Source: Thauera sp. K11 | GTDB taxonomy: Bacteria > Pseudomonadota > Gammaproteobacteria > Burkholderiales > Rhodocyclaceae | Reading direction: 5' to 3' | NCBI RefSeq assembly: GCF_002354895.1 | Contig: NZ_CP023439.1 | Location: forward strand, 3,658,001-3,722,000 | Length of the DNA stretch: 64,000 bases | Shown: positions 1-64,000 of the stretch, piece by piece | Numbering within the stretch: position 1 is the stretch's first letter | How the letters are laid out: each line of letters starts with the position of its first letter | Notes under the pieces: model-generated | What the model saw: only the letters and a program-made list of their open reading frames with translations | What the model was told of the DNA's origin: nothing | The model's database searches: none | Position numbers and translations under genes: made by a program

Positions 1-51
1 TTGCTCGGTGGAGAGTTCGATGTCGAGGTATTCGGTGATGCGCACTTTCAT
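1..51 (-). CDS. Partial small subunit of an acetophenone/acetone carboxylase-like enzyme (N-terminus only)
   Basis: Only the first 17 codons are inside the window, reading MKVRITEYLDIELSTEQ. The start codon (49-51) overlaps the stop of the HyuA-like gene by 4 bp in an ATGA arrangement, which indicates translational coupling. The location directly after a HyuA-type subunit, and the opening sequence, fit the small (about 15 kDa) subunit found between the large subunits of acetophenone carboxylases. That identity is inferred from context because most of the protein lies outside the window. Confidence 0.55.
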   Translation of the reverse strand, partial: MKVRITEYLDIELSTEQ

Positions 52-2078
52 GATTCGCGGCTCCGCTCGATGAGGGCGTTGTCGTACGGGTCCACCCGCA
101 GGGTCCATCCGGCGGGGATCACCATCGTCGTCTGCCGGGATTCGACGATCGCCGGCCCGGCGAGGGCATGGCCGTGCCCCAGCCGCTCGCGGTCGTACAC
201 CGGCAGCGGCCGCACGCCCTGGCGCGGGTCCAGATACACCTTGCGCTCGCCGCGCCGCGCGGCGGCAAGCGGCGCCTCCGTCGCCGGGCGGGCGGCCTGG
301 CGGTAGTGCGGCACCGACGAGCGGGCGAAGACGCCCAGCGTCGCCAGCCGCGCGCCGGCGTCCGGCTCCAGGCCGAGCGCCGCGGCCGCACGCCGGCGCA
401 GGGCTTCCAGCGGCGCCGCTTCGTCGAGGATCTCCAGCGGCGCAGCCAGCCGCGCCTCGCGGCCGCCGCCATCGTCGACGATGGATTCGAGCTGCCAGCG
501 GATGCCGTCGCGCTCGAAGCCTTCGCCGCGCATGTCGGCCTCAGCCCGCCGCCGCAGGCTTGCCACCGCCTGCAGCACGGGCTCGGCGTCCTGCCCCGGC
601 GCGAGGGAGAGATCCATCCGCTGGCAGTAGAGGTGGCCGACGTCCATCAGCGAGGAGGAATAGGCCGAGAACACCGCCGAGAAGGGCGTGACCACGAGGC
701 GGCCGATGGCCGCGGCTTCGGCGATCGCGCAACTGTGCAGCGGGCCGGCGCCGCCGTAGATCACCATCAGCGGGTCGGGCTGCGGGCCCATCTGGTCGCG
801 CAGCCGCGCCAGCTCCCGCCCGACGTCGGCCTCCACCGTTTCCCTGATCCGCCACGCCGCTTCCTCGATGCCGATGCCGAGCGGACCGGCGACGTGCTCG
901 GCGATCGCCCGGCGCGCCTTGTCGACATCCAGGCTGCGGCTGCCGCCGAGGAAGTAGGCCGGGTCCAGCCAGCCGAGCACGAGGTTGGCGTCGGTCACCG
1001 TCGGCTGGGTTCCGCCCAGGCCGAAGCAGGCCGGGCCGGGCAAGGCGCCCGCCGACTGCGGGCCGACGCGCAGGCGCCCGCCCGCCACGCTCGCGATCGA
1101 ACCGCCTCCGGCGCCGAGCGCGCGGATCTCGAGCATGGGCAGGTTGCAGTCGAAGCCTTCCACGTCGGGGCGCAGGGCATAGCCCGGCTCGCCTTCGAGC
1201 ACGCAGCCGATGTCGAACGAGGTGCCGCCCATGTCGCCGGAGATCACGCAGCGCGCGCCGTACAGCGCCCCGATCTCGCGCGCGCCCAGCAGGCCGGCGG
1301 CGGGGCCGGAATTGTAGGTGTTGATGGCGCGGGTCTTGGCCACGCGCGCCACCGCCCCGTTGTTGTGGCCGATGAGCAGTTGCCCGCGGTAGTGGCGGCG
1401 GCGCAGGTCCTCGCCGGCCTTGTACAGCAGCCGGGTGAGCTTGCCGTGGATGTAGGCATTGAGGACGGCGGTGTTGATGCGCTCCCGGTAGCCGCTGCGC
1501 TGCACGATGTCGGACGACAGGAAGACCGGCACCGAGCCGAGGTAGTCGCGCGGATATTCGCGCTTGATGGTCTCGCGGATGGCCTGCTCGCCGGCCGGGT
1601 TCAGGTCCGCGTTGGCGAGCGCGACGACGAGGCAGCGCGCCCCGCGGTCGATGAGACGCTGCGCGGCCTCCATGATCTGCCCGGCCTGCGGCGCATGCCT
1701 CGCGCGGCCGGTGGCGTCCATCGCCTCATCCACGCCGGCGACCATGTCCGGCGCCACCAGCGGGCTCTTGCCTTCCGCATCCACCGCCGGGGCGAGCGCC
1801 TCGTGGCCGGCGGTGACGATGAGGCCGATCTTGGCACCGTCGCGCTGGATGATCGAATTCGTGCCTATCGTGTTCGAGAACCGGATGATGTCGGTGCGGA
1901 ACAGGAAGTCGCGCAGCGGCAGGTCGAACGCGCGGGCGGCTTCCTCGATGCACGCCATGAAGCACAGCGTGAGGTCGTGCGGCGTGGTCGGCGTCTTCAC
2001 CGTGCGGAAGGCATCGCCGGACGTGACGAACCCATCGGTGAAAGTGCCGCCGGTGTCGATATCGACGGTAAAACCCAT
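48..2078 (-). CDS. HyuA-family subunit of an acetophenone/acetone carboxylase-like or hydantoinase-like enzyme
   Basis: This 676-residue protein begins MGFTVDIDTGGTFTDGF, the phosphate/nucleotide-binding motif of the hydantoinase A/oxoprolinase (ASKHA) family. An internal GDMGGTSFDIG motif is a second ASKHA phosphate loop. The family hydrolyses ATP to activate ketones (acetone and acetophenone carboxylases) or opens hydantoin/oxoproline rings. The length of about 72 kDa, and the small-subunit gene coupled downstream, favour an ApcA-like ketone carboxylase subunit. The partner large subunits (HyuB-like) are expected beyond position 1. A TetR gene 59 bp upstream is probably co-transcribed. The exact substrate cannot be read from the sequence; hydantoinase remains possible. 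Confidence 0.75.
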   Translation of the reverse strand: MGFTVDIDTGGTFTDGFVTSGDAFRTVKTPTTPHDLTLCFMACIEEAARAFDLPLRDFLFRTDIIRFSNTIGTNSIIQRDGAKIGLIVTAGHEALAPAVDAEGKSPLVAPDMVAGVDEAMDATGRARHAPQAGQIMEAAQRLIDRGARCLVVALANADLNPAGEQAIRETIKREYPRDYLGSVPVFLSSDIVQRSGYRERINTAVLNAYIHGKLTRLLYKAGEDLRRRHYRGQLLIGHNNGAVARVAKTRAINTYNSGPAAGLLGAREIGALYGARCVISGDMGGTSFDIGCVLEGEPGYALRPDVEGFDCNLPMLEIRALGAGGGSIASVAGGRLRVGPQSAGALPGPACFGLGGTQPTVTDANLVLGWLDPAYFLGGSRSLDVDKARRAIAEHVAGPLGIGIEEAAWRIRETVEADVGRELARLRDQMGPQPDPLMVIYGGAGPLHSCAIAEAAAIGRLVVTPFSAVFSAYSSSLMDVGHLYCQRMDLSLAPGQDAEPVLQAVASLRRRAEADMRGEGFERDGIRWQLESIVDDGGGREARLAAPLEILDEAAPLEALRRRAAAALGLEPDAGARLATLGVFARSSVPHYRQAARPATEAPLAAARRGERKVYLDPRQGVRPLPVYDRERLGHGHALAGPAIVESRQTTMVIPAGWTLRVDPYDNALIERSRES

Positions 2079-2137
2079 TTGTCTCCTCCGTTGTCATCGG
2101 TCGTTGCTTGCGTTTTTTTTCGGGTGACGACCGCGGA

Positions 2138-2770
2138 TCAGCTCCGCCCCGGCGGCGCGCCGATCACGCCGTAGAGGACGAAGGCCACGATCTCCTCGTA
2201 CACCTCCTCGGGGCTCATCGGGCCGTCGGAGCGATACCAGCGCAGGTACCAGTTCACGACGCCCAGCACGTTGAAGGCGAGGATCTTGGTGTGCGGGCTC
2301 TTCACCAGCCCCTCGGCGTGCAGGGCCTCGAGCAGTTCCACGTACACGTCCAGCACCCGCTTCTGGATCGCCTTGCTCGCCTGATCGCCGCTGGCGGACA
2401 TCCGGTCGTAGTCGATCAGGAAGATCTTGGATTCCTTCTGGTAGGCCGACGACGCGGCCAGATGCGCGCGCAGCACGCGGCGGAAGCGCTCGAGCGCATG
2501 GCCGCCCCCCGCCGCCGCCTTCTCCAGCCGGTCGGGCAGGCCCTTCACCGAGTAGTCCAGGATCGCCGACCACAACCCTTCCTTGTTGGTGAAGTAGTGG
2601 TAGATCACCGAAACGCTCACGCCGAGCGTCGAGGCGATGTCGCGTATCGACGTTCCCTTGAACCCCTTGGCGGCGAACAGATCGACCGCGGTCTGGAGCA
2701 GTTCTTCTCGCCGTCCGGTGCGCTCGACCGGCTCGGCCTCGGCGACAGCGACGGCTGGGGTTTCGAACAT
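2138..2770 (-). CDS. TetR/AcrR family transcriptional repressor
   Basis: This 210-residue protein has an N-terminal helix-turn-helix typical of TetR (RREELLQTAVDLFAAKGF, then IRDIASTLGVSVSVIYHYF) and a C-terminal all-helical ligand domain. I chose ATG 2768-2770 because a GAGGAAA ribosome binding site sits just upstream; a longer reading frame starting at 2842 lacks such a site. It lies between the divergent SDR gene and the carboxylase-like genes. Two identical palindromes at 2904-2918 and 3049-3063 and a degenerate third copy at 2798-2812 are likely its operators. It would repress its own operon and the SDR until a ketone, alcohol or CoA-thioester effector binds. The effector is unknown. Confidence 0.9.
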   Translation of the reverse strand: MFETPAVAVAEAEPVERTGRREELLQTAVDLFAAKGFKGTSIRDIASTLGVSVSVIYHYFTNKEGLWSAILDYSVKGLPDRLEKAAAGGGHALERFRRVLRAHLAASSAYQKESKIFLIDYDRMSASGDQASKAIQKRVLDVYVELLEALHAEGLVKSPHTKILAFNVLGVVNWYLRWYRSDGPMSPEEVYEEIVAFVLYGVIGAPPGRS

Positions 2771-2797
2771 TTCTGTTTCCTCGATGGCTGATGGGTA

Positions 2798-2812
2798 TCG
2801 ATCATTCGTTCT
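2798..2812. promoter_or_regulatory. Degenerate third TetR operator copy
   Basis: TCGATCATTCGTTCT matches 12 of 15 positions of the two perfect operators. It lies 28 bp upstream of the TetR start codon, so binding would cover the leader of the repressor gene. Confidence 0.4.
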
Positions 2813-2903
2813 ACTGCCCGCCCATGTTAGCCGCGCTCCCATCCGGCGCGGCAGTCGGGAAAGTTGAAGCAGGATCGTCCAGGCTTCGTTGCGCGGAAAT
2901 AAA

Positions 2904-2918
2904 TCGAACGATCGTTCT
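2904..2918. promoter_or_regulatory. Probable TetR operator, TetR-proximal
   Basis: TCGAACGATCGTTCT contains the perfect 12-bp palindrome GAACGATCGTTC at 2906-2917. The same 15 bases recur exactly at 3049-3063 in the same divergent intergenic region. Palindromes of this kind flanking a TetR gene are the usual operators for the family. Confidence 0.75.
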
Positions 2919-3048
2919 TGTGTCCATTCTTGCGATGCCGCCTGCCCTTGTCAACCGCTTTCCCAGTATTTTTGTACGAAACGAGCCATCACGCGCTCTG
3001 CCCTGGGCGTCTTGACGAAGCGCCTTCCGGCAAATTAAGGTATTCGTA

Positions 3049-3063
3049 TCGAACGATCGTTCT
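3049..3063. promoter_or_regulatory. Probable TetR operator, SDR-proximal
   Basis: This is an exact 15-bp repeat of the site at 2904-2918, ending 52 bp before the SDR start codon. With one site near each divergent gene, coordinate repression of both directions is likely. Confidence 0.75.
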
Positions 3064-3115
3064 GTCGTTCGCCCGCCGTTCCGACGCATCCGATCAAGAC
3101 AAGGAGGAGACAGAC

Positions 3116-3895
3116 ATGAAACGCGTAGAAGGCAAGATCGCCCTCGTGACCGGCGCCGCCAACGGCCTCGGCCGCGCCACCGCCGCCGTGCTGGCCCGCG
3201 AAGGCGCCCTGGTGCTGCTCACGGACATCGACGACGCCGGCGGAGAAGCCGCCGCCGAAGGCATCCGCGCCGCGGGCGGCAAGGCCCGCTACTGCCACCA
3301 CGACGCCTCCAGCCCCGACGACTGGGCATCGGTGCTCGCCCGGCTGGACGAAGCCCACGGCCGCCTCGACATCCTGGTGAACAACGCGGGCGGCGGCACC
3401 TACAACGACATCGAGACCGTCAGCCTCGAGCAATGGCGCAGGATCATGGCGATCAACCTGGACGCCACCTTCATCGGCACCCAGTCCGCCATCCGCTGGA
3501 TGAAGAACACGGGGGGCGGCAACATCATCAACGTCAGCTCGGTGGCCGCGTTCAGCGCCGCCCCCAACCTCGCCGCCTACTGCGCGGCGAAGGCGGGCAT
3601 CAACATGCTGTCCAAGTCGGCCGCCGTGTATTGCGGGCAGAAGGGCTACAACATCCGCATCAACGTCGTGCATCCCGGACTGATCGAAACCAGGTCGGGC
3701 GTCGAGATGGCGCGCCTGGCCACCGGCGCCGCGCGGGACGAAGACGCGATCGCGATGTTCACCGCCCTGCACCCCATCGGCCGCATCGGCCAGCCGGACG
3801 ACATCGCCAACGGCATCCTGTACCTGGCCTCGGACGAATCGCGCTTCGTCACCGCCTCCAGCCTGATCATCGACGGAGGATTCACCGCCGTCTGA
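3116..3895 (+). CDS. Short-chain dehydrogenase/reductase (NAD-dependent, classical SDR)
   Basis: This 259-residue protein carries the classical SDR motifs: TGAANGLG nucleotide loop at residues 12-19, NNAG at 89-92, catalytic Ser 141/142, and Tyr155-Lys159 (YCAAK). Asp37 after the second strand favours NAD over NADP. The start at 3116 follows a strong AAGGAGGAGA site at 3101-3110. It is divergent from the TetR and carboxylase-like genes and shares their operators. A secondary-alcohol dehydrogenase feeding a ketone to the adjacent carboxylase, as in the 1-phenylethanol to acetophenone step of anaerobic ethylbenzene degradation, is plausible. The substrate is inferred only from context. Confidence 0.88.
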   Translation: MKRVEGKIALVTGAANGLGRATAAVLAREGALVLLTDIDDAGGEAAAEGIRAAGGKARYCHHDASSPDDWASVLARLDEAHGRLDILVNNAGGGTYNDIETVSLEQWRRIMAINLDATFIGTQSAIRWMKNTGGGNIINVSSVAAFSAAPNLAAYCAAKAGINMLSKSAAVYCGQKGYNIRINVVHPGLIETRSGVEMARLATGAARDEDAIAMFTALHPIGRIGQPDDIANGILYLASDESRFVTASSLIIDGGFTAV

Positions 3896-4091
3896 CGCCG
3901 GACGCCGCCACGGCGGACCCCGATGCAGCCGCCGGCGGCGCAATCGCGCGCCGCACGTGCGCACGGCAAGGCGCCGGGCGGGCCTGCCGCGCCTTTTCCG
4001 AAGGCGCGCCTGCCGTCATGATGGCGGCCGGGGACGTTCCGCGACCGCCCGACCGGTGCGGCGCCGCGCCCCGCACCGGAGCCGCCGAGGC

Positions 4092-5015
4092 ATGGACCTG
4101 AAGAACTTCGACCTGAACCTGCTGGTCATCTTCGACCTGTTGCTGAAGGAAAAGAAGGTATCGGGCGTCGCCGACCAGCTCGGCCTCACCCAGCCCGCCG
4201 TCAGCCGCTCGCTGAAACGGCTGCGCAACCTGCTTGGGGACGAACTGTTCTACCGCACCTCGACCGGCATGGAGCCGACCGCCCATGCGCGCCAGCTCGC
4301 CGAGCCGATTTCCTCCGCGCTCGATGCGCTCGGCAACGCGATCAGCCAGCGCGCCTCCTTCGACCCCGCGACGAGCGACAGGAACTTCACCATCCGCATG
4401 TCCGACATCGGCGAGATCTACATCCTGCCCCGGCTCCTGAGCGTGCTGGCGGAAGAAGCGCCGGGCGTGTCGATCACCGTGGTGCGCGACCACGGCGAGA
4501 CGCTGAAGGCCGGCATGGAAGCCGGCCGCATCGACCTGGCCATCGGCCTGATCGACAACCTCGAAGCCGGCTTCTTCCGCCGCCAGATCTACAGGCAGGG
4601 CTACGTCTGCGTCTTCCGCCCCGACCATCCGCTGGCCGGACGGACGATGAGCCTGGACGATTTCCTGGCGGCCGAACACGTGCTCGTCACCGGCACCGGC
4701 AGCGGCCACGCGCAGGTCGACGACCTGATCGGCAAGCAGGGCATCCAGCGCAAGGTGCGCCTGCGCATCCCCAACTATGCGAGCCTCGAACGGCTCCTCA
4801 GCGGCTCGGACCTGATCGCCACCGTGCCCGAGGCACTGGTCCAGCCCAACATCTCGCCCTTGTCGCTGGCCTGCTCCCGCCATCCCGTCCAGCTTCCCAG
4901 GCTGTCCGTCAACCAGTTCTGGCACGCGCGCTTCCACCGCGACCCGGCCAGCCAGTGGCTGCGCGAGGTGATCGCCGTCCGCTGCGCCCTGCCGCCCGTC
5001 GTTCCGGCGGCCTGA
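4092..5015 (+). CDS. LysR-family transcriptional regulator (NahR/LinR-like)
   Basis: The 307-residue protein starts MDLKNFDLNLLVIFDLLL and has a winged helix with the segment VADQLGLTQPAVSRSLKRLR, followed by a periplasmic-binding-protein-like effector domain. The DLNLL opening is typical of the NahR/NodD/LinR branch that senses aromatic compounds. The longer reading frame from 3957 is rejected because the LysR fold begins at this Met. It lies 196 bp downstream of the SDR on the same strand; that gap holds no recognisable feature. Its target could be the SDR operon or the convergent meta-cleavage operon. No T-N11-A site was identified. Confidence 0.88.
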   Translation: MDLKNFDLNLLVIFDLLLKEKKVSGVADQLGLTQPAVSRSLKRLRNLLGDELFYRTSTGMEPTAHARQLAEPISSALDALGNAISQRASFDPATSDRNFTIRMSDIGEIYILPRLLSVLAEEAPGVSITVVRDHGETLKAGMEAGRIDLAIGLIDNLEAGFFRRQIYRQGYVCVFRPDHPLAGRTMSLDDFLAAEHVLVTGTGSGHAQVDDLIGKQGIQRKVRLRIPNYASLERLLSGSDLIATVPEALVQPNISPLSLACSRHPVQLPRLSVNQFWHARFHRDPASQWLREVIAVRCALPPVVPAA

Positions 5016-5056
5016 ACGCCAGCCCCGCGCCACTTTTGCCGCGATGCCCCGGCACC

Positions 5057-6052
5057 CTAGGCTTCGCCCGCCCTGAAGCGCGCGAACAGCCGGCGGAATT
5101 CGTCGTCGCGCGCCTCGCGCTGCGCCGGCCGCTCGGTGCCGTCGATCTCCTGGCCGAGCCGCGCCCAGCCGGCCTCGGACAGCGCGTCGTCGGCGCGCAG
5201 CAGCAACAGCCGGTTCTCGTCGCGGACGTGGGCGACGATGAAGTCCTGCCACGCCATCGCCGCGGCCCGCGCCGGGGCGATGCCGGCGTCGCCGCGCCGG
5301 CGCCAGGCGGCCTGCAGCTCGGCGAAGCGCCGCGGCTCTTCGTCGTGCTGGGCCTCGATGGTGGCGAGCCCGGCCGCAGCACCACCGGCTTCCAGCGCGG
5401 CCAGCAGCCGCGCCTCCTTGGGGCCGTGCGCCTCGCTGCTGAAGCGGGCGAGGAAGTCGAGGGTGTCGTCCATCAGGGCGGCATCGATGCGGGGTTCGTC
5501 GGCGGCAAGCGCGTCGACCAGGCGGTCGGTCAGCGCCACCCAGGCCGCGTGTTCCTCGCGGAAGCGGGCGATCAGCCGATCCCTGGCCGTCTGCGGTGCG
5601 ACGCCGGTCTCGGCGACGAAGACCGGCAGCGGTGAATTCAGGATCAGCTTCACGGTGACCGAGTCGAGCAGCTTCTGCAGCCTCGTCGTGCGCCCGTGCG
5701 AGCCGATGACGACGAGGTCGGCCGCGCGCGCCGCGGCGGTCGCCACGATCTCCTCGTGCACCTTGCCCCGGCTGACGCCGCCGATGAAATCGGCCTCGAC
5801 GCCGTTCATCTGTGCCCATGCGCGCGCCTTGGCCTCGACGTAGCCGTCGGCCCACAGGTACTTGCGCGCGAACAGTGCCGGCGCCATCGCGTGCAGCAGG
5901 CCGGCGTCGCCGTCGATGATGTCCTGCGCGTCCGGCTGCAGGTAGAGGAAGCTCGCACGCGCGCCGAAGGCCCGCGCCAGCTCCACGCCGCGCTCGATCA
6001 CGCGCATCGACAGCGCACTCTCGTCGATCGGAATCAGGATGTGCTTGTACAT
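5057..6052 (-). CDS. Universal stress protein fused to a hemerythrin-like (HHE) domain
   Basis: Residues 1-148 form a UspA domain with the ATP-binding signature VVIGSHGRTTRLQKLL around residues 115-129. Residues about 155-325 form a helical bundle with His168, His209/Glu213, His236 and His275/Glu279, spaced as in hemerythrin HHE di-iron domains. The gene is the last of the minus-strand catabolic operon, 13 bp after the exporter gene. The fusion suggests a stress or oxygen/metal sensing role linked to oxygenase activity. That role is inference; the domain assignment is fairly clear. Confidence 0.82.
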   Translation of the reverse strand: MYKHILIPIDESALSMRVIERGVELARAFGARASFLYLQPDAQDIIDGDAGLLHAMAPALFARKYLWADGYVEAKARAWAQMNGVEADFIGGVSRGKVHEEIVATAAARAADLVVIGSHGRTTRLQKLLDSVTVKLILNSPLPVFVAETGVAPQTARDRLIARFREEHAAWVALTDRLVDALAADEPRIDAALMDDTLDFLARFSSEAHGPKEARLLAALEAGGAAAGLATIEAQHDEEPRRFAELQAAWRRRGDAGIAPARAAAMAWQDFIVAHVRDENRLLLLRADDALSEAGWARLGQEIDGTERPAQREARDDEFRRLFARFRAGEA

Positions 6053-6065
6053 TTGCGCGCCCTCC

Positions 6066-8522
6066 TCAAGCTTGGACCGTTGCAGCGACCGACGGCGGCC
6101 GTGGCGTTTCCGCCACCGGCGCGGGCGGCGACGCAGCCGCGCCCGCCACCCCCTCGCGCCGCGCCGGCAGCAGGAAGGTGGCCAGCGCGGGGATCAGGAT
6201 CAGCGCGCCGAGCATGTTCCACAGGAACATGAAGGTGAGCAGGATGCCCATGTCGGCCTGGAACTTGATCGGCGAGAAGGCCCAGGCGCCGACGCCGATC
6301 GCCAGCGTGCAGCCGGTGAAGATCACCACCCGCCCGGTGAACACCAGCGCGCGGTAGTAGGCTTCCGACAGCGTCGCGCCGTTGCGCAGCCAGGTCTGGG
6401 TGACGCTGAGCACGTAGAGCGCGTAATCGACGCCGATGCCGACGCCGAGCGCGATCACCGGCAGGGTCGACACCTTGATGCCGATCCCCAGCCCCACCAT
6501 CAGCGCTTCCACCAGGATGGAGGTCAGCACCAGCGGCAGCACCGCGCACAGCACCGCCCGCCACGAGCGGAAGGCGATCACGCACAGCAGGGTCACGGCC
6601 ACATACACGCCGAACAGCATGCGGTTGTTGGCCGACTTCACCACCTGGTTGGTCGCCGCCTCGATGCCGGCGTTGCCGGCGGCAAGCTCGAAGCGGATGC
6701 CGGCGGACGGATTGGCCGCGCTGAAGTCCTCGACCACGCGCACCACCTCGTCGAGCGAATCCGCCTTGTGGTCCTTCAGGTAGGCGTAGATCGACAGCAG
6801 GTCGCAGGTGGCGTTGAACAGCTCGCGCGGCGCCCGCGCGGCGCTGCCGTTGATGAGGTGCTGGTTGGCGACCAGGTCGTACCACTTCAGGCTGCCCTCG
6901 TTCATGCCCGCCGAGGCACGCCGCACCAGCCCGGCGAAGGAGCTGGTGCCTTCGACCACGTTCGACTGGCGCAGCGACCATTCCAGCGCATCGACCTGCA
7001 GCAGCTTGTCGTAATCGGCGCACTTGCCGGGTTCGGTACGGCCGAACACCACGAACACGTCGCTGCCGGCCTGGTAGTTGCGCACCAGGAAATCGTTGTC
7101 GAGGTTGTGGCGCGAGTCCGCGCGCAGCTCCGGCGCGCCGGCATCGAGGTCGCCGATCTTCACCTGCTTGCTCACCAGGAAGCCGCCGACGCCCAGCGCC
7201 AGCGCCACGCCGATCGCCCACGCCGCCGGACCGCGCCGGGTGAAGAGGTCGAGGAAGCGCCACAGACCGTGCCGGCCGGCCGTGGAGGCGCTGAGGCGCT
7301 CCTCGCGCAGGCTGCGTTCGGCCGCCTGCGGCGACACCCCGGTGTAGGACAGCAGGATGGGCAGCAGCGCGAGGTTGGTGAAGATCAGGATGCCCACGCC
7401 CAGGCTGGCGATCAGCGCCAGCTCGCGGATCACCGGGATGTCGATCATCGTCAGTACGGCGAAGCCGACCACGTCGGCCAGCAGCGCGGTGGCGCCGGCC
7501 ACGAACAGGCGGCGGAAGGTGTAGCGCGCGGCGATGAGTTTGTGCGTGCCGCGGCCGATGTCCTGCATGATGCCGTTCATCTTCTGCGCACCGTGGCTGA
7601 CGCCGATGGCAAAGATGAGGAAAGGCACGAGGATGGAGTACGGGTTGAGTTCGAAGCCCAAGAGCGGCAGGCAGCCGATGAGCCAGACGATGCCGATCAT
7701 CGTCGTGGCGATCACCAGCAGCGTGCTGCGCAGGCAGCGGGTGAAGGCGTACAGGATCAGCGCGGTCACCGCCAGCGCGAAGGCGAAGAAGGCGAGGATG
7801 GCGTAGAGGCCGGCGATGAGGTCGCCCATCACCTTGGCGAAGCCGGTGATGCGGACATGGACGCCGCGCGCCTCGTAGCGCGCGCGGATGTCCTCCAGCC
7901 GGTCGGACAGCGCACCGTAGTCCAGCCGCTGGCCGGCCTGCTCCACCAGCGGCACGTAGAGGATGGACGAGCGGAAATCCGGCGCCACCAGTTGCCCGAT
8001 CTCGCCCGAGCGCAGCACGTTGTCGCGGAAGGCGGCGATGCTGGCGGCCGAGCCGTCGTAGCCGTCCGGCATCACCGGGCCGCCCTCGTAGCCCTCGTCG
8101 GTGACGCCGGTCCAGCGCACCGCCGGCATCCACAGCGACTTCATGAAGGGGCGGTCGACGCCGGGCAGCAGATAGACCTCGTCATTGACCTCCTTGAGGA
8201 TGCCGACGTAGTCCGGCGTGAAGATGTCGCCGCCCGGCGCGGCCTCGACCACGATGCGCACCGCGTTGCCCAGGCCCTTGACCTCGTTCTCGTACTTGAG
8301 GAAGTTGAGGACGTAGGGGTGCTGGTTGGGGATGGTCTTGAGGAAGCTGGCGTTGAGCTGCACGCGCAGCGCCGAGAAGGCCAGCGCGGCGGTGACGAGC
8401 GCGCACAGCAGCACGATCAGCCCGCGATGGTTGAACAGCAGACGCTCGACCGCGTTGCCGGAGCGGTGGTCGAACTGCTCCAGGCGGGCGATCGATTCGA
8501 ATTCCTGTGTGGAGACGGCCAT
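6066..8522 (-). CDS. RND-superfamily (MMPL/HAE3-type) transporter
   Basis: This 818-residue membrane protein starts MAVSTQEFESIARLEQFDHR. A first membrane helix (LIVLLCALVTAALAFSAL) is followed by a large periplasmic loop, a sterol-sensing-like cluster of helices, a second periplasmic loop and a second helix cluster. This is the duplicated 6+6 layout of MMPL/HAE3 proteins. A much longer open frame reaching 9389 is only an antisense-free read-through of the upstream gene and was rejected. The AGGT site upstream of 8522 supports the start. Members occur with DUF1302, DUF1329 and YCF48 proteins in clusters for hydrophobic substrates, so substrate uptake or export is likely. Direction of transport is not known. 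Confidence 0.88.
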   Translation of the reverse strand: MAVSTQEFESIARLEQFDHRSGNAVERLLFNHRGLIVLLCALVTAALAFSALRVQLNASFLKTIPNQHPYVLNFLKYENEVKGLGNAVRIVVEAAPGGDIFTPDYVGILKEVNDEVYLLPGVDRPFMKSLWMPAVRWTGVTDEGYEGGPVMPDGYDGSAASIAAFRDNVLRSGEIGQLVAPDFRSSILYVPLVEQAGQRLDYGALSDRLEDIRARYEARGVHVRITGFAKVMGDLIAGLYAILAFFAFALAVTALILYAFTRCLRSTLLVIATTMIGIVWLIGCLPLLGFELNPYSILVPFLIFAIGVSHGAQKMNGIMQDIGRGTHKLIAARYTFRRLFVAGATALLADVVGFAVLTMIDIPVIRELALIASLGVGILIFTNLALLPILLSYTGVSPQAAERSLREERLSASTAGRHGLWRFLDLFTRRGPAAWAIGVALALGVGGFLVSKQVKIGDLDAGAPELRADSRHNLDNDFLVRNYQAGSDVFVVFGRTEPGKCADYDKLLQVDALEWSLRQSNVVEGTSSFAGLVRRASAGMNEGSLKWYDLVANQHLINGSAARAPRELFNATCDLLSIYAYLKDHKADSLDEVVRVVEDFSAANPSAGIRFELAAGNAGIEAATNQVVKSANNRMLFGVYVAVTLLCVIAFRSWRAVLCAVLPLVLTSILVEALMVGLGIGIKVSTLPVIALGVGIGVDYALYVLSVTQTWLRNGATLSEAYYRALVFTGRVVIFTGCTLAIGVGAWAFSPIKFQADMGILLTFMFLWNMLGALILIPALATFLLPARREGVAGAAASPPAPVAETPRPPSVAATVQA

Positions 8523-8548
8523 GTTTCTACCTGCGTGTGGTGATGCGT

Positions 8549-9628
8549 TCAGAGTCCGGGGGCAATGCGCAGCGCCCCCAGCAGGCCGCTGGCGACCACG
8601 CCGCCGTCCGCGGTGCGTGCGAGGCCGGCGAGCGGGAAGCGGGCGGAGCTGTCGAGCCGGCGCGGCGCGGCGTCGCCAGTGGTGAGCCGCCAGATGCCGC
8701 CGCCGTCGTCGGCGAGCAGATAGCCCTTGCCGGCGGCAAGCGCGAGGCCGGCGACGAAGGAGTACTTGGTATCGACCGGCAGGCGGTGCCAGTGCGCGCC
8801 GCCGTCGTCCGAGCGCCACAGCGCGCCGCGCAGGCCGAGCAGCAGCAGTTCGTCGCCCGTGCCGACCAGGCCGAACCAGCTCCCCTCGGCCGGGCTGGCC
8901 AGCCGCGCGAAGCTGGCGCCGCCGTCGGTCGAGCGGTAGAGCAGCCCTTGCTCGCCGGCCAGCAGGAGCGTGTCGCCCAGTTGGCGGATGGCGTAGATGT
9001 GGCGGTCTTCCTCGTCGTCGAGCAGGTCGCAGGCCACCCGCCAGCGCTCGCCGCCGTCGTCGGTGGCGAGCAGCAGGCCGTAGGCGCCGACGGCGAAGCC
9101 GCGCTTGCCGTCGAGGAACAGCACGTCGAGCAGCGGCTTGTCCGGGCCCTCGTCGATGAAGCGCTGCAGCTTGTCGGCGAGCGCGGCCTTGCCCGCCGCC
9201 TGCGCAGCGCGGAGCGCTTCCGTCAGCGCGGCGGCGAGCGCGCGGCCGTCGGTCTGGCGGGTCCAATGGCTGCCGCCGTCCTGCGTGCGCAGCACCACGC
9301 CGCCGTGGCCGACCGCCCAGCCGGTCTGGCGGTCGGCGAAATGGACGGCGGTGAGGGTGACCGAGACCGGCGTGGCGGCCTGCGTCCAACTGGCGCCGCC
9401 GTCGTCGGAGAGCAGCACGTGGCCGCGCTCGCCGACCGCGACCAGGCGGCCTTCGGCTTCGGCGACGTCGAGCAGCGCGCCGTGCGCGGCCAGTCTGGAG
9501 CGCTGGGCGGGGCGGTCTAGGGGTGTCGCCTGCGCTGCGGCCTCATCCGCGGCAGGCGCAGGCGGGGCCGCGTGCAGGCCCGACAACAAGGCGGCGAGCA
9601 CTACACCGGAGCAGAACTGGATTCTCAT
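8549..9628 (-). CDS. YCF48/BNR-repeat (photosystem II stability factor-like) periplasmic protein
   Basis: The 359-residue protein has a signal peptide (MRIQFCSGVVLAALLSGLHA) and at least five Asp-box repeats: SDDGGASW, TQDGGSHW, TDDGGERW, STDGGASF and SDDGGAHW. These repeats build a beta-propeller. Despite the family name it has nothing to do with photosynthesis here. Its gene sits 26 bp upstream of the RND gene and 120 bp downstream of the DUF1329 gene. A role as accessory factor of the exporter is inferred from this recurring neighbourhood. Confidence 0.85.
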   Translation of the reverse strand: MRIQFCSGVVLAALLSGLHAAPPAPAADEAAAQATPLDRPAQRSRLAAHGALLDVAEAEGRLVAVGERGHVLLSDDGGASWTQAATPVSVTLTAVHFADRQTGWAVGHGGVVLRTQDGGSHWTRQTDGRALAAALTEALRAAQAAGKAALADKLQRFIDEGPDKPLLDVLFLDGKRGFAVGAYGLLLATDDGGERWRVACDLLDDEEDRHIYAIRQLGDTLLLAGEQGLLYRSTDGGASFARLASPAEGSWFGLVGTGDELLLLGLRGALWRSDDGGAHWHRLPVDTKYSFVAGLALAAGKGYLLADDGGGIWRLTTGDAAPRRLDSSARFPLAGLARTADGGVVASGLLGALRIAPGL

Positions 9629-9673
9629 GATCGTTGGGCATTTCCGGAGACATGCACGGTCTGGAGCCGTGTC

Positions 9674-9713
9674 CGTTCGTTCCGCCGGCCGGCAACGGCC
9701 GGCGGAACGAACG
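9674..9713 (-). other. Perfect 18-bp stem hairpin within the catabolic operon
   Basis: Arms 9674-9691 and 9696-9713 are exact reverse complements and enclose a 4-base loop. There is no T-run after the stem in either direction, so it is not a typical intrinsic terminator. It lies in the 120-bp gap after the DUF1329 gene and may end or stabilise the upstream transcript segment. Confidence 0.7.
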
Positions 9714-9748
9714 CACTTCAGGGGAAAGCCGGGTACGTGCGGCGGCGC

Positions 9749-11143
9749 TCAGCGCACGCCGCGTCCCGACAGCGCATCCGGGGTGAATACCGAGTCCGGC
9801 TTCATCGCCACCGCCTTCAACTGGTAGCCGGGCTCGTAGAACACCGTGTTGCGCGACGACCAGCTTCCGTCCAGCACGTACAGGATGTCGGAATACGAAC
9901 TCATCACCCCGGGCATGTCCGGCAGGTAGTAGTTCAGGCTCAGGCTGACCCGCCACAGCTTGCCGGACGGGTCCCAGCCGTCGAACAGTGCCGTGCCCCA
10001 GGTGTCCTCATCCACGTAGAACACGCGTTTGCTCACCGCATGGCGCTTGCCGGGCTTGAGCGTCGCCTCCAGCACCCACACCCGGTGCAGTTCCCAGCGG
10101 ATGGCGTCCGGGTTGTGGTGGTCCTTGAGATAGATCCCGTCTTCCTTGAGGCCGAACACCTTGTTGTTGTTGTACGGGATCAGCATCTCCTTCTTGCCGG
10201 CCAGCTTGTACTCGTAGCGCTCCTGGCTGGTGTAGGGGCTGCCGAACACCTCGTCGAAGAAGTTCGCACCCGAATTCACGAAATCCGGCGTATCCCAGCC
10301 CATGTTCGGCGCGCGCCGCACCCGGCGCTGGCCGACGAGGTATTGCCACACCTGGCGGTCGCGCTCGACGTAGTTGGTGGAATCGCGCGCGACGATCCCT
10401 TCGCCGGCACGAAACGACGGCGCGTCGGTGATCTGCATCAGCATCCAGCCCAGGTATCCCTTGGCGGCGTACTCCTGGGGCGACATGCCCTTGCGGTAAG
10501 CCTCGAACTGGTTGTACTGCAGGTCCTGGGTGCCGAGCACGCGGTCGCCGGCGGAAGTCATCGAGAAGTGCCGCAGCTTCGATTCGAAGGATTCGCCGCG
10601 CCAGCGGAAGTTGGTGTTCCAGCGCACTTCCGCGCCGTCCTTCGGGATCGGGAACGGGATGCCGTTGACCGCGCCCTCCACGCCGTCGTTGTCGCCGCCG
10701 GCCACCCGCTTCGCATTGACCGCATTCTTCGCCGTGGCCTGGTACACCCATTCCGGCGCGCAATGGTTGCGATGCGTCGGATAGACGTCGAGCTTCATCG
10801 TCTCCGGGTACTTCTGCAGCAGCGCGCGCACGCCGTCGGACAGCTTGTCCGCGTACTGCGCCATGTTCGCCGCCGTCACGGTGTAGAGCGGCTTCTCGGC
10901 CGCGTACGGGTCCCAGCGGCGGTCGCCGGCCTTGAGCTTGTCGAGCGGCGCGCCGAGGTCGGGGCAGCCCTTCCATTCCGGGATCGAGCCGTCCTTGTTG
11001 CCGGCGCGCTCGGCGCCGAGCGGGGTGAGTTCCTTGCCGAGCCGGGCCGCCTCGGCCTCGCCGACCGCGGCGGCCAGATTGGCGCCCAGCGCCGCGCCGG
11101 CGGCGACGCAGGCCGCCAGCGCGTGATGCTTGATTCTGCTCAT
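9749..11143 (-). CDS. DUF1329 family outer-membrane-associated protein
   Basis: The 464-residue protein has an N-terminal signal peptide (MSRIKHHALAACVAAGAALGANLAAA) followed by the DUF1329 domain, with the recognisable segments LTPLGAERAGNKDGSIPEW and WVYQATAKN. DUF1329 proteins have a LolB/LppX-like lipid-binding fold and are almost always encoded beside a DUF1302 protein, as here (27 bp downstream). The pair is thought to handle hydrophobic molecules at the outer membrane. The substrate is unknown but is presumably that of the linked meta-cleavage enzymes. Confidence 0.88.
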   Translation of the reverse strand: MSRIKHHALAACVAAGAALGANLAAAVGEAEAARLGKELTPLGAERAGNKDGSIPEWKGCPDLGAPLDKLKAGDRRWDPYAAEKPLYTVTAANMAQYADKLSDGVRALLQKYPETMKLDVYPTHRNHCAPEWVYQATAKNAVNAKRVAGGDNDGVEGAVNGIPFPIPKDGAEVRWNTNFRWRGESFESKLRHFSMTSAGDRVLGTQDLQYNQFEAYRKGMSPQEYAAKGYLGWMLMQITDAPSFRAGEGIVARDSTNYVERDRQVWQYLVGQRRVRRAPNMGWDTPDFVNSGANFFDEVFGSPYTSQERYEYKLAGKKEMLIPYNNNKVFGLKEDGIYLKDHHNPDAIRWELHRVWVLEATLKPGKRHAVSKRVFYVDEDTWGTALFDGWDPSGKLWRVSLSLNYYLPDMPGVMSSYSDILYVLDGSWSSRNTVFYEPGYQLKAVAMKPDSVFTPDALSGRGVR

Positions 11144-11170
11144 TCCGTTGTCTCCGTATCGTTGTCGTTT

Positions 11171-12817
11171 TCAGAAGCTGTATTGCGCCGAGAAGGACAC
11201 GTAGTCGCGGTCCGCCAGCGCCTGGCCGAAGTTCTGGACATAGCCGCCGGCGACGGGCCGCAGCGTCGTCCTGGTGGCGCCGAGGAAATGCGTGTAATTG
11301 AGCGAGAGCCGCAGGTTCTTCAGGTATTCGCCCTTGACCCCGATGCTGAGGTCGCCGCCTTCGTGCGCGCCACCGTTGAACGCGCCGACCACCGCGGAGC
11401 GGCCCTGCGGGTTGTAGCCGAGGCCGATCGGCACCGAGACGTCCAGCCCCGGTAGCACCTGGTAGTAGTTCGGCTCGAAGATGAAGCGCAGGCCCCAGGC
11501 GTCGCGCGTCGTGTTCGGGTCGAGCGCCGGCCGGTTCTTCGTCACCTTCAGCAGGCGGTTCCAGCCGAGTTCGGCGGTGAGGGTGGCGTTGTCGAACAGC
11601 GCGGTGCTGCCCCAGGCATGGATCGCAGAGAAGTTGGCATGGGCGGTGCGGCCGATGGCGTACAGCGCGTTGCCGTCGTTGTCGCCGGTGCCGGTGAAGT
11701 CGAGTTGGCCAAGCGACACCAGCGGCATGTCGGTGCGGTAGGACAGTTCGCCGGCCACGTTGGTGTCACCCAGCACCGTGCTGAAGCTCGCGCCGTAGGC
11801 TTTGATGTTCTCCGGATACACCCAGCGGAAGCTGCCACTTACGGGCAGCAGGTAGATCTGCGGCGTCTTGTCGTGATAGCGCACGGCGTAAAAGCCATAC
11901 TCGCCCTCGCCGCCCTGCGGCCGCCAGCGCAACTGGATGCCGCCCTGCCCCTGGTCGCGCGCCTCCATGTCCTTCACCCGGCCGAAGGCGACGCCCGGCC
12001 CGACGAACAGGCGCTCCGCGCCATCGCCGAGGAAATCGATGGTGCTGAAATAGCTGCCGGCCGCCGGCAGGCGCGTCTTCTTCCAGTCGAACTGGTAGTA
12101 GGCGCCGATGCTGAACTCGGCGTCGATCTGCAACTGGCCGGAAACCTGCTGCACCGGCATCAGCAGTTCCTTGAACTGGGTGTTGGGCACCGACAGCGCC
12201 TTCACCGCATCCACCGGACCCTGCGCCGCGGCGATGCCGTTGGCGCCGAAGAAGAGCGTCTCGCCATACACCAGGGTGTGCTTGCCCGCGCGCAGGGTGA
12301 GCGGCATGCCGGCGGCGTCGAAGCGGCCGAACACGAAGGCGTCGAGCAGTTCGGCCTTGCGGCCGTGCAGCTTCTCGGTGGGGTCGGTGAAGTGGCGGTG
12401 GTCGACGCTTGCCGCGTTGGCGGTCAGCGGGCTGTCGTTGTCGTTGCGGCGGTTGTAGATGTCGTCGTACCAGGCGGCGCCGCTCACGCGAAAGCCGACG
12501 TCCTTGTAGACCACGTCCAGCTCGGACAGCAGGTCGACGCGGTTCGAGACCAGGCCGCGGGAGAAATTGCGGTCGCCGTCGTCCTGGTTGGCCTCGGCGA
12601 CCAGCTCGCCCGATGCGTCCTTCACCCGCCACATCGCGCTGTACTTGAGGTTGTTGTCCCAGCGGATCTTCAGGTCGCTGTTGCCGGTGTCGAACTCGAT
12701 CGCCGGCGCGGGCGCGCTCGCGCCGGCCGCGAACAGCATCGCGGCGAGCCGGATCGGGGAAAGACGGCGGTCACCCGTCCCCGCTTGCCGGACATCCATC
12801 TTGTATTTTTTTGTCAT
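11171..12817 (-). CDS. DUF1302 family outer-membrane protein
   Basis: This 548-residue protein has a signal sequence ending near SAPAPAIEF and then a long beta-rich body with alternating aromatic residues, ending in FSAQYSF with a C-terminal Phe typical of outer-membrane barrels. The start is placed at ATG 12815-12817, which follows an AAGAGGTGGAG site; a GTG two codons earlier is possible. With DUF1329, the YCF48 protein and the RND transporter it forms the envelope section of the operon. A channel for a hydrophobic aromatic substrate is the natural inference. Confidence 0.88.
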   Translation of the reverse strand: MTKKYKMDVRQAGTGDRRLSPIRLAAMLFAAGASAPAPAIEFDTGNSDLKIRWDNNLKYSAMWRVKDASGELVAEANQDDGDRNFSRGLVSNRVDLLSELDVVYKDVGFRVSGAAWYDDIYNRRNDNDSPLTANAASVDHRHFTDPTEKLHGRKAELLDAFVFGRFDAAGMPLTLRAGKHTLVYGETLFFGANGIAAAQGPVDAVKALSVPNTQFKELLMPVQQVSGQLQIDAEFSIGAYYQFDWKKTRLPAAGSYFSTIDFLGDGAERLFVGPGVAFGRVKDMEARDQGQGGIQLRWRPQGGEGEYGFYAVRYHDKTPQIYLLPVSGSFRWVYPENIKAYGASFSTVLGDTNVAGELSYRTDMPLVSLGQLDFTGTGDNDGNALYAIGRTAHANFSAIHAWGSTALFDNATLTAELGWNRLLKVTKNRPALDPNTTRDAWGLRFIFEPNYYQVLPGLDVSVPIGLGYNPQGRSAVVGAFNGGAHEGGDLSIGVKGEYLKNLRLSLNYTHFLGATRTTLRPVAGGYVQNFGQALADRDYVSFSAQYSF

Positions 12818-12882
12818 CTCCACCTCTTATATGTCTTCTGGTGCGCATGCCCGCCGGACGGACGCCCGCCGGGCGGGACCGA

Positions 12883-14088
12883 TCAGCTCGCCTGGGGCAG
12901 CTCGAACACGCCGGGCGGCAGGCCCTGGCCGAGGAGATAGGCCCCCAGCAGCGCCGAGGTGTCGTCCTCGTTCTGGGCGATGTGATTGCCCGCCACCAGC
13001 AGGGCACGCAACTGGCGCTGCAGCGGGCTGGTGTTGAAGATGCCGCGCGCAGTGGTCTTCTTGAACAGCATGTGGCTGGCGGCGAAGCAGTCCTTGCTCG
13101 TGCCCTGGACGTCGAGGAATTGATGCACACGCACGTCGAGCGGCACCGGTTCGTTACGCTCGGCATACACCGTCGCCTCCTGGATGCACTGCAGGATGCG
13201 GGCGCGCGCCGAGCGGATCAGCAGCACCGCGTTGCCGAGCTTTTCCTGCACGAAGGGATTCGCTGCAGCCACCGGTCCGCCCATGAAAACGTTCCGGCGC
13301 GGCGTCATGTGTTCGACGAACAAGTCGACCATGCCATTCGCAAAACCGACGATGACCGAGGCCACGGCGCCGAAGAACACCTGAGCGAACGGCAGCCGGT
13401 AGATCACCGGGCCGTGGCCCATCGTGTACTCGATGATGCTGTGGGAACGATGGTCGGGCACGAAGGCTTCGCCCTTCACCTTGAGCGTCTTGCTGCCGGT
13501 GCCGGCCAGGCCGACCACGTACCAGTCGTCGATCAGCTCGTAGTCGTCGCGGCCGACCAGGAAGGAACGATGGTCGATCATGTTGCCGTCGCCGTCGAAC
13601 AGGCGCGCGCCGAGGAAGGCGCCGCCCTCCGCATGGTCCGAACCGCTGGAGGTCGGCCAGGTGCCGGAGATCATCCAGCCCCCTTCGACCCTGCGCGCCT
13701 TGCCGCAGGGCGCATAGGACGACGCCACCAGGATGTCGCGGTCGGCCGCCCACAGTTCGTCGCCGGCGCGCGGATCGAGCTTGCCGAACTCATACTGGTG
13801 GATGCCCAGGATCATCAGGTTCCACGCGCTGGACGGGCAGCCGCGGCCCAGCTCCATCAGCACCCGGTAGAACGCCTCCGGGTTCATCTCGTAGCCGCCC
13901 CAGGCCGCCGGCTGCAGGATTCTGAAGAAACCCGCCTCCCTGAACGCCTGGATCGTCGCGGCCGGCACGCTGCGCGCCGCCTCCACCGCGTCGGCCTGCT
14001 CGCGCAGCCACGGCAGCATCGCACCCGCGCGCTGCACGAGATCGTCCATCGTCGGCCTTGCCGACACGTTTTCAGTCACTACTCCCAT
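12883..14088 (-). CDS. Flavin-dependent monooxygenase, acyl-CoA dehydrogenase fold (HsaA/TesA2-like)
   Basis: The 401-residue protein has the acyl-CoA dehydrogenase fold of two-component group D flavin monooxygenases: an N-terminal helical domain (AGFFRILQPAAWGGYEM), a beta domain (ISGTWPTSSGSDHAEGG) and a C-terminal helical domain. Its length is close to the 394 residues of HsaA. The flavin reductase that would supply reduced flavin is encoded 21 bp upstream. The enzyme would hydroxylate a phenol next to its hydroxyl to give the catechol for the dioxygenase. Steroid 3-HSA is the best-known substrate in the family, but no other steroid genes are here. Confidence 0.85.
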   Translation of the reverse strand: MGVVTENVSARPTMDDLVQRAGAMLPWLREQADAVEAARSVPAATIQAFREAGFFRILQPAAWGGYEMNPEAFYRVLMELGRGCPSSAWNLMILGIHQYEFGKLDPRAGDELWAADRDILVASSYAPCGKARRVEGGWMISGTWPTSSGSDHAEGGAFLGARLFDGDGNMIDHRSFLVGRDDYELIDDWYVVGLAGTGSKTLKVKGEAFVPDHRSHSIIEYTMGHGPVIYRLPFAQVFFGAVASVIVGFANGMVDLFVEHMTPRRNVFMGGPVAAANPFVQEKLGNAVLLIRSARARILQCIQEATVYAERNEPVPLDVRVHQFLDVQGTSKDCFAASHMLFKKTTARGIFNTSPLQRQLRALLVAGNHIAQNEDDTSALLGAYLLGQGLPPGVFELPQAS

Positions 14089-14109
14089 CTCCAGTCTCCT
14101 TGTCGTTTT

Positions 14110-14667
14110 TCAGAGTTCGCCGATGGACGCGAAACGTCCATCGAAATACACCAGCGGCTGCCCGGACCTGCCCGCGGCTTCGTCGGCCCCGGGAGTACGC
14201 AGCCCCACCACCTCGCACAGCACCATCGTGTGCGACGAAGCGGGAATCATCTCGACCACGCGGCACTCGAAGGCGGCCAGGGCATCGTCCAGCACCGGCG
14301 CGCCCGCCTCGCCGTCGCGCCAGGCGCCGCGCCGGAAGCGCTCATCGCCGATCACGCCATCGACCATCCCGGCAAAGCGCCGCGCATCGCCCAGGCTGTC
14401 GGCACCGAGCACGTTCACGCACAGCGGGCCGCCGACCTCGAGCAGGTCGTGGGCGAACACCCCGCGATTCATGCAGACCATCAGCCGCGGCGGCTGGGCC
14501 GACACCGACATCACCGCGGTGGCGGTGAGTCCCGCCCGCATCCCGCCCTTTCGCACGGTCAGGATGCAGACCGCACCCGCGAGGCGGCGCATGCCGTTCT
14601 TGAACGCCGCTGCGTCCACCGGCGGAGGGCCATTCATGGTGGATACGCCTTCGAATGCCGTTCCCAT
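14110..14667 (-). CDS. Flavin reductase component (HsaB-like) of the two-component monooxygenase
   Basis: The 185-residue protein is a flavin reductase of the HpaC/HsaB type, with the segments GAVCILTVRKGGMRAGLTATAV and SVSAQPPRLMVCMNRG that bind flavin. The start at 14665-14667 is preceded by GAGGTG and follows the hydrolase stop by one base. Four codons of an upstream in-frame Met overlap the hydrolase gene and were not used. It reduces FMN or FAD with NAD(P)H and passes it to the oxygenase encoded 21 bp downstream. Confidence 0.85.
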   Translation of the reverse strand: MGTAFEGVSTMNGPPPVDAAAFKNGMRRLAGAVCILTVRKGGMRAGLTATAVMSVSAQPPRLMVCMNRGVFAHDLLEVGGPLCVNVLGADSLGDARRFAGMVDGVIGDERFRRGAWRDGEAGAPVLDDALAAFECRVVEMIPASSHTMVLCEVVGLRTPGADEAAGRSGQPLVYFDGRFASIGEL

Positions 14668-14668
14668 C

Positions 14669-15550
14669 TCACACCTCACCGGTCAGCAGGTAGGTGCGCA
14701 TCACCGCGTTGAATTCGTCCGGCGCCTCGTACTGCGGCCAGTGCGCCGCGTCGGCCTTCATCACGTACAGCTTGGCCCGCGGGTTACGGACGCACGCGGC
14801 CTCGGCGGCGGCCACGTCGTGAATGGGGTTGTCACGGGTCCAGAAAAACAGCGTGTCGCACTGCAAGTCCTCCACGGGCATCATTTCGCCACGTGTCTCG
14901 ACTTCGCTCTGACGGGTCACGAGACTGAATACCAGCGGGGCCGACTTCTGGAACTCGGGACGGGTATAGAACGCGAGCCGGCAGCCGATCAGCTCGTCGT
15001 CCAGCAGGTGCCAATTGGCTTTGTGCAACAGCCACTGCATGCGCATGCGGACGGTTTCCACCGACGGCGGTTTGCCGAAATTCTTCTTGTTGAGTTCGTC
15101 GAGTTCCTGAAGGTCTCGCCGCCCCTTTTCGCTCACCACCGGGATACCCCCCGCGGTATTGAGCACGAGACGCCGCACCCGACCGGGATGGCGCACGGCA
15201 AACAGGCCGGCGACCCAGCCCCCCAGCGACTCGCCGGAAATGTGCGCCCGCTCGATGCCGAGCACGTCCATCAGCTCGGCCAGCATGGCCGCGTAGGTCG
15301 AAGGCATGTAATCGACATCGGTCCGTTTCTCGGACAGCCCGTGTCCGATGAAGTCGAACGCGACCACATGGAAGGTATTGGCCAATGCCAGCACATTCTT
15401 CGCATAGGCTTCGAGATGACCACCCATCCCGTGCATCAGAATCAGGGATTCGGCATTGCCCTTGCCCGCCTCGGCGATTCGCACACAACCGAACGACGGC
15501 GTGTCTACGTAGCGGATCTCCGCACCAAGAAAATCAAGCCACAGGCTCAT
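14669..15550 (-). CDS. Meta-cleavage product C-C bond hydrolase (HsaD/BphD-like alpha/beta hydrolase)
   Basis: The 293-residue alpha/beta hydrolase has an oxyanion segment HGMGGHLEAY, nucleophile Ser108 in GESLGG and catalytic His270 in AAHWPQ. The family cleaves the C-C bond of the ring-opened product from extradiol cleavage. At the position of the catalytic Asp (second Asp of the RDD motif in BphD) this protein reads RDN, so Asp240 or Asp245 must serve or the mechanism differs. ATG 15550 is preferred over an in-frame TTG at 15565. It lies 46 bp after the dioxygenase gene and one base before the flavin reductase gene. Confidence 0.85.
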   Translation of the reverse strand: MSLWLDFLGAEIRYVDTPSFGCVRIAEAGKGNAESLILMHGMGGHLEAYAKNVLALANTFHVVAFDFIGHGLSEKRTDVDYMPSTYAAMLAELMDVLGIERAHISGESLGGWVAGLFAVRHPGRVRRLVLNTAGGIPVVSEKGRRDLQELDELNKKNFGKPPSVETVRMRMQWLLHKANWHLLDDELIGCRLAFYTRPEFQKSAPLVFSLVTRQSEVETRGEMMPVEDLQCDTLFFWTRDNPIHDVAAAEAACVRNPRAKLYVMKADAAHWPQYEAPDEFNAVMRTYLLTGEV

Positions 15551-15596
15551 GGTTTTCAATTCCAATCTGTGAATGGATAAGACGTGCCTGACGCAT

Positions 15597-16508
15597 TCAG
15601 GCAGCCACAGGCGGCGCGGGAAGGGAAAAGCGATGCCCCCAGTAGCTCAGCTTGCTGAAGCTGCGGACATTCCAGTCGGCGTCGACGACGACGATGCCGC
15701 CCCAGCCGTATTCGAGGCCGAATCCGGACGGCGTGGCGACGTAGAAGGAAATCATCCGGTCGTTCGGGTGCTGCCCGAGATCCATGATCACCGGCAGGCC
15801 GGCCTCGCGCACACGGTCGTACGCCAGCCCGACGTCCTCCAGGCTGCGCACCTGGATCATCAGGTGGTTGATCCGCTTCTTCGAGGGCACCACGCCCGTG
15901 GCCAGCGAATGGTGGCGCCCCGTGCGCGCATGCATGAACACGGCATCGACCTCGACGCCGGGAATCACCTCGGGGTCGCGGATGTAGTCGGAAATCTTCA
16001 GTCCAAGCACCTCGGTGTAGAAACGCACCGATTCCGCCTTGTCCCTGGCGACCGCGAACACGTGCCCCACGCCCAGCGCGCCGGTCACGAAGCCGCCGCC
16101 GGCCAGCAGCGGCGAATGGAAGACCCTGGCGAGCGGCGCGTGGGCGGGTCCATAGAAGAACTCATGCCGGAAGCCGGTCGGATCGGCGCAGTAGTAGACC
16201 TTTTCCACGCTGCGCGCCCGGGCCAGTTCGGTGCCGGCCTCGACCACGTCGACGCCCCGTTCGCGCAGGCGCACCACGTAGGCTTTCAATTCCGCGGCGG
16301 TGTCGAACTCCCAGCCGAGCGCCGCGAGATCGTCTTCGTCGCCGCGCTCGATGATCACCCGCTGCTCGCGCTCATCCATGCGCAGGCGCAGCGTATCGGC
16401 GCTCCGGGCGCCGACCTGCAGCCCGAGAATCCGGGTCGCGAAGCCTTCCCATTCGTCGAGGTTGCTGGCGTCGAATACCACGTAACCCAGCGTCGAGATT
16501 TCCGGCAT
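15597..16508 (-). CDS. Extradiol ring-cleavage dioxygenase, two-domain type I (HsaC/BphC-like)
   Basis: The 303-residue protein has the duplicated vicinal-oxygen-chelate fold. The Fe(II) ligands are His149 (VGHVFAV), His215 (INHLMIQV) and Glu266 (GLEYG). His200, His246 and Tyr256 occupy the places of the second-sphere catalytic residues of BphC. It opens a catechol next to the hydroxyls. The start at 16506-16508 follows an AGGAGGAG site. It is the first gene of the operon, about 90 bp downstream of the sigma-54 promoter at 16611-16626. The substrate is probably a substituted bicyclic or alkyl catechol. Confidence 0.9.
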   Translation of the reverse strand: MPEISTLGYVVFDASNLDEWEGFATRILGLQVGARSADTLRLRMDEREQRVIIERGDEDDLAALGWEFDTAAELKAYVVRLRERGVDVVEAGTELARARSVEKVYYCADPTGFRHEFFYGPAHAPLARVFHSPLLAGGGFVTGALGVGHVFAVARDKAESVRFYTEVLGLKISDYIRDPEVIPGVEVDAVFMHARTGRHHSLATGVVPSKKRINHLMIQVRSLEDVGLAYDRVREAGLPVIMDLGQHPNDRMISFYVATPSGFGLEYGWGGIVVVDADWNVRSFSKLSYWGHRFSLPAPPVAA

Positions 16509-16937
16509 GTGCTCCTCCTGTGCCTTCTCCGCAGCGCGCATCCGCGCTGATCGTGGAACCGGCCTTGTGATTTTGAGAATCGGACGCGATCGGCGCCGCG
16601 GCTACCTATCAGCAACCGGCGTGCCAGATCGATGCAGGAATCGATCTGCTGCATCGCAAGATGAATTTTTTCTTTTGATAATGAAGAGCTACGTTGCCCT
16701 GGAGACGTCTTTGCTGCGATTGCAGCAGGACGGGCAAATCGGGAGGATGAATGGAATTATTCATTTCCCCGGGAATCGGCCGCCCCGCGGCTGAATGATT
16801 TTCTCGACGGCCTGCGGCACTTCATCGGACCCGGCTTCCCGCGGACACCCGTCCGGACTTGCGCAGGCGGATCATTTGTGGGATTACCCTGCTTCCAGGT
16901 TCGAACAGGCCCGCAGAGGCCGTCGGGGGAGACGCGA
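16509..16937. promoter_or_regulatory. Divergent regulatory region between the dioxygenase operon and the sigma-54 activator
   Basis: These 429 bp contain no gene. They hold a sigma-54 promoter (16611-16626), an inverted repeat CGATGCAG/CTGCATCG at 16630-16637 and 16649-16656, a second at 16712-16717/16722-16727 (TGCTGC/GCAGCA), and a third at 16747-16752/16759-16764 (ATGAAT/ATTCAT). The last two lie about 95 and 130 bp upstream of the promoter, the usual distance for enhancer sites of XylR-type activators. Which of them the activator binds cannot be decided by eye. Confidence 0.6.
16611..16626 (-). promoter_or_regulatory. Sigma-54 (-24/-12) promoter of the meta-cleavage operon
   Basis: On the minus strand the sequence is TGGCACGCCGGTTGCT, matching the TGGCAC-N5-TTGCW consensus at every defined base. 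Transcription should start near 16600, giving a leader of about 90 bases before the dioxygenase start. The divergently encoded sigma-54 activator makes the call stronger. Confidence 0.88.
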
Positions 16938-18740
16938 GTGAGAAAATCCCAGGTACGGGAGAGGCCCGTCCAAACACCCACCATCGTTGGCGACGTGCCG
17001 CTACCGGTCACGCCCGAAGTGCTCAAGCGCCTGCACTTCAATCCGGCGGAGGGCCTGATCTGGCTGGAAGACCGCCGCATGGTGCTGATGCATGCCGATG
17101 CCATCGGTGCGCTGCGCCAGGAATTGATCGAGAGCGTGGGCATCGAGGCCGCGCGGGGCCTGCTGACGCGCTTCGGCTACGCCGCCGGCTGCCGGGATGC
17201 CGAAATGGCACTGAAGCTCAGCAATCGCTCCAAGGCGATAGACGACCTCCTCGTCAGCGGCGCGCAGTTCCATGCGCTGCAGGGCATCGTGATGGTCGAG
17301 AAGGTGTATTCCGAAGTCGATGTCGAACGTGGCATCTGCCATCTCGAATTCGTCTGGAAGAACTGCTTTGAGGACCAGGTGCATATCGCGGCCTACGGCA
17401 TCGGCAGCGAGGCGGCGTGCTGGACCTCGGTCGGCTATGCCTCGGGCTTTCTGTGTACCTGCATGGGCAAGCGCATCCTGGTCAGGGAGGTCAGTTGCCG
17501 GGCGATGGGCCACGATGTCTGCCGCTGCATTGCCAAGCCGGTCGAGGACTGGGTCGATCCGGAGGACGATCTGAAATACTTCGAACCGGGGCCGATCCGG
17601 ATGCTGGCCCATGAACTCGGGGCGGTCCCGGCGGGGACGGTATCCGCCCTCCGTGGCGAGCCATTGCCGGCTGCGGCGCTGCCGCGCACGGGCGTGATCG
17701 GGGCTTCGGTCCAGTTCAACGCCATCATGCACAAGATCCGCCGCGTGGCCCCGACCAATGCCACGGTGCTGCTGCTTGGCGAAAGCGGCGTCGGCAAGAG
17801 CGCCTTCGCGCGCGAAATACAGCGGGCAAGCCGGCGTGCCGACGGGCCCTTCCTCGAAGTGAACTGCGCGGCGATTCCCGAGCAATTGATGGAATCCGAA
17901 CTGTTCGGCGTGGAGCGCGGCGCCTATACCGGCGCGGCCGAATCCAGGCCGGGCCGTTTCGTGCTCGCCGACGGCGGCACCCTGTTCCTGGACGAGATCG
18001 GCACCTTGTCGATGACGGCGCAGGGCAAGCTGCTGCGCGTCCTGCAGACCGGGGAGTTCGAGCCGCTCGGCGGCGGGACGACGCGCAAGGTGGACGTGCG
18101 CATCGTCGCGGCGACCAACGAGAACCTGCACGGCGCGGTCAAGGAAGGCCGCTTTCGCGAAGACCTCTTCTACCGGCTCAACGTCTTTCCCATCCTGATC
18201 CCGCCGCTGCGCGAGCGGCGCGACGACATCCCGCTGCTGCTCGAGCACCTGATCCGCCGTTACGGCGCCCTCCACGGCAAGCGCGTGTCCGGCGTGACGT
18301 CGCAGGGCCTGCAGCTCATCCTCAATTACCGCTGGCCGGGCAACATCCGCGAACTGGAAAACGTGATCGAGCGTGGCGTGATCCTGGGCGAGGACGATCA
18401 GCCGCTGGGCTATAACCAGCTCTTCACGATCGGCGGCGAGGCCCGGGAAAGCGGTCCGATGGCACTGAACGAACTCGGGCTGATCGCCGCGCAGAGCGCC
18501 CCGGCCACCGATTCCACGGTGCCGGGCGAGTACGGCGGCGTCGAGGCCGATGCCTGGAGTTCCTGGGCCGAAGACATCGTTCAGCACGCCAGCGTTTCGC
18601 TCGACGTGGTGGAAAACTCGCTGGTCAAGGCCGCCTTCTCCGCGGCCGGGGGCAACATGTCGAAAGCCGCCGGCCTGCTCGGCCTCACGCGCGCGCAACT
18701 CGTCTATCGGGTCAAGAAGCTCGAAGGCAGTGCCGGCTAA
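16938..18740 (+). CDS. Sigma-54-dependent activator of aromatic catabolism (XylR/DmpR family)
   Basis: The protein has about 600 residues in four parts. First is an N-terminal XylR-N sensor domain, then a V4R domain ([12 protein letters not shown] and MGHDVCRC, with the Cys-rich pattern of that domain). Next is an AAA+ domain with Walker A GESGVGKS (residues 281-288) and the sigma-54 contact loop GAYTGA near residue 328. The C-terminal Fis-type helix-turn-helix reads [23 protein letters not shown] 16938 was chosen because a GGGGGAG site precedes it; an upstream GTG at 16878 is possible. It should bind a phenolic or aromatic effector directly and drive the divergent operon from the promoter at 16611-16626. 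Confidence 0.92.
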
Positions 18741-18912
18741 GGATCTCCCCGACCCGCTTTCGCCTGCGCCAGCCGACGGAAGGATCGATGCGGCAGCCGG
18801 CGCAGCGGGGCGGCAGCCCATGGGTGCCGTGGTCGCCTGATTCGCGCCCCCTTTATGTTCGGAAACAAAGGAACTACGCTGTTCCGGCCCCACTCCGCCA
18901 AGGAGCGTTCCC

Positions 18913-20157
18913 ATGGACGCCATGCCCGCCCTGCCGCTGGATCTGGCCGCCCTTCGCGCTGCCCGGGAGCGTGTCGCCGGCCTCGTACTCACCACGCCCC
19001 TATGGGCGAACGATCCTCTCTCGCAGGAACTGGGCGGCTCCATCTACCTGAAGCTGGAGAACCTGCAGCGCACCGGCTCCTTCAAGCTGCGGGGGGCGAC
19101 CCACAAGATCGCGTGCCTCCTGTCCCGTGGCGAAGGAAAGCATGGCGTAGTCGCCGCCTCCGCCGGCAACCACGCCCACGGCGTGGCCCGGGCGGCCCGG
19201 GAGGCGGGCATCCCGGCCACCGTGGTGATGCCGGTCAATGCGCCCCTCACCAAGATCGAAGCCTGCCGCCATCTCGGCGCCACGGTCGTCCTGCAGGGCG
19301 GCACCCTGGAAGAGGCGCGCCAGGCCGCGGAAGGCATTGCCGCCGAGAGCGCGGCGAACTTCATCCACCCCTACGACGACTGGGAGATCATCGCCGGCCA
19401 GGCGGGGGTCGGCCTGGAGATCATCGAGGCCCTGCCCGCAACGGCCCAGATCGTCGTCCCCCTGGGAGGCGGCGGGCTGCTGGCGGGAATCGCCCTGGCG
19501 GTGAAGAGCCAGCGGCCGGACGTCCGCCTGGTTGGCGTTCAGGCCGACGCCGTCGCCCCGTGGCGGCATTTCCTGGCCGACGGCAGCGTCGGCCCCGTGC
19601 CGGCCGATGCCCACACCATTGCCGACGGCATCAAGGTCAAGGCCCCCGGCCACTGCCCCCGGCAGGTGATCGCCCGTCACGTGGATGCCATCGTCACCGT
19701 CGACGACGACACCATCGCCGAAGCCATGGTGCGTCTCCTGGAACGCACCCGCACCCTGGCAGAAGGGGCCGGCGCCGTGGGCCTCGCCGCCCTCATGCGC
19801 GGCCTCGTCCCCCTGGACGCGGATCGCCCCACCGTGGTGGTGGTGAGCGGCGGCAACGCCGACATGACCCTCATCGGCCGCACCATCGACTACGGACTCG
19901 CCAGCAGCGGCCGCCTGATGAGCCTCGCCGTCCGCATCCCCGACACCCCGGGGCGCCTGGCATCCATCCTCGGCCTGGTGGCGGAGCACGGCATGAACAT
20001 CCGCCACGTGGAGCACCGCCGCGGGGAACTCCACGTACCCGTCGGCATGACCGAGATCATCCTCCAGATGGAAACCCGGGACGCCGCCCACCAAGAGGAG
20101 TTGATCGAGCACTTCGGGCGCCAGGGGGTGGAGGCGCGGCGGATGGGGAGCAACTGA
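18913..20157 (+). CDS. ilvA: Threonine ammonia-lyase with C-terminal ACT domain
   Basis: The 414-residue protein is a fold-type II PLP enzyme. Lys58 in TGSFKLRGA forms the Schiff base, the serine/asparagine loop is ASAGNHAHG, and GGGGLLAG holds the PLP phosphate. A C-terminal ACT domain (from about residue 330: LAVRIPDTPGRLASILGLV) suggests allosteric control. It converts threonine (or serine) to 2-oxobutyrate (or pyruvate) and ammonia. The single ACT domain and the length fit the short 400-residue branch rather than the 500-residue biosynthetic enzyme. It lies 172 bp downstream of the sigma-54 activator gene and marks the left edge of the low-GC block. Confidence 0.9.
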   Translation: MDAMPALPLDLAALRAARERVAGLVLTTPLWANDPLSQELGGSIYLKLENLQRTGSFKLRGATHKIACLLSRGEGKHGVVAASAGNHAHGVARAAREAGIPATVVMPVNAPLTKIEACRHLGATVVLQGGTLEEARQAAEGIAAESAANFIHPYDDWEIIAGQAGVGLEIIEALPATAQIVVPLGGGGLLAGIALAVKSQRPDVRLVGVQADAVAPWRHFLADGSVGPVPADAHTIADGIKVKAPGHCPRQVIARHVDAIVTVDDDTIAEAMVRLLERTRTLAEGAGAVGLAALMRGLVPLDADRPTVVVVSGGNADMTLIGRTIDYGLASSGRLMSLAVRIPDTPGRLASILGLVAEHGMNIRHVEHRRGELHVPVGMTEIILQMETRDAAHQEELIEHFGRQGVEARRMGSN

Positions 20158-20276
20158 GGGTGGGTGGCGAGTCGTTTTTGAATAATGCCAAATTCTTCGA
20201 GTGTTGACATCGCTTGGGCCTACAAGAGCCGCTCCCCAGCTATCGCTATACTGGCCCAAATTATGGCTATGTCAAT

Positions 20277-20437
20277 TCATTTGAAGTGTGGCCCAATATA
20301 GCCTACATGAACGCGCCGGTCCCTAGTGTCGCAAAAAAAATGAACCCTGAAACCAAGCTGCACTTTAATATGATCTTGGAAGTAAGCAGCCTCGCCCGTA
20401 GTGTTCAAATGGAAAGTGCGCTGAAGCTGCCTCCTTC
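20277..20437 (-). pseudogene. 3' fragment of the defence-cassette third gene, cut off by IS66
   Basis: This segment encodes the 50 C-terminal residues of the gene whose 5' part lies at 23036-23863. Joining 23863-23044 to 20437-20277, that is removing the IS and one target copy, gives 981 bp = 326 codons plus stop with no frame shift. The fragment has a dense C-terminal patch ending VHVGYIGPHFK. In place it has no ribosome binding site of its own and is unlikely to be translated. Confidence 0.85.
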
Positions 20438-20463
20438 GTAAGCGCTCCACGAACCCCATCCTT
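20438..20463. repeat. IS66 terminal inverted repeat, tnpC side
   Basis: 26 bp, exact reverse complement of 23010-23035. The adjacent outer 8 bp (20430-20437) are the target duplication. Confidence 0.97.
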
Positions 20464-20474
20464 CCCCGAGCCCG

Positions 20475-22253
20475 CTACGCCGTGATCAACTGCTCAGCCT
20501 TGAGATTCCAGGGCAGGAGGGCCTCGAAATGTTCGACGGTGGTCGCAGCGGGCAAGGCGCGCAGCACGTGGCGCAGCCACAGATACGGCTCGAAGCCGTT
20601 GGCTTTGGCGGTTTCGACCAGCGAGTAGAGCAGCGCGCTGGCGCGCGCCCCGGCTTGGGTGTCCGAGAAGAGCCACGCCTTCCTCCCAATGACGAAGGGA
20701 CGGATGGCATTCTCGGCCGGGTTGTTGTCGATCGGCAGATCGCCGCGCTCGAGGTACCGGATCAGGCGCGGCCACTGCCGATGCAGGTAGCCCAGCGCAC
20801 CGCCGAGCACCGAGGTGGGCGGCACGGTGGGGAGCGCTTGATCGAGCCAGCGGCGCAGTTCGTCGATGACGGCGCGGCTTCTGCTCTGGCGTAGCACCAG
20901 GCGCTCGGCGTCATTGAGTCCGCGTGCGTCCTTCTCGATGGCGTAGAGCTTGCTGATCAGGGCCAGGGCTTCGTGGGCCCGGCCGCGCTTACCGGCGGGC
21001 AGCACCTTGCCGGCGTCGACGAAACGACGCCTCGCATGCACCCAGCAGCCGAGCCGGGTCACCCCTTCGGTGAAGGAGATCGCGCCGTAGCTCTCGAGCC
21101 CGTCGGCCATCAGATGCCCCTTCCAGCCTTCGAGCAGGCGTAAGGGCACCGCCTGCGCGCGGCTCGGATCGTACTCGAAGAGGACCACCGGCTTACCCGG
21201 CGGGCCGCCGCGCTGCACCCACATCTGGCTCTTGCTCGTGGCTGCCCGGCCAGGCTCCTTGAGCACCTGCACCGGGGTCTCGTCCATGTGGATGACGTCG
21301 TGCCCGAGCAGCACGTCGCGCATCAGGTTGGCGAGCGGCTGCAGCGCCCGGGCGGTGCCGATCACCCAGCGGGCCAGGGTCTGACGCGGCACGAGCACGC
21401 CCGCGCGAGCGAGCACGTACTCGAAACGCGCCAGCGGCAGCCCATCGACGTACTTGGTGACGAGCAGCATCGCCAGGAGGTCGTTGCTGGCGTTGCTCTT
21501 GGGCAGCACCTGCGCTGGGGCGCGGGCGGTGACCGGCGCCTGGTCGCCCTGGGGGCAGCCGTAGCGCTTGCGGATATGGCGCAGCACACGCACCTGCATC
21601 GGGACGATGTCGAGCTGTTCGCTGACGTCCTGGCCGATCTCGACCATGGGTGTGCCGCAGGCGCAGGTGCGCTCGGCTTCGGGGACGTCGTGGACGACGT
21701 CGATGCGCGGCAGCTCGACCGGCAAGGGCTTGCGCTTGCCGCGCGCCTTCTTCTTGCCGGTGTCGGCGGGCGTCTCCCCCGTCGTCTCGGTGGCCGGCGG
21801 CGGCAAGGTTGCGGTGTCGCCCGCCTCGGGCGCGGACTCGACCAGCGCCTCGGCCTCGTCGAAGAGCCACCCCTGGCCCGCGTGCGATTCGCTGCTGGGC
21901 CCGAACATGCGCCGACGCGCCAGACGCAATTGCTCGTAGAGCTCGAGGATGCGTGCCTCGAAGGCTTTGTGCAGTTCCGCCTCCCGCGCATCGAAGGCTC
22001 TTTGGCGTTCAAGCTCGCGGGCATCGAACGCTTTCTGAAGTGCGGCCTGCCGGGCATCAATGGCTTGCTGGAATGCGGCCTCCCGGGCCTCGAGGGCTGC
22101 CTGTCGTTCGGCTTCACGCGCCTCGAAGGCACGCTGCTGCGCCAGCAGCAAGACCTTGAGTGCAGTCGGATCGTCGGGCAACTGCGCGGGGAGGACGGAT
22201 GCGCACACGCCAACGGCGGAGTTCGAGAGCGGGTCGGCGGGGCGGTGCGGCAT
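20475..22253 (-). CDS. tnpC: IS66 transposase TnpC (DDE transposase)
   Basis: The 592-residue protein has the full IS66 transposase layout. A long N-terminal coiled coil made of six 11-residue repeats (residues about 41-106) is followed by a zinc-finger-like segment around TCACGTPM. The DDE domain has HMDETPV, LMADGLESYG and the final Glu in IDNNPAENAIRPF. A short IS66 C-terminal domain ends the protein. The start is placed at ATG 22251-22253 (MPHRPADPL). The reading frame extends further upstream and overlaps tnpB. No frameshift is visible, so it may be functional. Confidence 0.93.
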   Translation of the reverse strand: MPHRPADPLSNSAVGVCASVLPAQLPDDPTALKVLLLAQQRAFEAREAERQAALEAREAAFQQAIDARQAALQKAFDARELERQRAFDAREAELHKAFEARILELYEQLRLARRRMFGPSSESHAGQGWLFDEAEALVESAPEAGDTATLPPPATETTGETPADTGKKKARGKRKPLPVELPRIDVVHDVPEAERTCACGTPMVEIGQDVSEQLDIVPMQVRVLRHIRKRYGCPQGDQAPVTARAPAQVLPKSNASNDLLAMLLVTKYVDGLPLARFEYVLARAGVLVPRQTLARWVIGTARALQPLANLMRDVLLGHDVIHMDETPVQVLKEPGRAATSKSQMWVQRGGPPGKPVVLFEYDPSRAQAVPLRLLEGWKGHLMADGLESYGAISFTEGVTRLGCWVHARRRFVDAGKVLPAGKRGRAHEALALISKLYAIEKDARGLNDAERLVLRQSRSRAVIDELRRWLDQALPTVPPTSVLGGALGYLHRQWPRLIRYLERGDLPIDNNPAENAIRPFVIGRKAWLFSDTQAGARASALLYSLVETAKANGFEPYLWLRHVLRALPAATTVEHFEALLPWNLKAEQLITA

Positions 22254-22275
22254 GCCGCAATTATACCCGATTATG

Positions 22276-22635
22276 CTACGTAACTGATTGGTATTGCAGT
22301 GTTTTATGTGGCCTGGCCGCCCACAGATCAAAGCCCTCGAGCAACCATTCGAGCTCCTTCATCGTGAGTACGCAGGGGGGCTCACCGGCCTCGGTCGAAG
22401 GCCAGGCGAAACGCTCGGCTTCCAGCCGCTTGTACCAGAGGCAGAAGCCATTTCGGTGCCAGTACAGCGCCTTGAGCTTGTCGCGGCGGCGGTTGATGAA
22501 CAGATACAGCGCGTCGCCGAACGGGTTCAGCCCCAGCTCCTGCTCGACCAGCGCCGACAGCCCGCCGATGGACTTGCGGAAGTCGATCGCCGGCCGGTAC
22601 AGATACACCGCGCCGATCGAATGCCCCGGGTGCAT
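22276..22635 (-). CDS. tnpB: IS66 accessory protein TnpB
   Basis: The 119-residue protein has the TnpB signature: IGAVYLYRPAIDFRKSIGGL and LYLFINRRRDKLKALYW. Its ATG (22633-22635) shares one base with the tnpA stop in a TGATG overlap, so the two are coupled. TnpB is needed for IS66 transposition, but its activity is not known. Confidence 0.93.
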   Translation of the reverse strand: MHPGHSIGAVYLYRPAIDFRKSIGGLSALVEQELGLNPFGDALYLFINRRRDKLKALYWHRNGFCLWYKRLEAERFAWPSTEAGEPPCVLTMKELEWLLEGFDLWAARPHKTLQYQSVT

Positions 22636-22952
22636 CAGCGCCCCCGCTCGGCAAGGGCTGCCGACAGCGCGGCGAGCCAGTCGACGCCCGGCAGTGTCGC
22701 GCACTCGAGCCGCAACTGTGCATCGATCACCACCGTGCAGCCCGCGCGGGCCGCCATCGAGGGTTCGATCTGGATCGGGACGAATCCGCCAAGCTTGGCG
22801 CGGCTACCACGGCCACCGGCTACCAGGCGCTTGCGCCACTGATAGAGCGCCTGTGGCGACAGCCCTTCGCGCTCGGCGTACGCCTTTGTGGTAATGCCCT
22901 CGGCTTCGATTGCCGACAGGTGCGACAACCAGAACGTACTGCGCTCCGACAT
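22635..22952 (-). CDS. tnpA: IS66 accessory protein TnpA (helix-turn-helix)
   Basis: The 105-residue protein has the small IS66 OrfA fold. Its helix-turn-helix segment KAYAEREGLSPQALYQWRKRL probably binds the element ends. The start at 22952 (MSERSTFW) is the usual one; an in-frame Met farther upstream also lies inside the element. Confidence 0.9.
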   Translation of the reverse strand: MSERSTFWLSHLSAIEAEGITTKAYAEREGLSPQALYQWRKRLVAGGRGSRAKLGGFVPIQIEPSMAARAGCTVVIDAQLRLECATLPGVDWLAALSAALAERGR

Positions 22953-23009
22953 GCTCGTGCTCACTGAAAAAACGGAAGCCAAAGCATGCCGGCTCACCCG
23001 GGACTACAT

Positions 23010-23035
23010 AAGGATGGGGTTCGTGGAGCGCTTAC
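23010..23035. repeat. IS66 terminal inverted repeat, tnpA side
   Basis: 26 bp, exact reverse complement of 20438-20463. The outer 8 bp (23036-23043) are the second target copy. Confidence 0.97.
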
Positions 23036-23863
23036 CCTCCTTCGATCGTTTGCGCACGTTTCAGACTCTCCGCTTACACGGTGGGCCAGACCGAGACGCC
23101 GCAATGTTTCATGAGTGTACTCGTGAATCTCACCCCTTTTCCACTTGTCTGCAAACACGTCAAGAACTCTCATCGCGTCGCGGCTCTGTTCGAGGCAGGA
23201 TAACCGATGGCTCCACGTCCGCAGCTGATCTGGCGCACGGCCACAGAATTCCAAGTGCGGAAACAAACCATTTCTATTCTCCCAGATTTCCCTACCTGAG
23301 CGCATTGCTGCATGTCTTGCAGCAATCAGGGACTGCTCAACGTCATCAAACACATCAAGCGAATAAAGGTTTACCACCCAGTTCGCTTTTATTTTAATCT
23401 CGCCGATATCGCCCATCTCCTGGACGTGAACCATGATTGGTGATTTATTCCATGGTTGACGAGTGGGAAAGCTTATAATTCCAGAGCCATGCCAGACAGC
23501 CGCCCTCAGCACAGAAAATGAAGTCTTTGATTCACTATGTTCGACATCAAACAATAGCGCAGCTTCTAATTCTTCCGGTGAAAAAAAAGGCTGTCGGGTT
23601 GAGATGCTGCGAAAAGCCTGCGCCTGTTCCCTCAGTAATGGATCACGAAGAGCCCTCTCCGAGTACCAATCCTGCCAATAGTAACCGGGAGTCAGTTCAA
23701 TTCGAAACCAGTGCGCATCAACATTCTGGTCAACAATGATTGTTTTCAATCCACAACGCCCAGCCCTCAAGCATAATCTCAAGAACTTTGGCATCAGGTC
23801 ATTGAGCTGCTCCTTGTCAGCAAACGGCAGGCAGTGATGGTTGAAGAAGGCAAACTCTCCCAT
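23036..23863 (-). pseudogene. 5' part of an unknown third gene of the DUF262/DUF3696 cassette, interrupted by IS66
   Basis: The first 276 residues remain (start ATG 23861-23863, sharing one base with the ATPase stop in TGATG). The frame then runs 13 codons into the IS and stops at 22994, so a 289-residue truncated product could still be made. The intact ancestor was 326 residues. I recognise no catalytic motif. Visible segments are GEFAFFNHHCLPF, VDAHWFRIELTPGYYWQDW and LYSLDVFDDVEQSLIAARH. The gene is low in GC like its two neighbours. It is probably the third component of the same system; its function is unknown. Confidence 0.85.
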
Positions 23864-24969
23864 CACAGAAGCTGCTCCAGATTCCTGTCCCACTCATCAA
23901 AAAATCCCGTAGGCCAATGATCGATGCGTCCGTCTGCGTCAACGGCTGGCCTTTGAACTACAGATGCGTGTTCGTTGTCGTCCTGATGACGTTCCAAGTA
24001 AAATAAACAAACCTGGTCCGGTTCAATTGACTTCTTACGTATAGCAACACGAATCCCGTTCAAGAAGTGATCGGAGTGGGATTCGATAATCAACTGAATC
24101 CCAGATGCGGCTGCAAGCGCGCACATTCTTCCGATCGACGACTGACCCGCGGGGTGAAGGTGGGACTCTGGGTTCTCAACAATAATGAGGTCCCCAGGCT
24201 CGCTACGTAGCACTGCAGTTACAACGGGGAGAACGTACGATAGCCCGAAACCAACATTCTGAGGCTTGAATTCAGCGGTTAGATCCTTCCCTTGCTCAAA
24301 AGAGAAGGACAAGTTTGCTACACCAAACTGCGATTGCGTTGATGCATTTATCCTAACACCAGGTGAAATCTCGGACATCCATGCATTTACGTTTGCCAAG
24401 ATGGTATTGGACGTCGCCATGGAATGCTGTAGCACAGGATTCTGAACAGTCTTTTGCCCGTACTCCGCAATATACTGAACCGCATACTCTCCGTGATTAC
24501 CGATTGAATTCAAGAGACGTAGATTGAAATCTGAAACTTCGTGCTGACTACGAGGCCCAATCCTGTCCGCCGACAAATATTGGAACTGACGATTAAATAA
24601 GCTCTGTAATTCCAACTGCTCAATGTCGTTTGATGCTCCGGACGGCTGAAGGTCAGAATCCTGTGAGTAATCAAAGCAGAATTTCCTTCCGGGTAGAGAA
24701 CTCCATTTCACGAAGAATTCAAATGAGTTGAGATCCGCTTGAGCGGAAAGTACATCTTGACCGACGCCTAGATTGACGTATGCACCCTTCAATAGAAGGC
24801 CACGCTTTTGAAGCACATTGAGTTCATATGACTGTCTCAGCAGCAACAATGCTTGAATAACTGACGATTTACCCATTCCATTAAGACCCGTAAACAGGTT
24901 CAACCGCCCGAGTGCAAAACTATTATCTAGTAACGTTTTGAATCGTTGAATTCGAACAAACTCAATCAT
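23863..24969 (-). CDS. AAA15/OLD-like ATPase with C-terminal DUF3696 domain
   Basis: The 368-residue protein is an SMC/OLD-type ATPase. Walker A is GLNGMGKS (residues 28-35), a signature-like stretch NVGFGLSYVLP covers 239-248, Walker B is IVENPESHLHP (263-273) and the His switch is ESHSDH around His298. The C-terminus WPTGFFDEWDRNLEQLL is the ending typical of DUF3696 proteins. The start follows a GGAG site and lies 22 bp after the DUF262 gene. The gene has far lower GC than the chromosome around it. Such ATPases occur in several anti-phage systems; here it would energise or gate the cassette. The nuclease or toxin partner is not obvious. Confidence 0.85.
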   Translation of the reverse strand: MIEFVRIQRFKTLLDNSFALGRLNLFTGLNGMGKSSVIQALLLLRQSYELNVLQKRGLLLKGAYVNLGVGQDVLSAQADLNSFEFFVKWSSLPGRKFCFDYSQDSDLQPSGASNDIEQLELQSLFNRQFQYLSADRIGPRSQHEVSDFNLRLLNSIGNHGEYAVQYIAEYGQKTVQNPVLQHSMATSNTILANVNAWMSEISPGVRINASTQSQFGVANLSFSFEQGKDLTAEFKPQNVGFGLSYVLPVVTAVLRSEPGDLIIVENPESHLHPAGQSSIGRMCALAAASGIQLIIESHSDHFLNGIRVAIRKKSIEPDQVCLFYLERHQDDNEHASVVQRPAVDADGRIDHWPTGFFDEWDRNLEQLL

Positions 24970-24991
24970 TGATGATCTCCGTAAGAGAAAG

Positions 24992-26143
24992 TCATCGTAC
25001 CGCTTCTGCTATTATCCGATTAATCCGTTCGTAACGAATTCGAACATGATCTCGTTTTTGTGTTGCCAACGAAATTGATCGAAAGAAATCATCATCTTCA
25101 GTTATCAATCTTTGAAGCCTTGCGATAATATCTTGCCGTGCAGAAATCAGGGTTTCTGCGGATACATAATTTACCTTGGCCAGGCAGACAGACCAAACCT
25201 CGAATAAGGTTGTATTCTTTCGCTTGCGCCGGTCAGTATCGCCTATTGCTTTCTTTTCAAATGCGGAATTGCCGAATATTTGCTCGCACAACTGCATCGA
25301 TCCCCGAAATTTCTTTTCGAGATCTACCAACTCCAAGTCTGTCTTCTTTTCAAGAGCCCCCATTGCCTCGTCCATGAATTCGGCGATATTTTTTGGACTC
25401 TTTATGTAGTCTTGTGTGAGAAAAGCGATAAAACGTAAGACCAACTCCTGATCTAGCAGGCGCTTTGATTGGTCCCCGATGGTGCGTAGAAAGTTTTCAT
25501 CTCTTGCTAGCTTTTGAAGGAATTCACGTTCGCGCGGTTTCGCCAGAGCATTTCTGATTTCCTGGCTATTCAATACTAAGCCGCCGGTATTAATGCGGCG
25601 AAAGATGCTATATTTGACCTCACCTGGCGTGCCTCTTTGAATCAAGAACAGCGTTACCGGGCATTCGTCGATTCGACGTTTGTATTGTCTCGGCAGATCG
25701 TTATAAGTTTTTGACGTAAGATCCTTAAGATATTCTAGATTGGACAGTCGGAGCGGTTTTTCGTGATCGATTACGAATCGACGTATAGAAGATAGTCGCT
25801 GTAAACCATCTACCACAAGCCATCTGTCGTCGTCTGAGGCATCGAAGTAGAAAGCAGGCAACGGGAAGCGGATCAAAATCGATTCGATCAGCCTGGACAT
25901 TTGGCCTGGGGTCCACAGGTCGGCATGCCGTTGAAAGTCGGTATTCATGTCGATCTCGTCATTCCGCAGCCGATCAATTAGATTCCGTAGAGTATCCTGC
26001 TTGGCTTGGATGTTTATTTTCGTCGGATCGAACGGTTCCATCATTAATGGATCGGTCACTTCACCGTCGCGATCGTCGGCAAGCTCATCGCCGGTCTCAA
26101 GCTCGTACGTTTCGTTGAGTGCGTCGCTAGATTGGAGATTCAT
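24992..26143 (-). CDS. DUF262 (GmrSD-like, ParB/Srx fold) protein
   Basis: The 383-residue protein has the DUF262 domain with the conserved VVDGLQRLSSIRRF motif (Asp112, Gln115, Arg116), and a preceding YFDASDDDRWLVVDG stretch. A helical C-terminal part follows. There is no DUF1524 HNH nuclease domain as in full GmrSD enzymes, so this is the stand-alone N-terminal half. DUF262 domains bind or hydrolyse nucleotides in type IV restriction and other defence proteins. The start is set at ATG 26141-26143, without a clear ribosome binding site; a GTG at 26191 is also in frame. It is first in a three-gene operon. Confidence 0.83.
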   Translation of the reverse strand: MNLQSSDALNETYELETGDELADDRDGEVTDPLMMEPFDPTKINIQAKQDTLRNLIDRLRNDEIDMNTDFQRHADLWTPGQMSRLIESILIRFPLPAFYFDASDDDRWLVVDGLQRLSSIRRFVIDHEKPLRLSNLEYLKDLTSKTYNDLPRQYKRRIDECPVTLFLIQRGTPGEVKYSIFRRINTGGLVLNSQEIRNALAKPREREFLQKLARDENFLRTIGDQSKRLLDQELVLRFIAFLTQDYIKSPKNIAEFMDEAMGALEKKTDLELVDLEKKFRGSMQLCEQIFGNSAFEKKAIGDTDRRKRKNTTLFEVWSVCLAKVNYVSAETLISARQDIIARLQRLITEDDDFFRSISLATQKRDHVRIRYERINRIIAEAVR

Positions 26144-26633
26144 CGAGTACTGTATGCAATGGAGGCTGGTAAGCCGGTTATCATATAACACTTAACCCGC
26201 AGACGTGACCTGGGGAGGGCAGTGGGTGCCCGGTGAAGTTGTCGCAGGCGCTATGATCGGCGCGTGACCACGCGCCCTCAGGATATAGATCAATTCAGGA
26301 TGTGCCCCTAGCACCACATCCGTGGATATTTCGCGGAGAGTGAGTCGTCCGACTACATGCTGAAGTTCCCCGAAAGATGTTGCCCGTAACCCAGCCTATA
26401 TCCTGTTTTTCGCGTCGGACAGATGGCAGAAGCCGCCCGGAAGCAGGCGGGCGGCAGCGATTTGGAGCTTAGCCGAAATGGTTGAACTGCTCAGTACTGT
26501 AACCTCCCCCTGCTAGATACAAACCACCGTGTCCTAGCGTACTCTGAACTGACCCCAGATAAAAAAACGCCCGGCAATCAACCGGGCGTTTTCGACTTCA
26601 TTTGTCAGCAATAGCAAGGCCAACGCGACCCCA
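26144..26633. other. Gene-free region between the defence-like cassette and glmS
   Basis: These 490 bp have no supported gene. They contain an 18-bp inverted repeat at 26259-26276 (GGCGCGTG-AC-CACGCGCC), about 115 bp upstream of the DUF262 start, and the glmS terminator at 26560-26592. The promoter of the cassette must lie here, but no convincing -35/-10 pair was seen. CTGAACTGACCCC at 26543-26555 resembles the end of some IS3-family elements, but no partner end was found. Confidence 0.5.
26560..26592 (-). terminator. Intrinsic terminator of glmS
   Basis: An 11-bp stem (AAAACGCCCGG at 26564-26574 with CCGGGCGTTTT at 26582-26592) and 7-base loop is followed on the minus strand by a run of T. 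It lies about 40 bp after the glmS stop. Confidence 0.9.
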
Positions 26634-28460
26634 TCATTCCACCGTAACCGACTTAGCCAGATTCCGCGGCTTGTCCACATCCGTCCCCTTCACCAGCGCT
26701 GCGTGATACGACAGCAACTGCAGCGGGATCACGTGCAGCACCGGCGACAGCATGCCGTAGTGCTCGGGCATGTGCAGGATGTGCACACCTTCGGTTTCGG
26801 GAATCTCGCTGCCGGCGTCGGCGAAGACGTAGAGTTCGCCGCCGCGGGCGCGGACTTCCTGCAGGTTGGACTTGAGTTTTTCCAGCAGGTCGTCGGCCGG
26901 GGCCACGGCGATGACCGGCATGTCCTTGTCGACCAGGGCCAGCGGGCCGTGCTTGAGTTCGCCGGCGGCGTAGGCTTCAGCGTGGATGTAGGAGATTTCC
27001 TTGAGCTTGAGCGCGCCTTCCATGGCGATCGGCCAGTGGCTGCCGCGGCCGAGGAAGAGTGCGTGTTCCTTGGCGGCGAAGCGCTGCGCCCAGCGTTCGA
27101 TCTCGGGTTCGAGCTCCAGCACCTTCTGCACCGCGACCGGCAGGTGGCGCAGGGCGGTGAGGTGGCGGTTTTCCTCGGTCTCGGAGAGGCGGCCGTTGAG
27201 CTTGGCCAGGGCCAGCGTCAGCAGCGCGAGCGCGGCGAGCTGGGTGGTGAAGGCTTTGGTGGAGGCGACGCCGATCTCGGGGCCGGCGCGGGTGATGAAG
27301 CGCAGCGCCGATTCGCGCACGATGGCCGATTCGGGCACGTTGCAGATCGCCAGCGTGCGCTCCATGCCCAGGCTGCGGGCGTGCTTGAGCGCGGCGAGGG
27401 TGTCGGCGGTTTCGCCGGACTGCGAGATCACGACGACCAGCGTGTCGGGATCGGGCACGGATTCGCGGTAGCGGTATTCGCTGGCGATCTCGACCGTGCA
27501 GGGCATCTTCGCGACCGCTTCGAACCAGTAGCGCGCCACCAGGCCGGCGTGGTAGCTGGTGCCGCAGGCCAGCACCAGCACGCGGCGCGCACCCTCGAAG
27601 ACTTCGGGCGCGCGGGCGCCGAAATGCTGGGTGGCGACGGCGCCGCCGCCTGCGATCATTTCCAGCGTGTTGCCCAGCGCCTGCGGCTGCTCGAAGATTT
27701 CCTTCTGCATGTAGTGGCGGAACTGGCCCAGTTCCACCGCGTCGGCCGACAGGCTGGAGATGTGCACCTCCCGCTCCACGGGTGTGCCGTCGGGGCGGAC
27801 GATGCGGTAGCCGTCGAGGCGCAGTTCGGCGAGGTCGCCGTCTTCCAGGTACACGACCTTGCGCGTGACCTGCAGCAGCGCGGCGGTATCGGAGGCGGCA
27901 TACATGCCGTCCTCGCCCACGCCCAGCAGCAGCGGCGAGCCGCGGCGGGCGACGATGGCGCGGAAGGGGTCGGCCTCGGCGACGACGCCGATGGCGTAGG
28001 CGCCGGCGAGTTCGTTGGTGGCCAGGCGCACCGCGTCGAAGAGGTCGGGCGTGATCTCGAGCTTGCTGTGCACGAGGTGGGCGATGGCCTCGGTGTCGGT
28101 CTCGGATTCGAACACGTAGCCGCGCGCCTGCAGGCTTTGCTTGATGGTCTCGAAGTTCTCGATGATGCCGTTGTGCACCACCGCGAGGCCGCTCGAGATG
28201 TGCGGATGGGCGTTGCGCTCCGAGGGCACGCCGTGGGTCGCCCAGCGGGTGTGGGCGATGCCGATGGTGGCCGACAGGCGGCGCGCGTCGGCCAGGGCGG
28301 CGAGTTCCGCGACGCGCCCGGCCGAGCGCAGGCGGATCAGTTCGCCCGACAGCACGGCGAGGCCGGCGGAGTCATAGCCGCGATATTCGAGCTTGCGCAG
28401 CCCCTCGAGCAGCACGGGCACGACGTTGTTCGTGGAGATGGCGGTAACGATGCCACACAT
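26634..28460 (-). CDS. glmS: Glutamine-fructose-6-phosphate aminotransferase (isomerising)
   Basis: The 608-residue protein begins MCGIVTAIS, with Cys2 as the N-terminal glutaminase nucleophile. Two SIS sugar-isomerase domains follow ([14 protein letters not shown] and [19 protein letters not shown]), and the end is AKSVTVE, as in canonical GlmS. It makes glucosamine-6-phosphate, the first step toward UDP-GlcNAc. It follows glmU by 49 bp on the same strand. The region after its 3' end is a known insertion hotspot (attTn7), and the low-GC block lies there. Confidence 0.97.
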
Positions 28461-28509
28461 GGCGAGGGCTCCTCGGAGAAGTCAGGGGGCGGGCGGATGC
28501 CCGGGGTGC

Positions 28510-29871
28510 TCAGCGTGGAGTTTTCTCAGGCTTCTTCCAGCCGGCGATGCTCTGTTGCCTGGCGCGCGAGACGGTGAGCTGTTCCGCCGGCGCGTCCTTG
28601 GTCAGCGTGGTGCCGGCGCCGAGCGTGGCGCCGCGTCCGACGCGCACCGGCGCCACGAGCTGGGTGTCGGAACCGATGAAGACGTCGTCCTCGATCACCG
28701 TGCGGTGCTTGTTCACGCCGTCGTAGTTGCAGGTGATGGTGCCGGCGCCGATGTTCACCTTGCGGCCCACGTCGGCGTCGCCGATGTAGGCGAGGTGGTT
28801 GGCCTTGGACTGGTCGGCGATGGTGCTGTTCTTGATCTCGACGAAGTTGCCGATATGCACGCCCTTGCCCAGCCTGGTGCCGGGGCGGGTGCGGGCATAG
28901 GGGCCGACCAGGCAGTCGGTTTCCATCGTCGTGCCGTCGATGAAGGAAAACGGCGTGACGCGGCCGCCGGCGCCGATGCGGGCGTCGCGCAGCACGCAGT
29001 TGGGGCCGATGCGCACGCCGTCGGCCAGTTCCACCCGACCTTCGAACACGCAGTTGATGTCGATCTCGACGTCGCGCCCGCAGATGAGTTCGCCGCGCAC
29101 GTCGATGCGCGCCGGGTCGATCAGGGTGACGCCTTCTTCCATCAGGCGGCGGGCGATGTTGCCCTGGTGGATGCGCTCGAGTTCGGCCAGTTGCGGCTTG
29201 CTGTTGACGCCCAGCGTCTCGGACGCCGCATCGGGCTGCACGGTGACGACTTCCACGCCTTCGCCCACGGCGAGTCCGATGATGTCGGTGAGGTAGTACT
29301 CGCCCTGGGCGTTGTCGTTGCCGATGCGGCCCAGCCAGTTGCGCAGCCGTTCGACCGGGGCGACCAGGATACCGGTGTTGACTTCGCGCACCTTGCGCTC
29401 GTCGGCGGTGGCGTCCTTTTCCTCGACGATGCGGGTGACGCGGCCGGCGGCGTCGCGCAGGATGCGGCCGTAGCCGGTGGGGTTTTCGAGTTCGACGGTG
29501 AGCAGCGCGAGGCGGCTGGCGCCGGCTGCCTCGGACAACCGGCGCAGCGTGGGTACGCCGATCAGCGGTACGTCGCCGTACAGCACCAGCGCCATGTCGC
29601 CATCGGCCAGGTGCGGCAGCGCCTGCTGCACCGCATGCCCGGTGCCCAGTTGCGGCTCCTGCCGCGCCCAGGCGAGGTCGGGCGCGTCGAGGCGCTCGCG
29701 GACGACCTCGCCGCCGTGGCCGTACACCACGCAGATGCGCTCGGCCTGCAGGGTGCGGGCGGTATCGATGACGTGTGCCAGCATGGGCTTGCCGGCAATG
29801 GGTTGCAGCACCTTGGGCAGGATCGAGCGCATGCGCTTGCCCTGGCCGGCGGCGAGGATGACGACTTCCAT
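28510..29871 (-). CDS. glmU: Bifunctional UDP-GlcNAc pyrophosphorylase / glucosamine-1-phosphate acetyltransferase
   Basis: The 453-residue protein starts [16 protein letters not shown], the uridyltransferase nucleotide loop with GxGKRM. The C-terminal half is a left-handed beta-helix of hexapeptide repeats, with the acetyl-CoA-binding segment [13 protein letters not shown]. It makes UDP-GlcNAc from glucosamine-1-phosphate, acetyl-CoA and UTP. ATG 29869-29871 follows a GGGAAG site; longer in-frame extension to 30060 was rejected. glmU and glmS form one unit. Confidence 0.97.
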
Positions 29872-30065
29872 GGGAGCTTCCCGAACATTGCACGAATCGG
29901 GCGCGATGGTAGCACGCGGCAATCTGCCTAAGACGTGATCGCCTTCATGGCAAAGGGCTGAAACAAAACGGTAATGCAATGCACAATACGATCGTCCGAT
30001 TCGCCCTATCCACCAGACCGAGCGGATAGAATTACATTGTTGCATCGCAAACAGAGACATCCGCC
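29872..30065. promoter_or_regulatory. Divergent promoter region between glmU and the MaoC-Pta gene
   Basis: These 194 bp contain TGCAATGCA at 29975-29983 and TTGTTGCATCGCAA at 30037-30050. Both are TGC-rich and weakly resemble PhaR-type operators of polyhydroxybutyrate genes. No clear -35/-10 pair was assigned. Confidence 0.35.
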
Positions 30066-31478
30066 ATGGAAAGTTCCAACCAACAATACATCCAGAACCG
30101 AACCTTCGACGAGATCCAGCGCGGCGATTTCGCCCAGCTCATGCGCACGCTGCGGCCGGAAGACATCCACCTGTTCGCCGTGATGTCCGGCGACGTCAAT
30201 CCGACCCACGTCGACCCCGAGTTCGCCCGCTCCAGCCAGTTCCGCGAGGTGGTGGGCCACAGCATGTGGGGCAGCACGCTGATCTCGTCCGTCCTTGGCA
30301 CCGAGTTCCCCGGACCGGGCACGGTGTATGTGTCGCAGAACCTGAACTTCTGGCGCCCGATCACGATCGGCGACACGCTGACGATCACCGTCACCTGCCG
30401 CGAGAAGTACGAGCACAACCACCACATCGTGTTCGACTGCCTGGCGGTGAACCAGGACGGCCTCAAGGTCATCGACGGCACCGCGGAAGTGGCCGCGCCC
30501 ACCGAGAAGATCCGCCGCCCGCGCGTCAACCTGCCCGACGTGACGATTTCCGACCGCGAGCTGCGCTACAGCCATCTGCTGTCGATCTCCGCCGGCCTCA
30601 CGCCCATTCCCATCGCGGTGGCCCACCCGTGCGACAAGGAATCGCTGGCCGGGCCGGTGCAGGCCGCTGCCGCCGGCCTCGTCACGCCCATCCTGGTCGG
30701 GCCGGAGGCGAAGATCCGCGCGGTGGCCGAGGAGTTCGGCCTGGACATCAGCCGCTTCGAGATCGTGAACACCGCCCACAGCCACGAATCCGCCGCCACC
30801 GCGGTGGCGCTGTGCCGCAGCGGCAAGGCCGAGGCGCTGATGAAGGGCTCGCTGCACACCGACGAACTGATGGGGGCGGTGGTCGCCCGCGAAACCGGCC
30901 TGCGCACCGGCCGCCGCATCAGCCACGTGTTCCTCGCCGACGTGCCGACCTACCCGCATCCGCTGATGATCACCGACGCGGCGATCACCATCGAGCCGAC
31001 GCTCGAGGACAAGGTGGACATCATCCAGAACGCGATCGACCTCGCCCACGTGCTGGGGCAGGCCGAGCCCAAGGTGGCGATCCTCGCCGCGGTGGAAACG
31101 GTCAATCCCAAGATGCGCTCCACCATCGAGGCCGCCGCGCTGTGCAAGATGGCCGACCGCGGCCAGATCAAGGGCGGCCTGCTCGACGGCCCGCTGGCCT
31201 TCGACAACGCGGTGTCGCTGGTGGCCGCCAAGACCAAGGGCATCCGCTCCGCAGTGGCCGGCAACGCCGACATCCTGGTGGTGCCCGACCTCGAGGCCGG
31301 CAACATGGTCGCCAAGCAGCTCGAATACCTGGCCGATGCGCTGATGGCCGGCGTGGTGCTCGGCGCGCGCGTGCCCATCGTGCTGACCAGCCGTGCCGAC
31401 ACCGCCGAAACCCGCGCCGCGTCGTGCGCCGTGGTGCAACTGATGGCCCACTGCAAGCGGGAGGCGACGAAGGCATGA
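30066..31478 (+). CDS. MaoC-like hydratase fused to phosphate acetyl/butyryltransferase
   Basis: The 470-residue protein has an N-terminal MaoC hot-dog domain (residues about 10-150, with [18 protein letters not shown] carrying the hydratase-type Asp and His). The C-terminal part (about 165-465) is a phosphotransacetylase/phosphotransbutyrylase domain ([30 protein letters not shown]). This fusion is known in proteobacteria and is annotated as bifunctional enoyl-CoA hydratase/phosphate acetyltransferase. It would convert acyl-CoA to acyl-phosphate for the acetate kinase encoded next, whose ATG overlaps its stop (ATGA). Confidence 0.9.
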
Positions 31479-32665
31479 AGGCCGTCCTGATCCTCAACGC
31501 CGGCTCGTCGAGCCTGAAGTTCGCGCTGTACCCGCTCGATGGCGAACTCGCCTCGCACCCGGCCATCTCGGGCCAGGTGGAAGGCATCGGCGCCACGCCC
31601 GAGCTGACCACCAGGACGGCCGACGGGCACAAGTCCAGCGAGCCGGTCCTCACTTCCAGCGACCAGCTCGAGCAGCAGCACCGCGACTCGCTGGCCCACC
31701 TGTTCCGCTGGCTGACGGCCAACAATCCGGACCTCGACATCGTCGCCGCCGGCCACCGGGTGGTGCATGGCGGCGAACGCTACAGCGCGCCGGTGGAGCT
31801 GACGCCCCAGGTGCTGGCCGAACTGGAGCGCTTCGTGCCGCTCGCGCCGCTGCACCAGCCGCACAACCTGCGCGCGGTGCATGCCGTCGCCGGCCTGATG
31901 CCGGGCATCCGCCAGATCGGCTGCTTCGACACCGCCTTCCATCGCACCCAGCCCGTGCTGGCGCAGACCTACGCGCTGCCGCGCGCGATGACGGCCGCGG
32001 GCATCAAGCGCTACGGCTTCCACGGCCTGTCGTACGACTACGTCGCGCGCGCGCTGCCCGGCGTGGTGGGCGAGCGTGCGCACGGCGCAGTGGTGATCTG
32101 CCACCTCGGCAACGGCTCGTCGGCGTGCGCGCTGCGCGAAGGCAGGAGCGTGGCCTCGACGATGGGCTTCACCGCGGTCGAGGGCCTGATGATGGGCACC
32201 CGCACCGGCAGCCTGGACCCCGGCGTGATGCTCTACCTGATGGAGCAGAAGGGCATGGACGCCAGGGCCCTGACGAAACTGCTGTACAAGGAGTCCGGCC
32301 TGCTCGGCGTGTCGGGCATCAGCCACGACATGCGCACGCTGCTGGCCTCCGATGCGCCCGAAGCGCGCGAGGCGGTCGACCTGTACTGCTACCGCATCGC
32401 CCGCGAACTCGGTTCGCTGGCCGCGGCGGCGGGCGGGCTCGACGTGCTCGTGTTCACCGGCGGCATCGGCGAGCATGCGGCGCAGGTGCGCCAGAAGGTG
32501 GCCGAGCAATCGGCCTGGCTGGGCGTGCGCATCGACCTCGCGGCCAATGCGGCGGACGCCTCGCGCATCGACGGCGAGGAAAGCCGGGTGGCGGTGGCGG
32601 TGGTGCCGACCAACGAGGAACTGATGATCGCGCGCTACACCGTCGAACGACTGCAGTTGCTGTAA
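31475..32665 (+). CDS. ackA: Acetate kinase
   Basis: The 396-residue protein has the ASKHA acetokinase motifs: LNAGSSSLKFALY at the N-terminus, AGHRVVHGG, YGFHGLSYDYV, a nucleotide loop GNGSSACA, and VFTGGIGEHA near the end. It makes ATP and acetate (or propionate/butyrate) from the acyl-phosphate of the upstream Pta. The start overlaps the previous stop by 4 bp, and the operon ends at a strong hairpin at 32684-32717. Confidence 0.95.
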   Translation: MKAVLILNAGSSSLKFALYPLDGELASHPAISGQVEGIGATPELTTRTADGHKSSEPVLTSSDQLEQQHRDSLAHLFRWLTANNPDLDIVAAGHRVVHGGERYSAPVELTPQVLAELERFVPLAPLHQPHNLRAVHAVAGLMPGIRQIGCFDTAFHRTQPVLAQTYALPRAMTAAGIKRYGFHGLSYDYVARALPGVVGERAHGAVVICHLGNGSSACALREGRSVASTMGFTAVEGLMMGTRTGSLDPGVMLYLMEQKGMDARALTKLLYKESGLLGVSGISHDMRTLLASDAPEAREAVDLYCYRIARELGSLAAAAGGLDVLVFTGGIGEHAAQVRQKVAEQSAWLGVRIDLAANAADASRIDGEESRVAVAVVPTNEELMIARYTVERLQLL

Positions 32666-32683
32666 GCCGTCCGCAAAGCCACG

Positions 32684-32717
32684 AAGGGCGGCCCGCTGCA
32701 GGAAGCGGGCCGCCCTT
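32684..32717. terminator. Bidirectional hairpin terminator between ackA and the TauE/SafE gene
   Basis: Perfect 14-bp arms (32684-32697 and 32704-32717) enclose a 6-base loop. The arm begins AAGGG and ends CCCTT, giving short A/T flanks on both sides, between two convergent genes. Confidence 0.8.
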
Positions 32718-32731
32718 GTCCGTTCACCGCC

Positions 32732-33481
32732 TCAGGCCAGCAGCGCGTCCCACAGCAGCTTGGCGCCCGACAGGCCGAGCGCCGCGGTGGCGAACAGGTA
32801 GAAGGGGCGTTCGGGAATCCGCGCCAGCAGGCGCATGCCGATGAACACGCCGAGCGGCACCAGCGGCAGCAGCATGGCCGACATCAGCAGCGTGTCGCGG
32901 CTGAACAGATCGAGGCCGAGATAGAAAGGCAGCTTGGCCAGGTTGATCGCCGCGAAGAAGAAGACCGAGGTAGCAGCAAAGGTCTCCTTCGGCAGCCTGC
33001 GGCTCAGCAGGTAGATCATGAAGGGCGGACCGCCGGCATGCGCGAGCGTGCTGGTGAAGCCCGCCCCGCCGCCGCACAGCCAGGCGAAGCCGCGCCGGCG
33101 CCCGCCCGGGCCGGCCACTGCGCCGCGGCTGCGGCGCAGCACGCGATCGAGGGCGAAGCCGACGGCGATCAGGCCCACGGTCCCTTTCACCACCCGGTCG
33201 GACAGCACGCCGAAGGCCAGCGTGCCGAGCACGATGCCGGCCAGCGCCGCCGGGATCAGCAGGCGCAGCTCCGCCCAGTCGGCCCTGCCCCGCCAGGCGC
33301 GGATGCCGACGAAATCCATCGCGATGAGGATGGGCAGCATCACCGCCACCGCGTCGCGCGGCGAGATCCACATCGACATGAAGGGCACCGCCAGCCCGCC
33401 CAGCGCGCCGCCCAGACCCGACTTGGAGATGCCGGTGAGCAGCACCGCGACCGCGGTGACGGCCCAGCCGGCGAGATCCAT
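32732..33481 (-). CDS. TauE/SafE family membrane permease (sulfite/anion exporter type)
   Basis: The roughly 249-residue protein has about eight hydrophobic helices and the TauE/SafE pattern: an N-terminal [19 protein letters not shown] and a mid-protein [19 protein letters not shown]. The family exports sulfite, sulfoacetate or other small anions. ATG 33479-33481 is used; a GTG four codons upstream is possible. It follows gltD in the reverse direction order with a hairpin between them, so it is probably a separate unit. The substrate is unknown. Confidence 0.85.
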
Positions 33482-33515
33482 GTCCACCCGCACCGCTCCC
33501 CGTTACAGAAAGACA

Positions 33516-33537
33516 GGGGCGGCCCGAAGACCGCCCC
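33516..33537 (-). terminator. Hairpin downstream of gltD
   Basis: GGGGCGG (33516-33522) pairs with CCGCCCC (33531-33537) over an 8-base loop. The minus-strand tail TGTCTTTCTG is T-rich but has no uninterrupted run, so termination is probable but not certain. Confidence 0.5.
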
Positions 33538-33561
33538 GCATGCCGTTTCCCGGCCGGCCGC

Positions 33562-35025
<1,464 letters not shown>

Positions 35026-35028
35026 TTT

Positions 35029-39702
<4,674 letters not shown>

Positions 39703-39778
39703 CTCTTTCTTCCTCAAACGACACGCAAGATCACGCGCAGGGACCCGGAGGGCCGTACAAACAAAACCGAACGCGCAC

Positions 39779-39808
39779 AAAAAAGCCGGGCGCACGCGCA
39801 CCGGCTTT
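39779..39808 (-). terminator. Intrinsic terminator between dgt and gltB
   Basis: Arms AAAGCCGG (39782-39789) and CCGGCTTT (39801-39808) enclose a GC-rich loop. On the minus strand the stem is followed by a run of six T, so it would stop reading from dgt before gltB. Confidence 0.7.
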
Positions 39809-39813
39809 ATGGT

Positions 39814-39830
39814 TGCACCGAATCGGTGCA
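39814..39830. promoter_or_regulatory. Probable NtrC-binding palindrome upstream of gltB
   Basis: TGCACCGAATCGGTGCA is a perfect 8+1+8 palindrome and matches the TGCACC-N5-GGTGCA pattern of NtrC (NRI) sites. It is 112 bp from the gltB start. No sigma-54 promoter was found below it, so activation or repression cannot be decided. Confidence 0.55.
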
Positions 39831-39967
39831 TAACAGAGACGGGAAACGGGGCTTTTCGGGGACGCCGGCTACCGTACTGACTGTTGACGAAAAAAACTAT
39901 ACGCCCGACGGGAGCGAGGTTCAAGTTTTTTTGCGCTGCGGCAATCATCCCGCAACAAAGGGCGCCA

Positions 39968-41092
39968 TCAGTGGATCTCGCCGACCGCGAACAGTCGCCG
40001 ATGCTCTTTCATCGCGTAGCGGTCGGTCATGCCGGCGATGTAGTCGGCGATGGCCCGCGGCTTGTCTTCGCGCGCCTTGGCCTGGTATTGCGGCGGTAGG
40101 ATGTGGGGGTCGTCCATGAAGGCCGCGAACAGCTCGCCGACGATGCGGCGCGCCTTGTTGGTCATGCGCAGCACCTGATAGTGGCGGTACAGCTCGTCGC
40201 GCAGGAAGACCTTCAGTTCGCGCAGGCGCGGCAGCAGTTCGTCCGAATAGGCGACCAGGCGGCCCGCGGCGTGCACGTCGGCCAGCGTGTGGACACCGGC
40301 GGCGGCGATGTTCGCACGCGTCTGGCCGATCAGGTCGATCACCATGGTGTGGATCATCCGCCGCACGGTTTCGTTGATCAGCTTGCGCCCACCCAGGCCC
40401 GGCCACAGCGCCTCCGCCTCGCGCCGCCTGGTGGCGAAGATCGGCACCGTCTCGAGTTGATCGAGGGTGATGAGGCCGGAGCGCAGGCCGTCGTCGACGT
40501 CGTGATTGTTGTAGGCGATCTCGTCGGCGAGGTTGGCGAGCTGGGCTTCCAGCGAGGGCTGGGTACCCTCGATGAAGCGCCGGCCGAGCGCTCCCAACTG
40601 CTCGGCATTGGCCCGCGAGCAGTGTTTCAGGATGCCTTCGCGCGTCTCGAACATGAGATTGAGCCCGTCGAAGGCCGCATAGCGGTCCTCGAGCAGATCG
40701 ACCGTGCGCAGCGACTGCAGGTTGTGCTCGAAGCCGCCGTAAGCCTTCATGCAAGCATTCAGCGCCTCCTGCCCCGCATGGCCGAAGGGCGTGTGGCCGA
40801 GGTCGTGCGCGAGCGCGATGGCTTCGGCGAGGTCTTCGTTCAGGCCCAGTTCGCGCGCTATGCCGCGGGTGAGCTGGGCAACCTCGAGGCTGTGCGTGAG
40901 CCGCGTGCGGAACAGGTCGCCTTCGTGATTGACGAACACCTGGGTCTTGTACTCGAGGCGGCGGAACGCGGTGGAATGCACGATGCGGTCGCGGTCGCGC
41001 TGGAACTGGCCGCGTGCCACGGGCGCCGGCTCGTCATGCACCCTGCCGCGGGAATTGGCCTCGGTGACGGCATACGGGGCGAGTTGCATCAT
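39968..41092 (-). CDS. dgt: Deoxyguanosinetriphosphate triphosphohydrolase-like protein (HD domain)
   Basis: The 374-residue protein belongs to the dGTPase-like HD family. The metal-binding pattern is visible in [14 protein letters not shown] (His), [13 protein letters not shown] (His-Asp) and [14 protein letters not shown] (Asp). It hydrolyses dNTPs to nucleoside and triphosphate. ATG 41090-41092 follows GGAGG by 8 bp. It lies 46 bp downstream of aroB, and the aroK-aroB-dgt order is common in betaproteobacteria. Confidence 0.92.
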
Positions 41093-41138
41093 GCGTCGAT
41101 CCTCCATGGATTGGAGCGCCGCCGAAGGTCGAGCCTCC

Positions 41139-42221
41139 TCACCGGCAGCGCGCGGCGATCGCCGCGGCAATGTCCTCGCGCGACGCATCCGCGTGGATCA
41201 CCGCCTGGCCGATCGACTTCGGCAGCACCAGACGCAGCCTGCCGGCTTCGACCTTCTTGTCGTGCGACATCAGTTCGAGATAAGGCCCGGTGCCCAGTTC
41301 CGGCCCCCATACCGGCAGCCCCGCGCGCTCGAACAGCGCCGCGATGCGCCCGACGTCCGCATCGCTCAGCCAGCCCAGGCGGCGCGACAGCTCGGCCGCC
41401 ATCATCGTGCCCGCGGCGATCGCCTCGCCGTGCAGCCATGTGCCGTAGCCCATACCGGTCTCGATGGCGTGGCCGAAGGTGTGGCCGAGGTTGAGCAGCG
41501 CCCGCTCGCCCTGCTCGGTCTCGTCGGCCGCGACCACTTCCGCCTTGTTGCGGCAGGAGCGTTCGATGGCATGGGCCAGCGCTTCCGCATCGCGGGCCAC
41601 GAGCCGTTCGAGGTTCGCCTCGAGCCAGGTGAAGAACCCGGGGTCGCGAATCAGACCGTACTTGATCACTTCGGCCATACCCGCGGCCAGTTCGCGCGCG
41701 GGCAGCGTGTCCAGCGTGGCGGTGTCGGCGAGCACCAGCCTGGGCTGGTAGAAAGCGCCGATCATGTTCTTGCCGAGCGGATGGTTGATCGCCGTCTTGC
41801 CGCCGACCGAGGAATCCACCTGCGCAAGCAGCGTGGTCGGCACCTGGATGAACGGCATGCCGCGCTGGTAGGTGGCCGCGGCGAATCCGCCCATGTCGCC
41901 GACGACGCCGCCGCCGAGTGCGATCAGCGTGGTCGAACGCTCGCAGCGCCCCTCGAGCAGCGCGTCGAAGATGCGGTTCAGCGTCATCCAGTCCTTGTGG
42001 GCCTCGCCGTCGGGCAATTCGACGGCGGACACGCGCACGCCGGCACCTTCGAGCGTGGCGCGCAGCGTGGCGAGGTAGAGCGGCCCGACCCGGTCGTTGG
42101 TGACGATGATCGCGCGCGGCGTCCTGAGCGCCGGCAGCAGCAGTTCCGGCCGGGCGAGCAACCCGCGGCCGATGTGGATCGGATAGGCCCGATCGCCGAG
42201 TGCAACGTTCAGGGTTCGCAT
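41139..42221 (-). CDS. aroB: 3-dehydroquinate synthase
   Basis: The 360-residue protein has the AroB fold with the NAD-binding segment [21 protein letters not shown] and the metal-site region [14 protein letters not shown] (His). It closes the ring of DAHP to 3-dehydroquinate, the second step of the shikimate pathway. Its start lies 13 bp inside the end of aroK, so they are translationally coupled. Confidence 0.96.
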
Positions 42222-42742
42222 GGGAATTTCTTGTCCAGATTCTGCACGACCTTCTCGATCTGCCGCACCATCGTGCCAGGGTTGCCACGTCCGCCGTCGA
42301 TGACGATGTCGGCGACTTCGCGGTACAGCGGATCGCGCGCACGATACAGTTCCTCGATGCGCGCACGCGGATTCTCCACCTGGAGCAGCGGACGGTTGCG
42401 GTCGGTGCGGGTCCGCTCCCACAGGATCTGCGGCGGTACGTTGAGGTATACCACCACGCCACGCCCCGCCATCAGCTCGCGGTTGCCCGGGTCCAGCACC
42501 GCGCCGCCGCCGGTGGCGATGACGATCCCGGACTCCCGGGTGAGGTCGTTCAGCGCCTGCGACTCGCGCTTGCGGAAGCCCGCCTCGCCCTCGATCTCGA
42601 AGATCGTCGGAATGCTCACCCCGGTGCGGGCGATGATCTCTTGATCGACGTCGGCGAAGCGCACCCCGCGGCGGCGCGCCAGCTCCTTGCCCACGGTGGT
42701 TTTTCCGGCTCCCATCATGCCGATCAATATCAGACAGCTCAC
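42209..42742 (-). CDS. aroK: Shikimate kinase
   Basis: The 177-residue P-loop kinase has Walker [15 protein letters not shown], the shikimate-binding DVDQEI and the GGGAVLD motif. It phosphorylates shikimate. It overlaps aroB by 13 bp and lies 24 bp downstream of the pilQ terminator. Confidence 0.96.
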
Positions 42743-42765
42743 GCCAGATTCGCCGGAAGTTGATC

Positions 42766-42801
42766 AAAAAAAGGGCGGGCACCCCCGGAGGGTGCCCGCC
42801 C
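42766..42801 (-). terminator. Intrinsic terminator after pilQ
   Basis: Perfect 12-bp arms at 42773-42784 and 42790-42801 with a 5-base loop are followed on the minus strand by a run of seven T. Confidence 0.9.
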
Positions 42802-42853
42802 GGCATTGTAACAGCAGTGCGGGACGCGGAAAGGAGCGGCGGAACGGGGCCGC

Positions 42854-45007
42854 TCAGCGCAGCGTCAGCGCGTCGGCGACGATCCGCGGCGTGATGAACA
42901 CCAGCAGTTCCTTGCGGTTCGAGTCCTTGCGCGTCGTGCGGAACAGCCCGCCGACCACTGGCAGTTCGCCCAGCACGGGCACGCGGTCGATATTGGTGGT
43001 TTCCTCTTCCTCGTAGATGCCGCCGATGACGACCGTGCCGCCGTTGTCGATCAGCACCTCGCTCTTGACGTTCTTGGTCTCGATCGGCGGCACGCCGAGC
43101 AGGGCGGCCTCGAACAGCGGACGGTCCTTGTTCACCTCGACCTTGAGCTGCAGCCGGCCGTCGGGCGTGATCTGCGGCGTGACCTTGAGCGACAGCACCG
43201 CCTTCTTGAACGACACGCTGGTCGCGCCGGAACTGGTCGCCTGCTGGTAGGGGATCTCGGTGCCCTGCTCGATCGACGCCTCGACCTGGTTCGCCGTCAG
43301 CACACGCGGGCTCGACACCACCCGGCCGCGGCCATCGGATTCGAGCGCCTGCAGCTCCAGGTTGAGGAAGCGCGTCAGCCCCTTGTTGAACAAGGTCAGC
43401 GCCAGCGAGCCGTAGCCGTTGGGCAGGAAGCCGTCGCCGCTCGTCGCGTCCTCGCCGATGCGACGGACCGTCGAATTCAGCACCTGGTCGGGCGAGGTGG
43501 TGATCTTGCCGTCGGCGACGGTGGCGAACTCGGACTTGCCGAAGCCCAGCCGCCCCAGGCCGCCCAGGTTGGCAACCTTCGCGTTGCCGAAGCCCAGCCG
43601 CACGCCGAGGTCGCGGGCGAAGGTCTTGTTCGCCTCGACGATGCGCGCCTCGATCAGCACCTGGCGCGGCGGCACGTCGATCTCGGAGATCAGCTTGCGC
43701 ACTTCGCGCAGGCGGATGCTGACGTCGCTGACGAAGACCTTGTTGGTGCGGTCGTCGTGGGTGACGCTGCCGCGCTTGGACAGCAGGGACTGGTCCTTGC
43801 GCTTGGTGATGAACTCCTCGATCTCCTTGGCCTTGTGGTAGTTGATCTGGAAGCTCTCCGTCTGCACGGGCTCGAGGTCGCCGATCTGCGCCTTGGCTTC
43901 GAGCTGCAGCTTTTCACGCGCGGCGAGTTCGTCGCCCGGCGCGATCCAGATCACGTTGCCTTCCTTGCGCTTGTCGAGGCCCTTGGCCTGCAGGATGATG
44001 TCCAGCGCCTGATCCCAGGGCACGTCCTTGAGCCGCAGCGTCAGATTGCCCTGCACCGAGTCCGACGTGATGATGTTGAAGTTGGTGAAGTCGGCGATGA
44101 CCTGCAGCACCGAGCGCACGTCGATGTTCTGGAAGTTCAGCGACAGCTTCTCGCCCTGGTACTGCCCGCGGCTGCCCTGCACCAGCTTGTTCGGGTCCTC
44201 GATCACGCGCTTGACCTCGAGGACGAACTGGTTGTCGCTCTGGTAGGCGTTGTGCTCCCACATGCCGTTGGGCGTCACCACCAGGCGGACGTTGTCGCCC
44301 TGCTGCTGCGCGGCCATGGCGCTGACCGGCGTGGCGAAATCGATGACGTCCGAACGGCGGCGCAGATGCTCCGGCAGCGTCGTCTTCAGGAAATCGACCA
44401 CGAGGTTGCCGCCCTGCTGGCGGATGTCGATGCCGGCATCGGGCCGCGACAGGTCCACCACGACGCGGCCCTCGCCGTTCCTGCCGCGGCGGAAATTGAT
44501 GTCCCGCACGCTGCTGCCGCCCGGCGCGGCGGCGCGGGCATCGGAGAAATTGCCGTACGACTGGCCGACGGCCGTCTCCGGCGCGGCGCTCTTGCCGGTC
44601 GGGCTGATGGCGATGATCAGGTTGCGGCCGTCGATGCGGGTCTCGTACGGGCTCACCTTCACCAGATTCAGCACGAGCCGCGTGCGGTCGCCGACCTGCA
44701 CGATGTTGGCGCTGCGCAGGTCGCCCTGGTCGATGCTCTGCAGCGTGCGGCCGAGCCCGTTGCCGGTGCCGGGAAAATCGAAGGCGATGCGGGCCGGATT
44801 GGCGACGCTGAAACTCGCCGGTACCGCCGCGAGCGGCTGCTTGAGGGCGAGCCGGACGTAGAGCGTGCCGCCCTGCTCGGCCACCTCGAGCGATTCGATC
44901 TGATTTGCCTGCGCCTGCGCCGGCGCGGCCTGCTGCGCGCGCGCAGCCTGGACCGGCGCAAGCGCGACGCACAGCGCCGCCAGCAGCACTCCGATGCCGT
45001 TTTTCAT
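42854..45007 (-). CDS. pilQ: Type IV pilus secretin PilQ
   Basis: The 717-residue protein has a signal peptide ([24 protein letters not shown]), two AMIN domains (from about residue 40), N0/N1 (STN and KH-like) domains, and the C-terminal secretin channel with [14 protein letters not shown]. It forms the outer-membrane pore for pilus extension. The start at 45005-45007 overlaps the end of pilP. A longer open frame upstream to 45442 belongs to the pilP region and was rejected. Confidence 0.96.
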
Positions 45008-45510
45008 TTCCTGCCCTCCTGGCGCTCCTGCAGCATCAGCGTGCTCACGCGCTCGACCCAGTCGCCGTTGACGTCTTCGACGAGCTCCCGCAGCGTCATC
45101 GACGTGTCGGAGATGTCCGTGACGATGCCGAAATTCTGGCCCATATAGTTCCCCACCTTGACCTGATACAGGCTCTTGTCGGCCATGACCAGGGCATTGA
45201 CCGCCCTGCGCTGCCGCATCACCCCGACCATCTTCAACGACTCGAGCGGATAGGCTTCGAGCGGTTCCTTGCGGCGCTCGAGATTGGGCCGCACCCCGCC
45301 CGGCGCCTTCTCCGGCTCGAGACGGCTCGCCCGGAACGGCTCGACCAGACCCGCAGCCGCATAGGCCACGACCGGAAACGGCTTGATCTCGGGCAGCGGC
45401 TTGACACTGCCGCGCATGGTCTTGGCCTGCTCGTCCATCCATCCCCGGATGTCGTCCTGCGCGTCACCCGAACATGCGGCCAGGCCGAGGCAGCATGCGA
45501 GGACGGTCAT
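45004..45510 (-). CDS. pilP: Type IV pilus lipoprotein PilP
   Basis: The 168-residue protein has a lipoprotein signal with Cys13 in LGLAACSGD. The beta-domain after residue 80 includes LESLKMVGVMRQ, typical of PilP. It links the PilNO inner-membrane complex to PilQ. The start at 45510 follows GAGG by 6 bp; it lies 8 bp after pilO ends. Confidence 0.94.
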   Translation of the reverse strand: MTVLACCLGLAACSGDAQDDIRGWMDEQAKTMRGSVKPLPEIKPFPVVAYAAAGLVEPFRASRLEPEKAPGGVRPNLERRKEPLEAYPLESLKMVGVMRQRRAVNALVMADKSLYQVKVGNYMGQNFGIVTDISDTSMTLRELVEDVNGDWVERVSTLMLQERQEGRK

Positions 45511-45518
45511 GGTGCGCC

Positions 45519-46196
45519 TCACTTCTTCTTCCCCTTGGCAGCCTTCTCCGCCGCTCGCTTCTTGGCCAGCTCGTCCTCGTCGAGATAGCGGTAGGTGACC
45601 GCCTTCGCCTCGAGCTTCAGCCTGCCGTCCTTGTCCGTTTCCAGCGCGACGTTGTTGAGCGTGACGATGCGCGGCATCTGCGCGACGTCGCTCGCGAACT
45701 CGCCGAGGTCGTGGTAGGCCCCGATGACCTTGATGTCGATCGGCATCTCGGCATAGAAGTCCTTGACGACATCGGAACCCGGCTTGAACAGGTCGAACTG
45801 CAGGCCACGACCGAGCCCGGCCTGGTTGATGTCGGACAGCAGCGAGTCCATCTCCGCGCGGTTCGGCAACTGCCTCAGCAGCGCACCGAACTGCCGGTCG
45901 ATCTCGGACAACTGGCGCCGGTGCTCGTCGAGGTTGACCGCCTGCCGCTTCTTGTTCAGCCATTCCTCGCGCAGACTCGCCTCCTCGGCCTGGCGCTGCT
46001 CGAGCGTCAGCGCCTGCTCGCTCCAGTCGAACCACCAGAAGGCGGCGACGGTGGCGACGAGCAGGCCGACGAAGACCGCGACGCGCGGCGCCAGCGGCCA
46101 CACGCCGGGGTCCTTCGCATCGAGCCCGCGGAAATCCTGCGCAAGGCGTTTCAGATCGACACTGCGCAGGCTGGCCAGCGCGCCGCTCGCACTCAT
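45519..46196 (-). CDS. pilO: Type IV pilus alignment protein PilO
   Basis: The 225-residue protein has one transmembrane segment (VAVFVGLLVATVAAFWWF), a coiled coil (LEQRQAEEASLREEWLNKKRQ) and a ferredoxin-like periplasmic domain. It pairs with PilN in the inner-membrane alignment complex. Its start overlaps the pilN stop by 4 bp. Confidence 0.95.
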   Translation of the reverse strand: MSASGALASLRSVDLKRLAQDFRGLDAKDPGVWPLAPRVAVFVGLLVATVAAFWWFDWSEQALTLEQRQAEEASLREEWLNKKRQAVNLDEHRRQLSEIDRQFGALLRQLPNRAEMDSLLSDINQAGLGRGLQFDLFKPGSDVVKDFYAEMPIDIKVIGAYHDLGEFASDVAQMPRIVTLNNVALETDKDGRLKLEAKAVTYRYLDEDELAKKRAAEKAAKGKKK

Positions 46197-46801
46197 TTGG
46201 ACACTCCCTTGCCCGCCGCCGGCGCCGCCTTGCCCTTGTTCTGCGCCGCGTCGTCCTGCTTTGGCTGCTCGATGCTCACGCCCAGCGTGAACTCGCTCAC
46301 GCGGCGGTTGTTGACGGTGGCCGCCTTGACTTCGACCAGCGCGGGCTGCTCGAGGAAGGGCGAGGCATCGACATTGCGCATCAGGTGGGAAACGCGCGCG
46401 TTTGACTGCGCGTAGCCGACCAGGGTCACGCGCTGCCCGGCCTGCTTGGCCGATTTCAGATACACGCCCTCCGGCATCGCCCGGGCGAGTTCGTTGAACA
46501 GATGCACGGTCTGCGCCCGGGTCCCCTGCAGCGATTCGATCACCTGCTTGCGTGCCAGCAGGGCGTCGATCTGCTCGCGCAGCCTGCGGATCTCCACGAT
46601 CTGCTGGTCGACCTTGGCGATCTCGGACTTGAAGAAGGCGTTGCGGGCCTCCTGCTCGCTGATGTAGCCGGCGTAGATGGTATGCACCAGCAGGCCGATC
46701 AGCCCGCCCAGCACCACCATCATCGCGGACAGGACGTAGAACTGCTTTCTCCGCTGCCGGCGCTTTTCCTCGCGATGGGGGAGGAGGTTGATCCGGATCA
46801 T
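46193..46801 (-). CDS. pilN: Type IV pilus alignment protein PilN
   Basis: The 202-residue protein begins with the conserved PilM-binding motif MIRINLLPHREEKR, followed by one transmembrane helix and a periplasmic coiled coil plus ferredoxin-like domain. The start at 46799-46801 overlaps the pilM stop by 4 bp. Confidence 0.95.
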   Translation of the reverse strand: MIRINLLPHREEKRRQRRKQFYVLSAMMVVLGGLIGLLVHTIYAGYISEQEARNAFFKSEIAKVDQQIVEIRRLREQIDALLARKQVIESLQGTRAQTVHLFNELARAMPEGVYLKSAKQAGQRVTLVGYAQSNARVSHLMRNVDASPFLEQPALVEVKAATVNNRRVSEFTLGVSIEQPKQDDAAQNKGKAAPAAGKGVSK

Positions 46802-47874
46802 GCGTCGAATCTCCGCAGGGCCAGCCCGCACGCCACCATCAGGGAGGGCGCATCGGCAAGCAGGTTCTTGGGCCGCACTTTCGACGAGAGGGTCATGTTC
46901 GCGAAGGGGTTGGCGATGACCGTCTCGACCTGCGTCCGCGCGCCGACCACCTGCGCGAGCCCCGGCATCACCGCGCAGCCGCCGGCGAGGACGAGATGAT
47001 CGACCTGGTTGTATTGCGTGGAAGTGAAGAAGAATTGCAGGGCGCGGGACACCTCCAGCGCGAGGCTGTCCATGAAGGGCCGCATCAGGTCGTGCGCGTA
47101 GGCTTCGGGAAGGGTGCCGGCGCGCTTGGCCGCCTCGGCGTCGTCCACGCTCATGCCGTACTGGCGGGAAATGTCCTGCGTGAGCTGGTTTCCACCGAAC
47201 GCCTGCTCGCGCGAATAGACCTGGATGTGGTTGCGCAGCATGGTCACGTTCATCACGCTGGCGCCGACGTCGATGAGCGCGATGACCTTGTCCCGCCCGC
47301 CGTTGGGCAACTGGGCGCTGACGAGTTCGAGGGCGGACTCGATCGCGAGCGACTCCACGTCCACCACGGTCGCCTTCAGTCCCGCCGACTGCGCGACCGC
47401 CACGCGGTCTTCCACCTTGTCCTTGCGCGAAGCGGCGATGAGGACTTCGACCTCACCGGGGCTGCCGGGCGCCGGACCGATGACCTGGAAGTCGAGATTG
47501 ACCTCGTCGAGCGCGAAGGGGATGTACTGGTTGGCCTCGGACTCGACCGCCAGTTCCATTTCCTGCTCGCGCAGGCCCTCCGGCAGGATGATCTTCTTGG
47601 TGATGACCGACGATGCGGGCAGGGCCATCGCCACGTTGCGCACCCCCGCGCCGAAGCGCCGCAGTGCGCGCCGCACGGCCTCGCTGACCGCCTCGAGGTT
47701 GGCCACATTGCCGTCGACGACCGCGTCGCGCGGCAACGGCTCGATCGCGTAACGCTCGACTTTGTAACCGTCCTTGTCCCCTCCGGACAGCTCGACAAGC
47801 TTGACCGATGAAGATGAGATATCAAGTCCGGCCAGTTGACGCGCCTTTGAACCGAAGAGGGAGAGCTCAATCAC
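46798..47874 (-). CDS. pilM: Type IV pilus assembly protein PilM (actin-like)
   Basis: The 358-residue protein is an ASKHA (FtsA-like) ATP-binding protein with LAGLDISSSSVKLVELSG at the start, IDVGASVMNVTML, and a C-terminal LAGGCAVMPGL. It binds the PilN tail in the cytoplasm. The start codon is GTG (47872-47874) with an AAGGG site upstream. It is the first gene of the pilMNOPQ operon and is divergent from mrcA. Confidence 0.95.
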   Translation of the reverse strand: MIELSLFGSKARQLAGLDISSSSVKLVELSGGDKDGYKVERYAIEPLPRDAVVDGNVANLEAVSEAVRRALRRFGAGVRNVAMALPASSVITKKIILPEGLREQEMELAVESEANQYIPFALDEVNLDFQVIGPAPGSPGEVEVLIAASRKDKVEDRVAVAQSAGLKATVVDVESLAIESALELVSAQLPNGGRDKVIALIDVGASVMNVTMLRNHIQVYSREQAFGGNQLTQDISRQYGMSVDDAEAAKRAGTLPEAYAHDLMRPFMDSLALEVSRALQFFFTSTQYNQVDHLVLAGGCAVMPGLAQVVGARTQVETVIANPFANMTLSSKVRPKNLLADAPSLMVACGLALRRFDA

Positions 47875-48011
47875 AAAGAAAACCCTTACATTTCTTTATG
47901 TTACGCGCAACTTGTGATTAATTTTCTTGGATGCTAGCAACAACGACCATGGGTGTAAAGCGCAACTCTTCACGAATAAACCGTTGTAACGGCCTGCCGG
48001 CACCCATCCTT

Positions 48012-48017
48012 TATACT
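48012..48017 (+). promoter_or_regulatory. Possible -10 element of mrcA
   Basis: TATACT lies 30 bp before the mrcA start. The closest -35-like hexamer, TTGTAA at 47984-47989, is 22 bp away, which is too far for a normal promoter, so the assignment is weak. Confidence 0.3.
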
Positions 48018-48046
48018 AGCGACCCGATTTTTCTTGCGGACTGCCA

Positions 48047-50470
48047 ATGCGTTGGGTCCTTTATCCGGTCGTGGCGGCAATCTCGCTCGCGGTCCTCGGC
48101 ATCGCCACCCTGGCGGCCATCTCGCTCTTCGCCTGGCCCAACCTGCCCTCGCTCGAAACGCTGACCGATTATCGCCCGCGCGTGCCATTGCAGGTGTTCA
48201 CCGCCGATGGCCACCTGCTGGGCGAGTTCGGCGAGGAACGCCGCAGCGTGGTACGCATCGCCGACGTGCCGCCCGTCCTCAGGCAGGCCATCCTCGCTGC
48301 CGAGGACGAGCGCTTCTACGAACACCCTGGCATCGATCCGATGGGGATCATGCGCGCCGCCCTGGCCAACATTTCCTCGGGCGGCCGCGGCCAGGGCGCT
48401 TCGACGATCACGATGCAGGTGGCGCGGAACTTCTTCCTGACTCGCGAGAAGACCTTCAACCGGAAACTCTACGAGATCCTGCTCGCACTCAAGATCGAGC
48501 GCAGTCTGTCCAAGGACGAGATCTTCGAGCTGTACCTCAACCAGATCTATCTCGGCCAGCGCTCCTACGGCTTCGCGGTTGCCGCGAAGACCTACTTCGG
48601 CAAGCCGCTGGCCGAGATCACGCTGGCCGAGGCGGCGATGCTGGCCGGCCTGCCCAAGGCCCCGTCGGCATTCAACCCCATCGTCAACCCGGCGCGCGCG
48701 ACGTTGCGCCAGCGCTACGTGCTGCGCCGCATGGTCGAGGCGGGCTTCATCGACGAAGTCGCCTACCGCGACGCCATCGACCAGCCGCTGACGACGAGCC
48801 GGCGCACAGCCGCCAACGGCGGCGACCCGGTGCTGCACGGCGACTACGTCGCGGAGATGGCGCGCCAGATCGCCGTCGAGCAGTTCGGCGACCGCGCCTA
48901 CGAACTGGGCATCCGCGTCGTCACCACGATCACCCGCAAGGATCAGGAAGCGGCCTACGCGGCACTGCGCAACGGCATCATGGATTACGACCGCCGCCAC
49001 GGCTACCGCGGCCCGGAGGGCTTCGTCGATCTGCCCGCCGGCAAGCTCGACGACGAGCAGCTCGACGACCTGATCGGCGACGTCAGCGATTACGACGACC
49101 TGCTCGCCGCGCTGGTGCTGGAATCGTCGCCCAAGCAGGTCACGCTGTACCGCCATGGCGAGCGCGTCACCGTCGCCGCCGCCGGCCTGCGCTTTGCCGC
49201 GCCGATGCTGGCCGAGAAGGCGCCGCAGACCCGCCGCATCCGCCCCGGTGCGATCGTCCGCATCCGCGCGGCGAACGGCGGCAAGGGCTGGGAAATCACG
49301 CAACTGCCCGAGGCCCAGGGCGCGCTGGTGTCGATCGACGCCCGCAGCGGCGCGGTGCACGCGCTGATCGGCGGCTTCGACTACAACCGCAACAAGTTCA
49401 ACCATGTCACCCAGGCGCAGCGCCAGCCGGGTTCCAGCTTCAAGCCCTTCATCTATTCCGCTGCATTCGAGCGCGGCTTTGGTCCGGGCAGCGTGATGAG
49501 CGACGAACCGATCTCCTTCCCGGCCGGCACCACCGGCGGCCAGGCGTGGGAACCGAAGAACTACGACGGCAGGTACGGCGGCCCGATGACCTTGCGCAGC
49601 GCGCTCGCCCGCTCCAAGAACATGGTGTCGATCCGGCTGCTGCAGCAGATCTCGCCCGAATACGCCCAGGACTACATCACCCGCTTCGGTTTCGATGCCG
49701 CCAGGCACCCGCCCTACCTGACCATGGCGCTGGGCGCCGGCTCGGTCACGCCATGGGAGATGGCCTCGGGCTACGCGGTGTTCGCCAACGGCGGCTACCG
49801 TGTCGAACCCTACGTCATCAAGGAGATCTACGACGGCAACGGGCGGCTGATCGCGCGCACCGATCCGCCGGTTGCCGGCGAAAGCGCGCCCCGCGTGATC
49901 GACGAGCGCAATGCCTGGCTGCTCGACTCGATGATGCAGGACGTCGTCCGCTCCGGCACCGCGACGCGCGCCCGCGCCCTCAACCGCAGCGACCTGGCCG
50001 GCAAGACGGGCACCACGAACGACTACCTCGATGCCTGGTTCTGCGGCTATGGCGGCGACGTCGTGGCGGTGGCGTGGATGGGCTACAGCCAGCCGCGCAA
50101 CCTCGGCAGGGGCGAGACGGGGGGCGCCGCGGCGCTGCCGATCTGGATCGACTACATGCGCACCGCGCTGAACGACGCGCCCCCGCGGGAGCATCCGCTG
50201 CCCGGCGGCCTGCTGGCCGTGACCGCCGGCGACGGCAGCCGGCAGGACTACATCTACGCCGAGAACAAGCCGCCCGCACCGCCCGCCGTGCCGGACTGGC
50301 TGAGGGAACTCTTCTCCGACGAGACGACGCCGGCGACCGAGGCGCCCGAAGAGGCGATCCCGCCGGCGCCGGCCGCGTACCCGGCAGCGGCGGCGGTGCG
50401 GCACCAGGTGCCCGCGATGCAGGCACCAGCACCGGTCGTCGACCGGGTGCCCGTGCCCATCAGCCGCTGA
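48047..50470 (+). CDS. mrcA: Penicillin-binding protein 1A (bifunctional transglycosylase/transpeptidase)
   Basis: The 807-residue protein has an N-terminal membrane anchor and a GT51 transglycosylase domain (AAEDERFYEHPGIDPMG with the catalytic Glu, then QGASTITMQVARN). An OB-like insert follows. The transpeptidase domain has the Ser nucleophile in PGSSFKPFIY and KTGTTNDYLDAW. It polymerises and cross-links peptidoglycan. Its stop is followed directly by an array of 81-bp repeats. Confidence 0.96.
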   Translation: MRWVLYPVVAAISLAVLGIATLAAISLFAWPNLPSLETLTDYRPRVPLQVFTADGHLLGEFGEERRSVVRIADVPPVLRQAILAAEDERFYEHPGIDPMGIMRAALANISSGGRGQGASTITMQVARNFFLTREKTFNRKLYEILLALKIERSLSKDEIFELYLNQIYLGQRSYGFAVAAKTYFGKPLAEITLAEAAMLAGLPKAPSAFNPIVNPARATLRQRYVLRRMVEAGFIDEVAYRDAIDQPLTTSRRTAANGGDPVLHGDYVAEMARQIAVEQFGDRAYELGIRVVTTITRKDQEAAYAALRNGIMDYDRRHGYRGPEGFVDLPAGKLDDEQLDDLIGDVSDYDDLLAALVLESSPKQVTLYRHGERVTVAAAGLRFAAPMLAEKAPQTRRIRPGAIVRIRAANGGKGWEITQLPEAQGALVSIDARSGAVHALIGGFDYNRNKFNHVTQAQRQPGSSFKPFIYSAAFERGFGPGSVMSDEPISFPAGTTGGQAWEPKNYDGRYGGPMTLRSALARSKNMVSIRLLQQISPEYAQDYITRFGFDAARHPPYLTMALGAGSVTPWEMASGYAVFANGGYRVEPYVIKEIYDGNGRLIARTDPPVAGESAPRVIDERNAWLLDSMMQDVVRSGTATRARALNRSDLAGKTGTTNDYLDAWFCGYGGDVVAVAWMGYSQPRNLGRGETGGAAALPIWIDYMRTALNDAPPREHPLPGGLLAVTAGDGSRQDYIYAENKPPAPPAVPDWLRELFSDETTPATEAPEEAIPPAPAAYPAAAAVRHQVPAMQAPAPVVDRVPVPISR

Positions 50471-50688
50471 GCGGCACCCTCCCCGCGGGAGGAAGCGCTT
50501 CCTTCGGGCGGCCGGGCGGAAGCGCCTGTCGCACTGCCCTCCCGCCGCTTCGCGGCACCCTCCCCGCGGGAGGGAGCGCTTCCTTCGGGCGGCCGGGCGG
50601 AAGCGCCTGTCGCACTGCCCTCCCGCCGCTTCGCGGCACCCTCCCCGCGGGAGGGAGCGCTTCCTTCGGGCGGCCGGGCGGAAGCGCT
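50471..50688. repeat. Tandem 81-bp repeat, 2.7 copies
   Basis: Copies lie at 50471-50551, 50552-50632 and 50633-50688 (partial). Copies 1 and 2 differ at one base. Each copy contains the inverted repeat GCGCTTCC/GGAAGCGC about 15 bp apart, so transcripts can fold into a hairpin. The array fills all the space between the mrcA stop and the cyaY stop and may serve as their shared terminator. Confidence 0.92.
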
Positions 50689-51014
50689 CAGGGACCGCGC
50701 CGTACCGTGACGGGCGTGCCGCTCTGCTCGCCGACCAGCGCCGACAGCGTGGCGTAGAGGTCGGCGCCGTCGCGGGTATCGACCCAACGGCCGTCCTCGG
50801 GGCGGAAGTGGAATCCGCCCGAGCGCGCCGCCACCCAGATCTCGCGCGCCGCCGTGTGGCGGTTGATGATCATCTTGCTGCCGTTGTCGAACTCGATTTC
50901 GAGCACGCCGCCGGGCTTGGGCTCGATGTCGAAGTCCGCGCCGCACTCTTCCAGCGCGGTCTCGATGCACGCGAGTTCCGCCTCGGCGAGCGCGTTGAAT
51001 GCAGACTCTTCCAT
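50688..51014 (-). CDS. cyaY: Iron donor protein CyaY (frataxin)
   Basis: The 108-residue protein has the frataxin fold: an acidic first helix (FNALAEAELACIETALEECGAD) and the sheet segment EIEFDNGSKMIINRH followed by EIWVAARSGGFHF. It binds iron for Fe-S cluster assembly. The start at 51012-51014 follows GGAG. Its last base pair touches the tandem repeat array. It is divergent from lptM. Confidence 0.94.
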   Translation of the reverse strand: MEESAFNALAEAELACIETALEECGADFDIEPKPGGVLEIEFDNGSKMIINRHTAAREIWVAARSGGFHFRPEDGRWVDTRDGADLYATLSALVGEQSGTPVTVRRGP

Positions 51015-51059
51015 GCTGACTCCTTCTGTTAGCATTCCGCTTTTTCCTGAAGAACGGCG

Positions 51060-51254
51060 ATGCAAGCAAAGTCTCTGGTGATCGTGCTCGGCTGCATGCT
51101 GCTTTCCGCCTGCGGCATCAAGGGGCCGCTGTACATGCCGCCGCCGCCGGCCGAAGGGAAGGCCGCCAGGACGGACTCCCGGGCGGGCGCCGATGATAAC
51201 AAACCCTTCGTCACCCCGGACGACGGCCTGCCGCCCGCCCTGAGACCCCGATGA
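51060..51254 (+). CDS. lptM: Small lipoprotein, LptM (YifL)-like
   Basis: The 64-residue protein has a signal peptide and lipobox LLSACGIKGPLYMPPP; the CGxKGPLY motif is the hallmark of LptM/YifL, the lipoprotein that assists LptD maturation. It lies just upstream of lysA, as is usual in betaproteobacteria, with an ATGA overlap. Confidence 0.88.
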   Translation: MQAKSLVIVLGCMLLSACGIKGPLYMPPPPAEGKAARTDSRAGADDNKPFVTPDDGLPPALRPR

Positions 51255-52513
51255 GCCACCCCTACCCCACGCCCACGCTGCACGCCGTCGACGGTGCGCT
51301 GATGCTCGAAGACGTCGCGCTGCAGGACATCGCGGCCCGCTACGGCACCCCCACCTACGTGTATTCGCGCGCAGCCCTGACCTCGGCCTTCGATGCCTAC
51401 CGGCGAGCCCTGAACGGCCGCCGCGCCCTCGTCTGCTATGCGGTGAAAGCCAACTCCAACCTGGGCGTGCTGTCGGTGTTCGCGCGGCTCGGGGCCGGCT
51501 TCGACATCGTGTCGGGTGGAGAACTCGCACGCGTGATCGCCGCCGGCGGCGAGGCCGCCAAGGTGGTCTTCTCCGGTGTCGGCAAGACCCGCGCCGAAAT
51601 GCGCCAGGCGCTCGCGGCGGGCATCCGCTGCTTCAACGTCGAATCGGCGGCGGAACTCGAGCGCCTGAACGACGTGGCGGGCGAACTGGGGCGCAGGGCG
51701 CCGATCGCGCTGCGCGTGAATCCCGACGTCGACCCCAAGACCCACCCCTACATCTCCACCGGCCTCAAGAGCAACAAGTTCGGCGTGGCCTTCGACGACG
51801 CGCTCGCCATCTATCGCCGCGCGGCGCAGTTGCCCAACCTGCGCATCAGCGGTGTCGCCTGCCACATCGGTTCGCAGCTCCTGGACCCCGCGCCGATGGC
51901 CGAGGCCGCGCAAAAGGTGCTCGGCCTGGTCGACCGGCTCGCCGCCGAAGGCATCGCGCTCGAGCACATCGACCTCGGCGGCGGACTGGGCATCCGCTAC
52001 AGTGACGAGACTCCGCCCGCCGTGGCCGAATACCTGGCACCGCTGCTGGCGGTCTTCGACGGGCGCCGGGAAGAGCTGTGCTTTGAACCCGGGCGCTCGC
52101 TGGTGGGCAATGCCGGCCTGCTGCTGACCCGCATCGAGTACCTGAAGCCGGGCGAAGAGAAGAACTTCGCCATCGTGGATGCGGCGATGAACGATCTGGC
52201 GCGGCCGGCGCTGTACGACGCCTACCACGAGGTCGTCGCCGTGCAGGCGCGCGAGGTTCCGGAGCGGCGCTACGAGATCGTCGGCCCGATCTGCGAGAGC
52301 GGAGACTTCCTTGCGCACGACCGCAGCCTCGCCGTCGCCGAGGGCGACCTGCTGGCCATCCTGTCGGCCGGCGCCTATGGCATGACGATGAGTTCGAACT
52401 ACAACACGCGGGGCCGCGCGGCCGAGGTCATCGTCGATGGCGCCGGCACCCACCTGGTGCGCGAGCGCGAGCCGATCGAGAGCCTCTATGCATCGGAGAA
52501 GCCGCTCGCCTGA
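51251..52513 (+). CDS. lysA: Diaminopimelate decarboxylase
   Basis: The 420-residue protein is an alanine-racemase-fold PLP enzyme with Lys in CYAVKANSN, the Gly-rich PLP loop and the second-site residues EPGRSLVGNAG and GPICESGD (Cys). It makes lysine from meso-diaminopimelate. It overlaps lptM by 4 bp and ends before a strong hairpin. Confidence 0.96.
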   Translation: MSHPYPTPTLHAVDGALMLEDVALQDIAARYGTPTYVYSRAALTSAFDAYRRALNGRRALVCYAVKANSNLGVLSVFARLGAGFDIVSGGELARVIAAGGEAAKVVFSGVGKTRAEMRQALAAGIRCFNVESAAELERLNDVAGELGRRAPIALRVNPDVDPKTHPYISTGLKSNKFGVAFDDALAIYRRAAQLPNLRISGVACHIGSQLLDPAPMAEAAQKVLGLVDRLAAEGIALEHIDLGGGLGIRYSDETPPAVAEYLAPLLAVFDGRREELCFEPGRSLVGNAGLLLTRIEYLKPGEEKNFAIVDAAMNDLARPALYDAYHEVVAVQAREVPERRYEIVGPICESGDFLAHDRSLAVAEGDLLAILSAGAYGMTMSSNYNTRGRAAEVIVDGAGTHLVREREPIESLYASEKPLA

Positions 52514-52521
52514 GCGGCGGC

Positions 52522-52544
52522 GGGCCGGGCTCCGCGCCCGGCCC
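52522..52544. terminator. Hairpin terminator between convergent lysA and the hypothetical gene
   Basis: Perfect 9-bp arms GGGCCGGGC (52522-52530) and GCCCGGCCC (52536-52544) with a 5-base loop lie between two convergent genes. There is no T-run. Confidence 0.55.
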
Positions 52545-52549
52545 CGGCT

Positions 52550-52897
52550 TCACGCCTTGGCGGTGCCCGTGCCGGCCCGCAGCGATTCTTCGTAAAGCGC
52601 GCGTCCGAACGCCTTCCAGACCGGCCCGCCGCTGGTATGCACGCCGATCTGCGCGCTCTGCCGCATCGTGTTCAGCATCAGTTCGGCCAGCGCGAAGAGT
52701 TCCCCCTTGCCGCGGCGCGCGTAGTCCGGAGCGCGCAGCAGCCCCAGCCGGCACTCCGCGGTGCACTCCAGCGCCTCGCGCGCGAGCGCGCGCATCGTCG
52801 CCGCATCTCTCCAGTCCAGCCTGAGGAGGATGCAACGCTTGATGATTTCCCGTTCGACTTCTTTCGCCGTGCGATCGTAATGCCCGAATCCGCTCAT
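52550..52897 (-). CDS. Hypothetical protein, small, helical
   Basis: The 115-residue protein has no membrane segment or signal peptide. It is rich in Ala, Arg and Leu and predicted mostly helical from its heptad-like spacing (REIIKRCILLRLDWRDAATMRALAREALE). Three Cys residues lie in the first half. I do not recognise the family. It is divergent from dacB and convergent with lysA. Confidence 0.6.
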   Translation of the reverse strand: MSGFGHYDRTAKEVEREIIKRCILLRLDWRDAATMRALAREALECTAECRLGLLRAPDYARRGKGELFALAELMLNTMRQSAQIGVHTSGGPVWKAFGRALYEESLRAGTGTAKA

Positions 52898-53054
52898 GAT
52901 TGCCGCTTCCCCGGGGCGCGCGCCGCGCGCACCGGTGCTGTTCCTCCCTGATCACCAACGTATAGTATTGCGCACCCGTCGATACTTGCGGCACCGCAAC
53001 ATTCCCACCACGGTGTTCGAACCCTTCTCCGTCACGTCCACGCTCCGGTTTGCG

Positions 53055-54515
53055 ATGACCGTCCCGATGCTCCACCGTTTCGGCCGCCGGCTGCGCGGCC
53101 TCGCCGGCGCCATGCTGGCCTGCACCGCCCTGCTCGCCACCGCCGACACCCTGCCGCCCACCGTGCGCCTGGCACTCGAACAGGCCAGGGTTCCGGCCGA
53201 AGCGGTCTCGATCTGGGTCCAGCCCGTCGACGGGGGCCGGCCGGCACTGGCCTTCAATGCGGCACAGCCGATGAATCCGGCCTCGGTGATGAAGCTCGTC
53301 ACCGCGTTCGCCACCCTCGATCGCCTCGGTCCCGCACACGTCTGGACGACGCGGATCGCGAGCACGGGCAAGGTGCACGACGGCATCCTGGACGGCGATC
53401 TTTACATCGTGGGCGGGGCGGACCCGATGCTCGGCTACGACCGGCTGTGGAAGATGCTGCGGCGCGTGCAGGCGCTCGGCATCCACACGGTGCGCGGAGA
53501 CATCGTGCTCGACGGCTCGGCACTGTCGCTGCCGCCCCACGACCCCGGCGCATTCGACGGCCGCGGCCTGCGGCCCTACAACAGCGGACCGTACGGCCTG
53601 CTGCTGAACTGGAACACGTTGCAGCTCGCCCTCACCCCGGCCGCGCGCACCGGCGAGGCGGTGGCGGTCGCCGCCGAGCAGCCGCTCTCCGGCATGGCGA
53701 TCGACAACCGGCTGGTCACCTCGGACGCGCCATGCACGGTCTGGTACCGCGACCTCGATGCCCGCCTCGACCCCGGCCCGCGCCTGGTGCTGGCCGGCAG
53801 CCTGCCGGCCAGTTGCGGCCCGCGCAACTGGAGCGCGGCGCCGCTGGCCCCCGCCGATTACGGTACGGCGCTCGTCGCCGGCCTGTGGCGCGAGATGGGC
53901 GGCGCACTGCGCGGCAGGGTCAGGCCGGGAACCGCGCCTGCCGATGCCGAAGTGCGCCTGACCGAGGACTCGCCGCCGCTCGCCGACGTCGTGCGCGACA
54001 TGAACAAGTGGTCGAGCAACGTGATCGCCCGCCAGTTGCTGGCCACCCTGGGGGCGACCGCCGCCGCCGCGCCCGCGGCGGACATGGTGGCCGGCGGCGC
54101 CCGCGTCGCCGCGGACGTGCTCGCCGCCGCCGGCATCGATACGAGCGGACTGGTGATAGAGAACGGCTCCGGCCTGTCACGCATCGAGCGCATCGCCGCG
54201 GCGAGCCTGGGACAGTTGCTGGCCACCGCCTGGCAGCGGCCGTGGATGCCCGAATACATCTCGGCGCTGCCGGTGGCCGGCGTCGACGGCACCGCCCGCA
54301 AGCGGCTGGCCCGCAGCCCGGCCAGCGGACAAGCCCACGTCAAGACGGGCACGCTCAACGGCGTGCGCGCGATCGCCGGCTACCTGCTCGACGACACGGG
54401 GCACCGCCACGTCGTGGTCATGATGATCAACCACCCGGAGGCCGCGAACACCGCCGCGGCGCAGGATGCGCTGCTCGAATGGGTGTGGGCCGGCGGGCCG
54501 GGCCGCGCGCCCTAG
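53055..54515 (+). CDS. dacB: D-alanyl-D-alanine carboxypeptidase/endopeptidase (PBP4)
   Basis: The 486-residue protein has a signal peptide and the three active-site motifs of class C low-mass PBPs: SVMK (Ser nucleophile), SSN in NKWSSNVIAR, and KTG in HVKTGTLNG. The large inserted domain between the first two motifs is present. It trims cross-links in the periplasm. The start may be 53055 or 53067. It lies about 160 bp downstream of the divergent hypothetical gene. Confidence 0.93.
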   Translation: MTVPMLHRFGRRLRGLAGAMLACTALLATADTLPPTVRLALEQARVPAEAVSIWVQPVDGGRPALAFNAAQPMNPASVMKLVTAFATLDRLGPAHVWTTRIASTGKVHDGILDGDLYIVGGADPMLGYDRLWKMLRRVQALGIHTVRGDIVLDGSALSLPPHDPGAFDGRGLRPYNSGPYGLLLNWNTLQLALTPAARTGEAVAVAAEQPLSGMAIDNRLVTSDAPCTVWYRDLDARLDPGPRLVLAGSLPASCGPRNWSAAPLAPADYGTALVAGLWREMGGALRGRVRPGTAPADAEVRLTEDSPPLADVVRDMNKWSSNVIARQLLATLGATAAAAPAADMVAGGARVAADVLAAAGIDTSGLVIENGSGLSRIERIAAASLGQLLATAWQRPWMPEYISALPVAGVDGTARKRLARSPASGQAHVKTGTLNGVRAIAGYLLDDTGHRHVVVMMINHPEAANTAAAQDALLEWVWAGGPGRAP

Positions 54516-54579
54516 GACAGGCTCCGCCCCCGTTGCCGGCCGGCAGGCGGACGGCGCCGCAGCCGGCCCTTCCCGCGGG

Positions 54580-54999
54580 TCAGTTCATCGGCAGCGTGCG
54601 GCGATTGATCAGCGCCAGCCAGCCGCGCACCACCCGGTACAGCACCCACAGGCCGGCGAGACCGAGCAGCAGCAGGGCAAACGGAATCCCGATGATGGTG
54701 AGCATCATCAGCACCGCCACGGCGATCCACAGCACCGCGAACCAGAAGGTCCGGATCTGCCAGCGGAAATGGCACTCCAGCCAGGTGCCGCGCACCGCGT
54801 CCTGATTCCAGTAGTTCAGCACGATCGCGGCGATCGACGGCAGGCTGGCGACGAAGCTGCCGATGATGGAGGCTGAGCCGACCACGCCCGAGAAGACCGC
54901 GAAGGCATGCAGCGCGTAGATCAGGTGGGTGAGCGTGACCATGTTCTCGGAAGGCTGGCCGGCCTGCACGGGCGCGGGGACGGGGACTGGATCGTTCAT
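54580..54999 (-). CDS. Small membrane protein, DUF4870-like
   Basis: The 139-residue protein has a proline-rich N-terminal tail and about three or four hydrophobic segments (THLIYALHAFAVFSGVVG, TFWFAVLWIAVAVLMMLT, IPFALLLLGLAGLWVLYRV). The pattern fits the DUF4870 family of small bacterial membrane proteins. The start at 54997-54999 follows AGGAACA. It is downstream of ubiD on the same strand. The function is unknown. Confidence 0.75.
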   Translation of the reverse strand: MNDPVPVPAPVQAGQPSENMVTLTHLIYALHAFAVFSGVVGSASIIGSFVASLPSIAAIVLNYWNQDAVRGTWLECHFRWQIRTFWFAVLWIAVAVLMMLTIIGIPFALLLLGLAGLWVLYRVVRGWLALINRRTLPMN

Positions 55000-55154
55000 C
55001 GGTTGTTCCTCCGGAATGCTGGAATCGGGCGCCGTGGCGCCGGTCGAGGCGGTTGACCCGTGCGGGTCCGTTTCGTTCTTGCGCCGCAACGTCGTCGGCC
55101 CGCCCGGCCGCGTGCCGGGCAGATGCTCCGAAGCCGCGGCAGGTTCGCGGGCGG

Positions 55155-56645
55155 TCAGAGCCCGAGTTCGCTCCACATCGCATCGACGCGCCGCTTCACC
55201 GCGTCGTCCATGACGATGGGTCGGCCCCATTCGCGGCCGGTTTCGCCCGGCCACTTGTTGGTGGCGTCCAGCCCCATCTTGCTGCCCAGGCCGGCCACCG
55301 GGCTGGCGAAGTCCAGGTAGTCGATCGGCGTGTTGTCGACCAGGGTCGTGTCGCGGCTGGCGTCCATGCGCGTGGTCAGCGCCCAGACCACCTCCTTCCA
55401 GTCGCGGATATCCACGTCGTCGTCGACCACGATGATGAACTTCGTGTACATGAACTGGCGCAGGAAGCTCCAGATGCCGAACATCACCCGCTTGGCATGG
55501 CCGGGATACTGCTTGCGGATGCCCACCACCGCAAGCCGGTAGGAGCAGCCTTCCGGCGGCAGGTAGAAATCGGCGATCTCCGGGAACTGCTTCTGCAGCA
55601 GCGGCACGAACACTTCGTTCAACGCCACGCCCAGCATCGCCGGCTCGTCGGGCGGCTTGCCGGTGTAGGTGCTGTGGTAGATCGGGTCGCGCCGCATGGT
55701 GATGCGCTCGATCGTGAACACCGGGAAGTCGGATACCTCGTTGTAGTAGCCGGTGTGGTCGCCGTAGGGGCCTTCGGGCGCCGTGTCGCCGGGCAGGATC
55801 ACGCCCTCGAGCACGATCTCGGCCGAGGCCGGCACCTGCAGCTCGTTGCCGAGGCATTTCACCAGTTCGGTCTTGGCGCCGCGCAGCAGACCGGCGAACT
55901 GGTATTCCGACAGCGTGTCGGGGACCGGCGTCACCGCGCCGAGGATGGTCGCCGGATCGCAGCCGAGCACCACCGATACCGGAAAAGGCTCGCCGGGGTG
56001 CGCGCGCTGGTGCTCGAGGAAATCGAGCGCGCCGCCGCGGTGCGCCAGCCAGCGCATGATCACGCGGTTGCGGCCGATCACCTGCTGGCGGTAGATGCCC
56101 AGGTTCTGGCGCTTCTTGTGCGGCCCGCGCGTCACCACCAGGCCCCAGGTGATCAGCGGCGCGGCGTCGCCGGGCCAGCAGTGCTGGATGGGCAGCTTCG
56201 CCAGGTCCACCTCGGCGCCCTCCCACACGACCTGCTGGCAGGGCGCGGAGCGGACTTCCTTCGGCGCCATGTTCAGCACCTGCTTGAGCACCGGCAGTTT
56301 TTCCCAGGCGTCCTTCAGGCCCCTGGGCGGTTCTGGCTCCTTGAGGTAGGCCAGCAGCCTGCCGACCTCGCGCAGCGGCGTGCTCCAGTCGCCGTCGGCG
56401 ACGTCCTCGCCCATGCCCATCGCCACCCGCTGCGGCGTGCCGAACAGGTTGGCGAGCACCGGAATCGACTGCGGCACGCCCTTCGTCACCGGCTTCTCGA
56501 ACAGCAGCGCCGGGCCGCCCGCGCGCAGCACGCGGTCGGCGATCTCGGTCATCTCGAGATGGGTGTCGACCGGCACCGCGATGCGTTTCAGCTCGCCGCG
56601 GGCCTCGAGTTGGGTGATGAAGTCGCGCAGGTCGTCGTATTTCAT
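55155..56645 (-). CDS. ubiD: 4-hydroxy-3-polyprenylbenzoate decarboxylase (prFMN-dependent)
   Basis: The 496-residue protein has the UbiD layout: an N-terminal [22 protein letters not shown], prFMN/metal-site residues around [19 protein letters not shown] (Arg, Asn), and the catalytic region [13 protein letters not shown] and [14 protein letters not shown] with the conserved Glu and Asp. It decarboxylates the ring of the ubiquinone precursor. UbiX, which makes the cofactor, is not in the window. The start at 56643-56645 has only a weak ribosome binding site. Confidence 0.95.
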
Positions 56646-56721
56646 GGATGTCTCGTGATCGGCGCAGGGCGCGAAGCGCCGTCCGGCACCCACGCCCGAT
56701 GGCGATTGCGGTGGTGGGTGT

Positions 56722-57558
56722 TCAGCGGCAGGCGTTGATCGCGTCGCGGGTGGCGAGCGCGGCCTGGCGCGCGGCGGCGGCGAAGCCTTCGCTTTCGGCG
56801 GACATCGCGCCCGCATAGAGGATGGCGCGCGAGGAGTTGATCATCAGCCCGGTGCCGTCCGCCGTGCGGCCGGCGGCCACGGTGGCGGGAACGTCGCCGC
56901 CCTGCGCGCCGATGCCCGGCACCAGCAGCGGCATGTCGCCGGTGAGTGCGCGCACGCGCGCGATCTCGGCCGGAAAGGTCGCCCCCACCACCAGGCCGCA
57001 GTTGCCGCCGGCATTCCACTCCTCGGCCACCAGGCGCGCGACGTGCTCGTAGAGTTTCAGGCTGCCGCCGGGGGCGCCGACGTCGAGGAACTGCAGGTCC
57101 GAACCGCCCGGGTTCGAGGTGCGGCACAGCAGGATCACGCCCTTGTCCGGGTAGGCCAGGTAGGGCTCGACCGAATCGCGCCCCATGTAGGGGTTCACCG
57201 TGACCGCATCGGCCTTGTAGCGTTCGAAGGACTCGACCGCGTACTGCTCGGCGGTGCTGCCGATGTCGCCGCGCTTGGCGTCGAGCACCACCGGCGTGCC
57301 GGGATGCCTGGCGTGGATGTGCTCGATCAGCGCTTCGAGCTGGTCTTCGGCGCGGCGCGCGGCGAAGTGGGCGATCTGCGGCTTGAAGCAGCACACGGCG
57401 TCCGCCGTGACATCGACGATGGCCTTGCAGAACTCGAAGATGGCGTCCGGACGTCCCTGCAGATGGGCCGGGAACCTGGCCGGATCGGGATCGAGGCCGA
57501 CGCACAGCAGGCTGTTGCGCTGCTGCCAGGCGGCCTTCAGGGCGGTCATGAAGTGCAT
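56722..57558 (-). CDS. pyrF: Orotidine-5'-phosphate decarboxylase (type 2)
   Basis: The 278-residue protein has the type 2 PyrF barrel: [13 protein letters not shown] near the start, the catalytic [17 protein letters not shown] with Lys and two Asp, and [10 protein letters not shown]. It makes UMP. A longer frame starting upstream was rejected; ATG 57556-57558 follows AGGAAC. Confidence 0.94.
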
Positions 57559-57691
57559 GATGGTTCCTGGATGATGGCGGGCGCAATGATAAGCCCGATG
57601 AAGCGCGCCGCGCACCGCGAAGGCTCGGGCCGCGGCCCGGGAACCGTCCGGCGCAGGCCATGCGGCCGGCGCCGGTTGCAGCACGGATAGG

Positions 57692-57937
57692 TCAGATATT
57701 CAGGATCTTCATCGCCTTGGCCAGGGTATCGATCGACTCCTGGTGCTTTCCGGCGTCGTGCAGCGCCTCGCCTTCGGCCCGCAGCTTCTTGACCTCGGCC
57801 ATCTGCTCGCTGCTCAGCGACGGATTCTTCGACAGCGCCTCGTCGATCTTCTTCATGTCGGCCGGGCAATGGAAGGCCAGCGCGGCCGCCGACAGCAGCA
57901 TCGCCGCCACCCCTGCCAGCATGTGCATCCCGTTCAT
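57692..57937 (-). CDS. Small exported protein of unknown function
   Basis: The 81-residue protein has a signal peptide ([19 protein letters not shown]) and a charged helical body ([31 protein letters not shown]) that looks like a coil or a single TPR-like helix pair. One Cys follows the signal region, but there is no clear lipobox. The GAGGAG site favours the third of three adjacent ATG codons. Similar small periplasmic proteins exist, but I cannot name a function. Confidence 0.65.
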
Positions 57938-58010
57938 CATCATCTCCTCGGCTTGCGGGCCAATTCCCGCGAGGGGTTGACCGGCACCACGCCCGAGGGT
58001 TGCGGCAGGA

Positions 58011-58892
58011 TCAGAAGCGGCGCAGCAGGTCGTCGAGGAACACGCCGGCGAAAATCGCCGCCCCCACCCAGTTGTTGTGGCGGAACGCCTTGAAGCAGTT
58101 GGCGCGGTCGCGCTCGCGGATCAGCGTGTAGTGATAGCCGGCGATGCCGGCCGCGCCGAGCAGGCCGGCGAAATAGAGCGGGCCGCGGGCGGCGGCGACG
58201 CCGACCGCCGCCAGCAGCGCGAACGCCGCGGCATAGCACAGCATCACCGCCGCGACGTCGAAGCGCCCGAAGGTGATCGCCGAGGTCTTGATGCCGATCT
58301 TGAGGTCGTCGGGGCGATCGACCATCGCATACTCGGTGTCGTAGGCCACTGCCCAGCAGATGTTCGCCAGCAGCATCACCCAGGCGATGGCCGGCACCTC
58401 GCCGAGGATCGCGGCAAAACCCATCGGGATGCCGAAGCCGAAGGCGATGCCCAGGTACGCCTGCGGGATGGCGAAGAAGCGCTTGGTGAACGGATAGCTC
58501 GCCGCCAGGAACAGCGCCGGCACCGACAGCCAGATCACCAGCGGCTGGAGCGGCAGGATCAGGATGAAGGCCGCGGCCGACAGCCCCGCCGCCAGCAGCA
58601 GGGCCTCGCGCGGGCTCACCGCGCGGGTGGCGAGCGGACGGCTCCGGGTACGCTCGACGTGGCCATCGAAGTCGCGGTCGGCGTAGTCGTTGATCACGCA
58701 GCCGGCCGAGCGCATCAGCAGCGTACCCAGCGCGAAGATCAGCAGCACGTGGAGCGGCGGCACGCCGTCCGCCGCGATCCACAGCGCCCACAGCGTGGGC
58801 CACAGCAGCAGCAGCGTGCCGATCGGCTTGTCGAGCCGCATCAGGCGGACGTAGTGGGGCAGTTTGGCACTCAGTGTCATCGTGTTCATCAT
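58011..58892 (-). CDS. ubiA: 4-hydroxybenzoate polyprenyltransferase
   Basis: The 293-residue membrane protein has the two Asp-rich motifs [15 protein letters not shown] and [13 protein letters not shown] that bind the Mg-prenyl-diphosphate, with about nine hydrophobic helices. It attaches the polyprenyl tail to 4-hydroxybenzoate. Its start overlaps the ubiC stop by 4 bp. Confidence 0.96.
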
Positions 58893-59455
58893 CGGGGCAG
58901 ATCGAATATCGCAGGCAGAAAGAATTCGCTCACCAGCAGGGCGCGGCCGTGCAGGCGGAACAGCGAGCGGCGCGCCCACGACTGCCGCGGCAGCGGGGCG
59001 CCGTCGTGCACGGCGAGCGCGGAACGCGCCCGATGATAACGCGCATCGCGCGCATCGAAACGCATGCAGCTCAGCGGCGAACGGCTGATCGCCGGATCGG
59101 CGAACAGCGCCTCGCCCAGCGGCCGCGACCCCATGCCGTGGAACAGGTTCCAGGCGCCGCGCACGTTGCGCCGCGGCAGCAGCGAACGCCCGAACACCAC
59201 CGGCCGGCCGTCGGCCAGCAGCAGCACCTCGCGCACCCAGACCCGCTCGCCCGCACGCAGGCCGAGCAAGGCTGCCTCGTCGAGCCGCGCGCTGCCCGGC
59301 CCCTGGAACAACAGGCGCACGGCGAAATGCGTGCAGCGCGCACGGATGCGCGAGGTCAGCGAGGCAGGATCGGTCAGCCAGGGGATCAGGGCGGACGGGA
59401 CGCCGGCGCGCGGCGGTGCCGGGCGCCAGGTTTCGCGGTGGAGTCGGGTACGCAT
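58889..59455 (-). CDS. ubiC: Chorismate lyase
   Basis: The 188-residue protein has the UbiC features [22 protein letters not shown] and [21 protein letters not shown]. It makes 4-hydroxybenzoate for ubiquinone from chorismate, the substrate of UbiA encoded in the overlapping next gene. The start is uncertain: ATG 59455 is used, and an alternative Met lies at 59482; neither has a clear ribosome binding site. Confidence 0.9.
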
Positions 59456-59814
59456 GAGGGGCAAGGCGGTTCGGAGCGGCATTCTAGCAAGCCGATCGGG
59501 CAGCCGGCCCGACGACGGCCACGACGGAACGAGACGACTCACACCCCACCCCAGGCACGCAACCGCGCAGGGATTCGGCGCCGGGGATTCGCGGAACGGG
59601 CGAGGACTGTCCGACAAGACGACTCACACCCCGCCCCAGGCACGCAACCGCGCAGCGATCCGGTGCCGGGGATTCGTGGAGCGGGCGAGGACTGTCCGAG
59701 CACCGAGCGCAGCGAGGGCGAGTTCCGCAGCCCGACGGAACGAATCCCCGGCGCCGGATCGCGGGAAGCACGCAATGGCGCCCGCAACCCCTCCGAACAG
59801 CCGGCCAGAAACAC
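59456..59814. other. Repeat-bearing gap between ubiC and recG
   Basis: These 359 bp have no supported gene. They hold two near-identical 83-bp direct repeats (59532-59614 and 59617-59699) and a partly inverted copy around 59737-59765. The peptide-like open frames across them are artefacts of the repeat composition. Confidence 0.8.
59532..59699. repeat. Two direct 83-bp repeats of an extragenic element
   Basis: Copies at 59532-59614 and 59617-59699 begin AGACGACTCACACCCC and end CTGTCCGA, with about six mismatches. The core GGCGCCGGGGATTCG occurs again inverted near 59741-59757, so the unit can form a palindromic stem. The look is that of a dispersed extragenic palindromic element, not a gene. 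Confidence 0.85.
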
Positions 59815-61929
59815 TCAAGCGCGCAGCAACGCCTCCCGCCCGCCCAGCCAGCGCGCCATCAGCCGCTCGGCCGCCTGCGGCATGTCGCGCAGCATCTGCT
59901 CGGCCAGTGTGCGCGCCGGCTCGATCAGGTCGACGTCGCCCTCCAGGCTGGCGTAGCGCAGCAGCGGCAGGCCGCTCTGGCGCGCGCCGACGAACTCGCC
60001 GGGGCCGCGGATGCGCAGGTCGGCACGGGCGATCTCGAAACCGTCGGTGTGCTCGTAGATCACCTTCAGGCGCTCACGGCCCGTCTGCGACAGCGGCTGG
60101 GCGTAGATGAGGATGCACACCGACTCCGCACTGCCGCGCCCGACGCGGCCGCGCAACTGATGCAGTTGCGCCAGGCCGAAGCGCTCGGCGTGCTCGATCA
60201 CCATCAGGCTGGCGTTGGGCACGTCCACGCCGACCTCGATGACGGTGGTGGCCACCAGCACGTCAAGCTCATGGGCGGCGAAGGCCGCCATCGTCGCCGA
60301 CTTCCCGTCGGCCTTCAGCTTGCCGTGCAGCAGGCCGATGCGCAGCTCCGGCAGCGCGGCGGACAAGGTCTCGAAGGTTTCGAGCGCGGTCTGCAGTTGC
60401 AGCGTCTCGGACTCCTCGATCAGCGGGCACACCCAGTAAGCCTGGCGCCCCTCGCTGCAGGCGGCGCGCAGCCGGCCGATGACCTCGTCGCGGCGCGCAT
60501 CGGACACCAGCCGCGTGCGGATCGGCGTGCGGCCCGGCGGCAGTTCGTCGAGCACCGACACATCGAGGTCGGCGTAGTGCGTCATCGCCAGCGTGCGCGG
60601 GATGGGCGTGGCCGACATCATCAGCATGTGGGGCCGCAGGCCGGCGCCTTCGCCGGCGATGCCCTTCTCGCGCAGGGCCAGGCGCTGGCGCACGCCGAAG
60701 CGGTGCTGCTCGTCCACGACGGCCAGCGCCAGCCGGGGCAGGTTCACCGGGTCTTCGATCAGGGCATGCGTGCCGACCGCCAGCAACGCCTCGCCGCTGC
60801 GCAGGCGCTCGAGTTCGGCCTCGCGCTCGCGCTTCTTCCTGCTGCCCGACAGCCAGACCACGTGCAGGCCGAGCGGCTCCAGCCAGGCGGCGAGCTTCTT
60901 CCAGTGCTGTTCGGCAAGGATTTCCGTCGGCGCCATCAGCGCCGCCTGGTAACCGTTCTCGGCCGCCTGCAGCATCGCCAGCGCGGCGACGATGGTCTTG
61001 CCGCTGCCGACGTCGCCCTGCAGCAGGCGCTGCATCGGATGCGCCGCCGCGAGATCGGCGGCGATCTCGGCAACGGCGCGCGCCTGCGCCCCGGTCAGCC
61101 GGAAGGGCAGTTGCGCCAGCAGCGCGTCCGTCAGCTCGCGGCGCGCCGGCAAGGCGGCCGCGCCGCGCGCGCGGCGGGCGTTGTAGGCGCGGCGCAGCGA
61201 CATCTGCTGCACCAGCAGTTCCTCGAACTTGATGCGCCGCCAGGCCGAATGATGCCGCTGCTCCAGCGCCGCCGGATCGGCATCCGGAGCCGGATGGTGC
61301 AACGCGCGGACTGCGTCGGCGAAAGACGGCAGGAGCAGCGCATCGCATACCGCCGGCGGCAGCGGATCGTCCAGCGGCGACACCGCCAGCGCGCGGTCGA
61401 TCAGCCTGCGCAGCGTCGCCTGCCCCAGGCCCGCCGTCGTCGGATACACCGGCGTCAGCGCCTCGGGCAACCCTTCGCCGGCCGCCACCGGCCGCAGCCG
61501 CGGATGCACCATCTCGTCGCCGAAGAAGCCGCCGCGCACCTCGCCGAACAGCCGCACACGGCGGCCGGGCGCCAGCATCTTCTGCTGCGACGGGTAGAAA
61601 TTGAGCCAGCGCGCCACCAGCGTGCCCGATGCGTCGCGGACCCGGGCGACGAGCTGGCGGCGCGGATGCGGGGTGACTTCGCAGGACGACACCTCGCCCT
61701 CGACCTGTGCCGGAAAGCCGGGGCGCACGGCCTCGATCGGCGTGATGCGGGTCTCGTCCTCGTAGCGCAGCGGCAGATGCAGGACGAGATCTTCCGGCCG
61801 GTGGATGTCGAGCTTCGCCAGGCGGCCGGCGAGCTGGGAGCCGACGCCCGCCCAGCCGCGCGCAGCCGGCGCGGGCGCCGCCGGAGATGCATCCTGCGCG
61901 GCAGGCTTCGAGGCGGACGCGGACGGCAA
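59815..61929 (-). CDS. recG: ATP-dependent DNA helicase RecG
   Basis: The 704-residue protein has the N-terminal wedge domain and superfamily 2 helicase motifs: Walker A GDVGSGKT, the DEQH box in VVDEQHRFGVRQR, SATPIPRTLAM, and QLRGRVGRGSAES (motif VI). It remodels stalled replication forks. The only upstream start in frame is TTG at 61927-61929, and no ribosome binding site is visible. Confidence 0.95.
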   Translation of the reverse strand: MPSASASKPAAQDASPAAPAPAARGWAGVGSQLAGRLAKLDIHRPEDLVLHLPLRYEDETRITPIEAVRPGFPAQVEGEVSSCEVTPHPRRQLVARVRDASGTLVARWLNFYPSQQKMLAPGRRVRLFGEVRGGFFGDEMVHPRLRPVAAGEGLPEALTPVYPTTAGLGQATLRRLIDRALAVSPLDDPLPPAVCDALLLPSFADAVRALHHPAPDADPAALEQRHHSAWRRIKFEELLVQQMSLRRAYNARRARGAAALPARRELTDALLAQLPFRLTGAQARAVAEIAADLAAAHPMQRLLQGDVGSGKTIVAALAMLQAAENGYQAALMAPTEILAEQHWKKLAAWLEPLGLHVVWLSGSRKKREREAELERLRSGEALLAVGTHALIEDPVNLPRLALAVVDEQHRFGVRQRLALREKGIAGEGAGLRPHMLMMSATPIPRTLAMTHYADLDVSVLDELPPGRTPIRTRLVSDARRDEVIGRLRAACSEGRQAYWVCPLIEESETLQLQTALETFETLSAALPELRIGLLHGKLKADGKSATMAAFAAHELDVLVATTVIEVGVDVPNASLMVIEHAERFGLAQLHQLRGRVGRGSAESVCILIYAQPLSQTGRERLKVIYEHTDGFEIARADLRIRGPGEFVGARQSGLPLLRYASLEGDVDLIEPARTLAEQMLRDMPQAAERLMARWLGGREALLRA

Positions 61930-61999
61930 TCTGGAAAAGGGAAGCGGTCGGCGAACGGGCCGGCCCGCGGGACCGGTCCGTTCGCAGCGGCAGCCCGGG

Positions 62000-62380
62000 T
62001 CAGCCGAGAACCAGGATGGCGTCGGCCTCGACCACCGCGCCGCGCGGCAGCTCCTTCACGCCGACGGCGGCGCGCGCCGGATACGGCTCGGCGAAGTAGC
62101 GCGCCATCACCTCGTTCACCTTGGCGAAGTTCCCCAGGTCGGTCAGGAAGATCGTCAGCTTGACGGCGTCGGCGAGCGAGCCGCCGGCCGCCTCGGCAAG
62201 CGCCTTCAGGTTCTCGAACACGCGCACGGTCTGCGCCTCGAAACCCTCGGCCATCTGCATGGAGACAGGGTCGAGGCCGATCTGCCCGGAGATGTAGACC
62301 GTGTTGCCCGCCTTCACCGCCTGCGAATAGGTGCCGATGGCGGCCGGAGCGTTCGGCGTGGAAACGATGCTGCGGCTCAT
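62000..62380 (-). CDS. ridA: Reactive intermediate/imine deaminase RidA
   Basis: The 126-residue protein is a YjgF/RidA homologue with [24 protein letters not shown] and the conserved Arg of [18 protein letters not shown]. It clears 2-aminoacrylate and related enamines, which the threonine/serine ammonia-lyase encoded at 18913 can produce. It lies 70 bp upstream of recG. Confidence 0.95.
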
Positions 62381-62471
62381 GAACTCATCCTCGCGTGTTT
62401 GAAATCACAGGATTCTAACCCCTGCCGGACTACGGACACGCTTCCGCCCGCCGCGGTGCGTACGGCCGCGC

Positions 62472-62996
62472 TCAGCGCTGCGCCATGGCACGGACCAGTT
62501 CGGCCTCGGCCAGCGTGATGCCGCAGCGCTCCGCAATGGCGGCGGCCTCGACGCCGCGGCGCGCATACGCGAGGGCCGCGTCGTATTCGGGCGAGACGCC
62601 GGCCGGCGCCGGCGCCAGCCGCTCGCGCAGATCCTCGACGTCGGCGCGCAGGCCGGCGATGGTCCGGTCCTGCTCGGCGCACCGCTGCTGCAGCCGCTCC
62701 AATTCGCGGTGCAGGTGCTGCCACTCGAACGACCTGCGGAAGGCATCGTCATCCGTGACCGCGGCAGGCTGCGGCCGCAGTTCGGGCGCGTAGTCGAAAT
62801 CGTCGTCCGCCGCATCGGACTCGTCGTCTTCGGCCTGCGGCGGAGCCGGCTGCCGGGCCCCGCCCGCCGCCGCTGCATCCACCCCGGTCTTGCCGCGCGC
62901 GGGCACCAGCCCGCGCGCACGCACGTACCACCACGCGCCGGCCGCCACCGCCAGGGCCAGCAGGACGCCTCCGACGGCCAGCAGATCGACGGCCAC
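62472..62996 (-). CDS. DUF2802 family membrane-anchored protein
   Basis: The 174-residue protein has an N-terminal membrane helix (LLAVGGVLLALAVAAGAWWYV), an acidic linker, a coiled coil (LHRELERLQQRCAEQDRTIAGLRADVEDL) and a short C-terminal DUF2802-like helix-turn-helix (YDAALAYARRGVEAAAIAERCGITLAEAEL). The start is GTG with GGAGG 5 bp upstream. The function is unknown; family members sit near motility or envelope genes. Confidence 0.78.
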   Translation of the reverse strand: MAVDLLAVGGVLLALAVAAGAWWYVRARGLVPARGKTGVDAAAAGGARQPAPPQAEDDESDAADDDFDYAPELRPQPAAVTDDDAFRRSFEWQHLHRELERLQQRCAEQDRTIAGLRADVEDLRERLAPAPAGVSPEYDAALAYARRGVEAAAIAERCGITLAEAELVRAMAQR

Positions 62997-63132
62997 CTAG
63001 ACCTCCGCCAGACCGGTGGAACCAGCTTGCGGCACGGACACGCGGGAAGCAGGGGCAAAAGCGATCATCGACGGCGGGGACGGGCTGAATTGAACCGATA
63101 ATAGCGACCACCCTTGGCACAGACAAACGCCG

Positions 63133-63906
63133 ATGCCGTTCGATACCTCGCTGCTGCTTTTCTGGCTGAAGAAACTCGTCGCCCTCGTGGTACTGCCGCC
63201 GCTGATGCCCCTGCTGCTCGTCGCAGCCGGGCTGTTGCTGCTGCGCCGCCGCCGGCGCCTCGGCCTGGGGCTGGCCTGGCTCGGCGTCGCGCTGCAGCTG
63301 CTGCTGGTCTTTCCTCCCGCCGTCGGCTTACTGCTGGCCCCGCTGGAGGCGCAGCCGGTGCTGCAGCCAGCGGCCGCCCGCGGCGCCCAGGCCATCGTGA
63401 TCCTGGGGGCGGGCAAGCGCGACCATGCACCGGAGTTCGGCGGCGAAACCGTGAACCGGCTCGCGCTGGAACGGCTGCGCTACGGCGCGCGCCTGGCGCG
63501 CGAAAGCGGCCTGCCGGTGCTGGTGAGCGGCGGCGCGCCGACCGGCGAGCAGCCTGAAGCCGTGCTGATGCGGCAAAGCCTGATCGAGGATTTCGGCGTC
63601 ACGCCGCGCTGGGTCGAGGCCGGATCGCGCGACACCCGCGACAATGCCCGCCTGTCGGCGCTGCAGTTGAAGGAGGCCGGCGTGCACCGTGTGCTACTGG
63701 TCACCCATGCGGCGCACATGCCGCGTGCGCGCGCCGAGTTCGCGGCACAGGGCCTCGACGTGGTGCCGGCGCCCACCGCCTGGCTGGGCAGCCACGAATC
63801 GCAGGACCACAGGCTGGCGCTGCTGCCCAGCCAGAACACGGCCTACGCCGGCTGGTACGCCCTGCACGAATGGCTGGGCCTGATCGCCTACCGGCTGTCG
63901 CGCTGA
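63133..63906 (+). CDS. YdcF/ElyC-type (DUF218) envelope protein
   Basis: The 257-residue protein has two N-terminal membrane helices and a DUF218 domain with the conserved AIVILGAGKRDHAPEF, GGAPTGEQPEA and THAAHMPRA segments. ElyC and SanA relatives act on envelope biogenesis. ATG 63133 is used. It is divergent from the DUF2802 gene. Confidence 0.85.
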   Translation: MPFDTSLLLFWLKKLVALVVLPPLMPLLLVAAGLLLLRRRRRLGLGLAWLGVALQLLLVFPPAVGLLLAPLEAQPVLQPAAARGAQAIVILGAGKRDHAPEFGGETVNRLALERLRYGARLARESGLPVLVSGGAPTGEQPEAVLMRQSLIEDFGVTPRWVEAGSRDTRDNARLSALQLKEAGVHRVLLVTHAAHMPRARAEFAAQGLDVVPAPTAWLGSHESQDHRLALLPSQNTAYAGWYALHEWLGLIAYRLSR

Positions 63907-63925
63907 AGGGCGGCGCCCGCGGCAC

Positions 63926-64000
63926 TCACGCCTTCCTGAACACCGCCCTGCGCTTTTCCAGGAAGGCCGTCACGCCCTCGGCAAAGTCCGCCGTCGCGCC
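63926..64000 (-). CDS. Partial enoyl-CoA hydratase/isomerase (C-terminus only)
   Basis: The last 24 codons are present, reading GATADFAEGVTAFLEKRRAV before FRKA and TGA. The EGV-AFLEKR ending is typical of crotonase-family proteins. The rest lies beyond the window. Confidence 0.75.
   Translation of the reverse strand, partial: GATADFAEGVTAFLEKRRAVFRKA

Follow-up and report, generated by a model that had tools for sequence, protein, structure and literature searches.

The DNA analyzed, hereafter the window, is a 64-kb stretch from Thauera sp. K11 in which a trio of genes, all on the minus strand, sits between glmS and ilvA. The first gene, nsnA (24992..26143, minus strand), is an open reading frame encoding a stand-alone DUF262/GmrSD_N protein (PADLOC NsnA E 4.8e-118; Pfam GmrSD_N 2.7e-20), read from an ATG at 26143 to a stop ending at 24992, with a longer GTG start at 26191 as a possible alternative. 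NsnA carries a DGLQR motif, invariant across 14 aligned NsnAs (window copy included), and GmrSD_N was the sole domain to pass the cut-off, no DUF1524/HNH domain being found by Pfam. Following a spacing of 22 bp, nsnB (23863..24969, minus strand) encodes an OLD-like ABC ATPase with a GxxGxGKS loop and a DUF3696 tail (PADLOC NsnB E 3.3e-114; Pfam AAA_21 3.5e-19, AAA_15 1.4e-15, DUF3696 1.6e-15), in which no TOPRIM domain was detected by Pfam. It meets the third gene, nsnC, in a TGATG overlap, the nsnC start lying at 23863. This gene is present as a 5' piece (23036..23863, minus strand), which encodes an N-terminal domain and the first part of a C-terminal domain, and a 3' piece (20277..20437, minus strand), which encodes the last ~51 residues and corresponds to positions 277-327 of the intact homologue P0002. 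The 5' piece alone was matched by PADLOC NsnC models at 2.2e-47 and 5.9e-25 (best model PDLC03879). No nuclease domain above the Pfam cut-off was observed in NsnB or the nsnC 5' piece, and Pfam and NCBIfam gave no usable name for NsnC; stray matches to QLQ, BBS2_Mid, Thioredoxin_6 and similar families were judged to be chance.

The PADLOC models for NsnA, NsnB, and NsnC match the window genes in that order within one operon and, since PADLOC identifies all three proteins, the trio is Menshen (nsnA-nsnB-nsnC) by descent and make-up, though not an intact system. All three components and the A-B-C order of Menshen, a system that the review PMC10952713 attributes to Millman et al. 2022, are present, and the window copy differs by an IS66-family interruption of nsnC, with no other difference found. 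The system is therefore one already known, of which the window holds another, broken member. The original prediction, made from the letters of the DNA, had described three genes linked by a 22-bp gap and a TGATG overlap, a stand-alone DUF262 protein with DGLQR and an OLD-type ATPase with a DUF3696 tail; the coordinates, Pfam, and the open reading frames agree on each of these. Its suggestion that Menshen has a similar make-up was correct when checked with PADLOC (4.8e-118, 3.3e-114, and 2.2e-47 for the three proteins).

The element that splits nsnC is an IS66-family insertion sequence of 2598 bp (20438..23035, minus strand) with 26-bp terminal inverted repeats beginning GTAAGCG; an interruption of the third gene within 20277-26143 had been implied beforehand by talk of a restored protein and an uninterrupted homologue. 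On the same strand it encodes TnpC, the IS66 transposase (20475..22331; Pfam DDE_Tnp_IS66 2.6e-98, NCBIfam 4e-126), TnpB (22276..22704; Pfam TnpB_IS66 1.7e-36), and TnpA (22635..22997; NCBIfam IS66_ISAeme5_TnpA 1.4e-11), and the NCBIfam models transpos_IS66, IS66_TnpB, and IS66_ISAeme5_TnpA all scored above cut-off. An 8-bp target-site duplication flanks the element, its left copy (20430..20437) and right copy (23036..23043) being identical. IS66-family ends start with GTAAGC and 8-bp target duplications are typical of the family; TnpA, TnpB, TnpC, the GTAAGCG ends, and the 8-bp duplication are all present here. The insertion is taken to be recent because two further copies of the element in the same genome each match 2587 of the 2592 query bases at 100% identity. 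When the two pieces of nsnC were searched separately, the 5' piece proved 75% identical to residues 2-277 of P0002, and the 3' piece 82% identical to residues 277-327. The truncated NsnC (P0001) consists of 276 host codons and 13 codons read into the insertion sequence, giving 289 amino acids.

With respect to base composition, the cassette (GC 0.459 for nsnA, 0.466 for nsnB, and 0.495 and 0.471 for the nsnC pieces) contrasts with the window as a whole (0.672), glmS (0.684), and the IS66-family element (0.674), bearing out the low GC relative to the flanks that had been claimed from the outset. The core gene glmS (26634..28460, minus strand) lies at the edge of an insertion hotspot, and was found 88-94% identical in 20 same-genus loci, in all of which glmU adjoins it. 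Among 120 pairs drawn from 16 congeners, 3 were alike by blastn over more than 20% of the 8 kb that follow glmS downstream, so that this region is a real hotspot in the genus, as the original prediction had supposed. No tRNA was found in the window, so that the hotspot is not explained by a tRNA attachment site within it, and no Rfam match was obtained in the window at gathering scores. The next gene on the left, ilvA, was absent from the 1.5-kb flanks of glmS at 29 loci of other genomes and was not found in stretches of 13-16 kb from 16 congeners, so that no exact empty site of the cassette could be demonstrated.

The distribution of the cassette was assessed in 100 relatives (G001-G100, of which G001-G028 are from the same genus; G001-G020 were listed without a match and 75 others were counted as non-matching). 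The NsnA model at E <= 1e-20 matched 6 of 101 genomes, namely the window's own and five relatives, none of the five being from the same genus, and the cassette was absent from all 28 same-genus genomes. NsnB lay beside NsnA in just one of the five, G051. As no same-genus genome matches and only G051 among the matching relatives has NsnB, this lineage probably gained the cassette recently, by horizontal transfer. NsnA relatives (E <= 1e-40) were also found on 10 of 72,556 plasmid records, and both of the two records inspected have DUF262, DUF3696, and hypothetical genes consecutively. On the 7.6-kb Psychrobacter sp. plasmid pA40P3 (L214) such a trio, uninterrupted and at 1278-4514, Menshen by make-up, is the main cargo, the other listed genes being for replication, mobilization, and one hypothetical protein. 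Ten large flanking proteins, hand-chosen from five NsnB loci, were scanned for defense functions. In G051 (L065), which belongs to the same family as Thauera sp. K11, the trio stands in a co-oriented row with matches to RT_UG5-nitrilase (a defense reverse transcriptase), PglX, PDC-S02, and PglZ. Type III restriction and methylase matches were observed at L084, an HmaA-type helicase at L079, and a PD-T4-6/mad6-type kinase at L080, and two flanking proteins scanned at L086 gave no match. The homologues examined thus occur on plasmids or beside other defense genes, in keeping with the non-core setting expected of a defense cassette.

To establish whether the three genes travel together, the surroundings of NsnA matches were surveyed. 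NsnB was present at 13 of 26 loci, and the 13 loci lacking it had weaker NsnA matches (at most 322 bits). A further survey of the phylum at E <= 1e-80 (20 places, the window itself and one repeat being excluded) found NsnB at 18, the other two being L139 (425 bits) and L152 (324 bits). Among the 31 NsnB loci in total, L145 runs into the end of its contig and was left out; at all 30 with the following gene in view an NsnC-like third gene was found, and the A-B-C gene order is common to the other loci examined, which substantiates the linkage that the original prediction had proposed to check by a neighborhood survey. An NsnC profile built here recognized 26 of these 30 genes as one frame. Ten of the 26 had contributed to that profile, but each of the 15 sequences aligned for it is also matched by PADLOC NsnC models. 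The third genes of L080, L086, and L150 were recognized by the PADLOC NsnC models, that of L080 lying 360 bp behind NsnB and covering positions 51-296 of a 298-position model, and the NsnC of L087 consists of two overlapping frames.

Several of these loci depart from the usual arrangement. At L087 (8238-9205, G300) the two NsnC frames are of 213 and 120 amino acids, and the change of frame falls close to an A-rich run and to the predicted boundary between the domains; the cause may be a draft error, phase variation, a pseudogene, or a split gene. The strong NsnA at L139 (421-1569, G514; 425 bits) has no NsnB or NsnC in the 5.7 kb fetched, and G514 has two other, NsnB-linked NsnA copies. The NsnA of Flavobacterium noncentrifugens (L046, 4972-7047) carries an N-terminal extension with MTaX1 and Mrr_N domains, and the 624-amino-acid NsnA of L080 has an extension without a Pfam name. 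At six loci (L066, L068, L091, L092, L094, and L095) an NsnA-like DUF262 gene without NsnB is followed by a gene of 168-239 amino acids. Seven such partners were scanned with PADLOC at E up to 0.001: those of the six loci gave no match, and the seventh, at the weaker NsnA-like locus L067, is PD-T4-2_B. The six pairs are possibly an undescribed two-gene DUF262 system. The NsnA of the window itself matches PADLOC PD-T4-2_A at 2e-32, as a related DUF262 protein, but the window has NsnB and NsnC in place of PD-T4-2_B.

For the C-terminal domain of NsnC, modeled in homologues of the window protein and in one NsnC subtype only, a RelE/YoeB-type toxin fold was predicted (pLDDT 95). Among the 50 structural matches listed for this domain, 41 carry RelE-superfamily names and one is Txp40; eight further matches we take to belong to the RelE superfamily. 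The similarity spans nearly the whole length of the toxins, with Z up to 8.6, close to values that, according to the tool, models lacking a clear match commonly reach. The highest Z belonged to YoeB and YafQ entries; E. coli RelE, at 6.7, was level with the first ParDE entry, at 6.6. For the C-terminal domain Foldseek reached an E of only 0.04 (probability 0.85), and whole NsnC had no noteworthy match, the best (E 0.084) being to an unrelated protein. A search against a viral structure library yielded nothing convincing, and comparison of NsnC and NsnC alignments with solved structures by sequence yielded nothing relevant. Pfam matches of the RelE superfamily were absent from 29 of 30 NsnCs, the remaining one touching Gp49 at E 0.003, below the curated cut-off. 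Profile-profile comparison of the domain with Gp49 and YoeB gave probabilities of 0.1-0.9%, with N-terminal and reversed controls at 0.1-0.6% and the positive control, Gp49 against YoeB, at just 1.4%; as the control failed too, the comparison had no power in this form. In the passages and listings of the Menshen literature that were covered, no RelE-like domain in NsnC was mentioned. Li et al. 2025 (Nucleic Acids Res. gkaf357), the one paper devoted to Menshen domains, may well contain an NsnC assignment, in which case the RelE fold has perhaps already been published.

The best-conserved residues of the 30 NsnCs lie in this domain. In P0002 numbering, H297 was kept in 27, K299 in 25, R305 in 28, Y321 in 21, and G323 in 27. 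Position 325 is split between H (16 of 30) and K (12 of 30), which counts against the effector reading given below. All five named residues lie within the strands at 296-324 of the model, and H297, R305, and G323 are the only alignment columns at least 90% conserved. The pattern is no more than suggestive of H297, K299, and R305 as possible catalytic residues of an RNase.

We consider it likely that the locus is a horizontally acquired Menshen anti-phage cassette, recently disarmed by the IS66 insertion, whose NsnC is a RelE-fold effector under the control of NsnAB. NsnA (DUF262) and NsnB (OLD-type ABC ATPase with DUF3696) would form the sensing and switching part and would either restrain NsnC or load it. 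NsnC, with a Rossmann- or PIN-like N-terminal domain and a C-terminal RelE/YoeB-fold toxin domain, would be the effector; once released, the toxin domain would attack RNA, probably translation, so that the cell stops and the infection is abortive. A table of the 2026 review PMC12926258 lists the mechanism of Menshen as unknown. The review PMC10952713 describes DUF262 as an NTPase domain and, citing Millman et al. 2022, states that Menshen no longer protected once its DUF262 gene was mutated or deleted.

An alternative that retains the RelE/ParE fold is that the C-terminal domain is not an RNase, acting as a ParE-like gyrase poison or as a non-catalytic binding module. ParE has the same fold as RelE and poisons gyrase, so that the fold alone is no proof of RNase activity, and the structural scores for RelE and ParDE are level; the highest scores, to YoeB and YafQ, lead us to favor an RNase only weakly over a gyrase poison, and we regard this alternative as somewhat unlikely. 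A second alternative makes Menshen mainly a DNA-restriction machine: invading DNA would be recognized, and then cut or nicked, by NsnA (GmrS-like) and NsnB (OLD-like), with NsnC as an accessory subunit for specificity or regulation. Mrr_N and MTaX1, the extra domains of the F. noncentrifugens NsnA, are restriction-associated, and NsnA belongs to the GmrSD N-terminal family of Pfam. In PMC10952713, DUF262 is proposed as a regulator of an OLD nuclease within Menshen, and an OLD-family TOPRIM domain is associated with a component of the system, whereby a nuclease would sit elsewhere in the trio than in NsnC. However, Pfam finds no DUF1524/HNH in the NsnA of the window and no TOPRIM in its NsnB, and the toxin-type fold belongs to the predicted RelE-like domain of NsnC, and we judge restriction unlikely.

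The break at ~277 (P0002 numbering) severs H297, K299, R305, Y321, and G323 from the rest of NsnC, and, of the seven strands predicted for the C-terminal domain, the 3' piece so detached holds five (at 282-324 of the model). As the best-conserved NsnC residues are removed, the Menshen of Thauera sp. K11 is most likely switched off and unable to fire. The truncated NsnC is an open frame and nsnA and nsnB are open and undamaged, as would be expected if the shortened protein still worked or NsnAB alone were useful; with all three of the columns at least 90% conserved in the lost part, a living cassette is nonetheless quite improbable. That the trio is a new DUF262/DUF3696 system with an undescribed effector, a variant entertained in the original prediction and consistent with a third protein without a Pfam or NCBIfam name, was rejected as scarcely credible, since PADLOC names all three proteins (NsnA and NsnB below 1e-113) and the third gene is a broken nsnC.

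The favored reading, a RelE-fold effector governed by NsnAB, places Menshen near several known systems. In PARIS, according to PMC12839542, the OLD-type ABC ATPase AriA detects a phage protein and activates AriB, a tRNA-cutting TOPRIM partner. Menshen resembles it in pairing an ABC ATPase with a separate effector, and NsnB matches PADLOC AriA at 1.7e-18, but the best models for the window are NsnB and NsnC, the nsnC 5' piece has no AriB match (PADLOC, E up to 1), the predicted NsnC fold is RelE-like rather than TOPRIM, and Menshen has the extra DUF262 component NsnA. With GmrSD, BrxU, and SspE (DUF262 with DUF1524 or HNH) NsnA shares a DUF262 with DGLQR, but no DUF1524/HNH was found in it, and in the window the ATPase and NsnC are separate. 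The likeness to RelE, YoeB, YafQ, and HigB toxins lies in the predicted fold, and NsnC differs from them in that the domain is fused to a large N-terminal domain and encoded behind an ABC ATPase, not beside a small antitoxin.

Because the C-terminal H, R, and G are common to 30 diverse NsnCs, the RelE fold may extend to all subtypes. Every NsnC would then end in a RelE/YoeB-fold toxin leashed by an OLD-type ABC ATPase and a DUF262 NTPase without a small antitoxin, a functional analogue of PARIS with another toxin fold, and insertion sequences landing there would reflect a host shedding a costly toxin and keeping its sensor genes; this wider proposal is tentative, with the balance slightly against it. 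With a concrete effector prediction for NsnC, made up of a RelE-type fold at its C-terminus and three conserved charged or polar residues, a small set of mutants would suffice to tell restriction from abortive infection, and the locus is a clean natural example of a defense system interrupted in its predicted toxin domain, a natural knock-out.
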